Shown here: piece by piece, positions 1 to 64,000 of the stretch
How positions within the stretch are numbered: position 1 is the stretch's first letter
Layout of the letters: the number at the start of each line of letters is the position of its first letter
Assembly (NCBI RefSeq): GCF_004342265.1
Contig: NZ_SMCS01000005.1
Span: 124,001-188,000 of the forward strand
DNA length: 64,000 nucleotides
Direction of reading: 5' to 3'
Source of the DNA: Luteibacter rhizovicinus
GTDB lineage: Bacteria; Pseudomonadota; Gammaproteobacteria; Xanthomonadales; Rhodanobacteraceae
Translations under genes and position numbers: made by a program
The notes under the pieces: model-generated
Seen by the model: the letters and a program-made list of their open reading frames with translations, nothing else
Told to the model about the DNA's origin: nothing
The model's database searches: none

Positions 1-9
1 TCCCAACCC

Positions 10-627
10 ATGCATAAGCCCCGGCCATTCTCGATGATTCGCGAGTTCCATCTGGCCGACTGGTTTACGCTGGGGAACGCCGTGGCCGGCGTGAGCGCGC
101 TTTTCTCCATGATGTCGTATCTGCAATACGGGGATATCTGGCATATCTATCTTGCCTGCGGTCTTGTCGTCGTCGCGCTGACGTTCGACGTACTCGATGG
201 TCGCATTGCCCGTTGGCGGCAGAAGAGTTCGGCGATGGGGCGCGAGCTAGACTCGCTCGCGGACGTCGTCTCGTTCGGTGTCCTTCCCGCGGCGATCGCG
301 TACGGTTGCGGCATGCAGGGCTCGCTGGACCGGGTGGTGCTGGTCATCTTCGTTGCCTGCGGTGTATCGCGTCTGGCCCGGTACAACGTTACCGCCGAAG
401 AACTATCGGCTGGCGGCGACAAGGTGAAGTACTTCGAGGGCACGCCGATACCGACGACCCTGATACTCGTCGCCATGCTGGCTGTCGCGGCATGGTACGG
501 CGCGCTTGGCGAGCAACTGTGGCTGGGCAAGTGGCAGGTCGGCGTGCTGGAACTGCATCCCCTCGTGCTGACGTTTGCCGTATCGGGTGCGCTCATGGTC
601 AGTCGCATCAGGATTCCGAAGCTCTAG
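10..627 (+). CDS. pssA: CDP-alcohol phosphatidyltransferase, probably phosphatidylserine synthase
   Basis: This is an integral membrane enzyme of phospholipid synthesis that moves a phosphatidyl group from CDP-diacylglycerol to an alcohol, probably serine. The CDP-alcohol phosphotransferase signature D-x2-DG-x2-AR-x8-G-x3-D-x3-D is complete at residues 60-85 (DVLDGRIAR through DSLAD). Hydrophobic helices lie before and after it, and the length of 205 aa is normal for the short PssA group. No ribosome site is visible because only nine bases precede the ATG. The frame is open to the window edge, so a slightly longer protein is possible; an internal ATG at 34 is another option. The serine specificity is inferred from overall resemblance. 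The gene converges with the hydrolase at 688-1611. Confidence 0.85.
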   Translation: MHKPRPFSMIREFHLADWFTLGNAVAGVSALFSMMSYLQYGDIWHIYLACGLVVVALTFDVLDGRIARWRQKSSAMGRELDSLADVVSFGVLPAAIAYGCGMQGSLDRVVLVIFVACGVSRLARYNVTAEELSAGGDKVKYFEGTPIPTTLILVAMLAVAAWYGALGEQLWLGKWQVGVLELHPLVLTFAVSGALMVSRIRIPKL

Positions 628-687
628 CGAAGCTCGTACCGCGCTCCGCATTCCGGTTGCGATACATCATGTTCGACGTCCTGAAGC

Positions 688-1611
688 CTATGCGGGCCGA
701 TCGCGACGTTCCGCAAATGCCGGATATCCGGTAATTGCGATTCGATCCATGAGGATTTCGGCAAAACGTCCGGGCTGCTCGATGTCCGGAAAGTGCCCGC
801 AATCCCGAAAGCGCACGATATCGGCGTGCGGGACACACTCGTGCAGGGAGCCGGGATCGGTGTGCTGGTGAGAGCGATCTTTCTCACCCCATATCATCGT
901 GCACGGCACGGTGATTCCACATAATGACGCCATCTCCTCTTTCGCCAGCCCTTGAACGACGCCAGCCAGACAAAAGCAGGCGCCGTCGGAAAGCGCGTCG
1001 AGCGACTTTTTTCGAAAGGGCTGCGGGTCCGTCGTTTTGGGTAACGCGACCCCGTACCAGCTGGCGGCGGCTTTCTTTCGGAAGATCCATGCGGCTATTT
1101 GTCCCACGACGGGAACACGCAACAGTCCCGGTATGACACGGGCTGTCCAGGCGTGCATGGCCGTAAGCGATGGCGTCTGCGAAAGGACCAGGTTGACGAT
1201 GCGCTCTGGTGCCATCCTCGCGGTACGCAGGGCGTAGAAGCCGTTGGCACAGCTGAATGCGAGGGTGGCTTTATCGATGCCAAGGCCATCGAGCACACCA
1301 AGGACCGCTTGCGCACCTTGATCCAGCGAGTGCCTGTAGGTATGCCGCGGTGGGGAATGGCCAAAGCCGGGCATGTCGAAACACACCACGCGCAGCGTTT
1401 TCGAAAGCAGATGGATTAGTGCTTCGTAGTGCTCGATGACATTGGGGCCATCGGGAACCATCACCACGCATGGCATGGTCGAGCCGGAGTCGTAAACGCG
1501 CACGGTGCCAACCGGCGTGTCGATGTATCGGATGTTGGAATCGGCAGGAGGGCTCGTGTGCCGCTTCGCCGACATGCGCGCCAACAAGCTATCTATAAAC
1601 GTGGCGATCAT
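688..1611 (-). CDS. alpha/beta hydrolase with cysteine at the nucleophile position
   Basis: The protein has an alpha/beta-hydrolase fold of 307 aa with no signal peptide. The nucleophile elbow that normally reads G-x-S-x-G aligns here with F-S-C-A-N-G (residues 119-124), putting Cys121 where the catalytic serine is expected. The acid (WGEKD) and the catalytic histidine (DCGHFPD, before a C-terminal helix) are in their usual places. The ATG at 1611 is chosen because GAGAG lies about 7 bases upstream. The longer open frame to 1719 has no such site and would cross a large inverted repeat. The substrate is unknown. Ser120 beside Cys121 leaves some doubt about which residue attacks. Confidence 0.75.
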   Translation of the reverse strand: MIATFIDSLLARMSAKRHTSPPADSNIRYIDTPVGTVRVYDSGSTMPCVVMVPDGPNVIEHYEALIHLLSKTLRVVCFDMPGFGHSPPRHTYRHSLDQGAQAVLGVLDGLGIDKATLAFSCANGFYALRTARMAPERIVNLVLSQTPSLTAMHAWTARVIPGLLRVPVVGQIAAWIFRKKAAASWYGVALPKTTDPQPFRKKSLDALSDGACFCLAGVVQGLAKEEMASLCGITVPCTMIWGEKDRSHQHTDPGSLHECVPHADIVRFRDCGHFPDIEQPGRFAEILMDRIAITGYPAFAERRDRPA

Positions 1612-1639
1612 GGTTGTTCTCTCGAATTGCCAGCCCGAT

Positions 1640-1691
1640 TTTCCAAAGAGGAAAAAGGGGGCACGTATGTGTTGATACTCCTCTTTGGAAA
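1640..1691. repeat. 13-bp perfect inverted repeat in hydrolase leader
   Basis: TTTCCAAAGAGGA (1640-1652) is repeated exactly in inverse orientation at 1679-1691, with 26 bases between. It lies about 30 bases upstream of the hydrolase start at 1611, in its presumed 5' leader. In RNA it would form a strong stem-loop. It could be an attenuator, an operator or a terminator remnant. No downstream U-run supports a simple terminator. Confidence 0.6.
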
Positions 1692-1743
1692 GCGGCGTCA
1701 GTAAAGAGAGTCGGCACACGGCTCGTAGACGGTTCGTGACGAC

Positions 1744-2163
1744 CTATCGCTCGTATGCCCGCCCTTCGAATCTGGTACCCGATTCGTCGAATATATATAT
1801 GGTCAGCGTCGGGTCGCCAAAATGACAGAGGTAGTACATGGCATCGCGCGGTGCGCTCAGCCTGACTTTGACCTTTCGATGCTCGATGGTTACGTCGGAT
1901 TCAAAGACTTTTACCTTCGGCATGTCCTTCTTGTAGAGCGAGATGGCATGGGTAATTGCAATGAGTTCGGCATGTGTGAGATGACACCAATGCGCCGTGC
2001 AGTCTGCGCGATCCCTCTCGACCGGTACTAGTTCGACGGGTTCAGGGAGCGGAGGCAACGACACGGTAGAGGCGGTGGGAAGGACGCAGTCCTGCGCACA
2101 TACGGGTGAGACGAAGCATATGAGAGCGATGGCTCTCGCCAAGCTTCCACTGAGAATGCGCAT
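1744..2163 (-). CDS. exported hypothetical protein
   Basis: This 139-aa protein has an N-terminal signal sequence (MRILSGSLARAIALICF, likely cleaved near VCA-Q), so it is probably periplasmic. The mature part starts proline-rich and continues into a small mixed domain with several cysteines (C-x3-C in the middle, another near the C-terminus) that could form disulfides. The ATG at 2163 is preceded by AGGGGGAAAAC, a strong ribosome site, so the longer frame to 2211 is rejected. I recognise no family. It follows the small gene at 2230-2499 on the same strand by 66 bases. Confidence 0.65.
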   Translation of the reverse strand: MRILSGSLARAIALICFVSPVCAQDCVLPTASTVSLPPLPEPVELVPVERDRADCTAHWCHLTHAELIAITHAISLYKKDMPKVKVFESDVTIEHRKVKVRLSAPRDAMYYLCHFGDPTLTIYIFDESGTRFEGRAYER

Positions 2164-2229
2164 GTTTTCCCCCTGAAGTCGACGAAACGAGACATCCGCT
2201 TCGGATCGCAAAGCGGAAGGCCGATCGTT

Positions 2230-2499
2230 CTATCTGTTCACAAGCACGATGTCGGACTGACGAACGTGGGCATCGAATCCCGTTTCCAGCTCCAGGAGAA
2301 ACGTTGGCTCAGGCTCCAGCTCCAGAACTGTCACTAACGAGCCAAAGGAGCCAGCCAACTCGCCGGATAGCACCCGGACATAGTCGTTGTGCATGAACGT
2401 CACGCCAGGTATCGCTTCACGATTGAGGAAGGCCTGACCAGGATCGGTTGGTTTCTCGAACTGCACGATGCCTCCACTCGATTTTCGGACAATCCGCAT
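2230..2499 (-). CDS. small protein with KOW-like motif
   Basis: This is a hypothetical protein of 89 aa. Its middle (VRVLSGELAGSFGSLVTV) resembles a KOW motif as in NusG and ribosomal protein L24: a basic beta strand, an invariant glycine, then hydrophobic strands. It starts with MRIVRKSSGG. The open frame runs on to 2766, but the upstream part is low-complexity Arg/Ser/Pro sequence antisense to the beta-propeller gene and is not believed. No clear ribosome site precedes the ATG. It may be translated from the transcript of the beta-propeller gene 88 bases upstream. Function is unknown; a nucleic-acid-binding or ribosome-linked role is only suggested by the motif. Confidence 0.55.
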   Translation of the reverse strand: MRIVRKSSGGIVQFEKPTDPGQAFLNREAIPGVTFMHNDYVRVLSGELAGSFGSLVTVLELEPEPTFLLELETGFDAHVRQSDIVLVNR

Positions 2500-2587
2500 T
2501 GCTTCGGATTCAGTCCCGCGCACGGCAGCCCAATACGTTGGTAGCGCCCGGCAGGACGGGCCTGCCGGGCGCGTGGATGCGATGGGA

Positions 2588-3796
2588 TCAGCGCATATTT
2601 CCCGTGTGGCCCAGCGAATAACGGCCCGGTTGCGGCCAGACGGTAAGGCCGTGCGGTTCCATGCCGACAGGGATGGATTTGACGGCACCGGTCGTGGTAT
2701 CGATCGCATAGACGACGTCGTCCATGCGGCCGGACAGCCACAACATTTTGCCGTCCGCACTGACATTGCCCATGTCGGGGCTGCCGCCGCCCGGAATGGG
2801 CCAGGTTACAAGGACCTTGCGGGTGGCGAAGTCGATCACCGACACACTGCCCTTGGCATGGCTCTTACCATGGCCGTGGCTATGGGTACGGCTTTGGCTC
2901 GGTCCATGTATGCGATTGGAACCGCGGTTGGCAACATACAGTCGAGTACCGTCCCGGCTCGGATACAGCCCATGTGTACCGATGCCGGTCGGGATGAATC
3001 CGATCTTCGTGAAGCTGTCGCCGTCGACCACGAAAACACCATTGGCCATCATGTCGGCGACGTAAAACACCTTGCCGTCCGGGGAGACACGGACGTCCTG
3101 CGGCATACCCTTCTTATTGAGCAGAAGGTAGCCCACGACGGTGCGGTTGACGAGATCGACCTTCGCCAGGCTTCCGTCGAATTCGCACGTGAAGAGCGCG
3201 TACTTGCCATCGATCGAGAAATCGGCGTGATTGATGCCCTTGCACTCCGGGACGGGAAGGCTCGATTTCAGCGCCATCGTATGCGAATCGCGAAAGTCCA
3301 GCCGCGCATGCGCTTCCGCTACCACGATCGCTTCCTTGCCGTCCGGCGTGAAGTACATGTTGTAGGGATCGTCGACCATGACTTCCTGGCCGGGCTTCCC
3401 GGTCTTCGGATCGATCGGCGTCAGGCTTCCGTTGGGCCGGCCTTCGGCGTTGTTGGCCACCCACAGCGTCTGCAGATCCCATGAAGGGACGACGTGTTGC
3501 GGGCTAAAGCCGACCTTGAAGCGGTCGACCACCTTGAGCGTTGCCGGATCGATTACATAGACGTCGTTCGAGCGCAGATTCGGTACATAAACCCGTGACA
3601 ACGCCCCTGCCACCGCTGGACTGAAATGGCCTGCACCCGCTTCGCTGTACAGGTTTTTGGCATTCACCACGGGCGGCATGCCGGGCACTGTGGCGACAGC
3701 CGACGCGGCGGAAGCAACGCCGGCACCGGACAAGCCAGCCAACGCGACACCGGCAGACAATGCGAGGCGCGACAAACGACGAGAACACAAATACAT
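2588..3796 (-). CDS. exported YncE-type beta-propeller protein with His-rich insert
   Basis: A 402-aa protein with a signal peptide (cleavage probably after VASA near residue 30) followed by repeated blade motifs such as NDVYVIDPATLKVV, DGKVFYVADMMANGVFVVD, TRLYVANRGSN and GSVSVIDFATRKV. These are typical of the YVTN/YncE beta-propeller family, which contains periplasmic binding or scaffold proteins. Residues 297-313, between two blade strands, form a His/Ser/Lys-rich insert (HSHGHGKSH) that could bind metal. The start at 3796 is supported by AGGGAAATGCC just upstream. It lies 61 bases downstream of the creatininase-family gene on the same strand and may share its transcript. The ligand is unknown. 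Confidence 0.8.
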   Translation of the reverse strand: MYLCSRRLSRLALSAGVALAGLSGAGVASAASAVATVPGMPPVVNAKNLYSEAGAGHFSPAVAGALSRVYVPNLRSNDVYVIDPATLKVVDRFKVGFSPQHVVPSWDLQTLWVANNAEGRPNGSLTPIDPKTGKPGQEVMVDDPYNMYFTPDGKEAIVVAEAHARLDFRDSHTMALKSSLPVPECKGINHADFSIDGKYALFTCEFDGSLAKVDLVNRTVVGYLLLNKKGMPQDVRVSPDGKVFYVADMMANGVFVVDGDSFTKIGFIPTGIGTHGLYPSRDGTRLYVANRGSNRIHGPSQSRTHSHGHGKSHAKGSVSVIDFATRKVLVTWPIPGGGSPDMGNVSADGKMLWLSGRMDDVVYAIDTTTGAVKSIPVGMEPHGLTVWPQPGRYSLGHTGNMR

Positions 3797-3857
3797 GGCA
3801 TTTCCCTAATCGAGGGGGAGTGGTAACTGTGGGAAGAATCAAACGCCGGCGAATTCA

Positions 3858-4673
3858 TTAGCGGCCCGCCGTTTCCTTCTTGATGGCATCGATGGTTCGC
3901 GACACGATCGCCTCGACGCCCGACAGACCGAGTTCGGCCGTCGAGCGACGCGGGTCGCCGCCGTAGATCCCGTCGGCAGACCCGAGCTTCGGACCGCTTC
4001 GCAGTCGATCCTGCCGAACCATCTGCGGTGCCACCGCAAGCTGCAACGAGGTGTCCGCGAGCCCCGCATGTGTGCCGATCTCGGTATCGCGGTAGCCGTG
4101 CTTACGCAGGATCTCCGAGTACCCGTCCGAGCTGGTAGCGTAATACTCCGGCGGGACGAATGCCCGCGCGGTCGAGCCGGACCATGTCTTGTTGAGCCGG
4201 GCGACCGCTTGCTTGATATCGTTCTGGTAACCGCCGTGATCGCCCAGAAAGACGATGTTCCTGAATCCGTGGACTTTAAAGCTGTTTGCAGCCGATTCCA
4301 GCGTTTTTTCGAACACGTCGTCCGGCACGGTGATGGTGCCGGGAAATCGCATGTGGGATGTCGGCGGTGCGTAGCTTCCCTCGGGCACATAGGCTATGAC
4401 CGGCGCGACGAGCGCATTGCCCAGTCCTTCCGCAATTCGTTGCGAAAGTACCTTCACTCGCGCGTTGTGCTTGCCAAGCGCGACATCCGGGCCGCTTTGC
4501 TCCGTTGCGCCGATGGGAATGATGATGGTGGTCTTGCCCGCCTGAATCTGGTCGCGCAGCTCGGTCCAGGTCAGGTCTTCAAGGAACACGGTTTTCGGCG
4601 TTTGCGCGAAGACGGTCTGCGTGGCGATGAGAAAAATGACGGAAACGAAAGCTCGTCGCAGTGGAATGCGCAT
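3858..4673 (-). CDS. exported creatininase-family protein
   Basis: A 271-aa protein with a signal peptide ending at VFAQ. It matches the creatininase (creatinine amidohydrolase) superfamily: PIGATEQSGPDVALGKHN at the first metal site and FLGDHGGYQND at the second. In classical creatininase the first site reads TEQHGPHLPLGTD, so the His after Glu is Ser here and the Asp is His. The LGKHN form is, from memory, common in an exported subgroup of the family, so this may be a subgroup trait, not decay. AAGGAG 6 bases before the ATG supports the start. It sits 35 bases downstream of the exported hydrolase at 4709. Activity and substrate are undetermined. Confidence 0.8.
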   Translation of the reverse strand: MRIPLRRAFVSVIFLIATQTVFAQTPKTVFLEDLTWTELRDQIQAGKTTIIIPIGATEQSGPDVALGKHNARVKVLSQRIAEGLGNALVAPVIAYVPEGSYAPPTSHMRFPGTITVPDDVFEKTLESAANSFKVHGFRNIVFLGDHGGYQNDIKQAVARLNKTWSGSTARAFVPPEYYATSSDGYSEILRKHGYRDTEIGTHAGLADTSLQLAVAPQMVRQDRLRSGPKLGSADGIYGGDPRRSTAELGLSGVEAIVSRTIDAIKKETAGR

Positions 4674-4708
4674 GAAGGCTCCTTATCGAAGGCAATAATA
4701 CTAAGGAA

Positions 4709-5641
4709 CTACCTGGGAAGCGCCGCAAGCCACTTCAGCACGACGCGCGACAGTTCGGTGCGCTGGTCGGAATAGGCGTGATCGGTGGGCAGGTGCACGG
4801 TCGTTACCCGGGTATCTCCGGCTTTGCCAAGATCCGCCGCGAAGGCCTCGCTTGGCTTTGCCAGGCCATCGTCGGAAGTGACGATCAGTGCCGTTCGTTG
4901 TTTCAACGTCTCGACCTTCGAGTGGAAGGTCCAGGTGGCGGCGTGATCGGCAAGCTCGCGGGCCAGCCCGTCCGGCGTACACCCGCTCAGAGGTGCCATG
5001 CCTTCATGGGCAAGCCCCTCGCTCATTTTCTGAACGGCGGTCTGTTCCTTGTCCTTGCTCAGCAATTGCTGAAAGGCTTCTCCCAGGTCGGCGGCCGAGA
5101 TCGTCGCGAAGGCTTTGATGGCGGGGTCCGCCGCCGCGGCCTGCACGGTCATGAAGCCGCCCATGCTGTGCCCGATCAGGACAATGCGCGCAGGGTCCAC
5201 CCGCAGCTGACGTGCCACGGCCGGTTGCCGCAGGTAGGCCAGTGCCGCTGCCGTATCTTCTATGCCGTGGGAGAACGAAAAATCTCCCGGGGTGCCCCAC
5301 GACCCACGGTAATTGAAGTAAAGAACGTTCCAGCCCGCCCGGCGCATATCCTGCGCAAGGTCCAGATTGCGCTCGTTGCCCGGGAATCCGTGCAACAGGA
5401 TCACGGTCGGATGCGGCCCGGCGCCCGCCGCGACATAGACCAGCGCATTCAGGAGGGCCCCGTGGCTGGGAATCTGCATGGTTTCCATGGAGGCACGGTC
5501 GCCGCCCTGAGGAGCGGATACCAGAGCGGTCCTGGCCGTGGGAGCGTGAGCTGCGGCTTGCCCGAGCGCGCCGCTTGAGGTCAACGCGAGACAACCGGAA
5601 AAACAGGTCGCCAAGAGGACATGTGCCGAATGGTTTTTCAC
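4709..5641 (-). CDS. exported alpha/beta hydrolase
   Basis: A 310-aa alpha/beta hydrolase with an N-terminal signal sequence (residues 1 to about 28). It shows the oxyanion-loop motif LLHGFPGNERN, the nucleophile elbow GHSMGG, an acid after a strand (TSDDGLAKP) and a late histidine (LPTDHAYSD). It resembles dipeptidyl-peptidase/esterase-like hydrolases that act in the periplasm. Translation starts at a GTG (5641), preceded by GGGG at a good distance. It is the first of three closely spaced minus-strand genes coding for exported proteins (hydrolase, creatininase-like, beta-propeller). The substrate cannot be read from the sequence. Confidence 0.8.
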   Translation of the reverse strand: MKNHSAHVLLATCFSGCLALTSSGALGQAAAHAPTARTALVSAPQGGDRASMETMQIPSHGALLNALVYVAAGAGPHPTVILLHGFPGNERNLDLAQDMRRAGWNVLYFNYRGSWGTPGDFSFSHGIEDTAAALAYLRQPAVARQLRVDPARIVLIGHSMGGFMTVQAAAADPAIKAFATISAADLGEAFQQLLSKDKEQTAVQKMSEGLAHEGMAPLSGCTPDGLARELADHAATWTFHSKVETLKQRTALIVTSDDGLAKPSEAFAADLGKAGDTRVTTVHLPTDHAYSDQRTELSRVVLKWLAALPR

Positions 5642-5791
5642 GTTTTACCCCAGGGCTTCATCGGTTCTGTTCCGAGCATATTACGGCCATTGCCCCTGTC
5701 TTCAGTGCACCGCGCCAGCCGATAACGCTTTCTCCGATATCTTCCGGAGAACGGGTGGACGATCCATGAGTATGTGGCGGAGCCAGCTGCG

Positions 5792-6292
5792 CTAGGGCGC
5801 GGGCACGACGGCGATCGCCTCGATCTCCAGAAGGAGTCCGTCCCGCGACAGCTTGCTGACCTCGACAAGCGTGCTTGCCGGTGGATGCTTGAGGTCGACG
5901 TACTTGTCGCGCGCCGCACGCAGAGCCTTCAGCTGGCTCACGTCGGTAACGTAAATGGTCAGGCGGACGACGTTGGCGAAGGTGGCGTTGGCCGACTTGA
6001 GGGCGGCGTCGAGATTCGCGAAAACCTGTTCCGCCTGCGCCGCGAAATCGTTGGGACCGACAAGCTCGCCCTTCGCGTTGAATGCGACCTGGCCAGAGAT
6101 ATAAAGCGTCTTACCCGCAGCTGGCACTTCGACGACGTGTGTGTATCCGGTCGGTGCGGACAGGGTGGAAGGATTGATGAAGCGGACACCATTCACGGAT
6201 GGCGCCGGTGCGGCATCTTTCGCGAAGGCGGTCGTGGCGAACGTGAGCATCGTAAAGGCGCAGAAGAACGACACGATCGAACGGCGAGACAT
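5792..6292 (-). CDS. exported RidA/YjgF-family protein
   Basis: A 166-aa protein with a signal peptide (cleavage after FAK near residue 25) followed by a full RidA domain: TLYISGQVAFNAKGELVG, an NVVRLTIYVTD strand and the C-terminal LLLEIEAIAVV. Cytosolic RidA deaminates reactive enamines using a conserved arginine in a P-A-R-S/T-x-V-E-V motif. Here the motif reads P-A-S-T-L-V-E-V, with Ser140 in the arginine position. Imine deaminase activity is therefore doubtful and a binding role is possible. GGGAG upstream of the ATG supports the start. It lies 150 bases upstream of the exported hydrolase gene. Confidence 0.85.
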   Translation of the reverse strand: MSRRSIVSFFCAFTMLTFATTAFAKDAAPAPSVNGVRFINPSTLSAPTGYTHVVEVPAAGKTLYISGQVAFNAKGELVGPNDFAAQAEQVFANLDAALKSANATFANVVRLTIYVTDVSQLKALRAARDKYVDLKHPPASTLVEVSKLSRDGLLLEIEAIAVVPAP

Positions 6293-6365
6293 GGCACGCT
6301 CCCGGGATGGCAGGTCGGGGAAGGGTACCTTTATTCCCGGGATATTGCGTCGCTCCGGGACCGGC

Positions 6366-7523
6366 TTATGCCGCCGTCACCCGATTGCGCCCCGCATGCT
6401 TGGCGCGATAGAGCGCCGCGTCAGCGGATTCGATCAGCGAATTCAGCTCCGGACTCGGCGATGCGGATACGCCTACGCTGGTGGTAAAGGGAATAGCCTG
6501 CCGCGAGAACAAGGCAGGCTCGCCGGCGACGCGCGAACGCATGAGTTCGGCCAGCTCGATCGCGTGTTCGCTGCCGATCTCCGGCACGACGAGCAGGAAT
6601 TCCTCGCCGCCGTAGCGTGAGAACAAGGCATTGCCGGGTACTCCCGCGGCACGAATGACATGGACGAAATGCTTCAGCACTTCATCGCCCGCCGCGTGCC
6701 CCCACTGATCGTTCACCGCTTTGAAATTGTCCAGGTCGAACATCAGTACGGCGCTTGCGCGTCCACGGTTGCGACAGTCGGCAATCAGTCGCGACCCTTC
6801 GCTGACCACGGCGGCGCGATTCAGCAGGCCGGTCAGTCCGTCGGTATCGGCGGCGCGTCGCAGGTCGTGGGTGAGCCGCTGCGCGAGCATCAGCGTGAAG
6901 CCCGTGCTCAGCAGGAACGTACAAAGGATGCCGAACAGATAATTGGACGTCGTGAGCAGGGTGGCGAGTACCGCATGCGATTCGATATCCGGATAGATCG
7001 ACGCGCCTGCCCGGGCGATGTAGAAGAAAGTGTCCACGATGAAAATAAGCGCGGTGAACGCACAACTGATTCGCATCTCCGGTGGCGCACGCCGGAGAAG
7101 CAGCCAGACCATCCATGCATCCCAGACGATGCTCTTGATGCCGAACACCGTGGCTTCCACTTGTTGCGGCGGCGGATCGATGAGAAACGCGACCTGTATG
7201 GCAAGGAAGAGTGCAATCACGGCAGCCGGCCACCGCGTCTTCAGCGGATATCCGATGTGATAGGCAATGCCCATGAGCATGAGGCCGTTGGCCACGGCGA
7301 TAAGCACGCTGCCGATAATCGTCGACAGGAACGTCGTGTTCTCGTCATAGCCCTGCGCCAGTCCGGCAAGCGTGAGCAACCAGAACGACACGGCCCATAT
7401 GTGCAGCGCGAGCATGCCTCGCAGCACCATGCTGAGCAGGGTGAAACTAAGCGAGATAGTGACGCCTACCGCCAGGCCGATGATGCCCAGCGTATAGACG
7501 TCGAGATGACCGGCCGTTCCCAT
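6366..7523 (-). CDS. membrane-bound diguanylate cyclase (GGDEF)
   Basis: A 385-aa protein. Residues 1 to about 215 contain six or seven hydrophobic segments forming an uncharacterised membrane sensor, followed by one GGDEF domain (about 225-385). The active site is intact: FDLDNFKAVND for metal and substrate, and YGGEEF at 304-309. The inhibitory I-site RxxD, normally five residues before GGEEF, reads PGNA, so product feedback through that site is not expected. It should make cyclic di-GMP at the inner membrane. AGGGGGCGCA before the ATG gives a strong ribosome site. A biofilm polysaccharide operon (pga) lies at the other end of the window, but no direct link can be shown. Confidence 0.9.
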   Translation of the reverse strand: MGTAGHLDVYTLGIIGLAVGVTISLSFTLLSMVLRGMLALHIWAVSFWLLTLAGLAQGYDENTTFLSTIIGSVLIAVANGLMLMGIAYHIGYPLKTRWPAAVIALFLAIQVAFLIDPPPQQVEATVFGIKSIVWDAWMVWLLLRRAPPEMRISCAFTALIFIVDTFFYIARAGASIYPDIESHAVLATLLTTSNYLFGILCTFLLSTGFTLMLAQRLTHDLRRAADTDGLTGLLNRAAVVSEGSRLIADCRNRGRASAVLMFDLDNFKAVNDQWGHAAGDEVLKHFVHVIRAAGVPGNALFSRYGGEEFLLVVPEIGSEHAIELAELMRSRVAGEPALFSRQAIPFTTSVGVSASPSPELNSLIESADAALYRAKHAGRNRVTAA

Positions 7524-7573
7524 TGCGCCCCCTGTGTTCCCCCGGGGACCATATTACGGCGTAAAAGGCGTCT

Positions 7574-8296
7574 TCACGCCGGATCTTTGCGCTGACGCGA
7601 ATCCGTCTCGCGGGAGGAGGCCCAGCCGGCAAGCAGGGTGGGCAGGTGCTCCATACTGTCGAACACACAGGCGACGCCGACCTCACGCAAAGCGTCGGCC
7701 CCGCTGTGTCCGGGGCCTCCCGGGCTGTAGCCGAATACGGTGGCGCCGGTCGCGACGCCAGCGGTGGCGCCCGTCACGGTGTCCTCGACGATCGCGCAGC
7801 GCTTCGGGTCCACGCCCAGCGCACTGGCGGCGGCCAGATAGACGTCGGGGTGCGGTTTGCTGCGAGGTGTTTCATGCCCGCTGAAAATCCGGCCCTCGAA
7901 GCAGTCGAGGATGCCGACCTTGGCCAGTTGCAGCTCGACCTTGTGCCTGTCGGCACCGGAGGCGACGGCGATGCGACCGGCAAGCTGCCGGTGCAAGGTG
8001 CGTACGGTCGACACCGCCCCGGGAATGGCTTCGAGATCGCGTTCCAACGCCACGTTGCGGCGCGCCCAGAACTGCGCCAGCCATTCCGGTGTGATCGAAA
8101 AGCCCGTATGGGCCTGGATGGTCGCCGCCTCGTCCTTTACCGCCTTGCCGATGAAAATGCGCATCGTTTCTTCGAGGCTGACCTGCCAGCCGAGTTCGCC
8201 GAGCATGTCGGCAAGCACGCGAGCCGTGATGGCCTCCGAATCGACGAGTACGCCGTCACAATCGAAAAGCACGGCATCGAAAGACAATCCGGACAT
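7574..8296 (-). CDS. HAD-superfamily phosphatase, beta-phosphoglucomutase-like
   Basis: A 240-aa haloacid-dehalogenase-fold phosphatase or phosphomutase. Motif I is FDCDGVLVDSE with the nucleophile and acid/base aspartates. Motif II is the serine in VASGAD. Motif III is the lysine of SKPHPDVY, and motif IV is VEDTVTGATAG. A helical cap follows motif I, as in subclass IA enzymes such as YieH and GPH. The ATG at 8296 (MSGLSF) is preferred over an upstream TTG because it begins right at the conserved core. The substrate is probably a sugar phosphate or 6-phosphogluconate, but this is not determined. It is divergent from the histidine kinase gene. Confidence 0.85.
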   Translation of the reverse strand: MSGLSFDAVLFDCDGVLVDSEAITARVLADMLGELGWQVSLEETMRIFIGKAVKDEAATIQAHTGFSITPEWLAQFWARRNVALERDLEAIPGAVSTVRTLHRQLAGRIAVASGADRHKVELQLAKVGILDCFEGRIFSGHETPRSKPHPDVYLAAASALGVDPKRCAIVEDTVTGATAGVATGATVFGYSPGGPGHSGADALREVGVACVFDSMEHLPTLLAGWASSRETDSRQRKDPA

Positions 8297-8412
8297 GGCG
8301 ATCCATCTGCGGCCTGCTGGGGAGGGCAAAGGATAGCGCGCTACGCCGGTTTCTTCGTGGACCGGGCTGTCCGGGGATTGTCGACCGGAGCATTCGACTG
8401 CAGGATGCGTGA

Positions 8413-9540
8413 ATGGACCTGCCTGTTAACTCGCTCGATACGCTTGCCACGGAAGCCTCTTCGTCCGATCGCCCGTCACGCTTCTACGCCTGGCGTCGGC
8501 CGCTCGTATGGCTGGCGATCCTGACGGCTATCGGCACGCTTCACGCATGCCATTTCTATCTCAACGAGATAGCCAACCGCTTGCCTGGACGCTTCTGGCA
8601 ACGGCTGGCCGAGGAATTGACGGGGACTTTCAGCGCGGGCCTGCTGGTTCTTCCCGTGGTAGTCGCGGCTCGCCGGATCCGTGACAGCAGTCCGTGGCCG
8701 CGACGATACGCGTGGTATTTTGCGTCGCTGCTCGTCTTTTCCGCGCTGCACACCAGCCTGATCTGGGGATCGCGCAGCCTGATCTTTCCGCTGATCGGAC
8801 TGGGTTCGTACGACTACGGTTCGATGCCCTGGCGCTATGCCATGGAGTTCGGCAGCGATGTGGTCGTCTATATCCTGATCGTCTCCATCAGCTGGCTTCT
8901 CGACCACTATCGCGCCAGCCGCGCTCGCGAACTGCGTGCGGCTCAGCTTGAAACCGCGCTTGCCGATGCGCGTCTGGAAGCGTTGCGACTCCAGTTGAAC
9001 CCGCATTTCCTGTTCAATGCGTTGAACGCCGTTTCGGCGTCCATGTACGAGCAACCCCGCGTCGCGGACGAGATGCTTGCCCGCATCGGCGAACTGCTTC
9101 GGGCAACGCTGCAAACGTCCGCGCAGCAGCATGCCCTTGGCGATGAGCTTCGTCTTCTGGAGCTTTATCTCGATATCCAGCGCGCGCGATTCGGCGATCG
9201 TCTGGATGTACGTATGCACGTCGCACCGGGTCTTGCCGCGTCGAACGTTCCGTTCCTGTTATTGCAGCCGCTGGTGGAAAATGCGGTGGAACACGGCGGT
9301 AGCGCCGAGCGTCGCATCGACATTCATATCGTCGGGCGGGAGGAGTACATCGAGTTTCTGGTGCGGGACAACGGCGACGGTACGCCGCGCCATCGGGGGC
9401 ACGGTATCGGTCTGGGCAACGTCCGGGCCAGGTTGAATCATCTGTATGGCGAGGCGACGGGCGTGGAACTGGCGCCTGCCGAGGGGGGAGGGATGCAGGT
9501 GCGGGTCTGGTTGCCGTTGTCCATGGGAGGCGCGTTGTGA
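8413..9540 (+). CDS. LytS/AlgZ-type sensor histidine kinase
   Basis: A 375-aa membrane sensor kinase with about four transmembrane segments (roughly residues 30-165), a short coiled linker, then a His_kinase domain of the LytS/YehU/AlgZ type. The phospho-acceptor is His198 in LQLNPHFLFNALN. The ATP-binding N-box is QPLVENAVEHG and the G-box lies around GHGIGLGNVRARL. It should phosphorylate the response regulator encoded by the next gene, which overlaps its stop codon. The input domain is not a recognised sensor fold, so the signal is unknown. Confidence 0.9.
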   Translation: MDLPVNSLDTLATEASSSDRPSRFYAWRRPLVWLAILTAIGTLHACHFYLNEIANRLPGRFWQRLAEELTGTFSAGLLVLPVVVAARRIRDSSPWPRRYAWYFASLLVFSALHTSLIWGSRSLIFPLIGLGSYDYGSMPWRYAMEFGSDVVVYILIVSISWLLDHYRASRARELRAAQLETALADARLEALRLQLNPHFLFNALNAVSASMYEQPRVADEMLARIGELLRATLQTSAQQHALGDELRLLELYLDIQRARFGDRLDVRMHVAPGLAASNVPFLLLQPLVENAVEHGGSAERRIDIHIVGREEYIEFLVRDNGDGTPRHRGHGIGLGNVRARLNHLYGEATGVELAPAEGGGMQVRVWLPLSMGGAL

Positions 9541-10298
9541 CGCTGCGGGTTGTACTTGTGGACGACGAGGCGCCCGCGCGGGCAAAGCTGCGGCGTTACC
9601 TCGATGCCGTGGACGAGGTCGTCGTCGTGGGCGAAGCGGGCAGCGGCAGCGAAGCACTCGCTGCGATCGCGACGCATCGGCCGGACGTGGTCTTCCTCGA
9701 CATAGGCATGCCGGACATGGATGGCTTCGAGCTGCTTCAGGCACTCGGCGATCCGCTGCCGGCGGAAATCGTTTTCGTCACGGCGCACGGCGACTATGCG
9801 CTGCAGGCTTTCGAGGTGCATGCCTTCGATTATCTTTTGAAGCCGGTGAGCCCCGAACGTTTCGACCGTCTGGTGCATCGGCTTAAGGAACGCCTGACGC
9901 CGCGCGCCGATATGGGCGGCCGGATCGACCGGCTGCTGGATGCGCTGCCCGCGCCCGCTCACTTCGCCGAACATCTGCTCGTCGAAGCGGAGGGTCGTGC
10001 CGGGCTGCTGCCGGTCGATGGCATCGGCCATATCGAGGCGGATCGCAATTATCTGGTGGTCCATGCCGAGCGCGGGCGTTACCGTTTGCGCGGCACCGTG
10101 GAACGTATGCAGGCGAGACTGGACCCCGCGAAGTTCGTCCGGGTGAATCGTTCCACGCTGGTTCGCCTTGCGACGATAAAAGAAGTCGCGCCGTGGCCCG
10201 GGGGCGAGTACCGGTTGGTCCTCGACGATGGCAGCAGGCTGACCTGGACGCGGCGTTACGTGGATCAGGTCCCGCCGAGCCTGCTGATGCGGGTCTGA
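9537..10298 (+). CDS. LytTR-family response regulator
   Basis: A 253-aa regulator with an N-terminal receiver domain (acidic pair DDE near residue 10, phospho-acceptor Asp55 in VFLDIGMPDMDG, switch lysine in YLLKPVS) and a C-terminal LytTR DNA-binding domain (about 155-250, with FVRVNRSTLVRL and the GGEYRLVLDDGS strand pair). Translation starts at a GTG overlapping the kinase stop codon by 4 bases, so the two proteins are coupled. LytTR regulators bind direct repeats upstream of target genes. The flavin oxidase 117 bases downstream is a possible target, by position only. Confidence 0.92.
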   Translation: MTLRVVLVDDEAPARAKLRRYLDAVDEVVVVGEAGSGSEALAAIATHRPDVVFLDIGMPDMDGFELLQALGDPLPAEIVFVTAHGDYALQAFEVHAFDYLLKPVSPERFDRLVHRLKERLTPRADMGGRIDRLLDALPAPAHFAEHLLVEAEGRAGLLPVDGIGHIEADRNYLVVHAERGRYRLRGTVERMQARLDPAKFVRVNRSTLVRLATIKEVAPWPGGEYRLVLDDGSRLTWTRRYVDQVPPSLLMRV

Positions 10299-10415
10299 CT
10301 GCCGTCGCGCGAGTTTCGTCCCCATCCCGGGATGGTTCGTCCCTGTGAATGCGCCGCCGCAAGGCGCGTGGGCGCATGATCGCGCTGGCATCTTTCCAGA
10401 GGCAACGGGCTCCCT

Positions 10416-12245
10416 ATGAAACGACGTGATCTTCTCAAAGCCGCGATGGCGTCACCGTTGCTGCTCGCGGCTTTACCCGGTGGACTGGTTTCCGTATGCG
10501 CGGCGGCGGCGCGGGGCGCGGCAGGCATGCTTCGTTCGCGCGTCCGTCCGGGAGATGCCGGCTGGCCGTCGGTGGCGCAATGGGACCGACTGAACCGGGC
10601 CACGGGCGGCCATCTGCTGAAACCGGAGTCGCCCTTCGCGCATTGCGGTATCGATGGATCGGATGCCGCGTGCAAAGAGGCGCTCCAGCACATCAAGAAT
10701 CCGTTTTATATCGGCGATCAGCCAGCGCTCACCCAGACCAGCGGCTGGGCGGATGCGTGGCTTTCGCAGCCGAGCGCCTATGCCGTTGCGGCAAGGAACG
10801 CATCCGATGTCGCTGCCGCGGTGAATTTCGCCCGCGAACACCATCTGCGTCTGGTCGTGAAGGGCGGTGGCCATAGTTATCAGGGAACGTCCGACGCGCC
10901 CGATTCGCTGCTGGTGTGGACGCGGGCGATGAATACCGTGACGTCGCACGATGCTTTCGTCGCGCAGGGCTGCGTGGGCACCGCACCGCAACCGGCGGTG
11001 ACTGTCGGCGCGGGAGCGATGTGGATCGACGCGTACGATGCGGTGACGACCCAGGGGAATCGTTATGTGCAGGGAGGCGGATGCACGACGGTCGGCGTCG
11101 CGGGGCTTGTGCAGAGCGGCGGCTTCGGCAGTTTTTCCAAGCAGTTCGGCACGGCGGCGGCCGGGTTGATCGAGGCCGAAGTCGTCACTGCCGACGGCGT
11201 CGTTCGCACGGCCAATGCGTGCACGAACCCGGAACTGTTCTGGGCTATCAAGGGTGGAGGCGGCGGCAGTCTGGGTGTGGTCACGCGGCTCACGTTGCGT
11301 ACGCACGCATTGCCCGAATTTTTCGGAGGGGTATTCGGGGCGATCCAGGCATCGTCGGATACGGCTTACCGGGCACTGATCGCCAAAGCGATCGAGTTCT
11401 ATCAGGCCAGTCTGTTCAATCCGCACTGGGGAGAGCAGATGTCCTTGCGCGGGGAGCGTGTCCTGCGTGTTTCGATGGTTTTCCAGGGGCTGGATAAGGC
11501 ACAGGCGGAGAAAACATGGCAACCCCTCATCGACTGGGTGAATGAGCGTAAGGAATACGCCTTCGTCGAGCCGTTGAAGGCGCGGGCGCTGCCCGCCCGC
11601 CATTTCTGGGACGCCGAATTTTTCCGCGAGCACGCACCGGGCCTGATGGTCGCCGACGACAGGCCGGAGGCGCCGCGCAATCGCGTGCTCTGGAAAGGAG
11701 ACCAGGGACAGGTCGGCTGGTTCATTCATGCCTATCAGTCGATCTGGATGCCGGCGAGCCTGTTGCGTAAGGACCGGCAATCCGACCTCGTCGATGCGTT
11801 GTTTGCCGCGGCGGGGAAATGGGATGTCGAACTGCATTTCAATAAGGGGTTGGCCGGCGGAGGCGACGATGCGATTGCCAGGTCGCGCGATACGGCCACG
11901 AATCCCGCCGTGCTAGAAGCTTTCGCGCTGGCCATCATCGGCAGCAGCGGCTCGCCGGCGTATCCGGGCATGCCCGGTGCCACGGTCGATATCGCCAAGG
12001 CACGGGACGATGCGAAGCACGTAAGTGCGGCAGCGGAGGCATTGCGGAAAATCGTGCCGGATGCGGGAGCGTACGTATCGGAAAGCGACTATTTCCAGGC
12101 GTCCTGGCAGTCGGCTTTCTGGGGTACGAACTATTCGAGGCTGGCAGCGGCGAAGCGCAAGTACGATCCCGAGGGTCTTTTCTTTGTCCACCATGGTGTC
12201 GGAAGCGAGGGCTGGAGCGCCGATGGGTTCACCCGTACGACGTAG
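10416..12245 (+). CDS. Tat-exported FAD-dependent oxidase (BBE/PCMH family)
   Basis: A 609-aa flavoprotein with a twin-arginine signal (MKRRDLLKAA), an FAD_binding_4 (PCMH) domain and a C-terminal berberine-bridge motif (NYSRLAAAKRKYDPEGLF). His153 in KGGGHSYQG and Cys223 in GGGCTTVGVAGL occupy the two positions that tether FAD in bicovalent oxidases such as glucooligosaccharide oxidase and berberine bridge enzyme. A bicovalently bound flavin and Tat export after folding are therefore expected. Substrates of this family include sugars, alcohols and secondary metabolites, and none can be chosen here. It is 117 bases downstream of the LytTR regulator. Confidence 0.9.
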   Translation: MKRRDLLKAAMASPLLLAALPGGLVSVCAAAARGAAGMLRSRVRPGDAGWPSVAQWDRLNRATGGHLLKPESPFAHCGIDGSDAACKEALQHIKNPFYIGDQPALTQTSGWADAWLSQPSAYAVAARNASDVAAAVNFAREHHLRLVVKGGGHSYQGTSDAPDSLLVWTRAMNTVTSHDAFVAQGCVGTAPQPAVTVGAGAMWIDAYDAVTTQGNRYVQGGGCTTVGVAGLVQSGGFGSFSKQFGTAAAGLIEAEVVTADGVVRTANACTNPELFWAIKGGGGGSLGVVTRLTLRTHALPEFFGGVFGAIQASSDTAYRALIAKAIEFYQASLFNPHWGEQMSLRGERVLRVSMVFQGLDKAQAEKTWQPLIDWVNERKEYAFVEPLKARALPARHFWDAEFFREHAPGLMVADDRPEAPRNRVLWKGDQGQVGWFIHAYQSIWMPASLLRKDRQSDLVDALFAAAGKWDVELHFNKGLAGGGDDAIARSRDTATNPAVLEAFALAIIGSSGSPAYPGMPGATVDIAKARDDAKHVSAAAEALRKIVPDAGAYVSESDYFQASWQSAFWGTNYSRLAAAKRKYDPEGLFFVHHGVGSEGWSADGFTRTT

Positions 12246-12326
12246 CCGGTAGCGCAAGCGAAATCTTGCGGTACCATCGGACGCCATGAGGTTCCATGGC
12301 CAGTCCGGACGTCTTGAGGGGTTACG

Positions 12327-12632
12327 ATGAAACGGTTCTTGGGAACGCTTGCGTTGACCGTCGCGCTTGCCGGCTGCCAGGGTATGGGCACCAAAATCGC
12401 GAAGCTCGACGTCGGTACCCCTCGCGAAGAGGTCGTCGACAGGCTGGGGCGTCCCGACTCCGTCCGCACGGTGATCGGGTTCGAAGTGATGAGCTACCTC
12501 AACCGCCATCGCAGCCGCTTCTCGTTTTCCTCGTCCGACTACACCGTGATCCTGAAGGACGGTCTCGTGACGCAGTTCGGCCCCGGCCTGATCAAGCGCG
12601 ATAGCAAGACCACGCTCGTCATCGAGCAATAA
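12327..12632 (+). CDS. small lipoprotein, SmpA/OmlA-like
   Basis: A 101-aa protein with a lipoprotein signal and lipobox (VALAGC, acylated Cys near residue 18). The mature part starts with KLDVGTPREEVVDRLGRPDSV, the signature of small outer-membrane lipoproteins of the BamE/SmpA fold, followed by a beta-rich tail. It is probably anchored in the outer membrane facing the periplasm. It is not the canonical BamE, because the conserved YRIDVQQG region is missing. Function is unknown. Its last 14 bases overlap the antisense pseudogene remnant at 12619. Confidence 0.75.
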   Translation: MKRFLGTLALTVALAGCQGMGTKIAKLDVGTPREEVVDRLGRPDSVRTVIGFEVMSYLNRHRSRFSFSSSDYTVILKDGLVTQFGPGLIKRDSKTTLVIEQ

Positions 12633-12855
12633 GCGGTCGGAAGAGCGCGTCCACCAGGTGGTCGACGATCGTCGACATGGGTATGGCGCTCAACCAGACC
12701 GGAACGAACGGCAGCAGTCCGCTAATGGCCAGCGCGGCCAGTCCCTGATAGTCGAACAGCATGAGGCGCATGTCGTAGACATTGCCGACGATGCCGTACA
12801 GGTCCGTCGTCGACGAGAAGTCGGGGCGTTCCAGGCTGGATGTGTCGACCGTCAT
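12619..12855 (-). pseudogene. C-terminal remnant of a membrane protein
   Basis: The 78-aa frame begins with a polar stretch (PDFSSTTDLYGIVGNVYDMRLMLFD) and ends with one or two hydrophobic helices. I recall a similar arrangement at the C-terminus of much larger inner-membrane proteins in proteobacteria. An independent 78-aa protein of this make-up would be odd. The likely explanation is a tail left after the rest of the gene was deleted. The break lies where palindromic repeats (12865-13053) begin. The ATG at 12855 may be fortuitous. Confidence 0.45.
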
Positions 12856-12864
12856 CTGCGAAGG

Positions 12865-12884
12865 ACCCCGGTGTATGCCGGGGT
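12865..12884. repeat. ACCCCGG palindromic repeat
   Basis: ACCCCGG-TGTATG-CCGGGGT forms a 7-bp perfect stem, and the flanks (GTCATC before, GTGACGG after) extend the look of a dispersed REP-like unit. It lies directly at the broken end of the membrane-protein remnant. Its family cannot be proved from one copy. Confidence 0.5.
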
Positions 12885-12929
12885 GACGGTGAGGGGATAG
12901 CAGCGGTTCGCACGCAGGTCACGGCAGGT

Positions 12930-13053
12930 CTTGTGTAGGAGTTTGCTTGAGCGCGATGTCCTCAGGGCCCCAGGAAGTGCCGAATCACCGTTATCGCGAT
13001 AACCCACTGCTACGTCTTCGCAGGGATCGCGTTCAAGCGCGCTTCTACACAAG
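12930..13053. repeat. REPIN-like pair of GTAGGAG repeats
   Basis: Two 28-base units of the GTGTAGGAGCGCGCTTGA type lie in inverse orientation at 12930-12957 and 13026-13053 with 68 bases between. They differ at a few positions (TTTGCTTGAGCG against GCGCTTGAACG). This is the arrangement of REP doublets mobilised by RAYT transposases in pseudomonads and xanthomonads. The right unit runs into the dioxygenase gene and provides its TAG stop (13045-13047). Confidence 0.75.
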
Positions 13054-13800
13054 ATCCGCGATGGCCGGGGGCGCTGCTCTGAATGTGACGACCAGGACGT
13101 CGCGGTGGGCTGGCTCGGAGGCATCGAGCGGGGTGACGGGCGTGACGCCGTGGAATACGCGGGGATCGTCGATCAATGCGCAGTCCAGCGGTCGCGTCAG
13201 GGTGAAATCGCCGAGCAGCCGGCCATCGGGTGCGTGGATCGTCGTGGTGCCGCTGGCGATGTTGTGCCGGTCGACCAGCAGTACCAGGACGTAGTCGACG
13301 CCGTCGCGATGACTGCCTTCGGGTGTCGGCTCGCCGGCGGTCTGTGCGTTGGCCTCGATGCGGAACTGGTGTACCTCGACGTGCCAGCGCGGTACGCCGG
13401 GCGCGAGGGCGCCGAAGAAATCGTGACAGAACCGAAGAATCGACCGCATGCTCGCGCTTGCCGCGATGGTGGGTAGTACGGGTTCGAACCAGCGCTCGAT
13501 ATCGCCTTGAAGCGTGTTGTATTTCAGCGCCTGGTAATGCGGCTGATGCGGTTCCGGCGTGACGGGACTACCCGGTACGGCCGAAAACGTGGCGTGCCGC
13601 CGGCGACGATAGCGCCCATGCGCGGCGAGGTAGGCATCGGGTGCCAGGTCGTTCCAGCTTGCCGCGAATTCGTTCCAGTCGTCGAGTCCGCTTGCCCTGT
13701 CGAGCAGCGGACGCATCGCGTCGTGGGTAACGAAGGCATAACCGTCATTACGTAGCAGGTCGAGCAGCGCCGGGACAGCCGGGGCGGAGAGCGTGGTCAT
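13045..13800 (-). CDS. 2OG-Fe(II) dioxygenase (PF10014-type)
   Basis: A 251-aa protein matching the 2OG-Fe dioxygenase group that includes free amino-acid hydroxylases such as L-isoleucine 4-hydroxylase. The iron ligands H-x-D...H are His164 and Asp166 (SHRDGVDYVLVLL) and His217 (DPRVFHGVTPV). Arg241 in LVVTFR would bind 2-oxoglutarate. The fold is a double-stranded beta helix acting in the cytosol. The reaction would couple 2-oxoglutarate decarboxylation to hydroxylation of a small molecule, perhaps an amino acid. The gene's stop codon lies inside a GTAGGAG repeat, so its original C-terminus may have been slightly different. Confidence 0.85.
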   Translation of the reverse strand: MTTLSAPAVPALLDLLRNDGYAFVTHDAMRPLLDRASGLDDWNEFAASWNDLAPDAYLAAHGRYRRRRHATFSAVPGSPVTPEPHQPHYQALKYNTLQGDIERWFEPVLPTIAASASMRSILRFCHDFFGALAPGVPRWHVEVHQFRIEANAQTAGEPTPEGSHRDGVDYVLVLLVDRHNIASGTTTIHAPDGRLLGDFTLTRPLDCALIDDPRVFHGVTPVTPLDASEPAHRDVLVVTFRAAPPAIADLV

Positions 13801-13843
13801 TCGCAGATTATAGAGCGTTGCTTCGTTCGCGAGCTGCCTGAGC

Positions 13844-15577
13844 TCAGGGCAGCTTGACCGGTGGCGGACGGTCGAGCGCCTGCAGCAATGGCTGATCCCG
13901 GCTGTAGACGTCCGGCTTGAACGCGATATGCCCGTCGTCGGCGATGTCGACCGTCCAGTACGCCAGCAATACGGGGACGGAGGCCGGCAGGGTCACGTTC
14001 TGTGTCTTGCCGGCGGCGATGCGGTCGTCGATGGCGGCGCGGTTCCACTTCGTGTCGTCGTTGAACAGTAACTGGACCAGTTCGAGAGGTTTCTCCACGC
14101 GGATGCAGCCGGAACTGGTGTCGCGTTTCTGCAGTGCGAACATTTCCTGGTGCGGCGTGTCGTGCAGGTAGACGGAGAACGAGTTCGGAAACCGGATGAC
14201 GACGCGTCCCAGCGAGTTGCCGGGCCCGGCATCCTGACGAAGGGTGATCCCGCGCGGATTGTTCCAGTCGACGCTGGAAACGGGCACGACCTGACCGCTG
14301 CCGTTGAGCGCGCGGATGCGGTTGTTTGCGAGATAGGCGGGGTTCTGACGGACCTTGGGCAGTATGTCGTTCTTCAGAATCGTCGGCGGTACGGTCCAAG
14401 TCGGGTTGAACGTGATGTAGGTGATCTGCGAACGGAAGATCGGCGTGCTTCGATAGGGTTTGCCTACCTGCACGCGCGAACGCCATACCGGCTTGCCGTC
14501 GCGATAGAAGCTGATCTTGTAGCCCGCGATGTCGACCACGACGAAGGTTCCCTGAAGCTCGTGCAGCAGCCAGCGCGCGCGCTCGAGATTCACGCGGATC
14601 TGCTCGATGCGCTGCTGGACGGGTACGTTCATTGCGGCAACGGTACTCGCGCCCACGCTACCGTCCGCATCCAGGTACTGATCGGCCTGAAAGCGTTTGA
14701 CGGCATCGGTCAGCGGGCTGTCGAAGGTGTTGCCGGAGGCGAGCGTGGGATCGAGATAGCCACCCGCTACCAGACGCGTACGCAGCGCGCCGACCCGCGC
14801 ATCGGTCATGCCGGATTTGAGCACCGGACCGTCGGTGAGGGTGGGCCAGCCGCCTTTGGCGGCGATATCGCGCATCCGGGCAAGGCCATCGCGAAGGCTT
14901 GTATACAGCGTGTTCTGCGGCCGGGCCATGGCGTAGACCTGGTCGATGCTGCGCTCTTCGATAGCCGTCTGGATCATGCTCATCCCCTGCTGGGGATCGA
15001 TGGCGACGGGATCGAAATTCCACGTGGCATCGAGGCTGACCGGATCGACCTTGCCGCGCGCGAGCTGTACCAGCGACGTGATGTAAGTCGTGGTGGCCAG
15101 CACATCGAACTCCGCTTTCTGCGTCGGCGAGGCATTGGCGGGATCGAGTCCGTCACGCAGCGACGTCAGCTGCGACAGCGAATAGTCCTCGGGGTTGAGA
15201 CCGTCGGTGTCCATGGACCGGAGTCCCGCCAGCAACTGGTCGACATTCGTTTTGTCCGTCCACGCGGCGGTGTAATGCCTCTGCGCATAGAAATCGCCCA
15301 CGGCTTTCCCCAGCGTGACCTCGGATCGCGGCAACGGGCCGCCACCGATCGGCGTCATCTGCTGCATGCGCGCGTAGATGGCCTGTGCGACGGGGTCGTC
15401 GGCTGCCGGCGGGGCGGGTGCCGCGGCAACCGACGAACTGGCCGCGGGTGCGATGATCGGCGGTGGCGCCGCCGCCGAACTGGCGGAGGAGGGAACCTGC
15501 GCGTTGGCGGTGAAGGCAAGACCCGCTGTGAGAATGGCGATGGCAATGCGGCGCGACACGAACTTTTCCATAGACAT
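13844..15577 (-). CDS. L,D-transpeptidase, YcbB/LdtD type
   Basis: A 577-aa periplasmic enzyme that forms 3-3 crosslinks in peptidoglycan. It has a signal peptide ending at ANAQ, an Ala/Pro-rich linker, a scaffold region, a peptidoglycan-binding domain (about 285-325) and a YkuD catalytic domain. The catalytic motif reads YLHDTP...SSGCIRV, with the active cysteine near residue 491 and SSGC instead of SHGC, as in E. coli YcbB. The start at 15577 (MSMEKF) is chosen from AGGA upstream; the TTG at 15583 and the ATG at 15571 are alternatives. It is divergent from a second, unrelated L,D-transpeptidase-type gene. Confidence 0.92.
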   Translation of the reverse strand: MSMEKFVSRRIAIAILTAGLAFTANAQVPSSASSAAAPPPIIAPAASSSVAAAPAPPAADDPVAQAIYARMQQMTPIGGGPLPRSEVTLGKAVGDFYAQRHYTAAWTDKTNVDQLLAGLRSMDTDGLNPEDYSLSQLTSLRDGLDPANASPTQKAEFDVLATTTYITSLVQLARGKVDPVSLDATWNFDPVAIDPQQGMSMIQTAIEERSIDQVYAMARPQNTLYTSLRDGLARMRDIAAKGGWPTLTDGPVLKSGMTDARVGALRTRLVAGGYLDPTLASGNTFDSPLTDAVKRFQADQYLDADGSVGASTVAAMNVPVQQRIEQIRVNLERARWLLHELQGTFVVVDIAGYKISFYRDGKPVWRSRVQVGKPYRSTPIFRSQITYITFNPTWTVPPTILKNDILPKVRQNPAYLANNRIRALNGSGQVVPVSSVDWNNPRGITLRQDAGPGNSLGRVVIRFPNSFSVYLHDTPHQEMFALQKRDTSSGCIRVEKPLELVQLLFNDDTKWNRAAIDDRIAAGKTQNVTLPASVPVLLAYWTVDIADDGHIAFKPDVYSRDQPLLQALDRPPPVKLP

Positions 15578-15711
15578 GATCAATCAATTCCTGTGATTCG
15601 TGTGCATTGTCTCAGTTCTTCACATATATGAATGACTGCGGCGTGACGATAATGTGGTCGACAAATGATCGGCACGTTAGGATGCCCCCTGAGTTTGCCC
15701 CGGTCGGTTGC

Positions 15712-16437
15712 ATGATTGAATTCCAACGTTCGCTCGCCGTTCTGGCGCCCCTTGCTTTGGTCGCCTGCTTCGCCCTCGCCACTTCCGCACGCGCCGATTC
15801 CCTTGGCGCTGCGTTGGCCCGCCTCGCTCCCTCCGCTGATCCCAAGGTGATCGGACTCGCTGTCCGGGCATCGGCGTGCGCGCAGGGACAGGGCATGGCA
15901 CCGTCGGAGAAGCTCGCGGTGATCGATTATTCGAAGCCTTCGTCGGAACCACGGCTGTGGGTGTTCGATACCGTCAAACGAAAGCTTCTGTTCCAGGAGC
16001 TGGTGGCCCATGGCCGCAATAGCGGCGACGCGCTTTCGACGCGCTTTTCCAATGCGCCGGAAAGCCTCGCTTCCAGCATCGGCCTGTTCCGCACGTCGTC
16101 GGCGTACGAAGGCAAGAACGGCTATTCGTTGCGGATGGATGGGTTGGAGCGCGGTGTAAACGATCACGCGTTCGATCGCGCTCTCGTTATTCACGGGGCG
16201 GTTTACGTCAGCGAATCCATGGCCAGGGCGGCGGGCCGCATCGGTCGCAGCTGGGGTTGCCCGGCGGTTCGCGTCGCTGTCGCGCACAAGCTGATCGACG
16301 CGTTGAAGGACGGGCAGATGGTGTTCTCCTATTACCCCGACAAGCGCTGGCTTTCGTCGTCCGCGTTCCTCAATAAGTGCCCGGTCGGCCAGCTGGCGAA
16401 AGCCGAAGCCACGCGCGCAGGCGATACCGGCATCTGA
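15712..16437 (+). CDS. murein L,D-transpeptidase catalytic-domain protein (YkuD_2 type)
   Basis: A 241-aa exported protein. After the signal peptide (MIEFQRSLAVLAPLALVACFALATSA), the domain carries the YkuD_2 signatures HGRNSG...FSN, GLFRTSSAYEGKNGYSLRMDGLE and the catalytic region VIHGAVYV...GRSWGCPAVR, with cysteine in the GC pair. Proteins of this type are secreted L,D-transpeptidase relatives of uncertain reaction. The frame is open to 15607, but the sequence before Met at 15712 does not look like a signal region. No strong ribosome site decides between 15682 and 15712. It lies 134 bases from the divergent YcbB-type gene, so cell-wall remodelling is a shared theme. Confidence 0.85.
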   Translation: MIEFQRSLAVLAPLALVACFALATSARADSLGAALARLAPSADPKVIGLAVRASACAQGQGMAPSEKLAVIDYSKPSSEPRLWVFDTVKRKLLFQELVAHGRNSGDALSTRFSNAPESLASSIGLFRTSSAYEGKNGYSLRMDGLERGVNDHAFDRALVIHGAVYVSESMARAAGRIGRSWGCPAVRVAVAHKLIDALKDGQMVFSYYPDKRWLSSSAFLNKCPVGQLAKAEATRAGDTGI

Positions 16438-16478
16438 TCTCGCGCTAGAATCGGCGGAACCTAACCGTGGAATCGAGC

Positions 16479-16820
16479 ATGAAACACGTTCTTGCGATCG
16501 CCGCCTGTGTCGCCCTTGCCGGCTGCGCTACGCGCGGCATGACGGATACCCTTCCCAAGCTCAGCAGCCATACGTCGAAGAGTGTCCAGGCGTATGTGCA
16601 GTGCGTCGAGCCGAAGTGGCAGGCGATCACGCCGAATGCCAAGGGCAACAGCAAGGACGACGAAGGCCGCATCACCGCCGACGACAGCAAGTCCAGCGCC
16701 CATGAGCGCATCGACGTCAAGGCCAGCGGTGCCGGCGCACAGGTCGTAATGTACGAAATCCAGAAGGGCAAGGGCGACTACGACGGTCGTTATCGCGAGG
16801 AAGCGATTTCCTGCCTCTGA
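16479..16820 (+). CDS. small lipoprotein
   Basis: A 113-aa lipoprotein with lipobox VALAGC. The mature part is polar and contains two more cysteines near the middle (QCVE) and the end (SCL), which could form a disulfide. I recognise no domain. The ATG at 16479 is preceded by TGGAA; the in-frame GTG at 16467 would only add four residues before the signal. A terminator follows at 16842. Confidence 0.65.
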   Translation: MKHVLAIAACVALAGCATRGMTDTLPKLSSHTSKSVQAYVQCVEPKWQAITPNAKGNSKDDEGRITADDSKSSAHERIDVKASGAGAQVVMYEIQKGKGDYDGRYREEAISCL

Positions 16821-16841
16821 AGCCCAGAGCTTCCGACTGAA

Positions 16842-16870
16842 GAGGCGACCTTTGGGTCGCCTCTCGTCTG
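16842..16870 (+). terminator. rho-independent terminator
   Basis: GAGGCGACC-TTTG-GGTCGCCTC forms a perfect 9-bp stem 21 bases after the lipoprotein stop. The following TCGTCTGTT is a weak T-tract. Confidence 0.65.
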
Positions 16871-16903
16871 TTACACGAGTCCCCACGGGCAAGGAACGCC
16901 ATC

Positions 16904-17734
16904 GTGCACTTCGATACGCAATTTCGTCCCGAACACGGGGACATGATTTTTGGCCTGAGCGCGACGATTAGCCGCTACGCCTTTCCGCATCACTATCGAT
17001 ACGTTCTGTGCTGCATTCCGATGGGGCCGTTGCCGCATATCAGCTTCGTTGGCCGGTGTAATGGCATGCTGGGAAGTGCCGCCGACCCGCGTAGCGGTAT
17101 CCGCTATATCGTCGAATACGGTCTGCGCAGGGCTGGCAATATCACCATGGACGATGAGTCCACGATGCTTGCCGAATTGCATCGCCGCATGGGCATGAGC
17201 GACGCGGACGATCCGGCCTCGATGGATCCGAGGTTGCTCTACGCGTGCGTTTATTTGATGGACCTGTTCGCGCACCCGAAGTATTCGATCGTCGCGCCGC
17301 TCATACGGAACCTGGCCGTCCGGACGTCGGAGCGAAACGAACGGTTCGCGCCCGCATGGAGCGTCGCCAACAGTACCTGGCTTGCCACGAAGCACATGAG
17401 CAAGTTCGCGCTCGAGCAGTTGCTCAAGGACAAAGGTATCCACTGGCGGGGAGCGAGCCCGGCGACCGTGCACTTCGCCCTCGACGGCCTGGACATGCGT
17501 CGCGTTGTCGACAAAACCGATCGCTCGCATGCAGGCGGCCGTCCTTCGGGACCGGTCGATATGTCGATGCCGGGTTACACCGGGTCCGAATTGCGCTATC
17601 TGTTCCGTCAGCGCGAGAAGCTGGAAGGACTCGTCCGTTTCTATCTGGATAAAAGGGAAGTCGCCGCGCCCTGGGATACCGACCCCGAGCTGTGGGGGTG
17701 CTACGTGCCGCGAATGGCGGGGCCGTCCCGCTAA
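16904..17734 (+). CDS. hypothetical protein
   Basis: A 276-aa cytosolic-looking protein without signal peptide or membrane segments. It starts at a GTG (16904) after AAGGAA. The N-terminal third has short beta-like stretches (YRYVLCCIPMGPLPHISFVG), and the remainder is mainly helical and charged, ending in a stretch rich in Arg and Glu. I recognise no motif. Its composition fits the neighbours, so transfer is not obvious. An immunity-protein or phage-accessory role is conceivable from size and isolation, but nothing supports it directly. Confidence 0.6.
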   Translation: MHFDTQFRPEHGDMIFGLSATISRYAFPHHYRYVLCCIPMGPLPHISFVGRCNGMLGSAADPRSGIRYIVEYGLRRAGNITMDDESTMLAELHRRMGMSDADDPASMDPRLLYACVYLMDLFAHPKYSIVAPLIRNLAVRTSERNERFAPAWSVANSTWLATKHMSKFALEQLLKDKGIHWRGASPATVHFALDGLDMRRVVDKTDRSHAGGRPSGPVDMSMPGYTGSELRYLFRQREKLEGLVRFYLDKREVAAPWDTDPELWGCYVPRMAGPSR

Positions 17735-17752
17735 CCGCGATCGCTACTTGTC

Positions 17753-17780
17753 AGTGTGGGTGGGAATCACCACACTTTGT
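17753..17780 (+). terminator. weak terminator-like hairpin
   Basis: AGTGTGG and CCACACT (17753-17759 and 17770-17776) pair across ten bases, followed by TTGT. It lies between two hypothetical genes and could end the first transcript. The T-tract is poor. Confidence 0.35.
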
Positions 17781-17802
17781 CGATCCTTTGGGGGAAGGGG
17801 CT

Positions 17803-18126
17803 ATGGCGCGTACGTTCGTAGTTGGCGTCAGGCTGCTCGCGGGCAGCCGCGAGGAGGACGTCGTGGAGCGGATCCGCGACGCGCTGAACATCGCCCGCGA
17901 AAAGGGGCTGATGACCCGCAAGGATATTTATATTTCCCGTACCGAGGCTGGCCACATACTGGTCATCGCCGAGCTCTCGTCCGTCAGGAGCATCGAGGCC
18001 ATGGACGAAGACCCGGACCTGCAGGAAGCCATCAGTCGCATCAGCGGCGTGGCCGAGGCATTTCCGCTGCATACGCTGATCGAATTCAGCGCGGCGCGCG
18101 TGACATTCGAGGCGATCGGACCCTAG
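17803..18126 (+). CDS. hypothetical protein, small alpha/beta
   Basis: A 107-aa protein starting at ATG 17803 after GGGGAAGGGG, an excellent ribosome site. The sequence alternates strands and helices (FVVGVRLLAGS, EEDVVERIRDALNIA, KDIYISRTEAGHILVIAEL, EAMDEDPDLQEAISRI). This looks like a compact ferredoxin-like or dimeric alpha/beta-barrel fold. No catalytic residues can be named. The preceding 68 bases contain a hairpin that may separate it from the upstream gene. Confidence 0.65.
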   Translation: MARTFVVGVRLLAGSREEDVVERIRDALNIAREKGLMTRKDIYISRTEAGHILVIAELSSVRSIEAMDEDPDLQEAISRISGVAEAFPLHTLIEFSAARVTFEAIGP

Positions 18127-18212
18127 CTTTTTGTGATCTGCGTCTCGATAAGAGGTCTGCTGTGGCCGCAACTATGCTTGGGCGGCCGGGAGCGGTCTCA
18201 TCGGGAGGCGAT

Positions 18213-18428
18213 ATGGAACTGACGCAATACCGACGTACGCAGGGGCAGCAGGCAACCTACCTCGTGGAATACGGACCGGACGGTTACCAGATCAGTCGCG
18301 ACGGACGGCTGCGACGAAGCAAGCAGCTTGGCCCGGCCTGCCGACTGATGGGGCAGCGGGAGCGGGTGCGCGTGGCAAAGCAGTTCGCCATCGAGGATAT
18401 CGAGCGTCTGATCGGGATGGAAGAGTAA
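18213..18428 (+). CDS. small hypothetical basic protein
   Basis: A 71-aa protein with ATG at 18213 preceded by GGGAGGCGAT. It is arginine- and glutamine-rich and contains an aromatic YLVEYGPDGYQISRDGRLRR segment, possibly a beta hairpin, followed by a helix. It may bind nucleic acid by charge, but no family is recognised. Confidence 0.5.
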   Translation: MELTQYRRTQGQQATYLVEYGPDGYQISRDGRLRRSKQLGPACRLMGQRERVRVAKQFAIEDIERLIGMEE

Positions 18429-18503
18429 GCCGGCAGGCCGGTTTCACCGATCCTGCACATAGTCCACCCAATGCTTCGGGGCATTCCCGTCAAGGAGCGC
18501 GCC

Positions 18504-18914
18504 ATGCGTCCCGCCTATACCCTCGTTCTCGCGGTAGTCGCCCTCGCGGGCTGCGCCACGCAAAACCAGCGTCACACCGAAATTCACGACGCGATGTCCA
18601 GTACGGTCTATCAGTATCAGGACCCGACCGAGGGCGACGCGACCCTGACGCTTATAAGAGACCACGACCTGTGGGGAGCCGGGTGCTCCAGCGCCATCTA
18701 TGTCGACGACAAGGTGGTCGCGGATATGGAGGTCGGTCAACAACTTACGCTGCACCTTCCTTCCGGTAGCCGGAAGCTGAGCCTCCTGCCGCACGGCGCC
18801 TGCGACGCACCCCGGGTAGACGCCGACGCGACGCTGGGTACGGGCGAAACCCGGGTGTTCCGTATTTCGCCGGACGGGGGTAGTCTGACGGCTGAGAAGC
18901 ACGCCCCGGGTTGA
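18504..18914 (+). CDS. lipoprotein
   Basis: A 136-aa lipoprotein with lipobox VALAGC and a strong ribosome site (AAGGAG) before ATG 18504. The mature domain contains a beta-rich region (ATLTLIRDHDLWGAGCSSAIYVDDKVVADMEVGQQLTLHLPSGSRKLSLLP). This recalls the DUF2846 / PEGA-like surface domains that display a small beta sandwich. Two cysteines (GAGCSS and GACDAP) may form a disulfide. It is probably anchored in the outer membrane. Role unknown. Confidence 0.7.
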   Translation: MRPAYTLVLAVVALAGCATQNQRHTEIHDAMSSTVYQYQDPTEGDATLTLIRDHDLWGAGCSSAIYVDDKVVADMEVGQQLTLHLPSGSRKLSLLPHGACDAPRVDADATLGTGETRVFRISPDGGSLTAEKHAPG

Positions 18915-18971
18915 AATTCTGTGACCCGTGTCGTGGCTTCGGATCATGCCGCAAAGGACGGGGAGGCAATC

Positions 18972-19211
18972 ATGCATCGGCGGATCGTTGGACATTACTG
19001 CGTCGAAGTGCGAAGCATGCAAACGTCGGCTGGCGTGTACAAGTCGGCCTACATCGTCGAACCTGCGGCCTATATCGGTCCGAAGGACTTCGTGATGATC
19101 TCCCTCCTCGACGATTTCGAAAATGAACGCAGCGCGGTAGATGCCGCCATGGGGCGTGGTATCAAACACGCCGAATGGCTGGACACCGCCAGATCGGAAC
19201 GTACTCGATGA
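18972..19211 (+). CDS. small hypothetical protein
   Basis: A 79-aa protein from ATG 18972 (ribosome site GGGGAGGC). It contains HYCVEVRSMQTSAGVYKSAYIVEP, a strand pair often seen in small stress-type domains, then a helix (DDFENERSAVDAAMGRGIKHAEWLD). Its stop codon overlaps the start of the next gene (ATGA), so the two are translationally coupled. Function unknown. Confidence 0.6.
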   Translation: MHRRIVGHYCVEVRSMQTSAGVYKSAYIVEPAAYIGPKDFVMISLLDDFENERSAVDAAMGRGIKHAEWLDTARSERTR

Positions 19212-19501
19212 AAATGTATGCGATGAAAGCAGGGATGGCCGCGAGCTTTGTGCTCGCTTTGTGCGTTGCCGGTGTCGCCTTCGCCGGAAGCACGGTCAGG
19301 ATAGGTTCCAGCGTACTTTCCGTGGGCGACTCGGAAGGCAAGGTTTACCAGGTGGCGGGCAAGCCCTCGCGCACACGTCCCATCGAGGCCGCCGCGGGCG
19401 GCTACGAAGGTGATCGCCTCGACTACGACGTCGACCATAAGACGGTGCAGATTTTTATCAGGAACGGCCGCGTCGACAAGATCGTGGAAATCGATTCCTG
19501 A
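19208..19501 (+). CDS. exported DUF2845-like protein
   Basis: A 97-aa protein with a signal peptide (cleavage near AFAG). The mature start TVRIGSSVLSVGDSEGKVYQVAGKPSRT resembles DUF2845, a small periplasmic domain, though the cysteine usually found before the glycine-serine pair is absent. The ATG overlaps the stop of the previous gene by 4 bases, so I prefer it to the longer frame from 19175. A terminator is found only about 270 bases downstream. Confidence 0.65.
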   Translation: MKMYAMKAGMAASFVLALCVAGVAFAGSTVRIGSSVLSVGDSEGKVYQVAGKPSRTRPIEAAAGGYEGDRLDYDVDHKTVQIFIRNGRVDKIVEIDS

Positions 19502-19774
19502 CGTGACCTCCGCGACAACTGGCCCGTGACGCATACGCGACGGGCCGCCCTCTGGACTTCGCTACACAGGACGCCATCGGGCTTCCGTGCGGGTCTATGT
19601 GTGCGTGTAACTCACGGGTTCGCGACTGATCGCGGCATTTTTCACGCCTAAATCACCGATTTGTAGGTCATCGCCTACAGACGGCACGACACGTACCTGC
19701 TTCACTACAGGTGCTCCTGATCGGGGTCGGCAGACCTCGGGCAGTGGGCAGTTAACCTCGATTGCCCCCTTTAA
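19502..19774 (+). other. gene-free region, possible small RNA
   Basis: No convincing reading frame lies here. The region holds several short hairpins: TGTAGG-TCATCG-CCTACA at 19662-19679, a G-rich stem near 19719, and GGGCA...TGCCC around 19747-19768. It leads into a good terminator. It could be a long 3' untranslated region of the previous gene or an independent small RNA. I saw no clear promoter. Confidence 0.3.
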
Positions 19775-19802
19775 CGGCGCCCGAAACGGCGCCGCTTTTT
19801 TT
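19775..19802 (+). terminator. rho-independent terminator
   Basis: CGGCGCC (19775-19781) pairs with GGCGCCG (19788-19794) across a CGAAAC loop and is followed by seven T (19796-19802). It is one of the clearest terminators in the window and ends whatever transcript crosses the gene-free region. Confidence 0.8.
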
Positions 19803-19803
19803 G

Positions 19804-20160
19804 GGGGAGGGCTCGGCTTTGCCATCGCTTTCGCGCTGTGAGGCTTCGGGGAGAGCCGTCGGCCACCACCCTCGACGCTCCGGCTTCACCGTCGCTCGGG
19901 GAAGGAGAGCCGCTGCGCGGCTTGTGTCTGATGGCTGCGCCCCGTCGCGCCCGCGCTGCGGGCGGGGGTTTTTGATTCGGCCTCCCTGCCTCAGCAAAAA
20001 CGGCGGACCGTCCAGGTCCGCCCCCTGCGGGCCTGGTCCGCCCGCCGCGCTCGGTTCCGCAAGTCGCGTCGAGGGTGGTGGCCGACGGCTCTGCCGAACG
20101 CGGCGGTCACGTGGGGGAAAGCAGCGCGTTGACGCATGGGTATAGGTGACCGCATGCCGG
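19804..20160 (+). repeat. 357-bp dispersed repeat, copy 1
   Basis: This non-coding block is present again at 38876-39232 in the same orientation and with the same length. My hand alignment gives about 19 mismatches and no indels. It contains a perfect 26-bp inverted repeat (19853-19878 with 20066-20091). Between these arms lie hairpins AGCCGC-TGC-GCGGCT (19908), CGCCCGC-GCT-GCGGGCG followed by GGGGTTTTT (19948-19973), and GGCGGACC-GTCCA-GGTCCGCC (20002). The short open frames inside it are Arg/Ala/Pro-rich and are not believed. It may be a non-autonomous mobile element, a structured RNA, or both. Confidence 0.85.
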
Positions 20161-20184
20161 GCCTCTCGCAAGGGGTCGCAGGAT

Positions 20185-22656
20185 ATGAGACGACACGGCT
20201 CTACAACGGAAGCCCCCGTCTGTCGTCGAGCGCTCCCCGTGGCTGCCTACCTTTCCACTCTACGTTCCGACGAGAGCGACGCTGTCGTCGGAACGGCACT
20301 CGACGGTCATGCGCTGGCTAGTCGCCTTACCGCCAAGTACGGCGATCGTGTGGCATCCGCATTCACCGTCTTCGGCAGGGAAGGGGCGTTCGTGCCGCTA
20401 CCCGACGACCTTCCCGAGAGCCTGGCCACCGCGTTGCGTTCGCGCGGCATCGACCGTCTGTACAGCCATCAGCGGCAAGCATGGGACGCCGCGCGCGCCG
20501 GCCGGCACGTGCTGGTGGCTACGCCGACGGCATCGGGCAAGACGCTCTGCTACACGTTGCCCGTGATCGCCTCCGTGCTGGAAAGCGGTGGAAAAGCGCT
20601 TTACCTGTTTCCCACCAAGGCGCTCGCGCAGGACCAGGTTGCCGAACTGCTCGACATCAACCGTGCCGGCGATCTTGGCGTGAAGGCTTTTACGTTCGAT
20701 GGCGATACGCCCGGCGATGCCCGGCAGGCGATCCGGCTGCACGGCGACGTGGTGGTCAGCAATCCGGACATGCTGCACCAGGCGATCCTGCCGCATCACA
20801 CGAAATGGGCGCAGTTTTTCGAGAATCTTCGCTATGTGGTTATCGACGAAATCCATACCTATCGCGGCGTGTTCGGATCGCATCTGGCCAACGTGCTGCG
20901 CAGGCTCAGGCGCATCTGTGCGTTTTACGGAGTGCGTCCGCAGTTCGTGCTGTGTTCGGCCACCATCGGCAATGCGACGGAACATGCGCAGGCGCTGATC
21001 GAAGACGATGTGACCACGATTGCACAGAGCGGAGCGCCGAGTGGCGACAAGCACGTGCTGCTGTGGAACCCACCCGTGATCAATCCCGATCTGGGTTTGC
21101 GTGCCTCGGCGCGTTCCCAGACGAACCTCATCGCGCGCGTCGCTATCAAGGCAAAGCTGAAGACGCTGGTGTTCGCCCAGTCGCGGCTGATGGTGGAGGT
21201 GCTGACGAAGTATCTGAAAGATGTTTTCGATCACGATCCGCGGAAACCCGCGCGCATCCGCGCCTATCGCGGCGGGTATCTGCCGACCGAGCGGCGCGAG
21301 GTGGAGCGCGAGATGCGTGCGGGCAACGTGGATGGCATCGTATCCACCTCGGCGCTGGAACTGGGCGTCGACATCGGCAGCCTGGATGCGGTGGTGCTCA
21401 ACGGTTATCCCGGTTCGATCGCGGCAACCTGGCAGCGTTTCGGTCGCGCGGGACGCCGCCAGCAGCCGTCGCTGGGCGTGCTGGTGGCGACCAGTGCGCC
21501 GCTGGACCAGTACCTCATGCGCCATCCGGCGTTTCTGACGGAAGCGAGTCCCGAGCACGCGCGTATCCAGCCCGATCAGCCTCTGATCCTGCTCGACCAC
21601 ATCCGCTGCGCGGCGTTCGAGCTGCCTTTCGTGGGCGGCGATACGTTCGGGCCGGTCGATGCCGAGCCGTATCTGCAGGTACTGGCCGAAAGTGAGGTGC
21701 TGCATCGCGAGGGCGATCGCTGGGAATGGATCGCCGATAGCTATCCCGCCATAGCGGTCAGTCTGCGTTCGGTGGCCGACGGCAATTTTGTTGTCGTCGA
21801 CCGTACCGGCGGGCGGCAGACGATCATCGCCGAGGTCGACTATTCGGCAGCTGCCCTGACGCTGTACGAAGGCGCGATCCACATGGTTCAGTCCGTGCCT
21901 TACCAGATCGAAAAGCTCGACTGGGAAGGGCGCAAGGCGTACTGCACGCGCACGCATGTCGATTACTACACCGATGCCATCGACTACACCCGGCTCAAGG
22001 AGCTGGAATGTTTCGATGGCACGAATGCGGGGGAAGGAAGTGCGCGGCACGGCGAGGTCCATGTGATTCGCCGTGTGTCCGGTTACAAGAAAATCCGCTA
22101 CTACACGCATGAAAACATCGGCTACGGTCCGGTGAATCTGCCCGATCAGGAGTTGCATACCACGGCGGTATGGTGGCAGTTGCCGCAAGCGACGCTCGAC
22201 GAGGCTTTTCCATCCCGGCAGGCGGCGCTGGACGGTTTTCTTGGCGCCGGGTATGCGTTGCACACCGCAGCCATCGTCGCGGTGATGGCCGAAGCGCGCG
22301 ATCTGCAGAAAGCCGTCGGTAGTGGCGAAGGCGAATGGTCGGCGCATGTCGATGCCAGTGGCCGTGGGCAGGTTCGGGCACCGGACGGTGGACTGGACAG
22401 GATCGATACGCTGGAGCGTTTCCTCCCTACCGTTTATCTCTACGACAATTTTCCCGGTGGCGTCGGCCTTAGCGAACCGTTGTTCCATCGGGCCGCTGAG
22501 TTGATCCGGCTTGCGCTTGCGACAGTCGATGGCTGCGAATGCAAGGCCGGCTGTCCCGCGTGTGTCGGGCCGGTGCTGGCCGCCGACGAACATCGCGAGG
22601 AAACGCCTCGCATGCTTGCGGCACGCGTGCTGCGTCTGCTCGGTGCCACGGCATGA
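20185..22656 (+). CDS. mrfA: MrfA/YprA-type DEAH helicase
   Basis: An 823-aa superfamily 2 DNA helicase of the MrfA (YprA) family, which in Bacillus works with the exonuclease MrfB in excision repair of mitomycin C damage. It shows Walker A ATPTASGKT (about residue 115), the DEIH box in VVIDEIHTYRG, motif III SATIGN, motif VI QRFGRAGRR, and the C-terminal zinc site CECKAGCPAC of the DUF1998 domain. The start at 20185 follows AAGGGG at a suitable distance; the open frame to 20146 would begin inside the repeat. The stop overlaps the mrfB start by 4 bases, so both proteins are made together. Confidence 0.92.
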   Translation: MRRHGSTTEAPVCRRALPVAAYLSTLRSDESDAVVGTALDGHALASRLTAKYGDRVASAFTVFGREGAFVPLPDDLPESLATALRSRGIDRLYSHQRQAWDAARAGRHVLVATPTASGKTLCYTLPVIASVLESGGKALYLFPTKALAQDQVAELLDINRAGDLGVKAFTFDGDTPGDARQAIRLHGDVVVSNPDMLHQAILPHHTKWAQFFENLRYVVIDEIHTYRGVFGSHLANVLRRLRRICAFYGVRPQFVLCSATIGNATEHAQALIEDDVTTIAQSGAPSGDKHVLLWNPPVINPDLGLRASARSQTNLIARVAIKAKLKTLVFAQSRLMVEVLTKYLKDVFDHDPRKPARIRAYRGGYLPTERREVEREMRAGNVDGIVSTSALELGVDIGSLDAVVLNGYPGSIAATWQRFGRAGRRQQPSLGVLVATSAPLDQYLMRHPAFLTEASPEHARIQPDQPLILLDHIRCAAFELPFVGGDTFGPVDAEPYLQVLAESEVLHREGDRWEWIADSYPAIAVSLRSVADGNFVVVDRTGGRQTIIAEVDYSAAALTLYEGAIHMVQSVPYQIEKLDWEGRKAYCTRTHVDYYTDAIDYTRLKELECFDGTNAGEGSARHGEVHVIRRVSGYKKIRYYTHENIGYGPVNLPDQELHTTAVWWQLPQATLDEAFPSRQAALDGFLGAGYALHTAAIVAVMAEARDLQKAVGSGEGEWSAHVDASGRGQVRAPDGGLDRIDTLERFLPTVYLYDNFPGGVGLSEPLFHRAAELIRLALATVDGCECKAGCPACVGPVLAADEHREETPRMLAARVLRLLGATA

Positions 22657-23486
22657 GCGAACTTGCGCTTCGTTTGGCGAGCTTGCGTCGCGAGGCCGGC
22701 GCGCCCGTGATTCCGAAGATACGTCCGCCGGCACCTGCACGACCGGACATTGACGCGTTACGCCGCATGGCCGGAGTACGGCAACGACTCGGCCTGCCCG
22801 TGACGACACGCAGCGCGAGCCGCGATGTTCCCGGCGACGAACTCGCGCCGGGTCTGCGTTATCTGGAGCAGCGCTTCGCGTGGCCCGATGCGCCGTCCGT
22901 GCTCGATCTGTCCTTCGCGAAACTCGAGCCCGCCGCGCGCCATCGCTTCCTGCATTTCGACACGGAAACCACGGGTCTTGCCGGTGGAACGGGCACGCGT
23001 GCCTTCATGATCGGGGCGGCGGACTGGCACGACGAAACCCTGCGCGTGCGTCAGCTCTACATCACGGCGATGAGTGCCGAACCGGCGATGCTGTGTGCAT
23101 TCGCGGCGTGGCTCGACGAGGAAACCGTGCTGGTCAGCTACAACGGAAAATCTTACGACGCTCCCTTGCTGGCCACGCGCTATCGTCTGGCGCGGATGAC
23201 GAATCCGCTGTTCGGACTGCCGCATGTGGACCTGCTGCATCCGATGAGGCGGCGTTATCGTCACGTATGGCCGAACTGCCGCATGGCGACCGCGGAGCGC
23301 CAGTTGCTGAATGTCGTTCGCGAAGACGATCTGCCCGGTTCCGAAGCCCCGCGTGCATGGCTGACCTATCTGCGCGGCGGACCATCGACCGATCTCAAAC
23401 GCGTCGCCGCGCACAATCTTCAGGATGTACGCAGTCTCGGTGGTTTGCTGGTGAAGGCGCATGCCTGGGCCGATGACGAAAAATAG
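22653..23486 (+). CDS. mrfB: MrfB/YprB-type 3'-5' exonuclease (RNase H-like)
   Basis: A 277-aa protein with a DnaQ-like ribonuclease-H fold (RNase_H_2 family, YprB). Catalytic acidic residues are visible in LHFDTETTGLAGG (motif I), LVSYNGKSYDAPLL (motif II) and HNLQDVRSLGGL (motif III). The Bacillus homologue MrfB is the nuclease partner of MrfA. The ATGA overlap with mrfA confirms the pair. The N-terminal 75 residues are proline- and arginine-rich and probably flexible. The C-terminal TPR region of some Firmicute homologues is absent. Confidence 0.92.
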   Translation: MSELALRLASLRREAGAPVIPKIRPPAPARPDIDALRRMAGVRQRLGLPVTTRSASRDVPGDELAPGLRYLEQRFAWPDAPSVLDLSFAKLEPAARHRFLHFDTETTGLAGGTGTRAFMIGAADWHDETLRVRQLYITAMSAEPAMLCAFAAWLDEETVLVSYNGKSYDAPLLATRYRLARMTNPLFGLPHVDLLHPMRRRYRHVWPNCRMATAERQLLNVVREDDLPGSEAPRAWLTYLRGGPSTDLKRVAAHNLQDVRSLGGLLVKAHAWADDEK

Positions 23487-23544
23487 ACGGGTTGCCGCGC
23501 AACCTTGACGACTGACCTCTTTGAACAGATGGAGGCATTCGACG

Positions 23545-23709
23545 ATGAGTGAGGAAACCAAACCCTGCGATCACGACGCATGCAATTGTCGCGTGCCGGT
23601 GGAACAGGAATATTGCAGCGAGGCCTGCAGGTTGGCCGTGGAAAGCCAGGTCATGAGCGGTCAGTGCGAATGCGGCCACGCCGCCTGTCAGCAGCGCGTC
23701 AGGTCATGA
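23545..23709 (+). CDS. metallothionein-like protein
   Basis: A 54-aa cysteine-rich protein with eight cysteines in the order C-x4-C-x-C ... YCSEAC ... C-x-C-x4-C (residues 8 to 48) plus histidines at 10 and 45. This matches the bacterial metallothionein (SmtA/BmtA) pattern of CNC, YCS-x2-C and CECGH. It probably chelates zinc or similar thiophilic metals in the cytosol. It follows mrfB by 58 bases on the same strand and may be co-transcribed. GGAGG lies about 10 bases before the ATG. Confidence 0.75.
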   Translation: MSEETKPCDHDACNCRVPVEQEYCSEACRLAVESQVMSGQCECGHAACQQRVRS

Positions 23710-23726
23710 CTCGACGAGGCGACACA

Positions 23727-23876
23727 ATGAAAGAGCAGGGCAAGCAGCCCAACTCGGGTTATCCGGAAGAGCAACTGAAACCCTCGCGCGGCAAGCCGAA
23801 GCTCCCGGGCGAGGGCGGTGCGACCGAGCCGCAGAATATGCCGAAGAAAAAGCCGGGGAAACAATCGTCGGCGTGA
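23727..23876 (+). CDS. small basic hypothetical protein
   Basis: A 49-aa, lysine/proline/glycine-rich, probably disordered protein. ATG 23727 is preceded by GAGG; an ATG at 23706 overlapping the metallothionein stop (ATGA) would add seven residues. It contains the repetitive PSRGKPKLPGEGG segment and ends in PKKKPGKQSSA. It is probably in one operon with the metallothionein-like gene. No function can be assigned. Confidence 0.5.
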   Translation: MKEQGKQPNSGYPEEQLKPSRGKPKLPGEGGATEPQNMPKKKPGKQSSA

Positions 23877-23933
23877 TGTTTGGCTTCCATGCGGCCGTGT
23901 CGATGCGTCAGCCTCTCGCCGGGTCCGCTTCAA

Positions 23934-23961
23934 TGTAGGAGCGCTTGAGAGCGCTCCTACA
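23934..23961. terminator. GTAGGAG palindrome, probable bidirectional terminator
   Basis: TGTAGGAGCGCT and AGCGCTCCTACA are perfectly inverted around a TGAG loop (12-bp stem). It lies between the end of a plus-strand operon and the end of azoR on the minus strand. It belongs to the same repeat type as 12930 and 59010. Confidence 0.65.
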
Positions 23962-24015
23962 CAAGCGTGGATCAAGCATGGGCCGAGCGTCATGCATGAT
24001 GCTCAGCCCTGCAGG

Positions 24016-24600
24016 TTACGCCGCTTTGCGCAGCAAGCTGCCGACGCCGGCCAGCGCGCCTTGTACCGCGACGTCTTTGTGATCGGCGCTCATCGCCACG
24101 CCTTCGGCACGGACGAACTCGATCTCGTTGATGCCGAGGAAGGCGAATACGGCCCGCAGGTAGTTTTCCTGGAAATCCAGGCCCGCTGCCGGCGTGCCCT
24201 GGCTGTAGATACCGCCACGCGACGAAGCGACGATGAGACGCTTGTCGCCGACGAGGCCTTCAGGGCCGTTTGCCGTGTAGCGGAATGTCTTGCCGGCGAC
24301 GGCGATGCGGTCGATCCATGCTTTCAGCGTGCTGGGGATGCCGAAGTTGTACATGGGGGCACCGAGGACGACGACGTCGGCGGCCAGGAACTCGTCCATG
24401 ACCCGATTGGCCTCGATGGAGGCCGGATCGGCGGCATCGGCGACCGGCGTCCAGTGGGCCAGCGGCGCGGCGGCCAGGTCGCGGTAGACGACCTCGAGGT
24501 CGGCATGGTTGTTCTTGAATTCCGCGACAACGGCCGCCGTCAGGCCGCGCGACACGGAATGGACACCCAGAGCGCTGGAATCGACATGCAGAAGTTTCAT
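24016..24600 (-). CDS. azoR: FMN-dependent NADH-azoreductase
   Basis: A 194-aa flavodoxin-like quinone/azo reductase. MKLLHVDSSALGVHSVSRGLT gives the FMN phosphate loop, and APMYNFGIPSTLKAWIDRI and SRGGIYS are the signature isoalloxazine contacts of AzoR. The enzyme reduces quinones and azo compounds by two-electron transfer in the cytosol and protects against electrophile stress. It is divergent from a LysR regulator. This azoR-LysR arrangement is common, and the regulator probably controls azoR in response to quinone-like compounds. Confidence 0.93.
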   Translation of the reverse strand: MKLLHVDSSALGVHSVSRGLTAAVVAEFKNNHADLEVVYRDLAAAPLAHWTPVADAADPASIEANRVMDEFLAADVVVLGAPMYNFGIPSTLKAWIDRIAVAGKTFRYTANGPEGLVGDKRLIVASSRGGIYSQGTPAAGLDFQENYLRAVFAFLGINEIEFVRAEGVAMSADHKDVAVQGALAGVGSLLRKAA

Positions 24601-24666
24601 GACGTTAATCCTCGTTGCCTGGCCGCCGTGGCGGTATGGCAACGCACGATACTCGGCAGACAATGC

Positions 24667-24715
24667 AACGATTAGCCCGTCCGATGTAGACTGATCGTTC
24701 TGAATGGGAAACGAT
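24667..24715. promoter_or_regulatory. candidate LysR operator between azoR and its regulator
   Basis: Three AACGAT half-sites occur in the 124-bp divergent spacer: AACGAT (24667), ATCGTT (24694) and AACGAT (24710). The last two form an inverted repeat with a 10-base gap, ending 9 bases before the regulator start codon. This layout suits autoregulation plus control of azoR. Confidence 0.4.
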
Positions 24716-24724
24716 GGGATCGCG

Positions 24725-25687
24725 ATGGAAGGGGCACTGCAGGATCTGAACGATCTGTATTTCTTTGCGGCCGTGGTGGAACACGGCGGTTTTTCGGCGG
24801 CGGGCAGGGCGCTCGGTATTCCGAAATCCCGGCTGAGCAAGCGTATCGCCCAGCTGGAAGACCGTCTGGGCGTCCGCCTGCTCCAGCGCACCACCCGCCG
24901 TTTCGTGGTCACCGAGATCGGCGAGCGCTTCTACGCGCATTGCCGGGCCGTGCTTGAAGAGGCAAGGGCGGCGCAGGACGCCGTCGACGAATTGCGAACC
25001 GAGCCTCGCGGCGTCGTCAGGGTCAGTTGCCCGGTGTCGCTTGCCCAGCATGTGCTGGGGCCGATGTTGCCCGCCTTCATGCTCGAACACCCCAAGGTGC
25101 AGGTTCGCCTCACGGCCACCAACCGCCGCGTCGATCTGATCGGCGAAGGCTTCGACGTGGCGATCCGCGTCCGTGAAAAGCTCGATAGCGACGCGACGCT
25201 GGTCCTGCGCAGCTTTGGTTATGCGCGCAACCTGCTTGTCGCCAGCCCGAAATTCCTCGATACCCACGGCCGCCCGAAGACGCTGGAAGACCTGGCCGCG
25301 CTGCCCGCGCTTTCGATGTACGAGCATGAAGGCGCGCAGGTCTGGGAACTGGTGGACACCCAGGGCAAGAAGGCCGCCGTGGAGGTTCGTACGCGTCTGA
25401 TCAGCGGAGATTTCTCGGTGCTGATGAGCGCGGCGCTGCAATGCTGCGGCGTCGCGCTGATGCCGGAAGATTACTGTGCGCCGCTGATCGGCTCGGGCGA
25501 ACTCGAATGGGTACTTCCCGAATACAGCACCGCACAGGGCACGCTGCACTTCGTCTACCCCAGCCGCCGCGGCCTGCTGCCGGCCATCCGCAGCTTCGTG
25601 GATTTCCTCGCCGACCGTCTTCCGCAGGCGCAGATGGATCAGCACAAGGAATGCGAGAACGCCAGGAAGAAGCGCGGCTTGCGCTGA
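24725..25687 (+). CDS. LysR-family transcriptional regulator
   Basis: A 320-aa regulator with an N-terminal winged helix-turn-helix (DLYFFAAVVEHGGFSAAGRALGIPKSRLSKRIAQLEDRLGVRLLQRTTR) and a periplasmic-binding-protein-like effector domain of the CrgA/AaeR subgroup (GVVRVSCPVSLAQHVL, EGFDVAIRV). It probably senses a quinone or aromatic compound and controls the divergent azoR gene. ATG 24725 is used because it stands just before the conserved start; the open frame from 24704 adds only seven residues. The C-terminal tail is lysine/arginine-rich. Confidence 0.9.
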   Translation: MEGALQDLNDLYFFAAVVEHGGFSAAGRALGIPKSRLSKRIAQLEDRLGVRLLQRTTRRFVVTEIGERFYAHCRAVLEEARAAQDAVDELRTEPRGVVRVSCPVSLAQHVLGPMLPAFMLEHPKVQVRLTATNRRVDLIGEGFDVAIRVREKLDSDATLVLRSFGYARNLLVASPKFLDTHGRPKTLEDLAALPALSMYEHEGAQVWELVDTQGKKAAVEVRTRLISGDFSVLMSAALQCCGVALMPEDYCAPLIGSGELEWVLPEYSTAQGTLHFVYPSRRGLLPAIRSFVDFLADRLPQAQMDQHKECENARKKRGLR

Positions 25688-25737
25688 GGCCTCTCGCCTG
25701 CGAAAGCCCTCGTGCTAGCATGGCGGCACGGGGGCGC

Positions 25738-25755
25738 CATTTGGCCGTCCAAATG
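25738..25755. promoter_or_regulatory. palindromic operator upstream of aminotransferase
   Basis: CATTTGGCCGTCCAAATG has 7-bp inverted arms around CCGT, ending 10 bases before the aminotransferase ATG. Nearly the same palindrome (TTTGGACGTCCAAA) lies 5 bases before mtnB at 30864-30877. The shared site suggests a common regulator of methionine salvage. The GACGTC core of the second copy recalls MetJ boxes, but identity is not established. Confidence 0.6.
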
Positions 25756-25765
25756 TGAAGGCACA

Positions 25766-26911
25766 ATGCAGATCGATACCAAGCTGCCGAAAGTCGGCAC
25801 CACGATTTTCAGCGTCATGAGCCAGCTCGCGCTCGAGCACAAAGCGGTGAACCTGGGCCAGGGATTCCCCGACTTCGAGCCACCCGAAGCGTTGCGCGAT
25901 GCGATCACCCGCGCCATGGCCGAGGGTAAGAATCAGTACGCGCCGGGTATCGGCATTCCGAAGCTGCGTGAACAGATCGCGCTGAAGACCGAGCGGCTCT
26001 ACGGTCATCGAGTCAGTCCCGATACCGAAGTGACCGTGACTTCCGGCGCGACCGAGGCATTGTTCGCTGCGATTGCCGCTGTGGTGCGGGCTGGCGACGA
26101 AGTGATCGTATTCGACCCGTGTTACGACAGCTACGAGCCCGCGATCGATTTGCAGGGAGCGCGGGCGGTCCATATTCCGCTGACCTTGCCGGAATTCGGT
26201 ATCGACTGGCAGCGCGTTCGCGACGCGGTCACGCCGAAGACGCGGATGATCCTGATCAACTCGCCGCACAATCCGTCGGGTGCCGTGCTTTCGCGCGCCG
26301 ATCTCGACGAGCTGGCCGCTATCGTGTGTGACACGAGCATCCTCGTCCTCTCCGACGAGGTCTACGAGCACATCGTATTCGACGGTGCCGAACACCAGAG
26401 CGTGCTTCGTCATCCGGAACTGGCCGCGCGCAGCTTTGTCGTGTCGTCGTTCGGCAAGACCTACCATTGCACGGGCTGGAAGGTCGGTTATGCCATCGCG
26501 CCGAAGGCACTGACCGCGGAATTCCGCAAAGTGCACCAGTACCTGACGTTCTGCACGTTCAGTCCGGCGCAGTGGGCTTTCGCGGAATTCCTGGAATCCA
26601 GCCCCGAGCATTATCTTGAGCTTCCGGCCTTCTATCAGGCCAAGCGCGACCGGTTCCGCGAGTTGCTCGCACCGTCGCGCCTGAAGCTGCTCGATGTGCC
26701 CGGCGGCTATTTCCAGTTGGTCGACTACACGGCTATCCGCGACATCGACGATATCAATTTCAGCGAGTATCTGGTCCGCGAAGGCGGAGTGGCGGTGATT
26801 CCGCTGACGCCGTTCTACGAGACGGCGCCCGACACCCGGCTGGTCCGGCTATGCTTCGCGAAGAACGATGCGACCATGGAGGCCGCTGCGGAACGCCTAT
26901 GCAAACTCTGA
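25766..26911 (+). CDS. PLP aminotransferase, methionine/glutamine transaminase type
   Basis: A 381-aa class I aminotransferase resembling YbdL/KAT (methionine or kynurenine aminotransferase; glutamine transaminase K). PLP is bound by Lys231 in SSFGKTYHCTGWKVGY. Other family motifs are NLGQGFPDF, NQYAPGIGIPKLRE, the NSPHNPSG substrate loop and SDEVYEHIVFDG. In methionine salvage this class transaminates 2-keto-4-methylthiobutyrate to methionine, often with glutamine. The next gene encodes an omega-amidase-type nitrilase and overlaps by 13 bases, which supports glutamine as donor. AAGG lies upstream of the ATG. Confidence 0.88.
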   Translation: MQIDTKLPKVGTTIFSVMSQLALEHKAVNLGQGFPDFEPPEALRDAITRAMAEGKNQYAPGIGIPKLREQIALKTERLYGHRVSPDTEVTVTSGATEALFAAIAAVVRAGDEVIVFDPCYDSYEPAIDLQGARAVHIPLTLPEFGIDWQRVRDAVTPKTRMILINSPHNPSGAVLSRADLDELAAIVCDTSILVLSDEVYEHIVFDGAEHQSVLRHPELAARSFVVSSFGKTYHCTGWKVGYAIAPKALTAEFRKVHQYLTFCTFSPAQWAFAEFLESSPEHYLELPAFYQAKRDRFRELLAPSRLKLLDVPGGYFQLVDYTAIRDIDDINFSEYLVREGGVAVIPLTPFYETAPDTRLVRLCFAKNDATMEAAAERLCKL

Positions 26912-27693
26912 CCGTCTCCCTTGTGCAGGGCGCTACGCGCTGGCACGACCCGAGAGCAAATCGCGAGTACTACGGACAGCTGGTGCGCGGTGCCCTATCC
27001 AGCGATCTGTTCGTACTGCCCGAGACCTTCCTGTCCGGCTTTACCAACGACACGCTCGCCAACGCCGAAACGATGGACGGCGAGGGCGTTGTCTGGATGC
27101 GTTCGCTGGCAGCGGAAGTCGGCGCCACGTTGACGGGTAGCCTCGTCATTCGCGAAGGCGAGACGGTGTACAACCGCCTGATCTGGGCCAGTCCGGATGG
27201 TTCGCTTTCGTATTACGACAAGCGTCATCTGTTCCGCATGGCCGGCGAACATACGCGCTATGGCGGCGGCAACGATCGGTTGGTCGTCGAGCTGAAGGGT
27301 TGGCGCATCCTGCCGCAGGTCTGTTACGACCTGCGTTTTCCCGTCTGGCTGCGCAACGGTCGACGCGAGGAAGCCGAGGGTGGCATGGACTACGACCTTG
27401 CAATCTTCGTCGCGAACTGGCCCGCTCCGCGTCGCCAGCCCTGGCGCACGCTGCTGCGTGCGCGGGCAATCGAGAATCTGGCCTATGTCGTCGGCGTCAA
27501 TCGCGTCGGAACGGACGGCAACGAGCTTCCGTATGCGGGCGATAGCGTCATCGTCGATCCGGTCGGCGAGCCGTTGATCGAGCTGGGCCCGCAGGAGCAG
27601 GTGGTGACGGTGACGCTCGACCCGGCTCCGCTGCACGCTCACCGCGAGCGCTTCCCTGCATGGATGGATGCGGATCGCTTCACGATCGGCTGA
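26899..27693 (+). CDS. nitrilase-family amidase, probable omega-amidase
   Basis: A 264-aa carbon-nitrogen hydrolase with the triad Glu42 (LPETFLSGF), Lys108 (YYDKRHLF) and Cys142 (QVCYDLRFP). It matches YafV/Nit2-like omega-amidases, which hydrolyse alpha-ketoglutaramate or alpha-ketosuccinamate to remove the by-product of glutamine-dependent transamination. The YDLRFPVWLRN context and the 264-aa length fit that branch. It overlaps the aminotransferase gene by 13 bases, so translation is coupled. Together they would drive methionine regeneration to completion. GTAGGAG-like repeat sequence follows its stop. Confidence 0.88.
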   Translation: MQTLTVSLVQGATRWHDPRANREYYGQLVRGALSSDLFVLPETFLSGFTNDTLANAETMDGEGVVWMRSLAAEVGATLTGSLVIREGETVYNRLIWASPDGSLSYYDKRHLFRMAGEHTRYGGGNDRLVVELKGWRILPQVCYDLRFPVWLRNGRREEAEGGMDYDLAIFVANWPAPRRQPWRTLLRARAIENLAYVVGVNRVGTDGNELPYAGDSVIVDPVGEPLIELGPQEQVVTVTLDPAPLHAHRERFPAWMDADRFTIG

Positions 27694-27704
27694 CGCCGCT
27701 CTCT

Positions 27705-27730
27705 CTGTGGGAGCGCGCCTGCGCGCGAAA
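27705..27730. repeat. REP-like palindrome
   Basis: CTGTGGGAGCGCGCCTGCGCGCGAAA contains a GCGCGC-CT-GCGCGC hairpin and matches the GTGGGAGC variant of gammaproteobacterial REP sequences. It starts 11 bases after the nitrilase stop. The rest of 27731-27894 has no gene. Confidence 0.55.
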
Positions 27731-27894
27731 GCCAACGAAGCGTTGAAGCAGGGCATGGCTGACGTGTCGCCTGCCCACGTGGCCGCGCAGAGCTGTTCGG
27801 ACGCTCTCGCGACAACCCCATGCATCGCACTGGGTCCCTGCCTGTGCAGGGACGACGTTGAGTGGAGGGCGGAGTTCGAGGCGGCGACTGGTTT

Positions 27895-28923
27895 TTACTT
27901 CGCCGCCGCGAAAGGTACAGCCTGACCGATATGCGTTGCCTTGCGCCAGGCGGCAAGGTGGTCGGCGATGCCGCTGCCTGTGTCGATCTGCGGTTCGGAT
28001 GGCGTGAGCGTGTCGCGTTTTTCCCAGCCTGCGATCTCCGTGCGTGCCTGCCCGAATGCTTCGATGAAGTCCGGCGTCGCATTGAGTCCGTTGGCCAGCC
28101 ACGCGCGGCCGAAGTACGTGATGTCCGAATCGACTCCGCAACCGAACGACGTACGATCGGTGCGTGCCGACGTAAGCACCAGCGTTCCGGGACCGCGTAA
28201 TTTCGGGACGAAGCCGCCCGAATAGCAGGCGTTGACCACGATCACTTTCCAGCGGAAGGGATGTTTGGCCAGGATGTCGGCGAGTCCGTCGGGATCGAGC
28301 TGGTCGAGCGGTAACGGGTCCATGTCCACCAGCAGCGAATGATCGTCGCCGCCATGCGTGGTCAGGTAGAGCAGCAGGATGTCCTCGTCCGGATGCATCA
28401 CGGAGGCCAATCCGTCGAGCGCGCCTTCGAGATTGGTCCAGCTTGCCAGCGGCCGGCTGGACAGCGTGTCCGGGTGGTTTTCCAGGACCAGCGTATGCGC
28501 GGCGCTTCCGAAGCGACGCGTCATCAGGGTGTCGAGGTATTCCGCTTCGTTGCGGAAGACATCTTCGGAGGCGTCGGCCGCGAACGCGATGGCGTAGACG
28601 TTCGGGTGGCCCGGCTCACGTGGCGCCAGGTGCGCCAGCGCCTTACGCAGTTCGGCCGGCTGGCCGGTCATCACCTGCTCGGGCGTGGGACCGTCGCTGG
28701 GCCATTGGTCCGTCTGGACGGTGTCGTCGTCGGCCTCGGGTGAGGTCGAGGCGGGGGCAGGTGCCGTGGTCGCCGGCGCCGCCGCAGCGGTCCGTTCGGG
28801 GACAGGCGCTTCTTCGGGCGCCGGACTCAGCCGGGCGACCGCCAGCATGACAAGGACGCCGGCGGCGAAAGCCAGAAGGATCGGAATGGCGCGACGTGCG
28901 CCCCGTTCAGAACGTGATGGCAT
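27895..28923 (-). CDS. peptidase C13 (legumain/caspase-like) family protein
   Basis: A 342-aa protein with an N-terminal hydrophobic anchor (about residues 12-31), an Ala/Pro/Thr-rich linker and a C13/caspase-type domain. The catalytic dyad is His190 (LYLTTHGGDDH) and Cys233 (VVNACYSGGFV), in the correct order and spacing. Exposure in the periplasm is likely. Bacterial members of this family are poorly understood; eukaryotic ones are legumain and GPI transamidase. The start overlaps the 3' end of mtnC by 17 bases, so it is the last gene of the methionine-salvage operon. No direct link to salvage chemistry is known to me. Confidence 0.8.
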   Translation of the reverse strand: MPSRSERGARRAIPILLAFAAGVLVMLAVARLSPAPEEAPVPERTAAAAPATTAPAPASTSPEADDDTVQTDQWPSDGPTPEQVMTGQPAELRKALAHLAPREPGHPNVYAIAFAADASEDVFRNEAEYLDTLMTRRFGSAAHTLVLENHPDTLSSRPLASWTNLEGALDGLASVMHPDEDILLLYLTTHGGDDHSLLVDMDPLPLDQLDPDGLADILAKHPFRWKVIVVNACYSGGFVPKLRGPGTLVLTSARTDRTSFGCGVDSDITYFGRAWLANGLNATPDFIEAFGQARTEIAGWEKRDTLTPSEPQIDTGSGIADHLAAWRKATHIGQAVPFAAAK

Positions 28924-29593
28924 CGAAGTCCGCCACGGGCGTGTGATCGGCAGCGTCTGGCAGCGGCTGCGGGGGGCGAACCAGCCAGGTGGTACGCATG
29001 CCGGCTTCGCGGGCGGCGTCGAGTTCGGCGGTTATGTCCGACAGGAACAGGATGTGATCGGGATTTTCGCCGATGGATTCGGCGATCCGGGCATACGAGG
29101 CGGTCTCGCGCTTCGGCCCGGTTTCCGTATCGAAATAGCCAGCCAGCAATGGCGTCAGATCGCCGCTCTCGCTGTAGCCGAAGAGGAGCTTCTGCGCAGC
29201 CACCGAGCCGGACGAATAGATGTACAGGTGCAGCCCATCGGCGCGCCACTCGCGCATGCGCTTTGCTACTTCCGGGTACATGTGCGAACGGTATTCGCCG
29301 TTTTCGTAGCCTTCCCGCCAGATCATGCCCTGTAGCGCTTTCAGCGCCGTGGATTTGCGATCTTCGTCGATCCAGCGGAGCAGCAGGTCGATGATCTCCT
29401 GGCGTGGCGCTTCGACGATGCCGGCTTCTTTCGCCGCCTCATGCAGCCAGTGCTGTACCTCGGGCGTGTCTGCGTGGGTTTCCACAAAGGCCGGCAGGCG
29501 CTTGCGCGCGTAAGGGAACAGCGTATCGCGCACGAAGTCGATCGAGCTGGTGGTGCCCTCGATATCGGTAAGAATGACGCGGATTTCTGACAT
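28907..29593 (-). CDS. mtnC: acireductone synthase (enolase-phosphatase E1)
   Basis: A 228-aa HAD-fold enzyme of the methionine salvage pathway. It enolises and dephosphorylates 2,3-diketo-5-methylthiopentyl-1-phosphate to acireductone. Diagnostic motifs are LTDIEGTTSSIDFV (motif I with the nucleophilic aspartate), IYSSGSVAAQKLLFGYS (motif II) and FLSDITAELDAAREAG (motif IV). The length equals that of typical MtnC proteins. No strong ribosome site precedes the ATG. mtnD ends 51 bases upstream on the same strand. Confidence 0.95.
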   Translation of the reverse strand: MSEIRVILTDIEGTTSSIDFVRDTLFPYARKRLPAFVETHADTPEVQHWLHEAAKEAGIVEAPRQEIIDLLLRWIDEDRKSTALKALQGMIWREGYENGEYRSHMYPEVAKRMREWRADGLHLYIYSSGSVAAQKLLFGYSESGDLTPLLAGYFDTETGPKRETASYARIAESIGENPDHILFLSDITAELDAAREAGMRTTWLVRPPQPLPDAADHTPVADFDAITF

Positions 29594-29644
29594 GAGGAGG
29601 GCCTGCGGATCGGACGAACCCGCAGGATAAACGAGCGTCGACGT

Positions 29645-30217
29645 CTAGGATACGGCGGCGACGGCAGACGCGTGCGGCGTCATGCGGGGAAAGCGGTCGG
29701 CGATGTCCTTGCCGGTGAACGTCGCGACCCAGCCATCCTTGCTGGTGAAAAGGCGAATGGCGACGAAGTAGGGCGATTCGCTCATGTCGAACCAGTGCGG
29801 CGTGCCATCGGGAACGCCGATCAGGTCGCCCTGTTCGCACAATACCTCGTAAACGCGGCCGTCGATGTGCAGCGTGAACTGGCCGGCGCCGGCGACGAAG
29901 AAGCGCACTTCGTCCTCGCTGTGCGTGTGCTCGCTCAGGAACTTCTGGCGCAACGTCGCCCGGTCCGGGTGATCGGGTTTCAGGCTGATGACGTCGACGG
30001 ACTGATAGCCCTCGCTGCTCATCAGGCGCTCGATGTCGCCGCGATAGGCTTCGATGACCTCATCCTGCGTCGCGCCGGGTTCGATCGGCTGTCTGGCTGC
30101 CCATTGTTCGAAACGGACGCCTACCTTTCCGAGCGCCGCTGAGATATCGGCGTGACTGTTATGGATGGCAACGGGCGCTTCGTGTTTTGTATCGTCGTAA
30201 ATGCGCAAACGGCTCAT
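29645..30217 (-). CDS. mtnD: acireductone dioxygenase
   Basis: A 190-aa cupin enzyme. With iron it cleaves acireductone to formate and 2-keto-4-methylthiobutyrate, the methionine precursor. The metal-binding set is H-x-H-x3-E in [13 protein letters not shown] (His97, His99, Glu103) and a later histidine in DGTPHWFDM. The start at 30217 overlaps the mtnB stop by 4 bases and is preceded by GGAGG within mtnB. The longer reading frame upstream is antisense-like noise and not part of the protein. Confidence 0.95.
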
Positions 30218-30858
30218 GGGGAAAGCCTCCGGAGGTCGAGTTCGCAGCCCAGCAGGAATTCCAGGGCTTCGAGATGGCGGCGGGTCTCGGGCATGTCGCG
30301 GCCCCAGGTATAGATGCCATGCCCGTTGATCAGGTAGGCGTAGAGCGGTTTGCCGCTGTCGATCCATGCGTCGACCTGGGCAACCAGTTCGGGCATGTGC
30401 TGGGTGTTCGGGAAGACGGGGATGTCGAGAACGCTTTCGTGTGTCGTATAGCCTGCGATCGCTTTTTGCAGTTCCCAGCCTTCCAGGCGAACGACGCCAT
30501 TTTCGGCGAACAGTCTGGAGGCGACACTCTGCGTGCGCGAATGCGTATGCAGCACGGCGTTGGCATTCGGATAGCGGCGGTAGATCTGCGTGTGCAGGGC
30601 GGTTTCCGCGGACGGTCGCGCCTCCGTACCGACGGGCAGGCCTTCCATGTCGACGGTCATGATGTCGTCGCGACCGAGTCGGCCCTTGTCGCGGCCGGAG
30701 ATCGTGATCGCCGCCAGGTCGTCGTTGAGCCGCATCGAAAAATTGCTGCTCGTCGCCGGAGTCCATCCGAAGGCGGCCAGATCGCGCGCGGCATCCGCGA
30801 TGGCGTCGGCGCGTTCGGCGAACAGGATCGGATCGATAGGGTTATGGTCTTTCGACAT
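30214..30858 (-). CDS. mtnB: methylthioribulose-1-phosphate dehydratase
   Basis: A 214-aa class II aldolase-fold enzyme that dehydrates methylthioribulose 1-phosphate in methionine salvage. The Zn site is visible as HTHSRTQS and the histidine of [25 protein letters not shown], a stretch typical of MtnB. SSNFSMRL near the N-terminus binds phosphate. ATG 30858 has no ribosome-binding sequence; instead a perfect palindrome ends 5 bases upstream. Initiation may therefore be leaderless or weak and tightly regulated. It is the first gene of mtnB-mtnD-mtnC-C13 peptidase. Confidence 0.93.
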
Positions 30859-30863
30859 GACTA

Positions 30864-30877
30864 TTTGGACGTCCAAA
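30864..30877. promoter_or_regulatory. perfect palindromic operator upstream of mtnB
   Basis: TTTGGACGTCCAAA is a 14-bp perfect palindrome 5 bases upstream of the mtnB start. Its relative lies before the aminotransferase at 25738. A bound repressor here would cover the translation start region and probably the transcription start. Confidence 0.65.
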
Positions 30878-30932
30878 ACGAGGCCGACTATACCATGGGG
30901 CTGGTGGGTGTCTGGCTGGGGGGAATCGGGAA

Positions 30933-30967
30933 TGCGAGCCATTCTCGCAGGCCTGCCCGTGGCAGGC
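30933..30967. repeat. two adjacent hairpins upstream of hip
   Basis: TGCGAG-CCATT-CTCGCA (30933-30949) and GCCTGCC-CGT-GGCAGGC (30951-30967) follow each other in the divergent spacer between mtnB and hip. They may shield the two promoters from each other or be REP-like. Confidence 0.4.
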
Positions 30968-31029
30968 GTACGATTTGCGACGGACCGGCCGCGTGAGCAG
31001 GCCGGCATACCATCGACGGAGGTTTACCT

Positions 31030-31368
31030 ATGTCGCAACACGATCAGAATAATGAGGGCCGGCGCCGCTTCCTCAAGGTGGCCGCAGGTACCGTGGCCGC
31101 TGCCGCCGTGGTGGGCGTCGTCCCGCGTATGGCGCTCGCTGCCGATTTGCCTCACCTCGCTACCAGTGACCCGACCGCCGCCGCCCTGAAGTACGTAGAG
31201 GACGCCGGTACGTCGACCGATCCGAAGCATAAGGCCGGGGATACCTGCGCCAACTGCAATTTCTATCAGGGCAAGGCAGGGGACGCGTTCGGTCCCTGTC
31301 AACTGTTCCCGGGGAAGGCGGTTGCCGCCAAGGGTTGGTGCGTCTCGCACGCCGCAAAGGCAGTCTGA
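31030..31368 (+). CDS. hip: high-potential iron-sulfur protein
   Basis: A 112-aa periplasmic electron carrier with a Tat signal (RRRFLKVAAG...) and the HiPIP cluster ligands CANCNFYQG, GPCQLFPGK and GWCVSHA, that is C-x2-C followed by two more spaced cysteines, binding one [4Fe-4S]. HiPIPs carry electrons between the bc1 complex and terminal oxidases or photosynthetic centres. In this non-phototrophic lineage the partner would be a cytochrome oxidase. GGAGG lies 8 bases before the ATG. A strong terminator follows the stop. Confidence 0.95.
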   Translation: MSQHDQNNEGRRRFLKVAAGTVAAAAVVGVVPRMALAADLPHLATSDPTAAALKYVEDAGTSTDPKHKAGDTCANCNFYQGKAGDAFGPCQLFPGKAVAAKGWCVSHAAKAV

Positions 31369-31384
31369 GTTCGCCTCAAACCAG

Positions 31385-31413
31385 AAGGCCGGCCACAGGC
31401 CGGCCTTTTCTTT
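31385..31413 (+). terminator. rho-independent terminator of hip
   Basis: AAGGCCGGCC and GGCCGGCCTT form a 10-bp perfect stem around ACA, followed by TTCTTT. It ends the hip transcript. Confidence 0.85.
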
Positions 31414-31444
31414 GCCCGTAAGAAAGTGCGGGCAGAAAATGCTG

Positions 31445-31570
31445 CCCAAGCGCGTCAGGCCGAGGAGCTGACCCGCCTGACGCGTTGGGCGGCAATCCGG
31501 GGCCCACTGCCAAGTAAAACCCGCGGAACCGGGATGATACTCCTCCCGGGACGTGACCGGCCAATGGCAG
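31445..31570. ncRNA. highly structured convergent intergenic region
   Basis: Two structures lie back to back between hip and the permease gene. First, CCCAA and CGCGTCAGGC (31445-31460, with one bulged G) pair with GCCTGACGCG and TTGGG (31475-31489), giving 15 base pairs around a 14-base loop. Second, CTGCCA (31507) pairs with TGGCAG (31565) and encloses CCGGGA-TGATACTCC-TCCCGG (31529-31549). No reading frame is believable. It may be a small RNA or the 3' structure of the permease transcript. The strand is undetermined. Confidence 0.35.
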
Positions 31571-31640
31571 CTAAATGACTATGGTTCATGAATGTGAATG
31601 CATTTATATTCATGCACTTACATCACTAACCTGCTGCCAT

Positions 31641-33089
31641 TCAGAGTTTGCTGTTGCTCCGGCGCAGGCGGCTGTGCTTCCAGCCGTAGCCCATGTACAG
31701 GGCTATGCCGAGGACGGTCCAGACCGCCATCAGCGTCCAGTTGTACCAGCTCATCGTAAAGAGCAGCGCGATGCAGCTGAGAATGCCCGCAATGCACACC
31801 GCGGGAGCCCAGGGAACGCGGAATGTGCGTGGAAGATCGGGTGCCGTCTTGCGCAGGATCAGCACGCCGGCGCACACCGCGCAGAACGCGATGAGCGTGC
31901 CCATCGACGTCAGGTCGCCAAGCACGTTGAGCGGGAACACCGCCGCGAGCAATGCGATGCCGAGACCGGTGATGACGGTATTGATGTGTGGCGTGCGGTA
32001 CTTCGGATGAATGGTGGTGAAGACCTTCGGCAGCAGACCGTCGCGTCCCATGATCATGAAGATGCGCGGCTGCGCGATGATCATGACCAGGACGACGGAC
32101 GACAGGCCGATCAACGCACCGACTTCAACCACACCGCGAAGCCAGCCGAGTTCCGCATGGCTGCGGATGGCGGTGACGACGGGCTCGGCGGTGCCGAGTT
32201 CGCCGTACGGCGTGAGGCCGGTAAGCACCGCCGCCATGGCGATGTAGAGCACCGTGCAGATACCGAGCGAGGCGAGCGTGCCGATGGGCATGTCGCGCTG
32301 CGGGTTTTTCGATTCCTGCGCCGCAGTGGATGTCGCTTCGAAACCGATATAAGCGAAGAACACCATGGCCGCGCCGCGCAGCACGCCGTGCCAGCCGTAC
32401 TTGTCGCCGCCCTGGCTCTCGGGAATGAACGGGTGCCAGTTGCTGGTATCGATGTGACGCGCGCCGACGATGATGACGATGACGATGAGCGCGACCTTCA
32501 GCAGCACCATGGCCATATTGATGCCGGTGGACTCGCGGATACCGACGTAGCAGAGCCAGGTCAGCGCAAGAACGATGCCTACCGCCGGCAGATTGAACAA
32601 GGCGCCGGTGGCGACGAGGTGCCCGTCGACATAATCCAGTGGCGCATTGGTAAGGAATGGCGGGATATGTATGCCGATGTGGTCGAGCAGACTGACGAAG
32701 TAACCCGTCCAGCTGACCGCGACCGCCGAAGCCGATACGCCGTATTCGAGTACGAGGTTCCAGCCGATGAACCAGGCCGCGCCTTCGCCCAGCGTGGCAT
32801 AAGCGTAGGAGTAGGCACTGCCCGAAACGGGGATCATCGAGGCGAACTCGGCATAGCACAGTGCCGTGAACGTGCTGCAGATCGCCGCAAGGATGAAGGA
32901 AAGAATGATCGCGGGACCCGCGTGATCCGCGGCGGCAACGCCGGTGATGACGAAGATGCCACCGCCGATGACGGCACCGATGCCAAGCGCGGTGAGGCCC
33001 CAGGGACCTAGTGTGCGGCGAAGCGCTGGACCGTGCGCGTCGTCGGGTTCGGCCTGGGGAGCTTTCTTGGCGAGTAACTGCTGGAGCAT
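31641..33089 (-). CDS. APC-family amino acid permease
   Basis: A 482-aa transporter with 12 or more predicted membrane helices. It belongs to the APC superfamily, cationic amino acid transporter-like branch, with TM1 motif IGAVIGGGIFVITG, the YAEFASMIPVSGSAYSYAYA stretch and FFAYIGFEATSTAAQESKNPQRDMPIG. The substrate is an amino acid taken up by proton symport or exchange; specificity is unknown. ATG 33089 (MLQQLLAKK) matches the start of the paralogue. The gene lies directly downstream of that paralogue (33190), separated by a hairpin. Confidence 0.9.
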   Translation of the reverse strand: MLQQLLAKKAPQAEPDDAHGPALRRTLGPWGLTALGIGAVIGGGIFVITGVAAADHAGPAIILSFILAAICSTFTALCYAEFASMIPVSGSAYSYAYATLGEGAAWFIGWNLVLEYGVSASAVAVSWTGYFVSLLDHIGIHIPPFLTNAPLDYVDGHLVATGALFNLPAVGIVLALTWLCYVGIRESTGINMAMVLLKVALIVIVIIVGARHIDTSNWHPFIPESQGGDKYGWHGVLRGAAMVFFAYIGFEATSTAAQESKNPQRDMPIGTLASLGICTVLYIAMAAVLTGLTPYGELGTAEPVVTAIRSHAELGWLRGVVEVGALIGLSSVVLVMIIAQPRIFMIMGRDGLLPKVFTTIHPKYRTPHINTVITGLGIALLAAVFPLNVLGDLTSMGTLIAFCAVCAGVLILRKTAPDLPRTFRVPWAPAVCIAGILSCIALLFTMSWYNWTLMAVWTVLGIALYMGYGWKHSRLRRSNSKL

Positions 33090-33150
33090 GGATAGCCCGG
33101 ATAATGATGAACGTGACGAGGATAGCCGCAAAACGCGGATCCGGAATGAG

Positions 33151-33180
33151 AAGGGCCGGCACGTATGCCGGCCCTTCCTT
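33151..33180. terminator. hairpin between tandem permease genes
   Basis: AAGGGCCGGCA and TGCCGGCCCTT form an 11-bp perfect stem around CGTA. It lies 14 bases beyond the stop of the upstream permease (33190) and should reduce read-through into the second gene. The T-tract on the minus strand is weak. Confidence 0.6.
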
Positions 33181-33189
33181 GTCTGCCGC

Positions 33190-34683
33190 TTACGCGTTGT
33201 GCTTGCGTAGCTTGCTGTGGCTGTAGCCGTAACCGAAGTAGATGATCTGGCCTATGACGATCCAGCCCAGCATCAGGCGCCAGTGCTCTTCGAAGGCCTG
33301 CCAGAACAGGTAGACGCAGGCGAGGGCACCGATGACGCAGATCGGCCACACGAACGGTACGCGGAAGCTGCGCTTCAGGTCCGGACGGGTGTAACGCAGG
33401 ATCAGCACGCCGACGCACACGGTGGCGAAGGCCAGCAGCGTACCCATCGAGACCAGTTCGCCGAGCACGCTGACCGGGAACAGACCAGCCATGGTCGCGG
33501 CGGCAACGCCGACGATGATGGTGCCGAAGTAAGGCGTGCGGAACTTCTGGTGCACCTTGCCCATGGCGGGGGGCAGCAGGCCGTCTTTGGCCATCGAGAA
33601 GAAGATGCGCGGAAGACCCATCAGCATCACGAGGATGACCGAGCTGAGACCCGTGATCGCACCGAGCACCACGATAGCCTTCAGCCACGACAGCTGCGGA
33701 TACAGACCCAGTGCCGTAGCAACCGGCTCGGGTGTATTGAGCATGCGGAACGGAGCGATGCCCGTGAGCACCAGGGCGACGGCGATGTACAGCACGGTGC
33801 AGACCGCCAGCGAACCCAGAATGCCGATCGGCATGTCGCGCTGTGGATTCTTCGCTTCGCCCGCCGCGGTCGAGACCGCGTCGAAACCGACGTAGGAGAA
33901 GAACACGATGGTCGCCGCACGGAAGATGCCGCTCCAGCCGAACGTACCCTCACCCTCGTTGGGCGGGATGAACGGATGCCAGTTGCTGGGATTGATCACC
34001 TGGATCGCGAAGGCGAGGAACAGCAGGATCACGGTGACCTTGATCGCGACGATGATCGAGTTCACGAAGGCCGACTGCGTGATGCCGACGTAGCACAGAC
34101 CGCTGAGTGCAGCGATGATCACGACGGCCGGCAGGTTGATGATCGTACCGGTGGCCTGGATGTGGCCTTCGACGAACTTGAACGGCGCGGAGGCCAGTTC
34201 CATGGGCAGGGCGATGTCGGTTCCCACCATGTGCCCGATCATGCCGAGCATCTCGTTGAAGTACCCCGACCAGCCTGCGGCGACGGTCGCCGCCGCGAAC
34301 AGGTATTCGAGCACGAGATTCCAGCCGACGAACCAGGCGACGAACTCGCCGAGCGTGGCGTACGAGTAGGAATACGCACTGCCCGATACCGGGAGCATCG
34401 CCGCGAACTCGGCATAGCAGAGTCCGGCGAGTGCGCAGGCAAAGCCCGCGATGATGAAGCTGATGACCAGGGCGGGACCGGCGTGCAGGGCGGCAGCCTG
34501 ACCGGTGATGACGAAGATACCCGCACCGATGACGGCACCGATACCGAGCAAGACGAGGTGACGTGCGGTAAGGACGCGTTTAAGTTCGCCGTTGCCGCTG
34601 TGTGCGCCCGTCTCGATGTGTTCGCCCGCATCGACGTGCGGCGCGGCCTCGATAGGATGCGTCGCGAATAAGTTTTTCAGCAT
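33190..34683 (-). CDS. APC-family amino acid permease, paralogue
   Basis: A 497-aa paralogue of the following gene with the same helix layout: IGAVIGAGIFVITG, YAEFAAMLPVSGSAYSYSYATLGE, FFSYVGFDAVSTAAGEAKNPQRDMPIG, and a C-terminal YFGYGYSHSKLRKHNA that corresponds to YMGYGWKHSRLRRSN in the neighbour. The N-terminus carries a longer, His/Glu-rich cytosolic segment. GGGGAG before the ATG is a strong ribosome site. The pair probably arose by tandem duplication and may divide substrates or regulation. Confidence 0.9.
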   Translation of the reverse strand: MLKNLFATHPIEAAPHVDAGEHIETGAHSGNGELKRVLTARHLVLLGIGAVIGAGIFVITGQAAALHAGPALVISFIIAGFACALAGLCYAEFAAMLPVSGSAYSYSYATLGEFVAWFVGWNLVLEYLFAAATVAAGWSGYFNEMLGMIGHMVGTDIALPMELASAPFKFVEGHIQATGTIINLPAVVIIAALSGLCYVGITQSAFVNSIIVAIKVTVILLFLAFAIQVINPSNWHPFIPPNEGEGTFGWSGIFRAATIVFFSYVGFDAVSTAAGEAKNPQRDMPIGILGSLAVCTVLYIAVALVLTGIAPFRMLNTPEPVATALGLYPQLSWLKAIVVLGAITGLSSVILVMLMGLPRIFFSMAKDGLLPPAMGKVHQKFRTPYFGTIIVGVAAATMAGLFPVSVLGELVSMGTLLAFATVCVGVLILRYTRPDLKRSFRVPFVWPICVIGALACVYLFWQAFEEHWRLMLGWIVIGQIIYFGYGYSHSKLRKHNA

Positions 34684-34900
34684 GTTACTCCCCTACAGCC
34701 GTGTTGTTGCCTTTTCTTATTAAGACCGTAACGCACGCCACGGCCGGCTCGCCCAAGCCCGGAGGCGTTGACGGGGCACCATAGCCTAGCGAGGCGCGAC
34801 GGTACAAGCTGCAATGCGGGCAGACACAAGGCCTGCGGGCTTGCAATCGGAGACGCCGACCATGACTTGCGGCGGTTGCGAAAAGTGCTGGATACCATCA

Positions 34901-35863
34901 TCAGAAGACCATGTTCACGGCAGCCTGCGGGCTGACGTAGCTGGCGGTGTTGCGTCCGGCGATGTTGAATTGCACGCCGGCGATGATCCCGATCGTCGGG
35001 CTGATGTGGTATTCGACGGCTGGCGCGAGGCTCCAGTCCGACTGGGTCGGGGAGTGGAAGCTTTCCGCGGCCAGTCCGGGCATGCGCCGTCCGGTGACGC
35101 TGGTTACGCCGGCATGGCTCCAGGCCGCCTCCATCACCAGTACCCAGCGCGAATCGACGCTGTACTCGACGGCCGCCGATGCGGAAAGCGAGTGACCCGG
35201 TCGGGCCGTGCCACGGAAATCCGTTTCCGTGCCGTAGACGCTGGTTCCGTTGACGTCGACCTTCGGCGGTACCGGACTCCAGCTCACATTGGCGCGCCAG
35301 CGCAGCGGACGCCCGTTGGGCATCCAGACCACCTGCTGGCCCAGGAACGAAAGCGTGCTGCGCTGCGCGCCGCTGCCCGTGCCGTTGAGCGGGTTGGTAT
35401 CCAGCCGGTGGTAGTCCCCGGTCGGAAAGCGATGGGCGACCGCGACGGCGAATGCCGGGCGCGTGCCGTCGGCGTTCGGCGCCTGCAACAGATAGCTGAA
35501 GCGCAGCGAGGTATCGCCCATGCGTGTTCCGCTGCTGTGGCGACCCTCGGTGTATGCATGCACCGCGTTCAGCGTGACCTGCGCGGTCAGGCGCTCGCTG
35601 ACGCCATAACTGATGGGCAGTGCGACCTGCCATTGGCGCGTTGACGAATCCGTGCGGTGCCGGTCGCCGTGCGAGTCATATAGACCGGTGGTTTTCGTAT
35701 GGATCAGGTAGGGCTCGACGTTGAACACACCCACGGGCAGGGCATTGGGATTCGGCGTAATGAGTGGGCCGGTGAAATTGACGCCATCCAGCGAATGTTC
35801 CGCGGTGGCGCTCATGGGCAAGGCAATCAGGAGGAGGGCGGGCAGGTACTTCTTTGGATACAT
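34901..35863 (-). CDS. outer-membrane beta-barrel protein (phenol MetA-like)
   Basis: A 320-aa protein with a signal peptide (cleavage after SATA-E) and amphipathic beta strands throughout, ending in the C-terminal phenylalanine signature (AAVNMVF) recognised by the BAM complex. The layout (FNVEPYL, LPISYGVSERLTAQVTLN, MGDTSLRFSYLL, VAVAHRFPTGDY) resembles the phenol-degradation MetA/transporter family (PF13557), whose members are outer-membrane channels of unclear substrate. AGGGAAACG precedes ATG 35863. It is divergent from the NUDIX gene. Confidence 0.75.
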   Translation of the reverse strand: MYPKKYLPALLLIALPMSATAEHSLDGVNFTGPLITPNPNALPVGVFNVEPYLIHTKTTGLYDSHGDRHRTDSSTRQWQVALPISYGVSERLTAQVTLNAVHAYTEGRHSSGTRMGDTSLRFSYLLQAPNADGTRPAFAVAVAHRFPTGDYHRLDTNPLNGTGSGAQRSTLSFLGQQVVWMPNGRPLRWRANVSWSPVPPKVDVNGTSVYGTETDFRGTARPGHSLSASAAVEYSVDSRWVLVMEAAWSHAGVTSVTGRRMPGLAAESFHSPTQSDWSLAPAVEYHISPTIGIIAGVQFNIAGRNTASYVSPQAAVNMVF

Positions 35864-35955
35864 CGACGTTTCCCTACGTATGCAGCGCATGCTGCGAAAA
35901 GGGTGCGCATCGTGCGCATGAGTCGATGCTAGTTAGCGGAGGTCGTGTCCCGATA

Positions 35956-35969
35956 TCAGACTAATCTGA
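35956..35969. promoter_or_regulatory. palindrome in divergent promoter region
   Basis: TCAGA-CTAA-TCTGA lies midway between the outer-membrane protein gene and the NUDIX gene in an AT-richer stretch. It is a candidate operator; no regulator is encoded beside it. Confidence 0.3.
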
Positions 35970-36020
35970 ATTTCCATGCCAAAATTGCACTGACATACAA
36001 GTAGGGCTTTGCGTCGGGCT

Positions 36021-36566
36021 ATGAAGGATTTACCCCACCTGCGTTTTTCACTGGCGAGCTATGCGGCGCGCTGGCCCGACGAGACGGATACGCTGTATTT
36101 CGCGCAGTTGCTCGACGTCGGCGTGGATGCATTCCATCGCGAACACACAGCCGCGCACTTCACGGCGTCGGCCTGGCTGGTAAGCGGCGATAGCCAGCGC
36201 GTCCTGCTGACGCATCATCGGAAGCTGAATCGCTGGCTCCAACTGGGCGGTCATGCCGATGGCGACCTGGACCTCGAGCGCGTGGCGTTACGCGAAGCGC
36301 AGGAGGAATCCGGCATCGACGCCCTGCGTTCCGAGCCGGCCATGTTCGATGTCGATCGCCATCGCATTCCGGCGCGAGGCGACGAGCCCGAGCACTGGCA
36401 TTACGACGTCCGCTATATCGTGCGCGCGGACGACGAGCAATTCGCGGTTGGCGAAGAGTCGCTGGATCTCCAGTGGTGCGACATAACGGCTATCGCCAAC
36501 GATGAGGCCAGCGATGCATCGCTTCGGCGCATGGCGCGGAAATGGCTGGAGCGGGACGGAGACTAG
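36021..36566 (+). CDS. NUDIX hydrolase
   Basis: A 181-aa pyrophosphatase with the Nudix box G-x5-E-x7-REUxEExGU complete as [24 protein letters not shown]. The preceding strand [14 protein letters not shown] and later [11 protein letters not shown] place it in the group that hydrolyses small nucleotide derivatives, near MutT/YfcD-type enzymes. The substrate is not determined. ATG 36021 (MKDLPHL) is chosen because the upstream start is a TTG four codons earlier. The gene converges with the dioxygenase gene and overlaps it by 4 bases at the stop codons. Confidence 0.88.
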
Positions 36567-37096
36567 GCCTCGTTCGTCGCAAAGCGGGACGGAGCTGGGT
36601 GGATCGTTCCACAGTGGCTGCAGGTGCGGGCTTCGAGAGAGCGATAGAAACGATCGAACACGGGCGGAAAGTCCGATTCGATACTGTCGAGCACGAAATA
36701 TTCTTCAAATAACAGATGGTTGCAGTGTTCGCAGAACCACAGCAACCCATCCCGTTCGCCCGCCAGACGGCGGCGTTCGATGACCAGCCCGATCGAGTCG
36801 GGCATGCGCTGGGGTGAGTGCGGTACGCGTGGCGGCAGATAGAAAAGCTCGCCCGCACGGATGGGGATATCTTTCGGTTGTCCCTCGTCCTGTACCTTCA
36901 GCACCATTTCGCCTTCGAGCTGGTAGAAAAACTCCGGCCCCTCGTCGTAGTGATAGTCGGTGCGCGCATTGGGGCCGCCCACGATCATGATGATGAAGTC
37001 GCCGTCGACGATGCACTTGTTGCCCACGGGAGGCTTCAGCAAGGCGCGGTTTTCGTCGATCCAGCGCGTGAGGTCGATGGGAGGCAGCAGGCTCAT
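36563..37096 (-). CDS. nbaC: 3-hydroxyanthranilate 3,4-dioxygenase
   Basis: A 177-aa cupin that opens the ring of 3-hydroxyanthranilate in the kynurenine pathway, giving a quinolinate precursor. Iron ligands are His and Glu in [18 protein letters not shown] and His in [11 protein letters not shown]. The C-terminal CEHCN and CSHCG form the second, rubredoxin-like metal site found in bacterial enzymes. The start at 37096 (MSLLPPID) fits family length. Other kynurenine genes are not in the window. The neighbouring divergent oxidase acts on amines and no pathway link is evident. Confidence 0.93.
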
Positions 37097-37148
37097 GGTC
37101 GGAGCGCCAGGAAGTACATGCGCGAAAGATACCGCCTTTTGTTTTTTT

Positions 37149-37179
37149 GTGTAGGAGCAAGGCCACTTGCCCCTTGCCA
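37149..37179. repeat. GTAGGAGC REP-like element
   Basis: GTGTAGGAGCAAGGCCACTTGCC carries a GCAAG-GCCA-CTTGC hairpin. A run of seven T precedes it. It lies between the divergent dioxygenase and oxidase genes and is the GTAGGAG type seen elsewhere in the window. Confidence 0.6.
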
Positions 37180-37236
37180 GGCGCTCACGTACAACAATCC
37201 GTCTTGCCTGCGGTCTCGAGAGCGGGGGCTCTGCCG

Positions 37237-38514
37237 TTGATTCATTCCTACTACCAAGCCAAAGACGGCGAGGGCGTGCGATACGCACCGCTCGACGGTC
37301 GCGTGGACGCATCGACCGTGGTCGTCGGCGGCGGTTTCGCCGGACTCAATACCGCGCTTGGGCTGGCGGCCCGTGGCGTGCGCGATATCGTCCTTCTGGA
37401 AGGCGAGCGCATCGGATTCGGCGCGTCGGGGCGTAACGGCGGGTTTGTGTTCGCCGGTTATTCGCTGGGCGAGCGCGCGCTTCTGGAGAAGGTCGGGGCC
37501 GAGAAGGCCCGCGCGCTTTACGGGCGCACCGTGGCGGCCGTGGATCTGATCCGCGAGCGGATCGACAAGCTCGGCATCGAATGCGACGCCGTCGACGCGG
37601 GCGTTATATGGGCCAACTGGTTTCGCGATCCCGGCGTGCTGCGGCAACGGCAGCAATTGCTTGCGGAACAGTTCGGTACGGACTGGCAGTGGCTTCCCGC
37701 CGACGCGATGCGCGAGTTCGTTCGCAGTCCGCGTTACCACGACGGTCTTTTCGAGCGCAACGCGCTGCATATCGATCCGCTTGCCTATGCGCGTGGCCTC
37801 GCGCGTGTCGCTGCGGCTACCGGCGTGTCGATTCACGAAGGCAGTCCCGCGAGCTGGCTGGAGCGACGTGGCGAAGGATGGACCGTGCATACCGCACGCG
37901 GCGCCGTAACCGCCAGGCACGTGGTCCTTGCGTGCGGCGGATACCTCGCGGGCCTCGATCGCAAGGTCGATCGTTCGGTGCTGCCGATCGCCACCTATGT
38001 GATGGTGACCGAACCGCTTGGCGACCGCCTGGCGGAATGCCTGCGCACGCGCGCCGCCGTCTACGACACACGTTTCGCATTCGACTACTACCGCCCCCTG
38101 GCCGATACGCGTCTGTTATGGGGCGGCCGCATCTCTATCCGCAATCGTTCGGCGCGTGCCGTGCAACGGCTGCTTCGCCACGATATGGGCAGGGTGTTTC
38201 CGTCGCTGGCGGACGCACGCGTGGACTATGCGTGGTCGGGCCTGATGAGTTACGCCCGACATGAAATGCCCCAGGTCGGCGCGCGTGCCAAAGGACTCTG
38301 GTACGCCCAGGCGTTTGGCGGTCACGGCCTCGCGCCCACATGCGCCGCCGGCGAAGCGCTGGCCGATGCCATTGCCGTGGACGAGGATGGCTGCGAAGCC
38401 TTCGCGGACTTCGGGCTGGTGTCGACTTACCGTCCGTTCGGTTATCTTGCGGCGCAAGCCAGCTACTGGAATGCGGAGATGGCCGACTGGTTCAAACGGC
38501 GAGTGGAAGGTTGA
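37237..38514 (+). CDS. FAD-dependent amine oxidoreductase (DAO family, PuuB-like)
   Basis: A 425-aa flavoprotein with an N-terminal dinucleotide fold [20 protein letters not shown] and the DAO-family features [10 protein letters not shown] and the C-terminal [17 protein letters not shown]. It resembles gamma-glutamylputrescine oxidase, which oxidises an amine and releases hydrogen peroxide. The true substrate is uncertain. No ATG lies near the conserved start; the TTG at 37237 (LIHSYYQ) after GGGGG is the best choice. The csaA start codon follows 2 bases after its stop. Confidence 0.82.
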
Positions 38515-38516
38515 GC

Positions 38517-38852
38517 ATGACGCAGGAAATCAGCTGGGCCGATTTCGAAAAAGTCCTGATGGTGGCGGGTACGGTGTTGCGCGTTGAAGTGTTCGCGGAG
38601 GCACGCAAACCGGCATACAAGATATGGGTGGACTTCGGACCGTACGGTGAGCGCAAGAGCAGCGCGCAGGTCGTCGGTGTTTATAGCCCGGACGAACTCG
38701 TGGGGCGGCAGATCGTTGGCGTGATCAACTTTCCCGAGAAGCAGATCGGCCCGTTCCGCTCGCAATTCCTGCTGACTGGGTTCCATACCGACGAAGGTGT
38801 CGTTGTCACTACGACGGAGCGGCACGTACCGAACGGCACGCGATTGGCCTAG
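38517..38852 (+). CDS. csaA: CsaA-type tRNA-binding chaperone domain protein
   Basis: A 111-aa protein that is a single tRNA-binding (EMAP-II/OB fold) domain, as in CsaA of Bacillus. Motifs include [47 protein letters not shown] and a conserved C-terminal [11 protein letters not shown]. CsaA proteins form dimers and are reported to bind tRNA or act as chaperones. It is encoded 2 bases after the amine oxidase gene, which suggests co-transcription by convenience. Its stop is 23 bases before repeat copy 2. Confidence 0.92.
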
Positions 38853-38875
38853 AAAAGGGTTCTTCACGCCTTTTC

Positions 38876-39232
38876 GGGGAGGGCTCGGCTTCGCCATCGC
38901 TTTCGCGCTGTGACGTTTCGGGGAGAGCCGTCGGCCACCACCCTCGACGCTCCGGCTTCACCGTCGCTCGGGGAAGGAGAGCCGCTGCGCGGCTTGTGTC
39001 TGATGGCTGCGCCCCGTCGCGCCCGCGCTGCGGGCGGGGGTTTTTGATTCGGCATCCCTGCCTCAGCAAAAACGGCGGACCATCCAGGTCCGCCCCCTGC
39101 GGGCCTTGTCCGCCCTTCGCGCTCGGTTGCGCAAGTCGCGTCGAGGGTGGTGGCCGACGGCTCTTCCGGATGCGGCGGTCACGTGGAGGAAAGCATCGCG
39201 TCGACGCATGGTCATAGACGACCGCATGCCGG
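38876..39232 (+). repeat. 357-bp dispersed repeat, copy 2
   Basis: This is the second copy of the block at 19804-20160, same strand and equal length. The 26-bp inverted repeats (38925-38950 and 39138-39163) are perfect and identical to those of copy 1. One of the internal differences falls in a hairpin loop (ATCCA for GTCCA between GGCGGACC and GGTCCGCC), keeping the stem. The first and last parts of the block differ most. No credible gene lies between csaA and the fadA terminator. Confidence 0.85.
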
Positions 39233-39271
39233 TCCACGCCGCGAAATCGTCCCCGTAGCGAGTGGAGAACC

Positions 39272-39305
39272 AAAAAAAGAACCCGCGGATGACCGCGGGT
39301 TCTTT
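39272..39305 (-). terminator. rho-independent terminator of fadN-fadA
   Basis: AAAGAACCCGCGG (39276-39288) pairs with CCGCGGGTTCTTT (39293-39305) around ATGA. On the minus strand the stem is followed by a run of T (complement of the A-tract at 39272-39278). Confidence 0.9.
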
Positions 39306-39311
39306 GTCTTC

Positions 39312-40520
39312 TTACAGCGCCTCGAACACACCCGCGGCGCCCATGCCGGTGCCGATACACATCGTCACCATGCCGTACTTCTGCTTGCGTCGACGCATGC
39401 CGTGGATCAGCGTTGCGGCGCGGATCGCACCCGTGGCGCCCAGCGGATGGCCTAGCGCGATGGCGCCACCCAGCGGGTTGACCTTCGACGGATCGAGGCC
39501 GAGGTCGCGGATGACCGCCAGCGCCTGCGCAGCGAATGCTTCGTTCAGTTCGATCCAGTCGAGCTGATCCTGCGTGATACCCGTCTGCTTCAGTGCCTTG
39601 GGAATTGCTTCCTTGGGACCGATGCCCATGATCTCGGGCGGAACGCCCGCGACCGAGAAGCCGACGAAACGGGCCAGCGGTGTCAGGCCGTAGTCCTTGA
39701 TGGCTTTCTCGCTTGCCAGCAACAGCGCGCCGGCACCGTCGGACATCTGCGAGGAGTTACCCGCCGTGACCGAACCGCCAAACTGGCCGTTACGGAATAC
39801 CGGACGCAGCTTCGAGAGAACCTCGATGCTGGTGTCCTTGCGCGGACCTTCATCGGTATCGATGATGCGGCGGTCTTCGTGCACGCTATGGTTGCGGATG
39901 TCCGGATAGCGGTCGTCCAACTGGAACGGTGTGATCTCGTCCCTGAATTCGCCGTTGGCGATGGCGGCCAGCGCACGCTGATGACTTTGCAGGGCGAACT
40001 GATCCTGGTCTTCGCGGCTGACTTTCCAGCGCTCCGCGACTTTCTCGGCCGTGATGCCCATGCCAAAGGCGATGGCGCGGTTTTCATCGTTCTCGAAGAG
40101 CGCCGGATTCATGGCGATCTTGTGGCCCATCATCGGCACCATGCTCATGCTTTCGGTACCGCCGGCCAGCATCAGGTCGGCTTCGCCGAGACGGATGCGA
40201 TCCGCGGCCATGCCGATGGCCTGCACACCGGACGAGCAGAAGCGATTGATCGTGACGCCCGGCACGCTCTGCGGCAGGCCGGCCAGCAGTACGCCGATGC
40301 GCGCCACGTTCATGCCTTGCTCGGCTTCGGGCATCGCGCAGCCGATCACGGCATCGGCGATGATCGACGGGTCGATGCCCGGCGCCTGTTCGATCACGGC
40401 GCGAATGACGTGGGCGAGCATGTCGTCGGGACGGGTATTGCGGAATACGCCACGGGGCGCCTTGCCTACCGGGGTGCGGGTGGCGGCGACGATATAGGCG
40501 TCTTGAACTTGCTTGCTCAT
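39312..40520 (-). CDS. fadA: acetyl-CoA C-acyltransferase (3-ketoacyl-CoA thiolase)
   Basis: A 402-aa thiolase that splits 3-ketoacyl-CoA in the last step of fatty-acid beta-oxidation. The acyl-accepting cysteine is in [12 protein letters not shown], the catalytic histidine in [15 protein letters not shown], and the second cysteine in [11 protein letters not shown]. The length and the NEAFAAQAL motif are normal. AGGACATAACC precedes the ATG. It is encoded 53 bases downstream of the FadN-type gene in the same operon, as in Bacillus fadNA. Confidence 0.93.
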
Positions 40521-40573
40521 GGTTATGTCCTGTCAGAAGGGAGGTCGATGGGAATGTCCGCGCGCGTGGCGCG

Positions 40574-42943
40574 TCAGTTCCTCAGCGGCTTCCCTGTCGT
40601 CATGGTGTGCGCGATACGGGCCTGGGTCTTTTCGGTCTGGGCCAGCTCCACGAAATGGCGACGTTCGAGGGCGAGGTACCACGCCTCGTCCACCAGCGAA
40701 CCGCGCTCGATGCGACCGCCCGAAAGCGTGTCGGCGATGCGGCTGGCAATGTCGATGTCGTGCGGCGAGGCGAAATAACCTTCGGCCAGATTCGCGAGCG
40801 AGGCCTTGAACGTGGCGGTACCGACATCGCCGGCCACCGGAATCGCACGGGCGGGCAGCGGCGGGCGATAGCCGGATTCGGCCAGCGCGGATGCCTGCTG
40901 TTTCGCGATGTAAAGCAGTTCGTAAGGATTGAACACGACGACGTCGTCATCGCGCAGTAGTCCCATCTGCTTGGCTTCGAGCGCGCTCGCCGAGACCTTC
41001 GCCATGGCGATGGTCTCGAAGATCTTCTTCAGGTATTCGAACGGGTCTTCCGGATTGGCCTTCGCCGCGCGCACGGCGAATTCCTTCAGGCCACCGCCGG
41101 CCGGGAGCAGGCCTACGCCGGCTTCCACGAGACCGATATAACTTTCCAGCGCCGCGACCGTGCGGGCCGAGTGCATCTGAAATTCGCAGCCGCCGCCAAG
41201 GGCGAGGCCGCGGATCGCCGCGACCACGGGCACCAGCGAATACTTGATGCGCATGCTGGTCGCCTGGAAGTTCGCGACCATGGCTTCGAACTGCGCGAGC
41301 TTGCCGGACTGCAGCAGGCCAAGCGCACCCTTCAGGTCCGCACCGGCCGAGAACGGCTCGGCGGTCTGCCAGAGCACGACACCCTTGAACTGCTTCTCGG
41401 CTTCGTCGATGGCGCGCTGCACGCCGTCCAGGACGAAGTCGTTGACGGTGTTCATCTTCGTCTTGAAGGAGATGATGCCGATGTCGTCGCCGTGGCTCCA
41501 CAGGCGCACGCCTTCGTTCTCCCAAGCGGTGCTGCCCTGGTCGAACTTCTCGCCGAGGAGCGGATCGGGGAACAGCTGGCGCTTGTAAACAGGATGGCTG
41601 GAGCGCGGCTTGTCGGCCGACGCACTGGCCGAGTACGAGCCATCGTTGCCGTGCACGCCCTTGCGGCCATCGGTGACCCAGGCGGGCAGGGGCGCATTGC
41701 TCATGCTCTTGCCTGCGGCGATGTCTTCGGCGATCCAGCCGGCGACCTGCTGCCAGCCGGCGGCCTGCCAGGTCTCGAAGGGACCGAGCCTCCAGCCGTA
41801 ACCCCAGCGGATCGCGAGGTCGACGTCACGCGCGGTCTCGGCGATATCGGCCAGATGGAACGCGCTGTAATGGAACAGATCGCGGAATACGGCCCACAGG
41901 AACTGTGCTTGCGGATCGGACGACGCGCGCAGCTTGCCGAACTTTTCGGCCGGGTCCTTGATCGCAAGGATCGCTGCGACCTCGTCGGACGCCTTCTGCT
42001 CGGAGATGCGGTAATCCTGCTTCGCCAGATCGAGGACGACGATGTCCTTGCCGGCCTTGCGATAGAAGCCCGCACCGGTCTTCTGTCCGAGCGCGCCCTT
42101 TTCGATCAGGCCGGACAGCCAGACGGGCGCCTTGAAGTACTTGTGCCACGGATCGTCCGGCAGTGTGTCGGCCATCGTCTTGATGACGTGGGCCATGGTG
42201 TCCAGGCCGACAACGTCCGCGGTGCGGTAGGTCGCGCTCTTCGGACGACCCAGGGCCGGACCGGTCAGCGCATCGACCGTGTCGAAGCCGAGACCGAACT
42301 GTTCGGTGTGGTACATCGTCGACAGGATCGAGAACACACCGATGCGGTTACCGATGAAGTTCGGCGTGTCTTTCGCATAGACCACGCCCTTGCCGAGCGT
42401 CGTCGTCAGAAAGGCTTCAAGGCCGTCGAGGACGCTGCGCTCGGTCAGCCGCGTCGGGATCAACTCGACCAGATGCATGTAGCGCGGCGGGTTGAAGAAG
42501 TGGACGCCGGTGAAGCGGTGACGCATCTCTTCGGGCAGCGCTTCGGCCAGCGCGTTGATCGACAGGCCCGAGGTGTTGCTGGCCAGCACGGCGGTCGGCG
42601 ACACGTGCGAAGCGATCTTCTTGTACAGATCCAGCTTCCAGTCCATGCGCTCGGCGATGGCCTCGATGATGAGGTCGACGTCCTTCAGCTGGTCGAGGTC
42701 GTCCTCGTAGTTCGCCGGGACGATCGCGGCGGCGCGGGTCTTGTCCGCCAGCGGAGCAGGCGAGAGCTTCTTGAGGTTCTCGATCGCCTTGAGGGCGATG
42801 CCGCTCTTCGGGCCTTCTTTCGCGGGAAGGTCGAAAAGCACGGTTTCCACGTTGGCATTGGTCAGGTGAGCGGCAATCTGCGCGCCCATGACGCCGGCGC
42901 CGAGTACCGCGGCCTTGCGAATGCGTAACGGTGTTGCGGTCAT
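40574..42943 (-). CDS. fadN: 3-hydroxyacyl-CoA dehydrogenase / enoyl-CoA hydratase, FadN type
   Basis: A 789-aa bifunctional beta-oxidation enzyme. The NAD-binding domain comes first (KAAVLGAGVMGAQIAAHLTNANV), followed by two 3-hydroxyacyl-CoA dehydrogenase C-domains (DTPNFIGNRIGVFS) and then the enoyl-CoA hydratase/isomerase domain at the C-terminus (AEPFSAGADLKGALG, ALGGGCEFQMHSARTV). This order is the reverse of E. coli FadB and equals Bacillus FadN, whose length I recall as 789 aa too. ATG 42943 follows GGAG. The TetR regulator is encoded directly upstream in the same direction. Confidence 0.92.
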   Translation of the reverse strand: MTATPLRIRKAAVLGAGVMGAQIAAHLTNANVETVLFDLPAKEGPKSGIALKAIENLKKLSPAPLADKTRAAAIVPANYEDDLDQLKDVDLIIEAIAERMDWKLDLYKKIASHVSPTAVLASNTSGLSINALAEALPEEMRHRFTGVHFFNPPRYMHLVELIPTRLTERSVLDGLEAFLTTTLGKGVVYAKDTPNFIGNRIGVFSILSTMYHTEQFGLGFDTVDALTGPALGRPKSATYRTADVVGLDTMAHVIKTMADTLPDDPWHKYFKAPVWLSGLIEKGALGQKTGAGFYRKAGKDIVVLDLAKQDYRISEQKASDEVAAILAIKDPAEKFGKLRASSDPQAQFLWAVFRDLFHYSAFHLADIAETARDVDLAIRWGYGWRLGPFETWQAAGWQQVAGWIAEDIAAGKSMSNAPLPAWVTDGRKGVHGNDGSYSASASADKPRSSHPVYKRQLFPDPLLGEKFDQGSTAWENEGVRLWSHGDDIGIISFKTKMNTVNDFVLDGVQRAIDEAEKQFKGVVLWQTAEPFSAGADLKGALGLLQSGKLAQFEAMVANFQATSMRIKYSLVPVVAAIRGLALGGGCEFQMHSARTVAALESYIGLVEAGVGLLPAGGGLKEFAVRAAKANPEDPFEYLKKIFETIAMAKVSASALEAKQMGLLRDDDVVVFNPYELLYIAKQQASALAESGYRPPLPARAIPVAGDVGTATFKASLANLAEGYFASPHDIDIASRIADTLSGGRIERGSLVDEAWYLALERRHFVELAQTEKTQARIAHTMTTGKPLRN

Positions 42944-42988
42944 GGTGATCTCCGGTAATGCAGACACTTGCGAGGAGGAAGTCCGCGG

Positions 42989-43651
42989 TCAGCGAGTGGC
43001 CGTGGATGATTTGAATGAGGGGTTGCGCATGCCGGCGGCGGCGAAGCGGATCAGGTGCTCGGCGGCCTGTTCGCGGTGGTCGCGCTCGGCGACGTCGGTC
43101 TTGCGCTGGATGATGCCGAAGTCGGCCATGGCGTAAGTAAGCGCGCCCGTGACGATGTCCAGGCGCCAGTAGATGTCTTCCTTGGCCAGCCCGGGTAGCA
43201 GCCGGCCGAATTCGCCGGCGAACTGGCGCAGCACATGGCCGTAGTTTTCGGACAGGAAGCGCCGCAGCGTTTCGTTGTGTTCGGCGTAGGCACGGGCCAG
43301 TACGCGGACGAACGCGGCGCCGCCGCCATCCGTGCGGGACAGATCCAGGGCGGGGCGGATATAGGCGTCGAGGACATCCTCGAGCTGGGTTTCCGGCTTG
43401 CCGGCGATGCGGGCGAGGGCGGCGAGGCGGCGCGTATTCAACTCGTCGAGGCGGCGACGGAATACTTCCTCGATCAGCTTGTCCTTCGAGCCGAAGTGGT
43501 AGTTGACCGCGGCGAGGTTGACCTTGGCCGCCGCGGTCACCTGACGCAGCGATGCACCGGCGAATCCATGGGTGGCGAACAAGGCTTCGGCCGCGCCAAG
43601 GATGCGTTCCTTGGTGGTGCGTTCCCGGGAGGCGAACGGTGAGGTGCTCAT
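42989..43651 (-). CDS. TetR-family regulator, PsrA/FadR-like
   Basis: A 220-aa repressor with an N-terminal TetR helix-turn-helix (KERILGAAEALFATHGFAGASLRQVTAAAKVNLAAVNYHFGSKDKLIEEVFRRR) and a larger C-terminal ligand domain. It stands 45 bases upstream of fadN in one direction, so it probably represses fadN-fadA together with itself and is released by an acyl-CoA or fatty acid. GGAGGAACC precedes the ATG. The perfect 16-bp palindrome at 43683-43698 is its likely operator. Its resemblance to PsrA of pseudomonads is inferred from the operator and the context. Confidence 0.9.
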   Translation of the reverse strand: MSTSPFASRERTTKERILGAAEALFATHGFAGASLRQVTAAAKVNLAAVNYHFGSKDKLIEEVFRRRLDELNTRRLAALARIAGKPETQLEDVLDAYIRPALDLSRTDGGGAAFVRVLARAYAEHNETLRRFLSENYGHVLRQFAGEFGRLLPGLAKEDIYWRLDIVTGALTYAMADFGIIQRKTDVAERDHREQAAEHLIRFAAAGMRNPSFKSSTATR

Positions 43652-43682
43652 GTCGGGTTCCTCCAGCGGGATACGGGTCGTA

Positions 43683-43698
43683 TCAAACGATCGTTTGA
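43683..43698. promoter_or_regulatory. TetR operator
   Basis: TCAAACGATCGTTTGA is a perfect 16-bp palindrome 31 bases upstream of the TetR start. It has the CAAAC...GTTTG pattern of PsrA/FadR-type TetR binding sites. Binding here would block the regulator-fadN-fadA transcript. Confidence 0.75.
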
Positions 43699-43883
43699 GA
43701 ATACGCCCGCCCTGTGCGCCGGGTCAAACTTGAGAGGGTTCGCCCTGCAATTGCCTTGCGATTGAGCTAGAATCTGTCAAGATTTCGTGAGCTAAGTACG
43801 TCATTCGCGACGCGTTTGGCCTCAAACTACTGGCAACCGCCCCAATGGGGGGCACCCTTCATTTTTTCCCGGAGCAGACCCGT

Positions 43884-44309
43884 ATGGCGCTGGAGCGCAC
43901 CCTTTCGATCATCAAGCCCGACGCCGTTGCCAAGAACGTCATCGGTGAAATCTACTCGCGCTTCGAAAAGGCCGGCCTGAAGGTCGTCGCCTCGAAGATG
44001 AAGCACCTGTCGCGTAAGGAAGCCGAAGGCTTCTATGCCGTGCACAAGGAGCGTCCCTTCTTCAATGCGCTGGTCGAGTTCATGATCTCCGGTCCGGTTG
44101 TGATCCAGGCGTTGCAGGGCGAGAACGCCGTGCTGGCCCATCGCGACCTGATGGGTGCCACCAATCCGAAGGAAGCCGCGCCGGGCACGATCCGCGCCGA
44201 TTTCGCCGATTCGATCGATGCCAATGCCGTTCACGGCTCGGACTCGGCCGATAATGCGAAGATCGAGATCGGTTACTTCTTCGCCGAGACAGAAGTCTTT
44301 CCGCGCTGA
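43884..44309 (+). CDS. ndk: nucleoside diphosphate kinase
   Basis: A 141-aa NDP kinase that transfers the terminal phosphate of ATP to other nucleoside diphosphates through a phospho-histidine. Family motifs are [15 protein letters not shown]-like [30 protein letters not shown] and the active site NAVHGSDS. The ATG at 43884 starts the conserved protein; the frame extends to 43845 without homology. A TAGAAT box at 43768 may belong to its promoter. rlmN follows 8 bases later, as in many gammaproteobacteria. Confidence 0.97.
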
Positions 44310-44317
44310 GCAATGAC

Positions 44318-45442
44318 GTGAATCAGGCTGCAGACAAGGTCAACCTGCTCGACTTCGATCGCCAGGGGTTGCGCGACTACTTCGCGCAACTCGGCGAGAA
44401 GCCTTATCGCGCCGAGCAGGTGATGAAGTGGATCTACCATCGTCTCGAAAACGATTTCGAGAACATGACCGATGTCGGCAAGAGCCTGCGCGAAAAGCTC
44501 GCGGCCGTGTGCTATGTCGGCCCGCCGAAGTCGATGTTCGACAAAGCGGCGATCGACGGCACGCACAAGTGGCTGCTGGGCATGGATGGCGGTAACGCCA
44601 TCGAGACGGTTTATATCCCGGAACCCACCCGCGGCACGCTCTGCGTGTCGTCGCAGGTGGGTTGCGCGCTGAACTGTCAGTTCTGTTCCACCGCGACACA
44701 AGGGTTCAACCGCAACCTGTCGACCGCCGAAATCATCGGCCAGGTCTGGGTGGCGGCCAAGCATCTCGGCAACGTGCCGCACCAGCAGCGTCGCATCACG
44801 AACGTGGTGATGATGGGCATGGGCGAGCCGCTGCTCAATTTCGACAATGTGGTCGCCGCGATGAGCCTGATGCGCGACGACCTCGGTTTTGGCCTGGCCA
44901 GCAAGCGCGTCACGCTCTCGACCGCGGGCCTCGTACCCATGATCGACCGCCTGTCGACTGAAAGCGACGTATCGCTGGCGGTTTCGCTGCATGCGGCGAA
45001 CGACGAACTGCGCACGGAGCTGGTTCCGCTCAACAAACGCTATCCGCTGGCCGAGTTGATGGCGGCCTGCGATCGTTACAACGAGCGTCGGCCGCGTACG
45101 CACATCACCTTCGAATACACGCTGATGAAGGGTGTGAACGATCAGCCCGAGCATGCGCGCCAGCTCATCAAGTTCATGCGTCGCGTGCACGGCCGGAACA
45201 AGGTCAATCTGATTCCCTTCAATCCGTTCCCGGGTACGCGTTTCGAACGCTCGGACCCGACGGTGATCCGCGACTTCCAGACGCAATTGCTCAACGCAGG
45301 GGTGCTCACCATGCTCCGTCGCACACGTGGCGACGACATCGATGCGGCGTGCGGGCAGTTGAAGGGGCAAGTGCTCGATCGTACCCGCCGTCAGGCGGAA
45401 TTCCGCAAGAAGCTCGAAGAGGGATCGGTGAATGCGGCTTGA
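44318..45442 (+). CDS. rlmN: dual-specificity 23S rRNA/tRNA adenine-C2 methyltransferase RlmN
   Basis: A 374-aa radical SAM enzyme that methylates A2503 of 23S rRNA and A37 of some tRNAs. The iron-sulfur motif is CALNCQFC in [19 protein letters not shown]. The SAM-binding [12 protein letters not shown] and the C-terminal catalytic cysteine in DIDAACGQL are present. It starts at a GTG. Its 3' end overlaps the start of the pilF gene by 11 bases, linking translation. Confidence 0.96.
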
Positions 45443-46199
45443 GCGGTGGGGAATGATTCTGGCGGTTGCTCTTGCAAGCGTCGGCTGTGCCGGGGGCGGC
45501 GGGGGCCTTCGCGAACCGACGAGCGCGGACAAGCGCTCCGAGGGTGCGCAGGTGCATACCGAGCTCGGCCAGCGTTATATGCAGAACGGCGATCTGCAGG
45601 GCGCGCTCGAGAAGCTCAACAAGGCGCTTCAGTTCGACCCGAATTATCCGCCGGCGCATACCGTCATCGCCGTGCTTTACGAGCGTATCAACGATAACGC
45701 GAACGCGGAACTGCATTATCGCCGCGCCGTGGAGCTGGAGCCGAAGAAGGGTGCGGCGAACAACAATCTCGCCGTGTTCCTGTGCAAGGAAGGCAAGGTT
45801 CCCGAGGCGCAGGGCTATTTCCAGCGCGCGTTGGCCGATCCCTTCTATGCCACGCCCGATCTGGCCATGGGCAATGCCGGTACGTGTCTTCTGAAGACGC
45901 AGGATCTGGACGGCGCCGAGGTCTGGTTCCGCAAGGCACTGGAAAAGAATCCGTCCAACGTGGATGCCCTGTATCAGGTCGCCCACGTGTTGTACCTTAA
46001 GAACGATGCATTCCGTGCTCGTGCTTTCCTGCAGCGCTACGAGGCGCTTGGGGCGGTGAGTCCGGATTCGCTGAAGCTCGGTCACGATATCGAGCTCCGT
46101 CTGGGCAATGGGGAGGTTGCCCGGGACTATGCCAAGCGGCTGCGCGACAGGTTCCCGGACTCGGAACCCGCGCGCGCCCTAGACGCCAGCGCACCTTAA
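45432..46199 (+). CDS. pilF: type IV pilus biogenesis lipoprotein PilF/PilW
   Basis: A 255-aa TPR lipoprotein that acts as pilotin for the PilQ secretin. It has a lipoprotein signal (ALASVGC), then six consecutive tetratricopeptide repeats, for example [44 protein letters not shown]. The C-terminal [19 protein letters not shown] matches the usual end of PilF/PilW. It overlaps rlmN and is directly followed by rodZ without spacer, the classical order. Confidence 0.94.
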
Positions 46200-47234
46200 A
46201 TGACATCCGTACAGTCGAATACACCAGGGCACGACGACCGCGAACAGGATCTCTTCGCCGGTCTCGATGTGAACGCACCCATGGAGGATGCCGTGGAGCA
46301 AAAAACTGAATCGAATCCGCAGGAAAGCGGCCGTGTACTGATCGATCTGCCCGACGCCATGGCATTCGGGGCGCGCCTGCGTGCCGCTCGCGAAGCGCGG
46401 GGCTTCACGATCGAGGCATGCGGACAGGCATTGCGCCTGCCGAGCCGACTGCTACGCCAGTTGGAAGCCGGCGAGTACGGCGGTATCGACTACCAGGTCT
46501 ATCTGGCCGGTTATCTCGGCAAGTACGGACGTCATGTCGGACTGGACGAGGATGCCATCCAGGCCGAGCTTGCACGCCTGACGCCGCGTCAGCCCGATCT
46601 CGTCGTCACGGGTGGCGTATCGCATTCGCGCTTCCTTTTCGAGCGCTATCTCACCGCTGCTACCTATGTGGTGCTGACGGCCGTGATCGTCGTTCCGATG
46701 GTCTGGCTCGGCGTGCGCGGCACGCTGGACCGGGATATGGCCCGTCTGTCGCCGCTGGATGCCGCGCCGGTAGCGCAGCAGGATGCTCCGGCCGGGGCGA
46801 GCTCTTCGGCCGCGGTGGCCGCGACGGATACCAAGCCGGTTCCCGTCGCTCCCGAGATGCACTCGGAAGAACAGCCTCTGCTTGCGTCCATGGCGATGTT
46901 CCCGTCGCTCGACCATACCAACCGTCCGCTAGCCGTTCCCGCGGCCAGCGCTCCCGTCGGGGCCGGTCATAGCCTTACGCTGAGCCTGCCTTCGGCAAGT
47001 TGGGTGGAAGTCACGGCGGCCGATGGTTCCCGCCTGGAATACGGTCTGCTGCCTGCCGGTACGCAGAAATCGTATTCCAGCGAGTCGGCTCTCGACGTGC
47101 GCATCGGAAACGCCGCCGGCGCCCAGGTCGCCATCGACGGCCAGCCGATTCAGCTGGAAACGTTCCGCCGCGCCAACGTCGCGCGCTTCCGCGTCGATAT
47201 CAGCGACGGCAAGGCCACGCCGGTTACGCTCTGA
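46200..47234 (+). CDS. rodZ: cytoskeletal cell-shape protein RodZ
   Basis: A 344-aa inner-membrane protein that links MreB to the elongation machinery. It has an N-terminal helix-turn-helix (FGARLRAAREARGFTIEACGQALRLPSRLLRQLEAGEY), one transmembrane helix (AATYVVLTAVIVVPMVWLG), an Ala/Pro-rich periplasmic linker and a C-terminal DUF4115 domain (SWVEVTAADGSRLEYGLLPAGTQKSY). The ATG follows immediately after the pilF stop with no ribosome site, so translation is probably coupled. Two terminator-like hairpins follow, and ispG, which often comes next, is not present here. Confidence 0.95.
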   Translation: MTSVQSNTPGHDDREQDLFAGLDVNAPMEDAVEQKTESNPQESGRVLIDLPDAMAFGARLRAAREARGFTIEACGQALRLPSRLLRQLEAGEYGGIDYQVYLAGYLGKYGRHVGLDEDAIQAELARLTPRQPDLVVTGGVSHSRFLFERYLTAATYVVLTAVIVVPMVWLGVRGTLDRDMARLSPLDAAPVAQQDAPAGASSSAAVAATDTKPVPVAPEMHSEEQPLLASMAMFPSLDHTNRPLAVPAASAPVGAGHSLTLSLPSASWVEVTAADGSRLEYGLLPAGTQKSYSSESALDVRIGNAAGAQVAIDGQPIQLETFRRANVARFRVDISDGKATPVTL

Positions 47235-47243
47235 CGCCCGTTC

Positions 47244-47300
47244 CCGGGCCGCTTTACGCGGCCCGGTACTCGCCTCCGACGCCGTTCGGAGGCGCTTTTC
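47244..47300 (+). terminator. double terminator after rodZ
   Basis: Two hairpins follow rodZ: CCGGGCCGC-TTTAC-GCGGCCCGG (47244-47266) and CGCCTCCGA...TCGGAGGCG (47271-47294), the second followed by CTTTTCGG. They separate the pilF-rodZ transcript from yfgM. Confidence 0.8.
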
Positions 47301-47396
47301 GGTTATGCTTGCCTATTATTCCGGTCCGCGGGTTCCGCTGGCCGGCTTCACGGCTCTCAATAGATTTTTACTGCGCGGAGCGCAGTGGGTGATTGC

Positions 47397-48047
47397 ATGG
47401 CATTCGACGTTTACGACGACTACGAACAGGGCGAACGCGTCCAGCAATGGCTGCGTAAAAACGGTGTATCCATCCTCGTCGGTATCGTGCTCGGCCTCGT
47501 GCTGATCTTCGGCTGGCAGAAGTGGAAGAGCCATCGCGCCGAACACGACCAGACCGCGGCAGCCGAATACGAGGCATTGCAGCTGGCCGTCTCGCTTAAC
47601 AAGGCGAACGAGATCGAACTGCGCACCGATATGCTGACCAAGGACTTCAGCGACACGTCCTATGCGGTCTTCGCGGTCGGCGAACGGGCCCAGCGCAACG
47701 TCATCGCAGGCAAGGCCGACGCCGCCCGGGGCGACCTGGAATGGGCGAAGACGCATGCGAAGGACGACACGCTCAAGGGGCTGGTCGACCTGCGCATCGC
47801 ACAGGTTCAGGTCGCCCAGAACAAGCCGAACGACGCTATCGCCACCCTCGATTCGATCGCCGGTAATGCATTTGCTTCACTGAAGCAGGAACTACGCGGC
47901 GACGCGATGGTCAAGCTTGGACGCTCCGACGATGCGCGCAAGGCCTACCAGGCTGCGCTCTCGTCAATGGGCGAAAGTGCGCCGCAACGCGGCGTCGTTC
48001 AAACGAAACTCGATGATCTGGCTGCGGCCGGGAAGCAGGGTGCATGA
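47397..48047 (+). CDS. yfgM: YfgM-type periplasmic TPR protein
   Basis: A 216-aa single-span membrane protein that associates with the SecYEG translocon and periplasmic chaperones. It has a short cytosolic start (MAFDVYDDYEQGERVQQWLRKNG), a helix (VSILVGIVLGLVLIFGWQKWK) and a periplasmic TPR-like domain with repeated motifs (DLRIAQVQVAQNKPNDAIATLD, DAMVKLGRSDDARKAYQAAL). ATG 47397 is chosen because it begins the conserved part. The stop overlaps the bamB start by 4 bases. Confidence 0.93.
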   Translation: MAFDVYDDYEQGERVQQWLRKNGVSILVGIVLGLVLIFGWQKWKSHRAEHDQTAAAEYEALQLAVSLNKANEIELRTDMLTKDFSDTSYAVFAVGERAQRNVIAGKADAARGDLEWAKTHAKDDTLKGLVDLRIAQVQVAQNKPNDAIATLDSIAGNAFASLKQELRGDAMVKLGRSDDARKAYQAALSSMGESAPQRGVVQTKLDDLAAAGKQGA

Positions 48048-49240
48048 AACGTTTTTGGGCTATTGCGTTGACCTCGCTGGTCGTACTGTCCGGCTGCCAT
48101 TCTTTCAAGAAGGAAAACGTCGAGCCACCGACACCGTTGGCGAAAGACTTCAAGCCAACGATCAATGTCACCCGTTTGTGGAAATCCAGCCTGGGTGACG
48201 GCGCAGCCGCCACCGGCGTGCGCATGCGTCCCGCGTTCTCCGACGGCGTGATCTACGCCGCCAGCACCGATGGCAAGATCGGCGCGTTCGATGCCGCCAG
48301 CGGCAAGAAATTGTGGGACAAGAGCACGCGTATCCACGGCTGGTTCGGCTGGGGCGACAAGAAGCGCCCCGACGCGCTGTTCTCGGGCGGTCCCGCGGCC
48401 TCCGGCGATCTTCTCGTCGTCGGTACGCTCGACGGCCACCTCTATGGCATGAGCGCGAAAGACGGTTCCCGTCGTTGGGACGCTGAACTGTCCTCCGAAG
48501 TCATCACCGCTCCGGTGATCGTCGGCGACCTCGTGGTGGTCCGCACCAACGACGGCCGTATCTACGGTGTCGACGCGGCCAGCGGCGAACGTCGCTGGGC
48601 CTACGATCAGTCTTCGGTGCCGTTGCTCAGCCTGCGCGGCAACGGTCGCCTGCTGGTCGCCAACGGCGTCGTGTTCCTGGGTACCGACGGCGGCAAGCTG
48701 GTGGCGCTGCGTCTGGACAACGGTGAGAAGCTCTGGGAGCAGACGCTCTCCAGCGGCGAAGGCCGTACCGAAATCGATCGTCTGAGCGATGCCGACGGCG
48801 CCATCGTGCTCGATGGCAGCACGCTTTACGGTGCCGCCTATCACGGCCAGATGGTCGCGGTCGACGGTCCCAGCGGCCGCCCGCTGTGGAATCACGCGTT
48901 CTCCACGTTCACCTCGCTCGACGTTCATGAGAACTCCGTGCTCGGTGCCGACGACCAGTCCGTCCTTTATGCATTCGACAAGTCCGGCGGCGCGAACATC
49001 TGGAAACAGGATGCCCTGAAGTACCGTTGGGTCACCGGTCCGGCCGTGCAGGGTAACTATGCTGTCGTTGGCGATGCCGAAGGGTACGTCCACTGGATCA
49101 GCACCACCGATGGCAAGATCTCCGCTCGCGAACGCCTGTCGAAGAAAGCCATCCGCGCCCAGCCTCTCGTGGTTGGCGATACCGTTTATGTCGAAGATGT
49201 CGAGGGTCATATTGGCGCCTATCGCATCGCGACACCCTGA
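48044..49240 (+). CDS. bamB: outer-membrane protein assembly factor BamB
   Basis: A 398-aa lipoprotein of the BAM complex. It has the lipobox VLSGC and an eight-bladed propeller of PQQ-like repeats, for example GVIYAASTDGKIGAFDAASGKKLWD and GRIYGVDAASGERRWAYDQ. BamB supports beta-barrel insertion through BamA. It is translationally coupled to yfgM (ATGA overlap) and precedes der by 22 bases, the usual gammaproteobacterial order yfgM-bamB-der. Confidence 0.97.
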   Translation: MKRFWAIALTSLVVLSGCHSFKKENVEPPTPLAKDFKPTINVTRLWKSSLGDGAAATGVRMRPAFSDGVIYAASTDGKIGAFDAASGKKLWDKSTRIHGWFGWGDKKRPDALFSGGPAASGDLLVVGTLDGHLYGMSAKDGSRRWDAELSSEVITAPVIVGDLVVVRTNDGRIYGVDAASGERRWAYDQSSVPLLSLRGNGRLLVANGVVFLGTDGGKLVALRLDNGEKLWEQTLSSGEGRTEIDRLSDADGAIVLDGSTLYGAAYHGQMVAVDGPSGRPLWNHAFSTFTSLDVHENSVLGADDQSVLYAFDKSGGANIWKQDALKYRWVTGPAVQGNYAVVGDAEGYVHWISTTDGKISARERLSKKAIRAQPLVVGDTVYVEDVEGHIGAYRIATP

Positions 49241-49262
49241 TTAACAGGATTAATGCGTTCCC

Positions 49263-50660
49263 ATGTTGCCCGTCGTCGCTCTGGTCGGTCGTCCCAATGT
49301 CGGTAAATCGACCCTCTTCAACGCGCTGACGCGTAGCCGGGACGCTCTTGTCGCGGATATGCCCGGCGTCACGCGCGATCGCCATTATGGCGTTTGCCGC
49401 CTGGCGCATCGGCCCTTCGTCGTCGTCGATACCGGCGGTCTGTCCGGTAAAGAGGAAGGCATCGAGGGCCTTACGGCCCAGCAGGTTCGCCTCGCTATTT
49501 CCGAAGCCAACCTGCTGGTGTTCGTCGTCGACGCACGCGACGGTGTCCTGCCGCTCGATGCCGCGATCCTCGGTGAGCTGCGTCGCAGCGGCAAGCCCGT
49601 CATCGTGGTGGTCAACAAGGTCGACGGCACGGACGAGCAGTCCTCGCTGGGCGAGTTCGCCTCGTTCGGCATCGCGTCCACGTTGCCCATGTCGGCCGCG
49701 CACAATCGCGGCATCGATCTTCTCGTCGAAACCGCGTTGCCGCAATTGCCGGACGATCGCGACGACGACCCGGGTCTGGAAGACAGCGGCATCCGTGTCG
49801 CCATCGTCGGTCGGCCGAACGCGGGCAAGTCCACCCTGATCAATCGTCTGCTCGGCGAAGATCGCCTGATCGTTTCCGATGTGGCGGGTACCACGCGCGA
49901 TCCGATCCGCGTGCCGCTGGAGCGCGACGGCAAGAAGTACACCCTGATCGATACCGCTGGCGTCCGTCGCCGTGCCCGTGTCGAAGAGGCTGTAGAGAAG
50001 TTCAGTGTTATCAAGACATTGCAGTCTATTGCTGCGTCGCAGGTTACGATCGTTCTGATCGATGCCCGCGAGAATCTGGCGGATCAGGACCTCACGCTGA
50101 TCGGTCATGCCATCGAAGAAGGCCGCGCACTGGTCATCGCCGTCAACAAGTGGGACGGCATGGACACCTATGCGCGCGAGCAGTGCCAGCGGGCACTGGA
50201 GCGTCGCCTGCAGTTCGTCGAATGGGCAAAAACCGTCTTCATCTCAGCGCTGCATGGTTCGGGTCTGCGCGAACTGATGAAGGCCGTGGTGCGTGCGCAT
50301 TCCGCGGCCACGCGCGTCATGAGTTCGTCGGAACTGACGCGGACGCTGGAAAAAGCCTACGAGGCCTACCAGCCGCCGTTGGTGCGCGGCCACGCACCCA
50401 AGCTGCGTTATGCGCATCCGGGCGGCTCCAATCCGCCGACCATCGTCATCCACGGCAGCCGCACGAAACATATCGCGCCGGCTTACCGTCGCTATCTGGA
50501 AGGTTTCTTCCGGAAGCGCTTCAAGCTGGAAGGTACGCCGGTCCGCGTCGACTTCCGCGATGGCGAGAATCCGTTCGCCGGCAAGAAGAACGTACTGACG
50601 GACAGCCAGGCGGCTCGCCGCCAGCGCATGATCCGAAACGCCAAGCGCCGCGAGAAGTAA
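49263..50660 (+). CDS. der: ribosome biogenesis GTPase Der
   Basis: A 465-aa protein with two tandem GTPase domains: GRPNVGKST with DMPGVTRDR and VVNKVDG in the first, and GRPNAGKST with DVAGTTRDP and AVNKWDG in the second. A C-terminal KH-like domain follows ([21 protein letters not shown]). Der (EngA) is needed for assembly of the 50S ribosomal subunit. The basic tail ([15 protein letters not shown]) is normal for the family. Confidence 0.97.
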
Positions 50661-50687
50661 TCGCGCGCCCATTGATGGGAGACTCTC

Positions 50688-51857
50688 GTGACCGACGCGT
50701 TCGACCGTGACCAATGGCTCGCGGCATTGCGCGAGCGAATCGTCGAGGTTCCCGTCGTGGAAGCCATGGCGCGTCAACAGGCCGGCGCGCTGATCGTCGA
50801 CGTGCGCGAAGACGGCGAGCGTGCCTCTGGGTCTCCGGCGGGCGCTCTCGGGTTATCGCGTGGTTTCCTCGAATTGCGCATCGAGCAAGCCGTGCCCGAT
50901 CGTTCCCGCGACATACTTCTCCTGTGCGGCAGTGGCCAGCGCTCGCTGCTTGCGGCTGAGGCATTGCAACGCATGGGTTACGGCCGGGCCGCCTCTGTCG
51001 CCGGTGGATTCGCGGCGTGGAAGGCGGCGGGTCTGCCTGTCGCAACGGGCGCGCTCGATGCCGATGCCAGCGAGCGTTACGCACGGCAGATGCTTCTGCC
51101 GCAGGTCGGTGAGGCGGGGCAAGCGAAGCTCGCTGCATCGCGCGTGGTGTTGATCGGTGCGGGTGGTCTCGGGGCGCCGGCGATGCTGTATCTCGCCGCT
51201 GCCGGAGTAGGCCGCATCACGCTCGTCGACGACGATCGGGTCGAACGTTCCAATCTCCATCGGCAGGTCGTGCACGCCGATGCGCGCGTGGGGCTTTCGA
51301 AGGCGGAATCGGCGCGCATGACGCTGCAGGGGCTCAACCCGCGCATCCGGATCGACACGCGCGAGGAGCGCCTTCGCGCCGAAAACGTCGAAGCACTGAT
51401 TCGCGACCATGACGTCGTCATCGACGGAGCGGACAATTTCGCGACGCGTTATCTGCTCGCGGCCGCCACGCGCCGACTCGGTATTCCCATGGTTTACGCG
51501 GCGGTGGAGCGTTTCACCGGCCAGCTCAGCGTCTTCGATCCGCGTCGCGACGATTCGCCGTGTTATCGCTGCCTGTTTCCCGAGCCGCCGGCCGCCGCCG
51601 ATGCACCCAATTGCAGCGAAGCGGGCGTTCTCGGCGTATTGCCCGGCGTCGTTGGACTATTGCAGGCCACCGAAACGCTCAAGCTGTTGTTGTCCATAGG
51701 CGAACCGCTGGTCGGGCGGTTGCTGACCTATGACGCGCTCGACATGCGTTTTCGCGAACTGCGGTTGCGGCGCGATCCGGACTGCCCGGGGTGTGGCGCA
51801 TCGGCACACTTCGAGGGCTATGTCGACCTTGAGCGGATGTGCGCCGCCGCCGGTTAA
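50688..51857 (+). CDS. moeB: rhodanese-MoeB fusion, molybdopterin-synthase adenylyltransferase
   Basis: A 389-aa protein. An N-terminal rhodanese domain (about 1-115, with the cysteine loop LLCGSGQRS) is followed by a ThiF/MoeB/E1-type domain (about 125-385): GAGGLGAPAMLYLAAAGVG for ATP, the catalytic cysteine in DAPNCSEAGVLG, and the zinc pairs CYRC and CPGC. It activates the C-terminal glycine of MoaD for molybdopterin synthesis, and the rhodanese could deliver sulfur. In eukaryotic MOCS3 the rhodanese is at the other end. It lies 27 bases downstream of der. Confidence 0.9.
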   Translation: MTDAFDRDQWLAALRERIVEVPVVEAMARQQAGALIVDVREDGERASGSPAGALGLSRGFLELRIEQAVPDRSRDILLLCGSGQRSLLAAEALQRMGYGRAASVAGGFAAWKAAGLPVATGALDADASERYARQMLLPQVGEAGQAKLAASRVVLIGAGGLGAPAMLYLAAAGVGRITLVDDDRVERSNLHRQVVHADARVGLSKAESARMTLQGLNPRIRIDTREERLRAENVEALIRDHDVVIDGADNFATRYLLAAATRRLGIPMVYAAVERFTGQLSVFDPRRDDSPCYRCLFPEPPAAADAPNCSEAGVLGVLPGVVGLLQATETLKLLLSIGEPLVGRLLTYDALDMRFRELRLRRDPDCPGCGASAHFEGYVDLERMCAAAG

Positions 51858-51863
51858 GGGCTT

Positions 51864-52445
51864 TCAGCCAAGATCGGACGGAATCAGCGAATACATCGCC
51901 GCGTCCATTGCCACGCCGCGCAACACGAGACGATGGCGCTCGATGCCTTCGAAGCAGGCTCCGATGGATTCCGCGGTTCGGCGGCTGGGTACGTTCGCGG
52001 CAGCGGCGACGATCTCAAGTCGCGTGACTTTCACCGAGTCGAAAGCAAAGCGGGTCGCAAGGCGTCCGGCGCGCGTGGCGATGCGCTGCCCCTGGCGACT
52101 CTGGCGCACCCAGTAACCGAGGTTCGCGAACCGGTGTTCGCGATTGATCTGGTTTATGCCCATGCCGCCCAGGAATTCGTCCGTCGTCGCGTCGACGATC
52201 AGGAATGCGTAGTGATCGCCGACAAACCACCCCTCGAGGCAATGCTCGATCCACGCGCGAGCCGTCTCGAGGCCATAGTCCGCATGGCACCAGTCCTGCC
52301 AGTACCCCACGGTATCGACGGATTCGCGAACGGCGGCGGCCAGCGCGTCCGCGTCGGCCTGCCGGTAAGGGCGAAGCGATATGCCGTCGCCCGTAAGGTC
52401 GCGCGGGTAGGGAAGAACGCCTGCCGGTGGGGTCGTCGTATCCAT
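51864..52445 (-). CDS. GNAT acetyltransferase, RimJ-like
   Basis: A 193-aa N-acetyltransferase of the RimJ/RimL type. It opens with ISLRPYRQADADALAAAVRES, shows GGMGINQINREHRFANLGYWVRQSRQGQRIATRAGRLATRFAFDSVKVTRLEIVAAAANVPSRRTAESIGA and so includes the acetyl-CoA loop and the N-x-x-S motif before the last strand. The target may be a ribosomal or other protein N-terminus, or a small molecule. It ends 6 bases from the moeB stop, convergently. Confidence 0.85.
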   Translation of the reverse strand: MDTTTPPAGVLPYPRDLTGDGISLRPYRQADADALAAAVRESVDTVGYWQDWCHADYGLETARAWIEHCLEGWFVGDHYAFLIVDATTDEFLGGMGINQINREHRFANLGYWVRQSRQGQRIATRAGRLATRFAFDSVKVTRLEIVAAAANVPSRRTAESIGACFEGIERHRLVLRGVAMDAAMYSLIPSDLG

Positions 52446-52518
52446 GAGTGTTTAATTCTTACTGTCGGTTCGGTGCCCAAGAGGCGATAATGCGCGATCC
52501 GCCCCCGAAACGAACACA

Positions 52519-53379
52519 ATGACCGCACGTATTCTCGACGGCAAGCGCATCGCGCAGGAATTACTCGATCGCATCGGTCGTCGCGTGGCCAAGCGTGTCG
52601 CCGAAGGCAAGCGTCGTCCCGGGCTGGCCGTGGTGCTGGTGGGCGAGGATCCCGCATCGGCGGTGTACGTGAAGAACAAGCGCAAGGCCTGCGATCAGAT
52701 TGGCTTCACGTCGTTCGGTTATGACCTTCCTGCGTCGACGTCGCAGGAAGAGCTCATCGCGCTTATCGACAATCTCAACGCGGACCCGGCCGTTCACGGC
52801 ATCCTCGTACAGTCGCCGTTGCCTCGCCATATCGACGAAGACGCCCTGGTCGACCGTATCGACCCGGGTAAGGACGTCGATGGCTTCCAGGCCGTCAATG
52901 TCGGCCGTCTCGCGCTGCGGCGCTTCGGCCTGCGACCGTGCACGCCCAAGGGTGTGATGACCTTGCTGGGTCATACCGATCGTCCGGTGCGCGGCCGGCA
53001 CGCCGTGATTGTCGGTGTATCGAATCACGTGGGTCGCCCCCTTGCGCTTGAGCTATTAATTGCTGGATGTACAACAACTTGCTGTCATAAGTTCACGCAG
53101 AATCTGGAAGGTTTCGTCGCCCAGGCCGACATCCTCGTGGTGGCTGCCGGCAAGCCGGGTCTGGTGAAGGGCGAATGGGTGAAGCCGGGCGCGGTGGTTA
53201 TCGATGTGGGTATCAATCGCCTGGACGACGGCCGTCTCGTCGGTGACGTCGAATTCGCGCCCGCCGCCGAACGCGCCTCGTGGATTACGCCAGTACCGGG
53301 CGGCGTCGGCCCGATGACGGTAGCGACGCTGATGGAAAACACGCTGGAAGCGGCCGAAGCCATCGACGCCCTGTCATAG
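52519..53379 (+). CDS. folD: bifunctional methylene-THF dehydrogenase/cyclohydrolase FolD
   Basis: A 286-aa enzyme that interconverts methylene- and formyl-tetrahydrofolate with NADP. The substrate-binding region is [14 protein letters not shown] with the catalytic lysine. The QSPLPRH and DPGKDVDGF motifs, the NADP fold [26 protein letters not shown] and the end [14 protein letters not shown] are diagnostic. SNHVGRP replaces the commoner SNIVGRP, which I recall as normal in Xanthomonadales. It is divergent from the GNAT gene. Confidence 0.97.
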
Positions 53380-53385
53380 GCGTCC

Positions 53386-54898
<1,513 letters not shown>

Positions 54899-54927
54899 CG
54901 CGCTTAGCGCGTCTTCCAGGCTTACAG

Positions 54928-54957
54928 GACGCCCGACACTCGCCGGGCGTCTTGCTT
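54928..54957 (+). terminator. terminator or attenuator between guaB and guaA
   Basis: GACGCCCG and CGGGCGTC (54928-54935 and 54944-54951) pair across eight bases and are followed by TTGCTTT. It may partly end transcription after guaB, leaving guaA at a lower or separately controlled level. Confidence 0.65.
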
Positions 54958-55018
54958 TCCGGGCAACGCTGCGCAGTGGCGCGCGGAGCCCGCAGATTTT
55001 CATTCGCTGGAATTTACG

Positions 55019-56575
55019 ATGACCGACATCCATAGCGACAAGATCCTCATTCTCGATTTCGGCTCGCAGTACACGCAGCTGATCGCCCGTCGGATCCGCG
55101 AGATCGGCGTCTATTGCGAAGTCTGGGCGTGGGACCACGCTTCCGGCGAAATCGCGGCTTTCGCACCGCGCGGCGTCATTCTTTCCGGCAGTCCCGAGTC
55201 GGTCACCGAAGAAAACTCGCCGCGCGCCCCGCAGTGCGTGTTCGAGCTTGGCGTGCCGGTGCTGGGTATCTGTTATGGCATGCAGACCATGGCCGAGCAG
55301 CTCGGTGGCAAGGTCGAGGCCGGTCATCACCGCGAGTTCGGCCCGGCCGACCTGCGCTTCGGCAGTAGTGCGCTGTTCGAAGGCGTGGTGGCCGAGGGCG
55401 AGACGCTCGGTGTGTGGATGTCGCATGGCGATCGCGTGACGGCGATTCCGCCCGGTTTCGCCGCGATCGCCGCTACGCCCAGCCTGCCGCTTGCCGGCAT
55501 GGCCGACGAGGCGCGTCGTTTCTACGGCCTGCAATACCATCCCGAAGTCACCCATTCCCAGCGTGGTCTGGAGCTGCTGCGTCGCTTCGTGGTCGACCTC
55601 TGCGGGACGGCCACGCTGTGGGATGCGAAGCACATCATCGAAGACGCCGTCGCGCGCGTGCGCGAACAGGTCGGTAGCGACAAAGTGTTGCTAGGTCTTT
55701 CGGGCGGCGTCGATTCGTCCGTCGTCGCCGCGCTGCTTGAGAAAGCGATCGGCGACCAGCTCACCTGTGTCTTCGTCGACACCGGCCTGCTGCGCTTCCA
55801 GGAAGGCGACCAGGTCATGGCGACCATGGCCGAACACATGGGCGTGCGCGTTATTCGCGTCGATGCGAAGCAGCGTTTCTTCGACGCGCTCGCGGGCGTC
55901 GAAGATCCGGAGGCCAAGCGCAAGGTCATCGGCCGTATGTTCGTCGAAGTCTTCGACGAGGAGTCGCACAAGCTCGAAGGCGTGAAGTGGCTCGCGCAGG
56001 GCACGATCTATCCCGACGTCATCGAGTCGGCCGCCGGCAAGACGGGCAAGGCGCACGTCATCAAGAGCCACCACAACGTGGGCGGCCTGCCGGAGACGAT
56101 GAAGCTCAAGCTCGTCGAGCCGTTGCGCGAACTCTTCAAGGACGAAGTCCGTCGCATCGGCGTCGAACTCGGCCTGCCGCGCGACATGGTCTATCGTCAT
56201 CCGTTCCCGGGTCCTGGCCTCGGCGTGCGCGTCCTTGGCGAGGTCAAGCCGGAGTTCGTCGACCTGCTTCAGCGCGCCGATGCGATCTTCATCGAAGAGC
56301 TGCGCAAGCACGATCTCTACGATCGCGTCAGCCAGGCGTTCGCTGTCTTCCTGCCCGTCCGTTCGGTAGGTGTGGTCGGTGACGGCCGCGCTTACGAGTG
56401 GGTCATTGCGCTGCGCGCCGTCGAAACCATCGACTTCATGACGGCGCACTGGGCGCATCTGCCATACGACTTCCTTGATCGTGTATCCACGCGAATTATC
56501 AATGAGTTGCGTGGCATATCTCGTGTTGTTTATGACATCAGCGGCAAGCCGCCCGCGACGATCGAGTGGGAGTGA
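55019..56575 (+). CDS. guaA: GMP synthase (glutamine-hydrolysing)
   Basis: A 518-aa enzyme that aminates XMP to GMP. The N-terminal class I glutamine amidotransferase domain has its nucleophile in [16 protein letters not shown] and the His/Glu pair in [14 protein letters not shown]. The ATP-pyrophosphatase domain has the PP-loop [17 protein letters not shown], and the C-terminal dimerisation domain includes [16 protein letters not shown] and ends PPATIEWE. It forms the usual pair with guaB, 120 bases upstream. Confidence 0.98.
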
Positions 56576-56868
56576 CTTACCGAAGCGCCCGGATCTCTGC
56601 GCCGGGCATGCCCGATCCTATTCCGGTAAGTGTTCTTGGGCGGCTGGCCGTTCACCAGGATTGGTCGGGGCAGGGCATCGGTTCGGGGCTGCTCAAGGAT
56701 GCGGTTCTTCGAAGCGTTCGCCTCTCCTGGGAGATCGGCATGAAGGCCATGCTGTGTCACGCGCTGAGCGAGGAAGCAAAGGCGTTCTACCTGCGTCGCG
56801 GTTTCTCGGAATCACCCATCGAACCGCTTACGGTGATGCTTAACCTCACGAAGATCGTTCCCGGTTGA
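56576..56868 (+). pseudogene. truncated GNAT toxin (TacT/AtaT-like)
   Basis: The frame directly after guaA encodes SAPGMPDPIPVSVLGRLAVHQDWSG..., then GQGIGSGLLKDAVLRSV, AMLCHALSEEAKAFYLRRGF and ESPIEPLTVMLNL. These are the central and C-terminal parts of type II toxin-antitoxin GNAT acetyltransferases, including the acetyl-CoA loop (Q-x-x-G-x-G) and the catalytic tyrosine. The first half (about 70-80 residues) and any DUF1778 antitoxin gene are missing. The remnant begins at the guaA stop, so it is presumably dead. Confidence 0.7.
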
Positions 56869-57030
56869 CGGAGCGGTCTGTTCGAATCCCCCCGGCCATG
56901 CTGACGCACGGATAACCCGGCAGACATTGCCCCGGGCGGAGCCGGGTTCCTTGATGGACGGCATCCTGCCCAACAGTCGCATTTGCCACGGCGTGTAAAC
57001 TCGCATGACACCTATGGCGGAATGGCACAA

Positions 57031-57996
57031 ATGGCTCTGCGCAACCTCGACGACCTGACGGTCTTCCTCAAGGTGCTGGACTGTCAGAGCTTTTCCGCGG
57101 CCGCGCGTGCGCTCGACCTCGCGCCGGCCACCGTCAGCAAGCAGGTGGCCCGGCTTGAAGCGGCGCTGGGAACCAGCCTCTTCGAACGCAATACGCGGCG
57201 ATTGAAAGTCACCGACGAAGGAAGGGCCGTCGCCCAACGCGTACGTGCGGCGGTGGCTTTGCTGGACGAGGCGGGCGACGTTGCGCGTCAGGGCAACGAT
57301 GGACTCTTCGGCATGCTGCGCGTCACGGCGCCCGTCTTGTTTGGAAGCCGCTACGTGGCAGCGGCCATTGCCGCATTTCGCGAACGTCACCCCCAGGTAG
57401 GCTTCGAGCTGCACCTGACCGATCGGGTGGTCGATCTCTACGCCAGCGACCTGGATCTGGCGATCCGGTTCGGCCGCCTCGCCGATTCGCGACTTCTGGC
57501 GCGCGGACTGGCAACCAGCCGGCGCATTCTTGTTGCGTCGCCCGACTACATTCGACGCCATGGCCAACCGATACATCCACGCGATCTTCGGCAGCACCGG
57601 TGTTTGCTCTTCGCGTATCCGGGTCTGCGCGATAATCGCTGGTCGTTGCGCAAGATCGGTGGTCGCAACCTGGTGGAGCAGGTCGACGTAAACAGCGATC
57701 TCAGCAGCGACAACGGCGATGCGTTGCGCGTGTGGTCCGCGGCAGGCATGGGCATCGCGTTGCGCGAGACGTGGAATGCCGCCGGAGATCTGTGCCAGGG
57801 GACGTTGCTGCGCGTGCTTCCGGAATGGGAAGAGCCCGGGACACCCATCAGCGCGGTGCGTGCACGCCGCGATCCCGTGCCAGCACGTCTTGCCGTCTTT
57901 ATCGATTTCCTGGCCGAACTATGGACGGAACCGGCCCCCTGGGACCGGTTGCTCGGCCCGTCAGCGGATTCGAAATCGCCGGGAGAGACGCCATGA
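57031..57996 (+). CDS. LysR-family transcriptional regulator
   Basis: A 321-aa regulator with N-terminal helix-turn-helix (LDDLTVFLKVLDCQSFSAAARALDLAPATVSKQVARLEAALGTSLFERNTRRL) and a C-terminal effector domain of the CrgA-like group (GMLRVTAPVLFGSRYVAAAIAAF, ASDLDLAIRFGRLADSRL). No divergent gene gives an obvious target. ATG 57031 is preferred because GGCGGA stands 9 bases upstream; 57022 is possible. The stop overlaps the next gene, so the operon LysR-DUF1697-tadA is likely. Confidence 0.9.
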   Translation: MALRNLDDLTVFLKVLDCQSFSAAARALDLAPATVSKQVARLEAALGTSLFERNTRRLKVTDEGRAVAQRVRAAVALLDEAGDVARQGNDGLFGMLRVTAPVLFGSRYVAAAIAAFRERHPQVGFELHLTDRVVDLYASDLDLAIRFGRLADSRLLARGLATSRRILVASPDYIRRHGQPIHPRDLRQHRCLLFAYPGLRDNRWSLRKIGGRNLVEQVDVNSDLSSDNGDALRVWSAAGMGIALRETWNAAGDLCQGTLLRVLPEWEEPGTPISAVRARRDPVPARLAVFIDFLAELWTEPAPWDRLLGPSADSKSPGETP

Positions 57997-58508
57997 CCGC
58001 CTATGTCGCCCTGTTGCGCGCCGTCAACGTCGGCGGGACCGGAAAGCTGCCGATGAGCGAATTGAAAGCCATGTGCGAGCGCGCGGGTTTCGGCACGGTA
58101 AGCACGTACATCGCCAGCGGCAATGTGGTTTTCAAGACGCGCATGGCCGAGGCGCGCGTCAAAGCCGCGCTGGAGGAGCAACTGGCGGCCTATGCTGGCA
58201 AGGCGGTAGACGTCGTCGTCCGTAGCGCAGGCGAAATGGCGGCGGTACTCGCCGCGAATCCGTTTCCAAAGGATCCGCCCAATAGCACTGTCGCGATTTT
58301 CATGGACAAAGCGCCGCCTGCGGACGCGCTCGATCGCGCCACCGGCGTGCGCGACGAGCGCATGTGCCTCGGTCTCCGGGAGATCTATGTCAGTTACGGA
58401 AGTGGCATGGGAACGTCGAAACTGAAGATTCCCGCCGCGGCGAAAGGCACGGCACGAAACCTCAATACGATTGCCAGGCTCGCCGGTATGGCGGCTGCCT
58501 TACAATAG
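57993..58508 (+). CDS. DUF1697 family protein
   Basis: A 171-aa protein of the DUF1697 family, recognised by the start YVALLRAVNVGGTGKLPMSELKAMCERAGF, the middle TYIASGNVVFKT and the late YVSYGSGMGTSKLKI. The fold consists of two ferredoxin-like units and the function is unknown in all organisms I know. It starts with ATGA overlap on the LysR gene and ends 3 bases before tadA. It is soluble and probably cytosolic. Confidence 0.92.
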   Translation: MTAYVALLRAVNVGGTGKLPMSELKAMCERAGFGTVSTYIASGNVVFKTRMAEARVKAALEEQLAAYAGKAVDVVVRSAGEMAAVLAANPFPKDPPNSTVAIFMDKAPPADALDRATGVRDERMCLGLREIYVSYGSGMGTSKLKIPAAAKGTARNLNTIARLAGMAAALQ

Positions 58509-58511
58509 GGC

Positions 58512-59009
58512 ATGTCCGATACCTTGCCATTCGAAGCGTCCGCCGCTTCCTCGTTCTCCGACGACGACCGCGTATTCATGACGCGCGCGCTCGAACTGGC
58601 GGCGCACGCGCGCGATGCCGAGGGCGAAGTGCCGGTGGGTGCTGTGCTGGTCCTCGATGGGGCGATCGTCGGAGAAGGCTGGAACCGGAACATCTCCCTC
58701 AACGATCCGACCGCGCACGCGGAGATTCAGGCGCTGCGCGCGGCCGGTCAGGCACTGGCTAATTATCGTTACCCGGGATCGACGCTGTACGTCACGCTGG
58801 AACCATGCTCGATGTGTGCGATGGCGATGGTGCATGCACGGGTGGGGCGTGTCGTATACGGGGCCGCCGATCCGAAGACCGGTGCCGCGGGCAGTGTGTT
58901 CGATACGTTGGTATCGGACCGCCACAACCACCGTGTTTCGGTGCAGGGCGGCCTTTGCGCGGACGAGGCGTCGACGATGCTCCGCGAGTTCTTCCGCGCC
59001 CGCCGCTAA
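58512..59009 (+). CDS. tadA: tRNA-specific adenosine deaminase
   Basis: A 165-aa zinc deaminase that converts A34 to inosine in the anticodon of tRNA-Arg. The zinc site is HAEIQALRAAG (catalytic Glu) and LEPCSMCAMAMVHARV (two Cys). VPVGAVLV and the C-terminal CADEASTMLREFFRARR are typical. It is the last gene of the operon beginning with LysR. A long palindrome follows at 59010-59055. Confidence 0.95.
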   Translation: MSDTLPFEASAASSFSDDDRVFMTRALELAAHARDAEGEVPVGAVLVLDGAIVGEGWNRNISLNDPTAHAEIQALRAAGQALANYRYPGSTLYVTLEPCSMCAMAMVHARVGRVVYGAADPKTGAAGSVFDTLVSDRHNHRVSVQGGLCADEASTMLREFFRARR

Positions 59010-59055
59010 CCGCTTTTTTGTAGGAGGCCGCTTGCGGGCTCCTACAAAAAAGCGG
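59010..59055. terminator. GTAGGAG palindrome acting as bidirectional terminator
   Basis: A 17-bp perfect stem (59010-59026 with 59039-59055) contains GTAGGAG and runs of six T and six A, with an inner CCGC-TT-GCGG hairpin in the loop. The T-runs make it a terminator in both directions for tadA and the sirtuin gene. The left part of the right arm encodes the final residues and TAG stop of the sirtuin. Confidence 0.85.
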
Positions 59056-59872
59056 CCAATGCTTCTGCTACGGGCCGTTCGATCTTCATCGTCAGCAAAT
59101 CGTCGGCACGGGTCACGCCCAGGTTGAGCGACGCGATGGGCAGGCCGCGACGCGATGCTTCCAGTACGAAGCGATATCCCGAATAGACCATCAACGACGA
59201 ACCGGCGACGAGCATGGCGTCGGCGCGGTCGAGGTGCGCCCAGGCAGTATCTACGCGTGCACGCGGGACGTTCTCTCCGAAGAACACGACGTCCGGTTTC
59301 AGAATGCCGTCGCAGACCAGGCACGGCGGCACATTGAACCGCGAAAAATCGACACCGTCCAGATCCGCGTCGCCATCCGGGGCGATGGTGGCGCTGACCT
59401 CCAGCCAGTCGGGATTCGCTGCGATCAGTCGCTGCTGGAGCGCGTCGCGCGGGCGAATATCGCCGCAGTTCATGCAGCGCACGCGATCGAGTCGTCCGTG
59501 AAGATCGACCACATTCAGACTGCCGGCGGCTTCGTGAAGCCCGTCGACGTTTTGCGTCAGTAATAACTCAATGCGGCCGGCATGTTCCATCGCGGCGAGT
59601 GCGCGATGCGCGACATTCGGTCGCGCGGAGCCGAAGGATTGCCATCCGATCATGCTGCGAGCCCAATAGCGGGCCCGGGCCAGCGCCGTCCCCATGAATG
59701 CTTGGAGGGTCATCGGCGGGCTGCGTTTCCACGCGCCGGCCCCGTCGCGATAGTCCGGAATGCCCGAATCGGTACTGATACCCGCGCCCGTCACGACGAA
59801 AAGACGCTTGTGCGCGAAAACGAAGTCTTCGAGTGGCGTGCGGTGGGAGTCGCGTTCGGCAGGCAGGTTCAC
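59042..59872 (-). CDS. Sir2-family NAD-dependent deacetylase
   Basis: A 276-aa sirtuin. It has the NAD-binding FVVTGAGISTDSGIPDYRDGAG, the catalytic TQNVDGLHEAAGS with histidine in VVDLHGRLDRV, and zinc pairs CMNC and CLVC around an insert. The C-terminal GSSLMVYSGYRFV and LNLGVTRADDL complete the fold. It removes acyl groups from lysines using NAD. The last codons and the stop are provided by the palindromic repeat, so the natural end may have been changed slightly by repeat insertion. Confidence 0.93.
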   Translation of the reverse strand: MNLPAERDSHRTPLEDFVFAHKRLFVVTGAGISTDSGIPDYRDGAGAWKRSPPMTLQAFMGTALARARYWARSMIGWQSFGSARPNVAHRALAAMEHAGRIELLLTQNVDGLHEAAGSLNVVDLHGRLDRVRCMNCGDIRPRDALQQRLIAANPDWLEVSATIAPDGDADLDGVDFSRFNVPPCLVCDGILKPDVVFFGENVPRARVDTAWAHLDRADAMLVAGSSLMVYSGYRFVLEASRRGLPIASLNLGVTRADDLLTMKIERPVAEALAAFL

Positions 59873-60078
59873 GGGAAGGCCGGGAGGCGGGAGAGTGGAA
59901 ACTATATCGCAGCCTATTCACGGAACGATGGCGCATATCTGGCAAAATGCGAGGTCGAATAAAGGGCGTGGCCTGGAACTTGCTCGTCTTCCGTGGCATT
60001 TCGCACGGAGCATTCGATCGATGGGTAGCGCAGGAATGTGCAAACAGGCGATCGGCCTCGTGACGCGCTCCGTGTGCG

Positions 60079-60107
60079 TTCACGTTAAACTGGTTAGGGT
60101 TTGTAAT
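60079..60107 (+). promoter_or_regulatory. probable promoter of pgaA
   Basis: TTCACG (60079-60084) and TGTAAT (60102-60107) are spaced by 17 bases. They would start a leader of about 40 bases containing a small CCAGG...CCTGG hairpin and two GGA motifs. Confidence 0.5.
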
Positions 60108-60152
60108 GGCACCAGGAAGGGCACCTGGCGATGTCATGGTAAGGGGATAGTG

Positions 60153-62216
60153 GTGAGTGTACGTTCCGGGATGCATGCCACAGGACTGGCTGTTGCCATC
60201 TCTGTTGCCCTGTTGTCGACGGCCGGTGCGGTTCGGGCAACGCAGGTCAGAGAGCCCGTGTCACGCGATGAGCTTCTGCGACGCGTCGCGGACGAGCGTG
60301 CGGCGGGCCGCCGTTTCGATGCCCTGAAGATCTGTGAAGACGTGCTGGCCCGTTGGCCGGACGATCGCGATGCGCGCACGCTCGAGGCTAGCCTGCTCGC
60401 CGAACTGGGCGGCTCCGTTCGCGCGGAGGAACTGGCGCGTAACGAACGATCGCCTCGCGAAGCCGTCACGATGCAACGCTTGCGTGCCGACGTGGTGGCG
60501 CACGAAATCCGTTGGGCCGATGCCGAGCCGGTCAATCCGCGCGTGCCTTACGCCGAGCCCGACGCGGCGGTCGCCGACCTGGATCGTCTGATTGCCGATA
60601 AACGTCCCGATATGCAGGACATCGCCGCCCGCGCCCGCATCGACCGCCTCGTTGCGCTGGATAAGGCGGGCAGGGCGGACGAAGCGGTGTCCGTGTACGA
60701 CGAGATGCGCGCGAACCATGTCACGGTTCCCGCGTATGCGCAGCGACCGGTGGCCGATGCGTTACTCCAGCGGCATCGCCCCCAGGAAGCCGTTTCGCTG
60801 CTCGAGGACAGCATCCGTCAGGACCCCGGTCCATACGATCCGGTCGAAACCGATCCGCATATCCCCCTGATGTATGCGTACATGGAATCGAACCGCACAT
60901 CGAAGGCCTTCGAGACGATCGATACGCTCGCCGAACGCGAGCCGCTTTGGATACGCAGCCCCGTAACGCCCACCCCGATACAGAATTCACGCAAGGTCGA
61001 TGCCGATCTGAATGCGGCACTGCTGCGCGAATATGTCGGCCTGCTCGACGAAGCCCATCGACGTCTCGTGCTCATGAGCGACGAAGCGCCTGCGAACGCC
61101 GCCATCCGGCGCGAACTGGGCCTGTCCGAACTTTCGCGCGGGTGGCCGCGACAAGCCTCGGACACACTTGCGATCGCGGGAACGCTGGATACCAACGACA
61201 CCGGCGTCGACCTCGGTCTCATAAACGCCAACCGCACGCTCAACGATTACGCGAGCGTCGAGCCGTCGTTGCGCAATACCGAAACCCTGGCGCCACGCAG
61301 CAATCGCGTAAAGGAAGAGCGATTATCCTGGGAGCGCGAGCGCGGCTGGCAGTTCGACATCACACATGCGAACGGCAGCGGTAGCAGTCCCGACTACGGC
61401 GACCGTGACGCGGAGACGGAGGCGACCATCGCCAGTCCGCTCATCGACGATCATTGGCGCGTACTCGGCATCGCGCGTTATGCCTCCGCGGCGTTGCCCG
61501 AGGGCGATGTGCGGCGCGAGCGCGTCGGTCTGGGCCTGCGCGGCTACGCGCGTGGTCTTGAAGCCTATGTGCAAGCGCTGCCGTCCACCGATCGTTTCGT
61601 CGGCCGCACGGCCATCGAAGCCGGCGCGAAGTACGCGATCAGCGATCACTGGACCGTGGCCGCCGACTGGAGCTCCGCGGGTTCGGACGTGCCATTGCGC
61701 GCGCAGTATTACGGTATATCGGCCAAAACGCTGGATACCTCGGTCATCTGGCGCGCCAGCGAACTTACCCAAGTGAAGTTCACCGCTTCGCGCGGTCGCT
61801 TCAGTGACAACAATAAACGCAATGCGTGGCAGGCGGCACTCGTCCAGCGCGTTTACACGGCACCGTATCTCACGCTCGACGGTGGCCTGGAACTGGGCGG
61901 CTCGCGTAACACCCTACCCGACCGCCCTTACTTCAATCCCAGGCACGACACGTCATGGGCGGTTACCGGTCGGCTGGAAAACCTGCTCCACCAGTTCTAT
62001 GACCGCACATGGCGGCAACGTATCGACGTTGCCGTGGGGCAATACGCGCAACGCGGTTATGCGACAGGCTGGCAGGCCAGCGCGCGCTACGGGCAGACCT
62101 TCGAGCCGCGCGCAGGCCTCAGTTTCGGCTGGGGCGTGGGTTGGCACAATCAGCCATACGACGGCAAACGCGAGTCCCGCGTCGTGCTGGACCTGACGAT
62201 GCACTGGGGCGAATGA
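60153..62216 (+). CDS. pgaA: poly-beta-1,6-N-acetyl-D-glucosamine export porin
   Basis: A 687-aa outer-membrane protein for export of the biofilm polysaccharide PNAG. It has a signal peptide (cleavage after VRA-T), a periplasmic TPR domain (residues to about 400; ELLRRVADERAAGRRFDALKICEDVLARWPDDRDAR is one repeat) and a C-terminal 16-stranded barrel ending VVLDLTMHWGE. A GTG at 60153 is used because AAGGGG stands 6 bases upstream; ATG 60171 is an alternative. pgaB follows 1 base after the stop. The upstream 280 bases hold no gene. Confidence 0.93.
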   Translation: MSVRSGMHATGLAVAISVALLSTAGAVRATQVREPVSRDELLRRVADERAAGRRFDALKICEDVLARWPDDRDARTLEASLLAELGGSVRAEELARNERSPREAVTMQRLRADVVAHEIRWADAEPVNPRVPYAEPDAAVADLDRLIADKRPDMQDIAARARIDRLVALDKAGRADEAVSVYDEMRANHVTVPAYAQRPVADALLQRHRPQEAVSLLEDSIRQDPGPYDPVETDPHIPLMYAYMESNRTSKAFETIDTLAEREPLWIRSPVTPTPIQNSRKVDADLNAALLREYVGLLDEAHRRLVLMSDEAPANAAIRRELGLSELSRGWPRQASDTLAIAGTLDTNDTGVDLGLINANRTLNDYASVEPSLRNTETLAPRSNRVKEERLSWERERGWQFDITHANGSGSSPDYGDRDAETEATIASPLIDDHWRVLGIARYASAALPEGDVRRERVGLGLRGYARGLEAYVQALPSTDRFVGRTAIEAGAKYAISDHWTVAADWSSAGSDVPLRAQYYGISAKTLDTSVIWRASELTQVKFTASRGRFSDNNKRNAWQAALVQRVYTAPYLTLDGGLELGGSRNTLPDRPYFNPRHDTSWAVTGRLENLLHQFYDRTWRQRIDVAVGQYAQRGYATGWQASARYGQTFEPRAGLSFGWGVGWHNQPYDGKRESRVVLDLTMHWGE

Positions 62217-62217
62217 C

Positions 62218-64000
62218 ATGACGTTACGCAAGTTTGTTGTTTTCCTTCTCCTGGTGGTGCTTGCCTCTGGCGCGGCGGCCGAACCGGCGGCGCCCGGCAA
62301 GAACACGCTCATCGTGCTCGCGTATCACGATGTTCGCGACGACGTGCGTGGCGATGCCGACCGCGATCCCGATGCGATCAGTTCGGACCGTCTGGTCTCG
62401 CACTTCGACTGGCTGCGCGCGAACGGCTATCACATCGTCAGTCTCGAACAGGTCGTCGCGGCCAGTCATGGCGGTGCCGCATTGCCGGATCATCCGGTAT
62501 TGCTGACCTTCGACGATGGCTTGCGTAGTTTTTATACGCGGGTCTATCCCTTGCTGCGCGCCTATCGCTACCCGGCGGTAGCCGCGCTCGTCGGTGCCTG
62601 GATCGACATGCCCGACGGAAAGACCATGCCGTACAACGGAAGCACATGCGACCGGTCGTGCTTTATCACCTGGGATCAGGTCAAGGAAATCCAGTCCAGC
62701 GGTCTGGTCGAGTTCGCTTCGCACAGTTACGACCTGCATCACGGCATCGACGGCAATCCTCAGGGTAGCCAGCCGCCTGCCGCGGTGACCGCGCGTTACT
62801 TCGCCGATAGCAAAAACTACGAGGACGAAGCTGCCTACGGCGCACGTATCCGCGCCGACATGAAGAAGAGCGCGGACGAGATCGAAGCCCAGACAGGCCA
62901 TCGGCCGCGTGCCATTGTCTGGCCTTACGGCGCGTATAACCTCGTGGCGACGAAAATCGCAGCGGAAGAGGGCATGAGCGTATCGATGAGTCTCGACGAC
63001 GCGCTGCCGACTCTCGATCCTTCGCACACGATTCCCCGCCTCCTGATCAGCGACAACATCGACGCTATTCATCTGGCGTGGCTGATGCGCCATCCGCCGC
63101 GCGTCGATCCTATTCGCGCGGTGCAGGTCGACCTGGACTACATCTACGATCCCGACCCCGTGCAGCAGGATGCGAACCTGTCGAAGCTTCTGGATCGCAT
63201 CAAACGCATGCATCCCACGCAGGTATGGCTGCAGGCTTATGCCGATCCGGACGGCGATGGCGTAGCCGATGCGGTGTACTTCCCGAATCGCCATCTGCCG
63301 ATGCGGGCCGATCTCTATTCGCGCGTCGAATGGCAATTGCGCACACGCGCCGGCGTGCAGGTATTCGCGTGGTTGCCGGTCATGGCGTTCCGTTTCCCTG
63401 ACGGCGCGAAGCTTCCCGCGCTCGGTGCCGGCGATGCGAAGGACAAAGACCACTTCCGTCTTGCTCCGTGGGACCCCAAAGTGCGCGCGATGATTGGCGA
63501 CGTCTACGAAGATCTCGCACGACACGCGGACTCGGCAGGCATCCTTTTTTCCGACGATGCCTACCTGCGCGATACCGACAAACTCGGGCCATGGGCAGGC
63601 GACAGCGCCACGCAGCGTACCCAGCGTCTTGTGGACTTCACCAAGGAACTGGCCGAGCGTGTACGGCGCTGGCGTCCGCTGGTACTGACCGCGCGTAATA
63701 TCTATGCCCGGCCGATCGTCGACCCAAAAGCCGAAGGGTGGTTTGCGCAGAGTCTTCAGGCGTTCGTCGCGGCTTATGACGTCACCGCTGTGATGGCGAT
63801 GCCGCAACTGGACAACGAATCGCCTTCGGATGCCTGGTTCCGGCGTCTGCTGGCGTCGGTAAAAGCCCAGCCGGGCGCGCTCGATCGCACGTTGTTCGAA
63901 GTGGCCACCGAGGACTGGACTCGTAAGCAGCCCATTCCTTCCGCGACGATCGCCCATCGACTGCGCTTGCTGCAAACGGGTGGAGCGCTTCATCTCGGCT
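62218..64000 (+). CDS. pgaB: poly-beta-1,6-N-acetyl-D-glucosamine N-deacetylase, partial
   Basis: The frame begins at 62218 (MTLRKFVVFLLLVV...) and is open to the window edge, so at least 594 aa are seen and the C-terminus is missing. A signal peptide is followed by a polysaccharide deacetylase (CE4) domain: VLAYHDV, LLTFDDG and ASHSYDLHHG (the metal ligands Asp and His-x4-His). The C-terminal glycoside-hydrolase-like PNAG-binding domain follows (VQVDLDYIYDPDPVQQ, FSDDAYLRD, LTARNIYARP). PgaB partly deacetylates PNAG for export through PgaA. pgaC and pgaD should lie beyond the window. Confidence 0.93.
   Translation, partial: MTLRKFVVFLLLVVLASGAAAEPAAPGKNTLIVLAYHDVRDDVRGDADRDPDAISSDRLVSHFDWLRANGYHIVSLEQVVAASHGGAALPDHPVLLTFDDGLRSFYTRVYPLLRAYRYPAVAALVGAWIDMPDGKTMPYNGSTCDRSCFITWDQVKEIQSSGLVEFASHSYDLHHGIDGNPQGSQPPAAVTARYFADSKNYEDEAAYGARIRADMKKSADEIEAQTGHRPRAIVWPYGAYNLVATKIAAEEGMSVSMSLDDALPTLDPSHTIPRLLISDNIDAIHLAWLMRHPPRVDPIRAVQVDLDYIYDPDPVQQDANLSKLLDRIKRMHPTQVWLQAYADPDGDGVADAVYFPNRHLPMRADLYSRVEWQLRTRAGVQVFAWLPVMAFRFPDGAKLPALGAGDAKDKDHFRLAPWDPKVRAMIGDVYEDLARHADSAGILFSDDAYLRDTDKLGPWAGDSATQRTQRLVDFTKELAERVRRWRPLVLTARNIYARPIVDPKAEGWFAQSLQAFVAAYDVTAVMAMPQLDNESPSDAWFRRLLASVKAQPGALDRTLFEVATEDWTRKQPIPSATIAHRLRLLQTGGALHLG

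Follow-up and report, generated by a model that had tools for sequence, protein, structure and literature searches.

A shared palindrome before two methionine-salvage operons

Which regulator would act on two convergent operons of methionine salvage that carry related palindromes just before their first genes? The operons lie in a 64,000-nucleotide stretch of the Luteibacter rhizovicinus genome, here called the window, and their convergent orientation, as given in the initial annotation, was borne out. The forward operon comprises an mtnE-like methionine aminotransferase gene (25,766-26,911, plus strand; NCBIfam NF006569 above its cut-off, Pfam Aminotran_1_2) and a gene for a carbon-nitrogen hydrolase, likely an omega-amidase (26,899-27,693, plus strand, profile scan begun at 26,902; PRK10438 amidohydrolase, 269.4 bits against a cut-off of 249). 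On the minus strand are mtnB (30,214-30,858; methylthioribulose 1-phosphate dehydratase, NF006672 and TIGR03328 above their cut-offs), mtnD (29,645-30,217; acireductone dioxygenase, Pfam ARD, with no NCBIfam match in the profile search), mtnC (28,907-29,593; acireductone synthase, TIGR01691 above its cut-off) and, at the end of the operon, a C13-family peptidase gene (27,895-28,923; Pfam PF01650).

The operator-like palindrome of the forward operon, CATTTGGCCGTCCAAATG (25,738-25,755, plus strand; inner 14-mer TTTGGCCGTCCAAA, 25,740-25,753), is separated from the aminotransferase ATG at 25,766 by 10 bases, and that of the other operon, TTTGGACGTCCAAA (30,864-30,877, minus strand), is separated from the mtnB start at 30,858 by 5, both spacings agreeing with the initial annotation. 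The first, in correction of the initial annotation, is imperfect and pairs at 8 of 9 positions around the centre GGCCGTCC. This centre (25,743-25,750, plus strand) and its counterpart GGACGTCC in the mtnB palindrome (30,867-30,874, minus strand) are met boxes; GGACGTCC agrees with AGACGTCT of the MetJ regulon at 6 of 8 positions and GGCCGTCC at 5 of 8, and the TTT and AAA that flank both boxes correspond to the inner portions of two additional met boxes. A likely -10 hexamer of the mtnB promoter, TATAGT (30,887-30,892, minus strand), lies 9 nt before the palindrome, and all 33 mtnB sites found in the same bacterial family (own family) at up to 4 mismatches are preceded by a TANNNT hexamer whose end is 9-11 nt away. 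The mtnB site is thus just past the -10 hexamer, which would place it around the transcription start.

Since it lies between the -10 hexamer and the start codon, the mtnB palindrome is probably transcribed, and from this position, so close to the start, it could also act as a hairpin in the mRNA leader (UUUGG-ACGU-CCAAA) controlling mtnB translation. We consider this highly improbable and reject it, as variants such as TTTAGACGTCCAAA and TTTGGACGTCCATA disrupt the stem without compensation and leave the met box intact, and as the tandem sites upstream of metX, which abut TTGACA, are about 240-320 nt ahead of the match start, too far for an effect on a start codon.

Conservation of the sites and of metJ

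That two such palindromes are unlikely to arise by chance, as initially claimed, is weakly supported within the window, where 4 matches at up to 2 mismatches (both strands) compare with 0.95 expected and 4 of 100 shuffles equal that count; the genome-wide and comparative counts are strong. At up to 1 mismatch TTTGGNCGTCCAAA has 8 sites in the own genome, against 0 forward and 1 reverse for the reversed control. Summed over 37 own-family genomes, the motif has 179 forward sites and the reversed pattern 6; the corresponding sums over 24 further genomes of the order are 3 and 11. Looking before orthologous operons and before other methionine genes, as the initial annotation had suggested, we found the motif kept before mtnB and the aminotransferase gene in most own-family genomes, and met-box sites before metX and metJ. 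At up to 2 mismatches the mtnB site is present in 32 of 36 own-family genomes (22 exact) and in 0 of 12 outside (49 upstream regions, one of them, G057, excluded at a contig end), and the aminotransferase site in 28 of 36 and 0 of 14 (53 regions, those of G044, G051 and G055 excluded). On the genome-wide, cross-genome and upstream-site counts, a chance origin of the motif was rejected. Common control of the two operons, the part of the initial annotation's view of their regulation that holds, is well supported by this conservation, even where the genes are on separate contigs: in G031 the mtnB site is exact and the aminotransferase site has 2 mismatches, and in G034 these numbers are 1 and 4.

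The presence of the motif tracks metJ across the relatives. The motif (up to 1 mismatch) occurs in 37 of 37 own-family genomes and in 2 of the 24 others of the order; MetJ (PF01340) is found in 36 of the 37, the sole miss being an 80% complete genome, in both genomes of family f12 and in 0 of 22 genomes of other families. Four own-family genomes (G023, G026, G030 and G035) encode MetJ, yet the mtnB site is absent at up to 2 mismatches, and in family f12 MetJ is present and no such site precedes mtnB or the aminotransferase gene. Both observations count against an assignment to MetJ.

MetJ as the candidate regulator

The palindromes are very probably MetJ operators, with metJ located elsewhere in the genome. 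Its core domain is encoded outside the window (G000:C2:87993-88250, minus strand), and the protein matches PF01340 (E 9.9e-38) and the NF003622 equivalog model (134.7 bits, cut-off 110). Residues 4-87 align with residues 5-88 of the E. coli MetJ structure (E 1.5e-32), so that the ribbon-helix-helix core is present.

Further support for MetJ comes from the spacing of neighbouring boxes. The flanks of 46 other sites (92 arms) contain the outer half of another met box in 8-bp register, with a mean of 2.60 of 5 positions against 1.50-1.98 at 22 other offsets and with 10 perfect arms against 0-3. Tandem boxes lie upstream of metX at all 30 loci examined (1.1% in shuffles), which represent 30 of 49 matching genomes and belong without exception to the own family. 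Upstream of cysJ they occur in 13 of 14 own-family loci against 0 of 12 outside. Among the 20 genomes in which the tandem pattern was counted, 12 of the own family gave 163 forward matches against 32 for the control and six that lack metJ gave 4 against 22 (summed). In the own genome, metJ itself is preceded at a distance of about 160 bp by a site with 1 mismatch, and tandem boxes could be recognized by eye before metJ at loci L012, L013, L014, L016 and L038; the two f12 genomes showed no clear tandem boxes there. The 14-mer is poorly kept before metJ (5 of 29 parsed loci at up to 2 mismatches), which counts against MetJ.

At mtnB, by contrast with the sibling sites, the 33 sites show no second box and no excess in 8-bp register, and in the own genome the neighbouring boxes agree at 2 and 2 of 8 positions. 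The aminotransferase gene takes a middle place, with partial neighbouring boxes in the own genome (4 and 4 of 8) and register means of 2.41 on the left and 2.91 on the right over 34 sites. Two or more adjacent met boxes are described as necessary for repression in the available text of PMC3228920; such an arrangement is present at the sibling sites, partial at the aminotransferase gene and missing at mtnB, and the single-box mtnB sites count against MetJ to that extent. The initial annotation had dismissed MetJ because the flanks do not form tandem 8-mers. This description is right for mtnB, but the dismissal is unsupported, because sibling sites in the same genomes are tandem and a metJ gene is present. 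Own-family MetJ seems to use single-box sites, rather than the usual paired boxes, at some methionine-salvage genes.

The same annotation had stated that no regulator gene is adjacent. This was mistaken, as a LysR-type gene (24,704-25,687, plus strand; Pfam HTH_1 and LysR_substrate) directly precedes the aminotransferase gene, ending 78 bases before its ATG, and a relative of this gene stands before the aminotransferase gene at every one of the 30 own-family loci examined (from 30 of the 53 genomes that carry the aminotransferase). In view of this conserved position, the LysR product could bind the palindrome and govern the aminotransferase gene, with mtnB as a second target. We regard this as very unlikely, since the two neighbouring genes are read in the same direction, the same motif also precedes mtnB, metX, cysJ, metJ and other genes, its occurrence follows that of metJ, and the 8-bp tandem spacing is characteristic of MetJ sites rather than LysR ones. 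As it leaves the metX, cysJ and metJ sites and the 8-bp register unexplained, the reading was rejected; the adjacent LysR protein is probably not the binder.

A third candidate is SamR, the SahR-like ArsR-family protein reported to regulate methionine metabolism in those Xanthomonadales that were studied, which shares both order and pathway with the system considered here. According to the portion of PMC4239095 at hand, SamR belongs to a different, SahR-like protein family and recognizes a 24-bp palindrome of the form ATC-10 nt-GAT, whereas the window sites, judged by eye, read ATT-10 nt-AAT and ATT-10 nt-AAA, have a met box at the centre and have siblings in 8-bp register. Binding by SamR is extremely unlikely, and it was rejected for its differing motif.

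Proposed mechanism and relation to the MetJ regulon

SAM is the established co-repressor of E. coli MetJ. We propose that, when SAM is plentiful, SAM-bound MetJ would occupy the site at mtnB and block transcription of mtnB-mtnD-mtnC-C13, and that the aminotransferase-amidase operon would be repressed in like manner. A basic, histone-H1-like tail on MetJ may add affinity, such that one full box would be enough at mtnB. MetJ binding, the co-repressor role of SAM, repression and the role of the tail are all inferred from sequence.

Compared with the MetJ regulon of Enterobacteria and other gammaproteobacterial orders, the proposed system has a protein of the MetJ family, a central box related to AGACGTCT and tandem boxes (here before metX and cysJ) in common. 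It also shares the mtn genes and the mtnE-type aminotransferase as targets, which in Enterobacteria are under MetJ control, as in the E. coli MetJ regulon, according to the part of PMC3228920 available. It differs in that the mtnB operator would have, between TTT and AAA flanks, a single full box where the regulon has two or more, the box is mostly GGACGTCC and not AGACGTCT, cysJ is among the putative targets, and a long basic tail replaces the last MetJ residues. MetJ is the likely regulator of the methionine-salvage operons in one bacterial family; the Xanthomonadales survey, in the portion of PMC4239095 at hand, gives SamR and no MetJ. The mtnB single-box sites provide a naturally occurring case for testing how small an operator MetJ needs. 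With a textbook repressor that has a conserved histone-like tail, it can also be asked whether basic tails can replace cooperative tandem-box binding.

The MetJ tail and dispersed met boxes

The alignment with E. coli MetJ stops at chain position 88 of 104 and that with NF003622 at model position 95 of 105; the C-terminus of the E. coli protein (about positions 89-104) is absent, and own-family MetJ carries instead a long Lys/Ala-rich, acid-free, histone-H1-like tail. Its likeness to Hc2 and the Burkholderia H1-like protein stays below the model cut-offs (28.4 against 135 and 26.6 against 80, respectively; 24.8 against 40 for Pfam HC2), and the tail, in contrast to these proteins, is joined to a repressor that recognizes a specific sequence. 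AlgP is a further histone-H1-like protein. Across the class, MetJ was found in 3 of 274 genomes, the own one included, which is too sparse to place the tail. In a search of contigs, Dyella choica and a Rhodanobacter MAG matched MetJ, and two further matches were to the tail alone. In the open-licence PMC literature, MetJ together with Dyella gave no match, MetJ in four genera was not among the matches listed, and the matches for MetJ with histone H1 were unrelated, as judged by title.

Through its acid-free, histone-H1-like tail, own-family MetJ might be both a SAM-responsive repressor able to act on single boxes and a nucleoid-associated protein that binds many dispersed met boxes, outside promoters and inside genes; we hold this combined reading to be unlikely.

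Some copies of the motif lie between convergent genes or within genes, a distribution that also counts against MetJ. Convergent gene ends show no clear excess: 41 intergenic sites have called genes on both sides and 9 of them lie between convergent ends, an arrangement that takes up about 15% of the intergenic sequence at these loci. The intergenic and in-gene counts depend on gene calls by a simple codon-composition heuristic. In one genus, represented by G036, near-exact tandem boxes number 44 on the forward and 55 on the reverse strand, where the reversed control gives 1 and 3. Of 20 exact copies examined, 10 fall within called reading frames, and inspection by eye showed no flanks in common.

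A conserved site pair before the methionine salvage operons

Two convergent operons are encoded in the window. The plus-strand one consists of aminotransferase and amidase genes, the minus-strand one of mtnB, mtnD, mtnC and a C13-family peptidase gene; protein family profile matches back the identities of MtnB, the methionine aminotransferase, the amidohydrolase, MtnC, MtnD and the peptidase. The palindrome CATTTGGCCGTCCAAATG (25738-25755) leaves 10 bases between its end and the aminotransferase ATG, and the palindromic 14-mer TTTGGACGTCCAAA (30864-30877) lies 5 bases before mtnB. The legumain-like C13 peptidase gene (27895-28923) overlaps the end of mtnC and is an odd partner for methionine salvage. 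The initial annotation saw no adjacent regulator gene, but a LysR-type gene (24704-25687; family model match) stands directly before the aminotransferase gene, and a relative is its conserved upstream neighbour in 30/30 loci looked at in the same family (f1).

The window count alone, four matches at ≤2 mismatches with both strands counted versus 0.95 expected, is weak evidence against chance; 4 of 100 shuffles reach four. Across the whole own genome, TTTGGNCGTCCAAA at ≤1 mismatch occurs in eight places (reversed pattern: 0 forward, 1 reverse), and TTTGGACGTCCAAA at ≤2 mismatches occurs 15 times versus 5 for its reversed control. Among the 61 genomes searched, TTTGGACGTCCAAA at ≤1 mismatch was found in 37/37 f1 genomes versus 2/24 others, with summed forward counts of 179 versus 6 for the control within f1 and 3 versus 11 outside it.

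The motif also stands before the orthologous operons of most f1 relatives. At ≤2 mismatches, a site precedes mtnB in 32/36 f1 genomes (22 exact) and 0/12 others, and the aminotransferase gene in 28/36 and 0/14, the latter rising to 34/36 and 1/14 at ≤4 mismatches; mononucleotide shuffles of the f1 upstream regions reach ≤2 mismatches in fractions of 0.0003 (mtnB) and 0.0006 (aminotransferase). At this threshold the mtnB site was not found in four f1 genomes (G023, G026, G030 and G035), nor the aminotransferase site in eight. Two f1 genomes carry the two genes on different contigs, each with a site: exact at mtnB and weaker, with 2 mismatches, at the aminotransferase gene in G031; 1 mismatch and a weaker 4, respectively, in G034. 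Each of the 33 f1 mtnB sites with ≤4 mismatches has a TANNNT hexamer whose end lies 9-11 nt upstream of the 14-mer, which places the mtnB site where transcription should start. The two palindromes form a real, conserved pair of regulatory sites, and the earlier proposal of shared control of both operons is well supported.

MetJ as the probable regulator

MetJ, initially set aside, is very probably the regulator that acts at the palindromes; most likely both the classical protein and its operators are present here as variants. MetJ (PF01340) is present in 38/61 genomes of the order searched: 36/37 in f1, 2/2 in a second family (f12) and 0/22 elsewhere, the only f1 genome without a match (G007) being 80% complete. 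The own-genome protein scores over the NCBI MetJ equivalog cut-off, its residues 4-87 align with E. coli MetJ, and similarity matches to it come from Dyella choica and a Rhodanobacter MAG, so that f1 most likely corresponds to Rhodanobacteraceae. Of the eight TTTGGNCGTCCAAA sites, one is found about 160 bp ahead of metJ; across f1, conservation of the 14-mer before metJ itself is poor.

The hallmark of MetJ is tandem boxes in 8-bp register. On the 92 arms of 46 sites away from mtnB and the aminotransferase gene (10 from the own genome and 36 from six other genera, one metX and four cysJ sites included), we scored the outer five bases of the neighbouring box against CGTYY. The mean match was 2.60 at the 8-bp register versus 1.50-1.98 at 22 other offsets; four or five positions matched in 24/92 arms versus 2-9, and all five in 10 versus 0-3. 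Tandem boxes (≥14/16 matches to RRACGTYY twice) precede metX in 30/30 f1 loci examined, a threshold reached by 1.1% of shuffles; several loci carry exact AGACGTCT, most run into TTGACA, and a cystathionine gamma-synthase gene comes after metX in the own genome. For cysJ, 13/14 f1 loci and 0/12 others have tandem boxes upstream. Over 20 genomes, GACGTCYARACGTC at ≤1 mismatch gave 163 forward matches versus 32 for the control in 12 f1 genomes, 24 versus 13 in two f12 genomes, and 4 versus 22 in six genomes without metJ.

A proteobacterial survey of methionine regulation assigns MetJ to six gammaproteobacterial groups, and its table gives four Xanthomonadales genomes with SamR and without a MetJ entry (PMC4239095). 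A second study names the mtn genes and mtnE as MetJ targets in Enterobacteria (PMC3228920). In Rhodanobacter R12 with nitrate, a 2025 paper reports a putative MetJ up and four methionine enzymes down (PMC12146267), a correlation that fits MetJ repression. Among the papers listed in searches of the open-licence literature on this MetJ, none describing the tail discussed below or these operators was seen.

Probable variant operators and a basic tail

Functional repression by MetJ is said to need at least two adjacent boxes (PMC3228920), whereas the flanks of 33 mtnB sites hold no second box in 8-bp register; the mtnB site is therefore a single box, flanked by conserved TTT and AAA. These flanks equal the inner ends of the RRACGTTT and AAACGTYY neighbour boxes at sibling sites, and a partial second box is in register at 34 aminotransferase sites.

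The protein departs likewise: the match of the own MetJ (L008:5267-5860, minus strand) to E. coli MetJ stops at chain position 88 of 104, and a basic Lys/Ala-rich tail follows. Tails of 79-182 residues occur in 29/30 f1 loci parsed (L012-L041); the parser missed L013, where a short KKAAKK-type tail is visible. Over the 3645 pooled tail residues, Lys makes up 33% and Ala 34%, and both Asp and Glu are absent. The tail of the own MetJ weakly matches histone-H1-like Hc2 models, below their cut-offs. We infer that the tail may supply non-specific DNA affinity, which would let a single full box suffice at mtnB. In the two f12 genomes MetJ is tailless, at about 80 residues, and neither mtnB nor the aminotransferase gene was found to have a site of this type.

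Other copies of the motif

Certain copies of the motif are located within genes, between convergent genes or just 3' of ftsH, where promoter repression is not an obvious role. Neither these copies, nor the f1 genomes lacking an mtnB or aminotransferase site, nor the poor conservation at metJ point to another regulator, but they would allow the tailed MetJ to bind DNA more widely. The ftsH-linked copy lies 60-80 nt past the 3' end of the gene in five genera (loci L161 in G036, L165 in G031, L176 in G025, L177 in G027 and L187 in G029; ftsH Pfam-confirmed in two of the five). In some genera it belongs to a longer palindrome, e.g. GGCGTTTGGACGTCCAAACGCC. This copy may act as a terminator or represent a different type of site.

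In G036, matches to GACGTCYARACGTC at ≤1 mismatch far outnumber those to the reversed control (forward, 44 versus 1; reverse, 55 versus 3). Of 20 exact tandem copies looked at there (L252-L271), 10 lie inside called reading frames and one is the metX site; no common flanks were seen by eye among them. In the own genome, tandem boxes AAACGTCT.GGACGTCT stand just before the glutamate synthase large subunit gene (L153 around 4054; contig C2, 517053), an unexpected candidate MetJ target, and boxes AGCCGTTT.AGACGTCC precede a TonB-dependent receptor gene (L010 around 5995; contig C4, 148494), perhaps encoding a vitamin B12 or methionine-related transporter.
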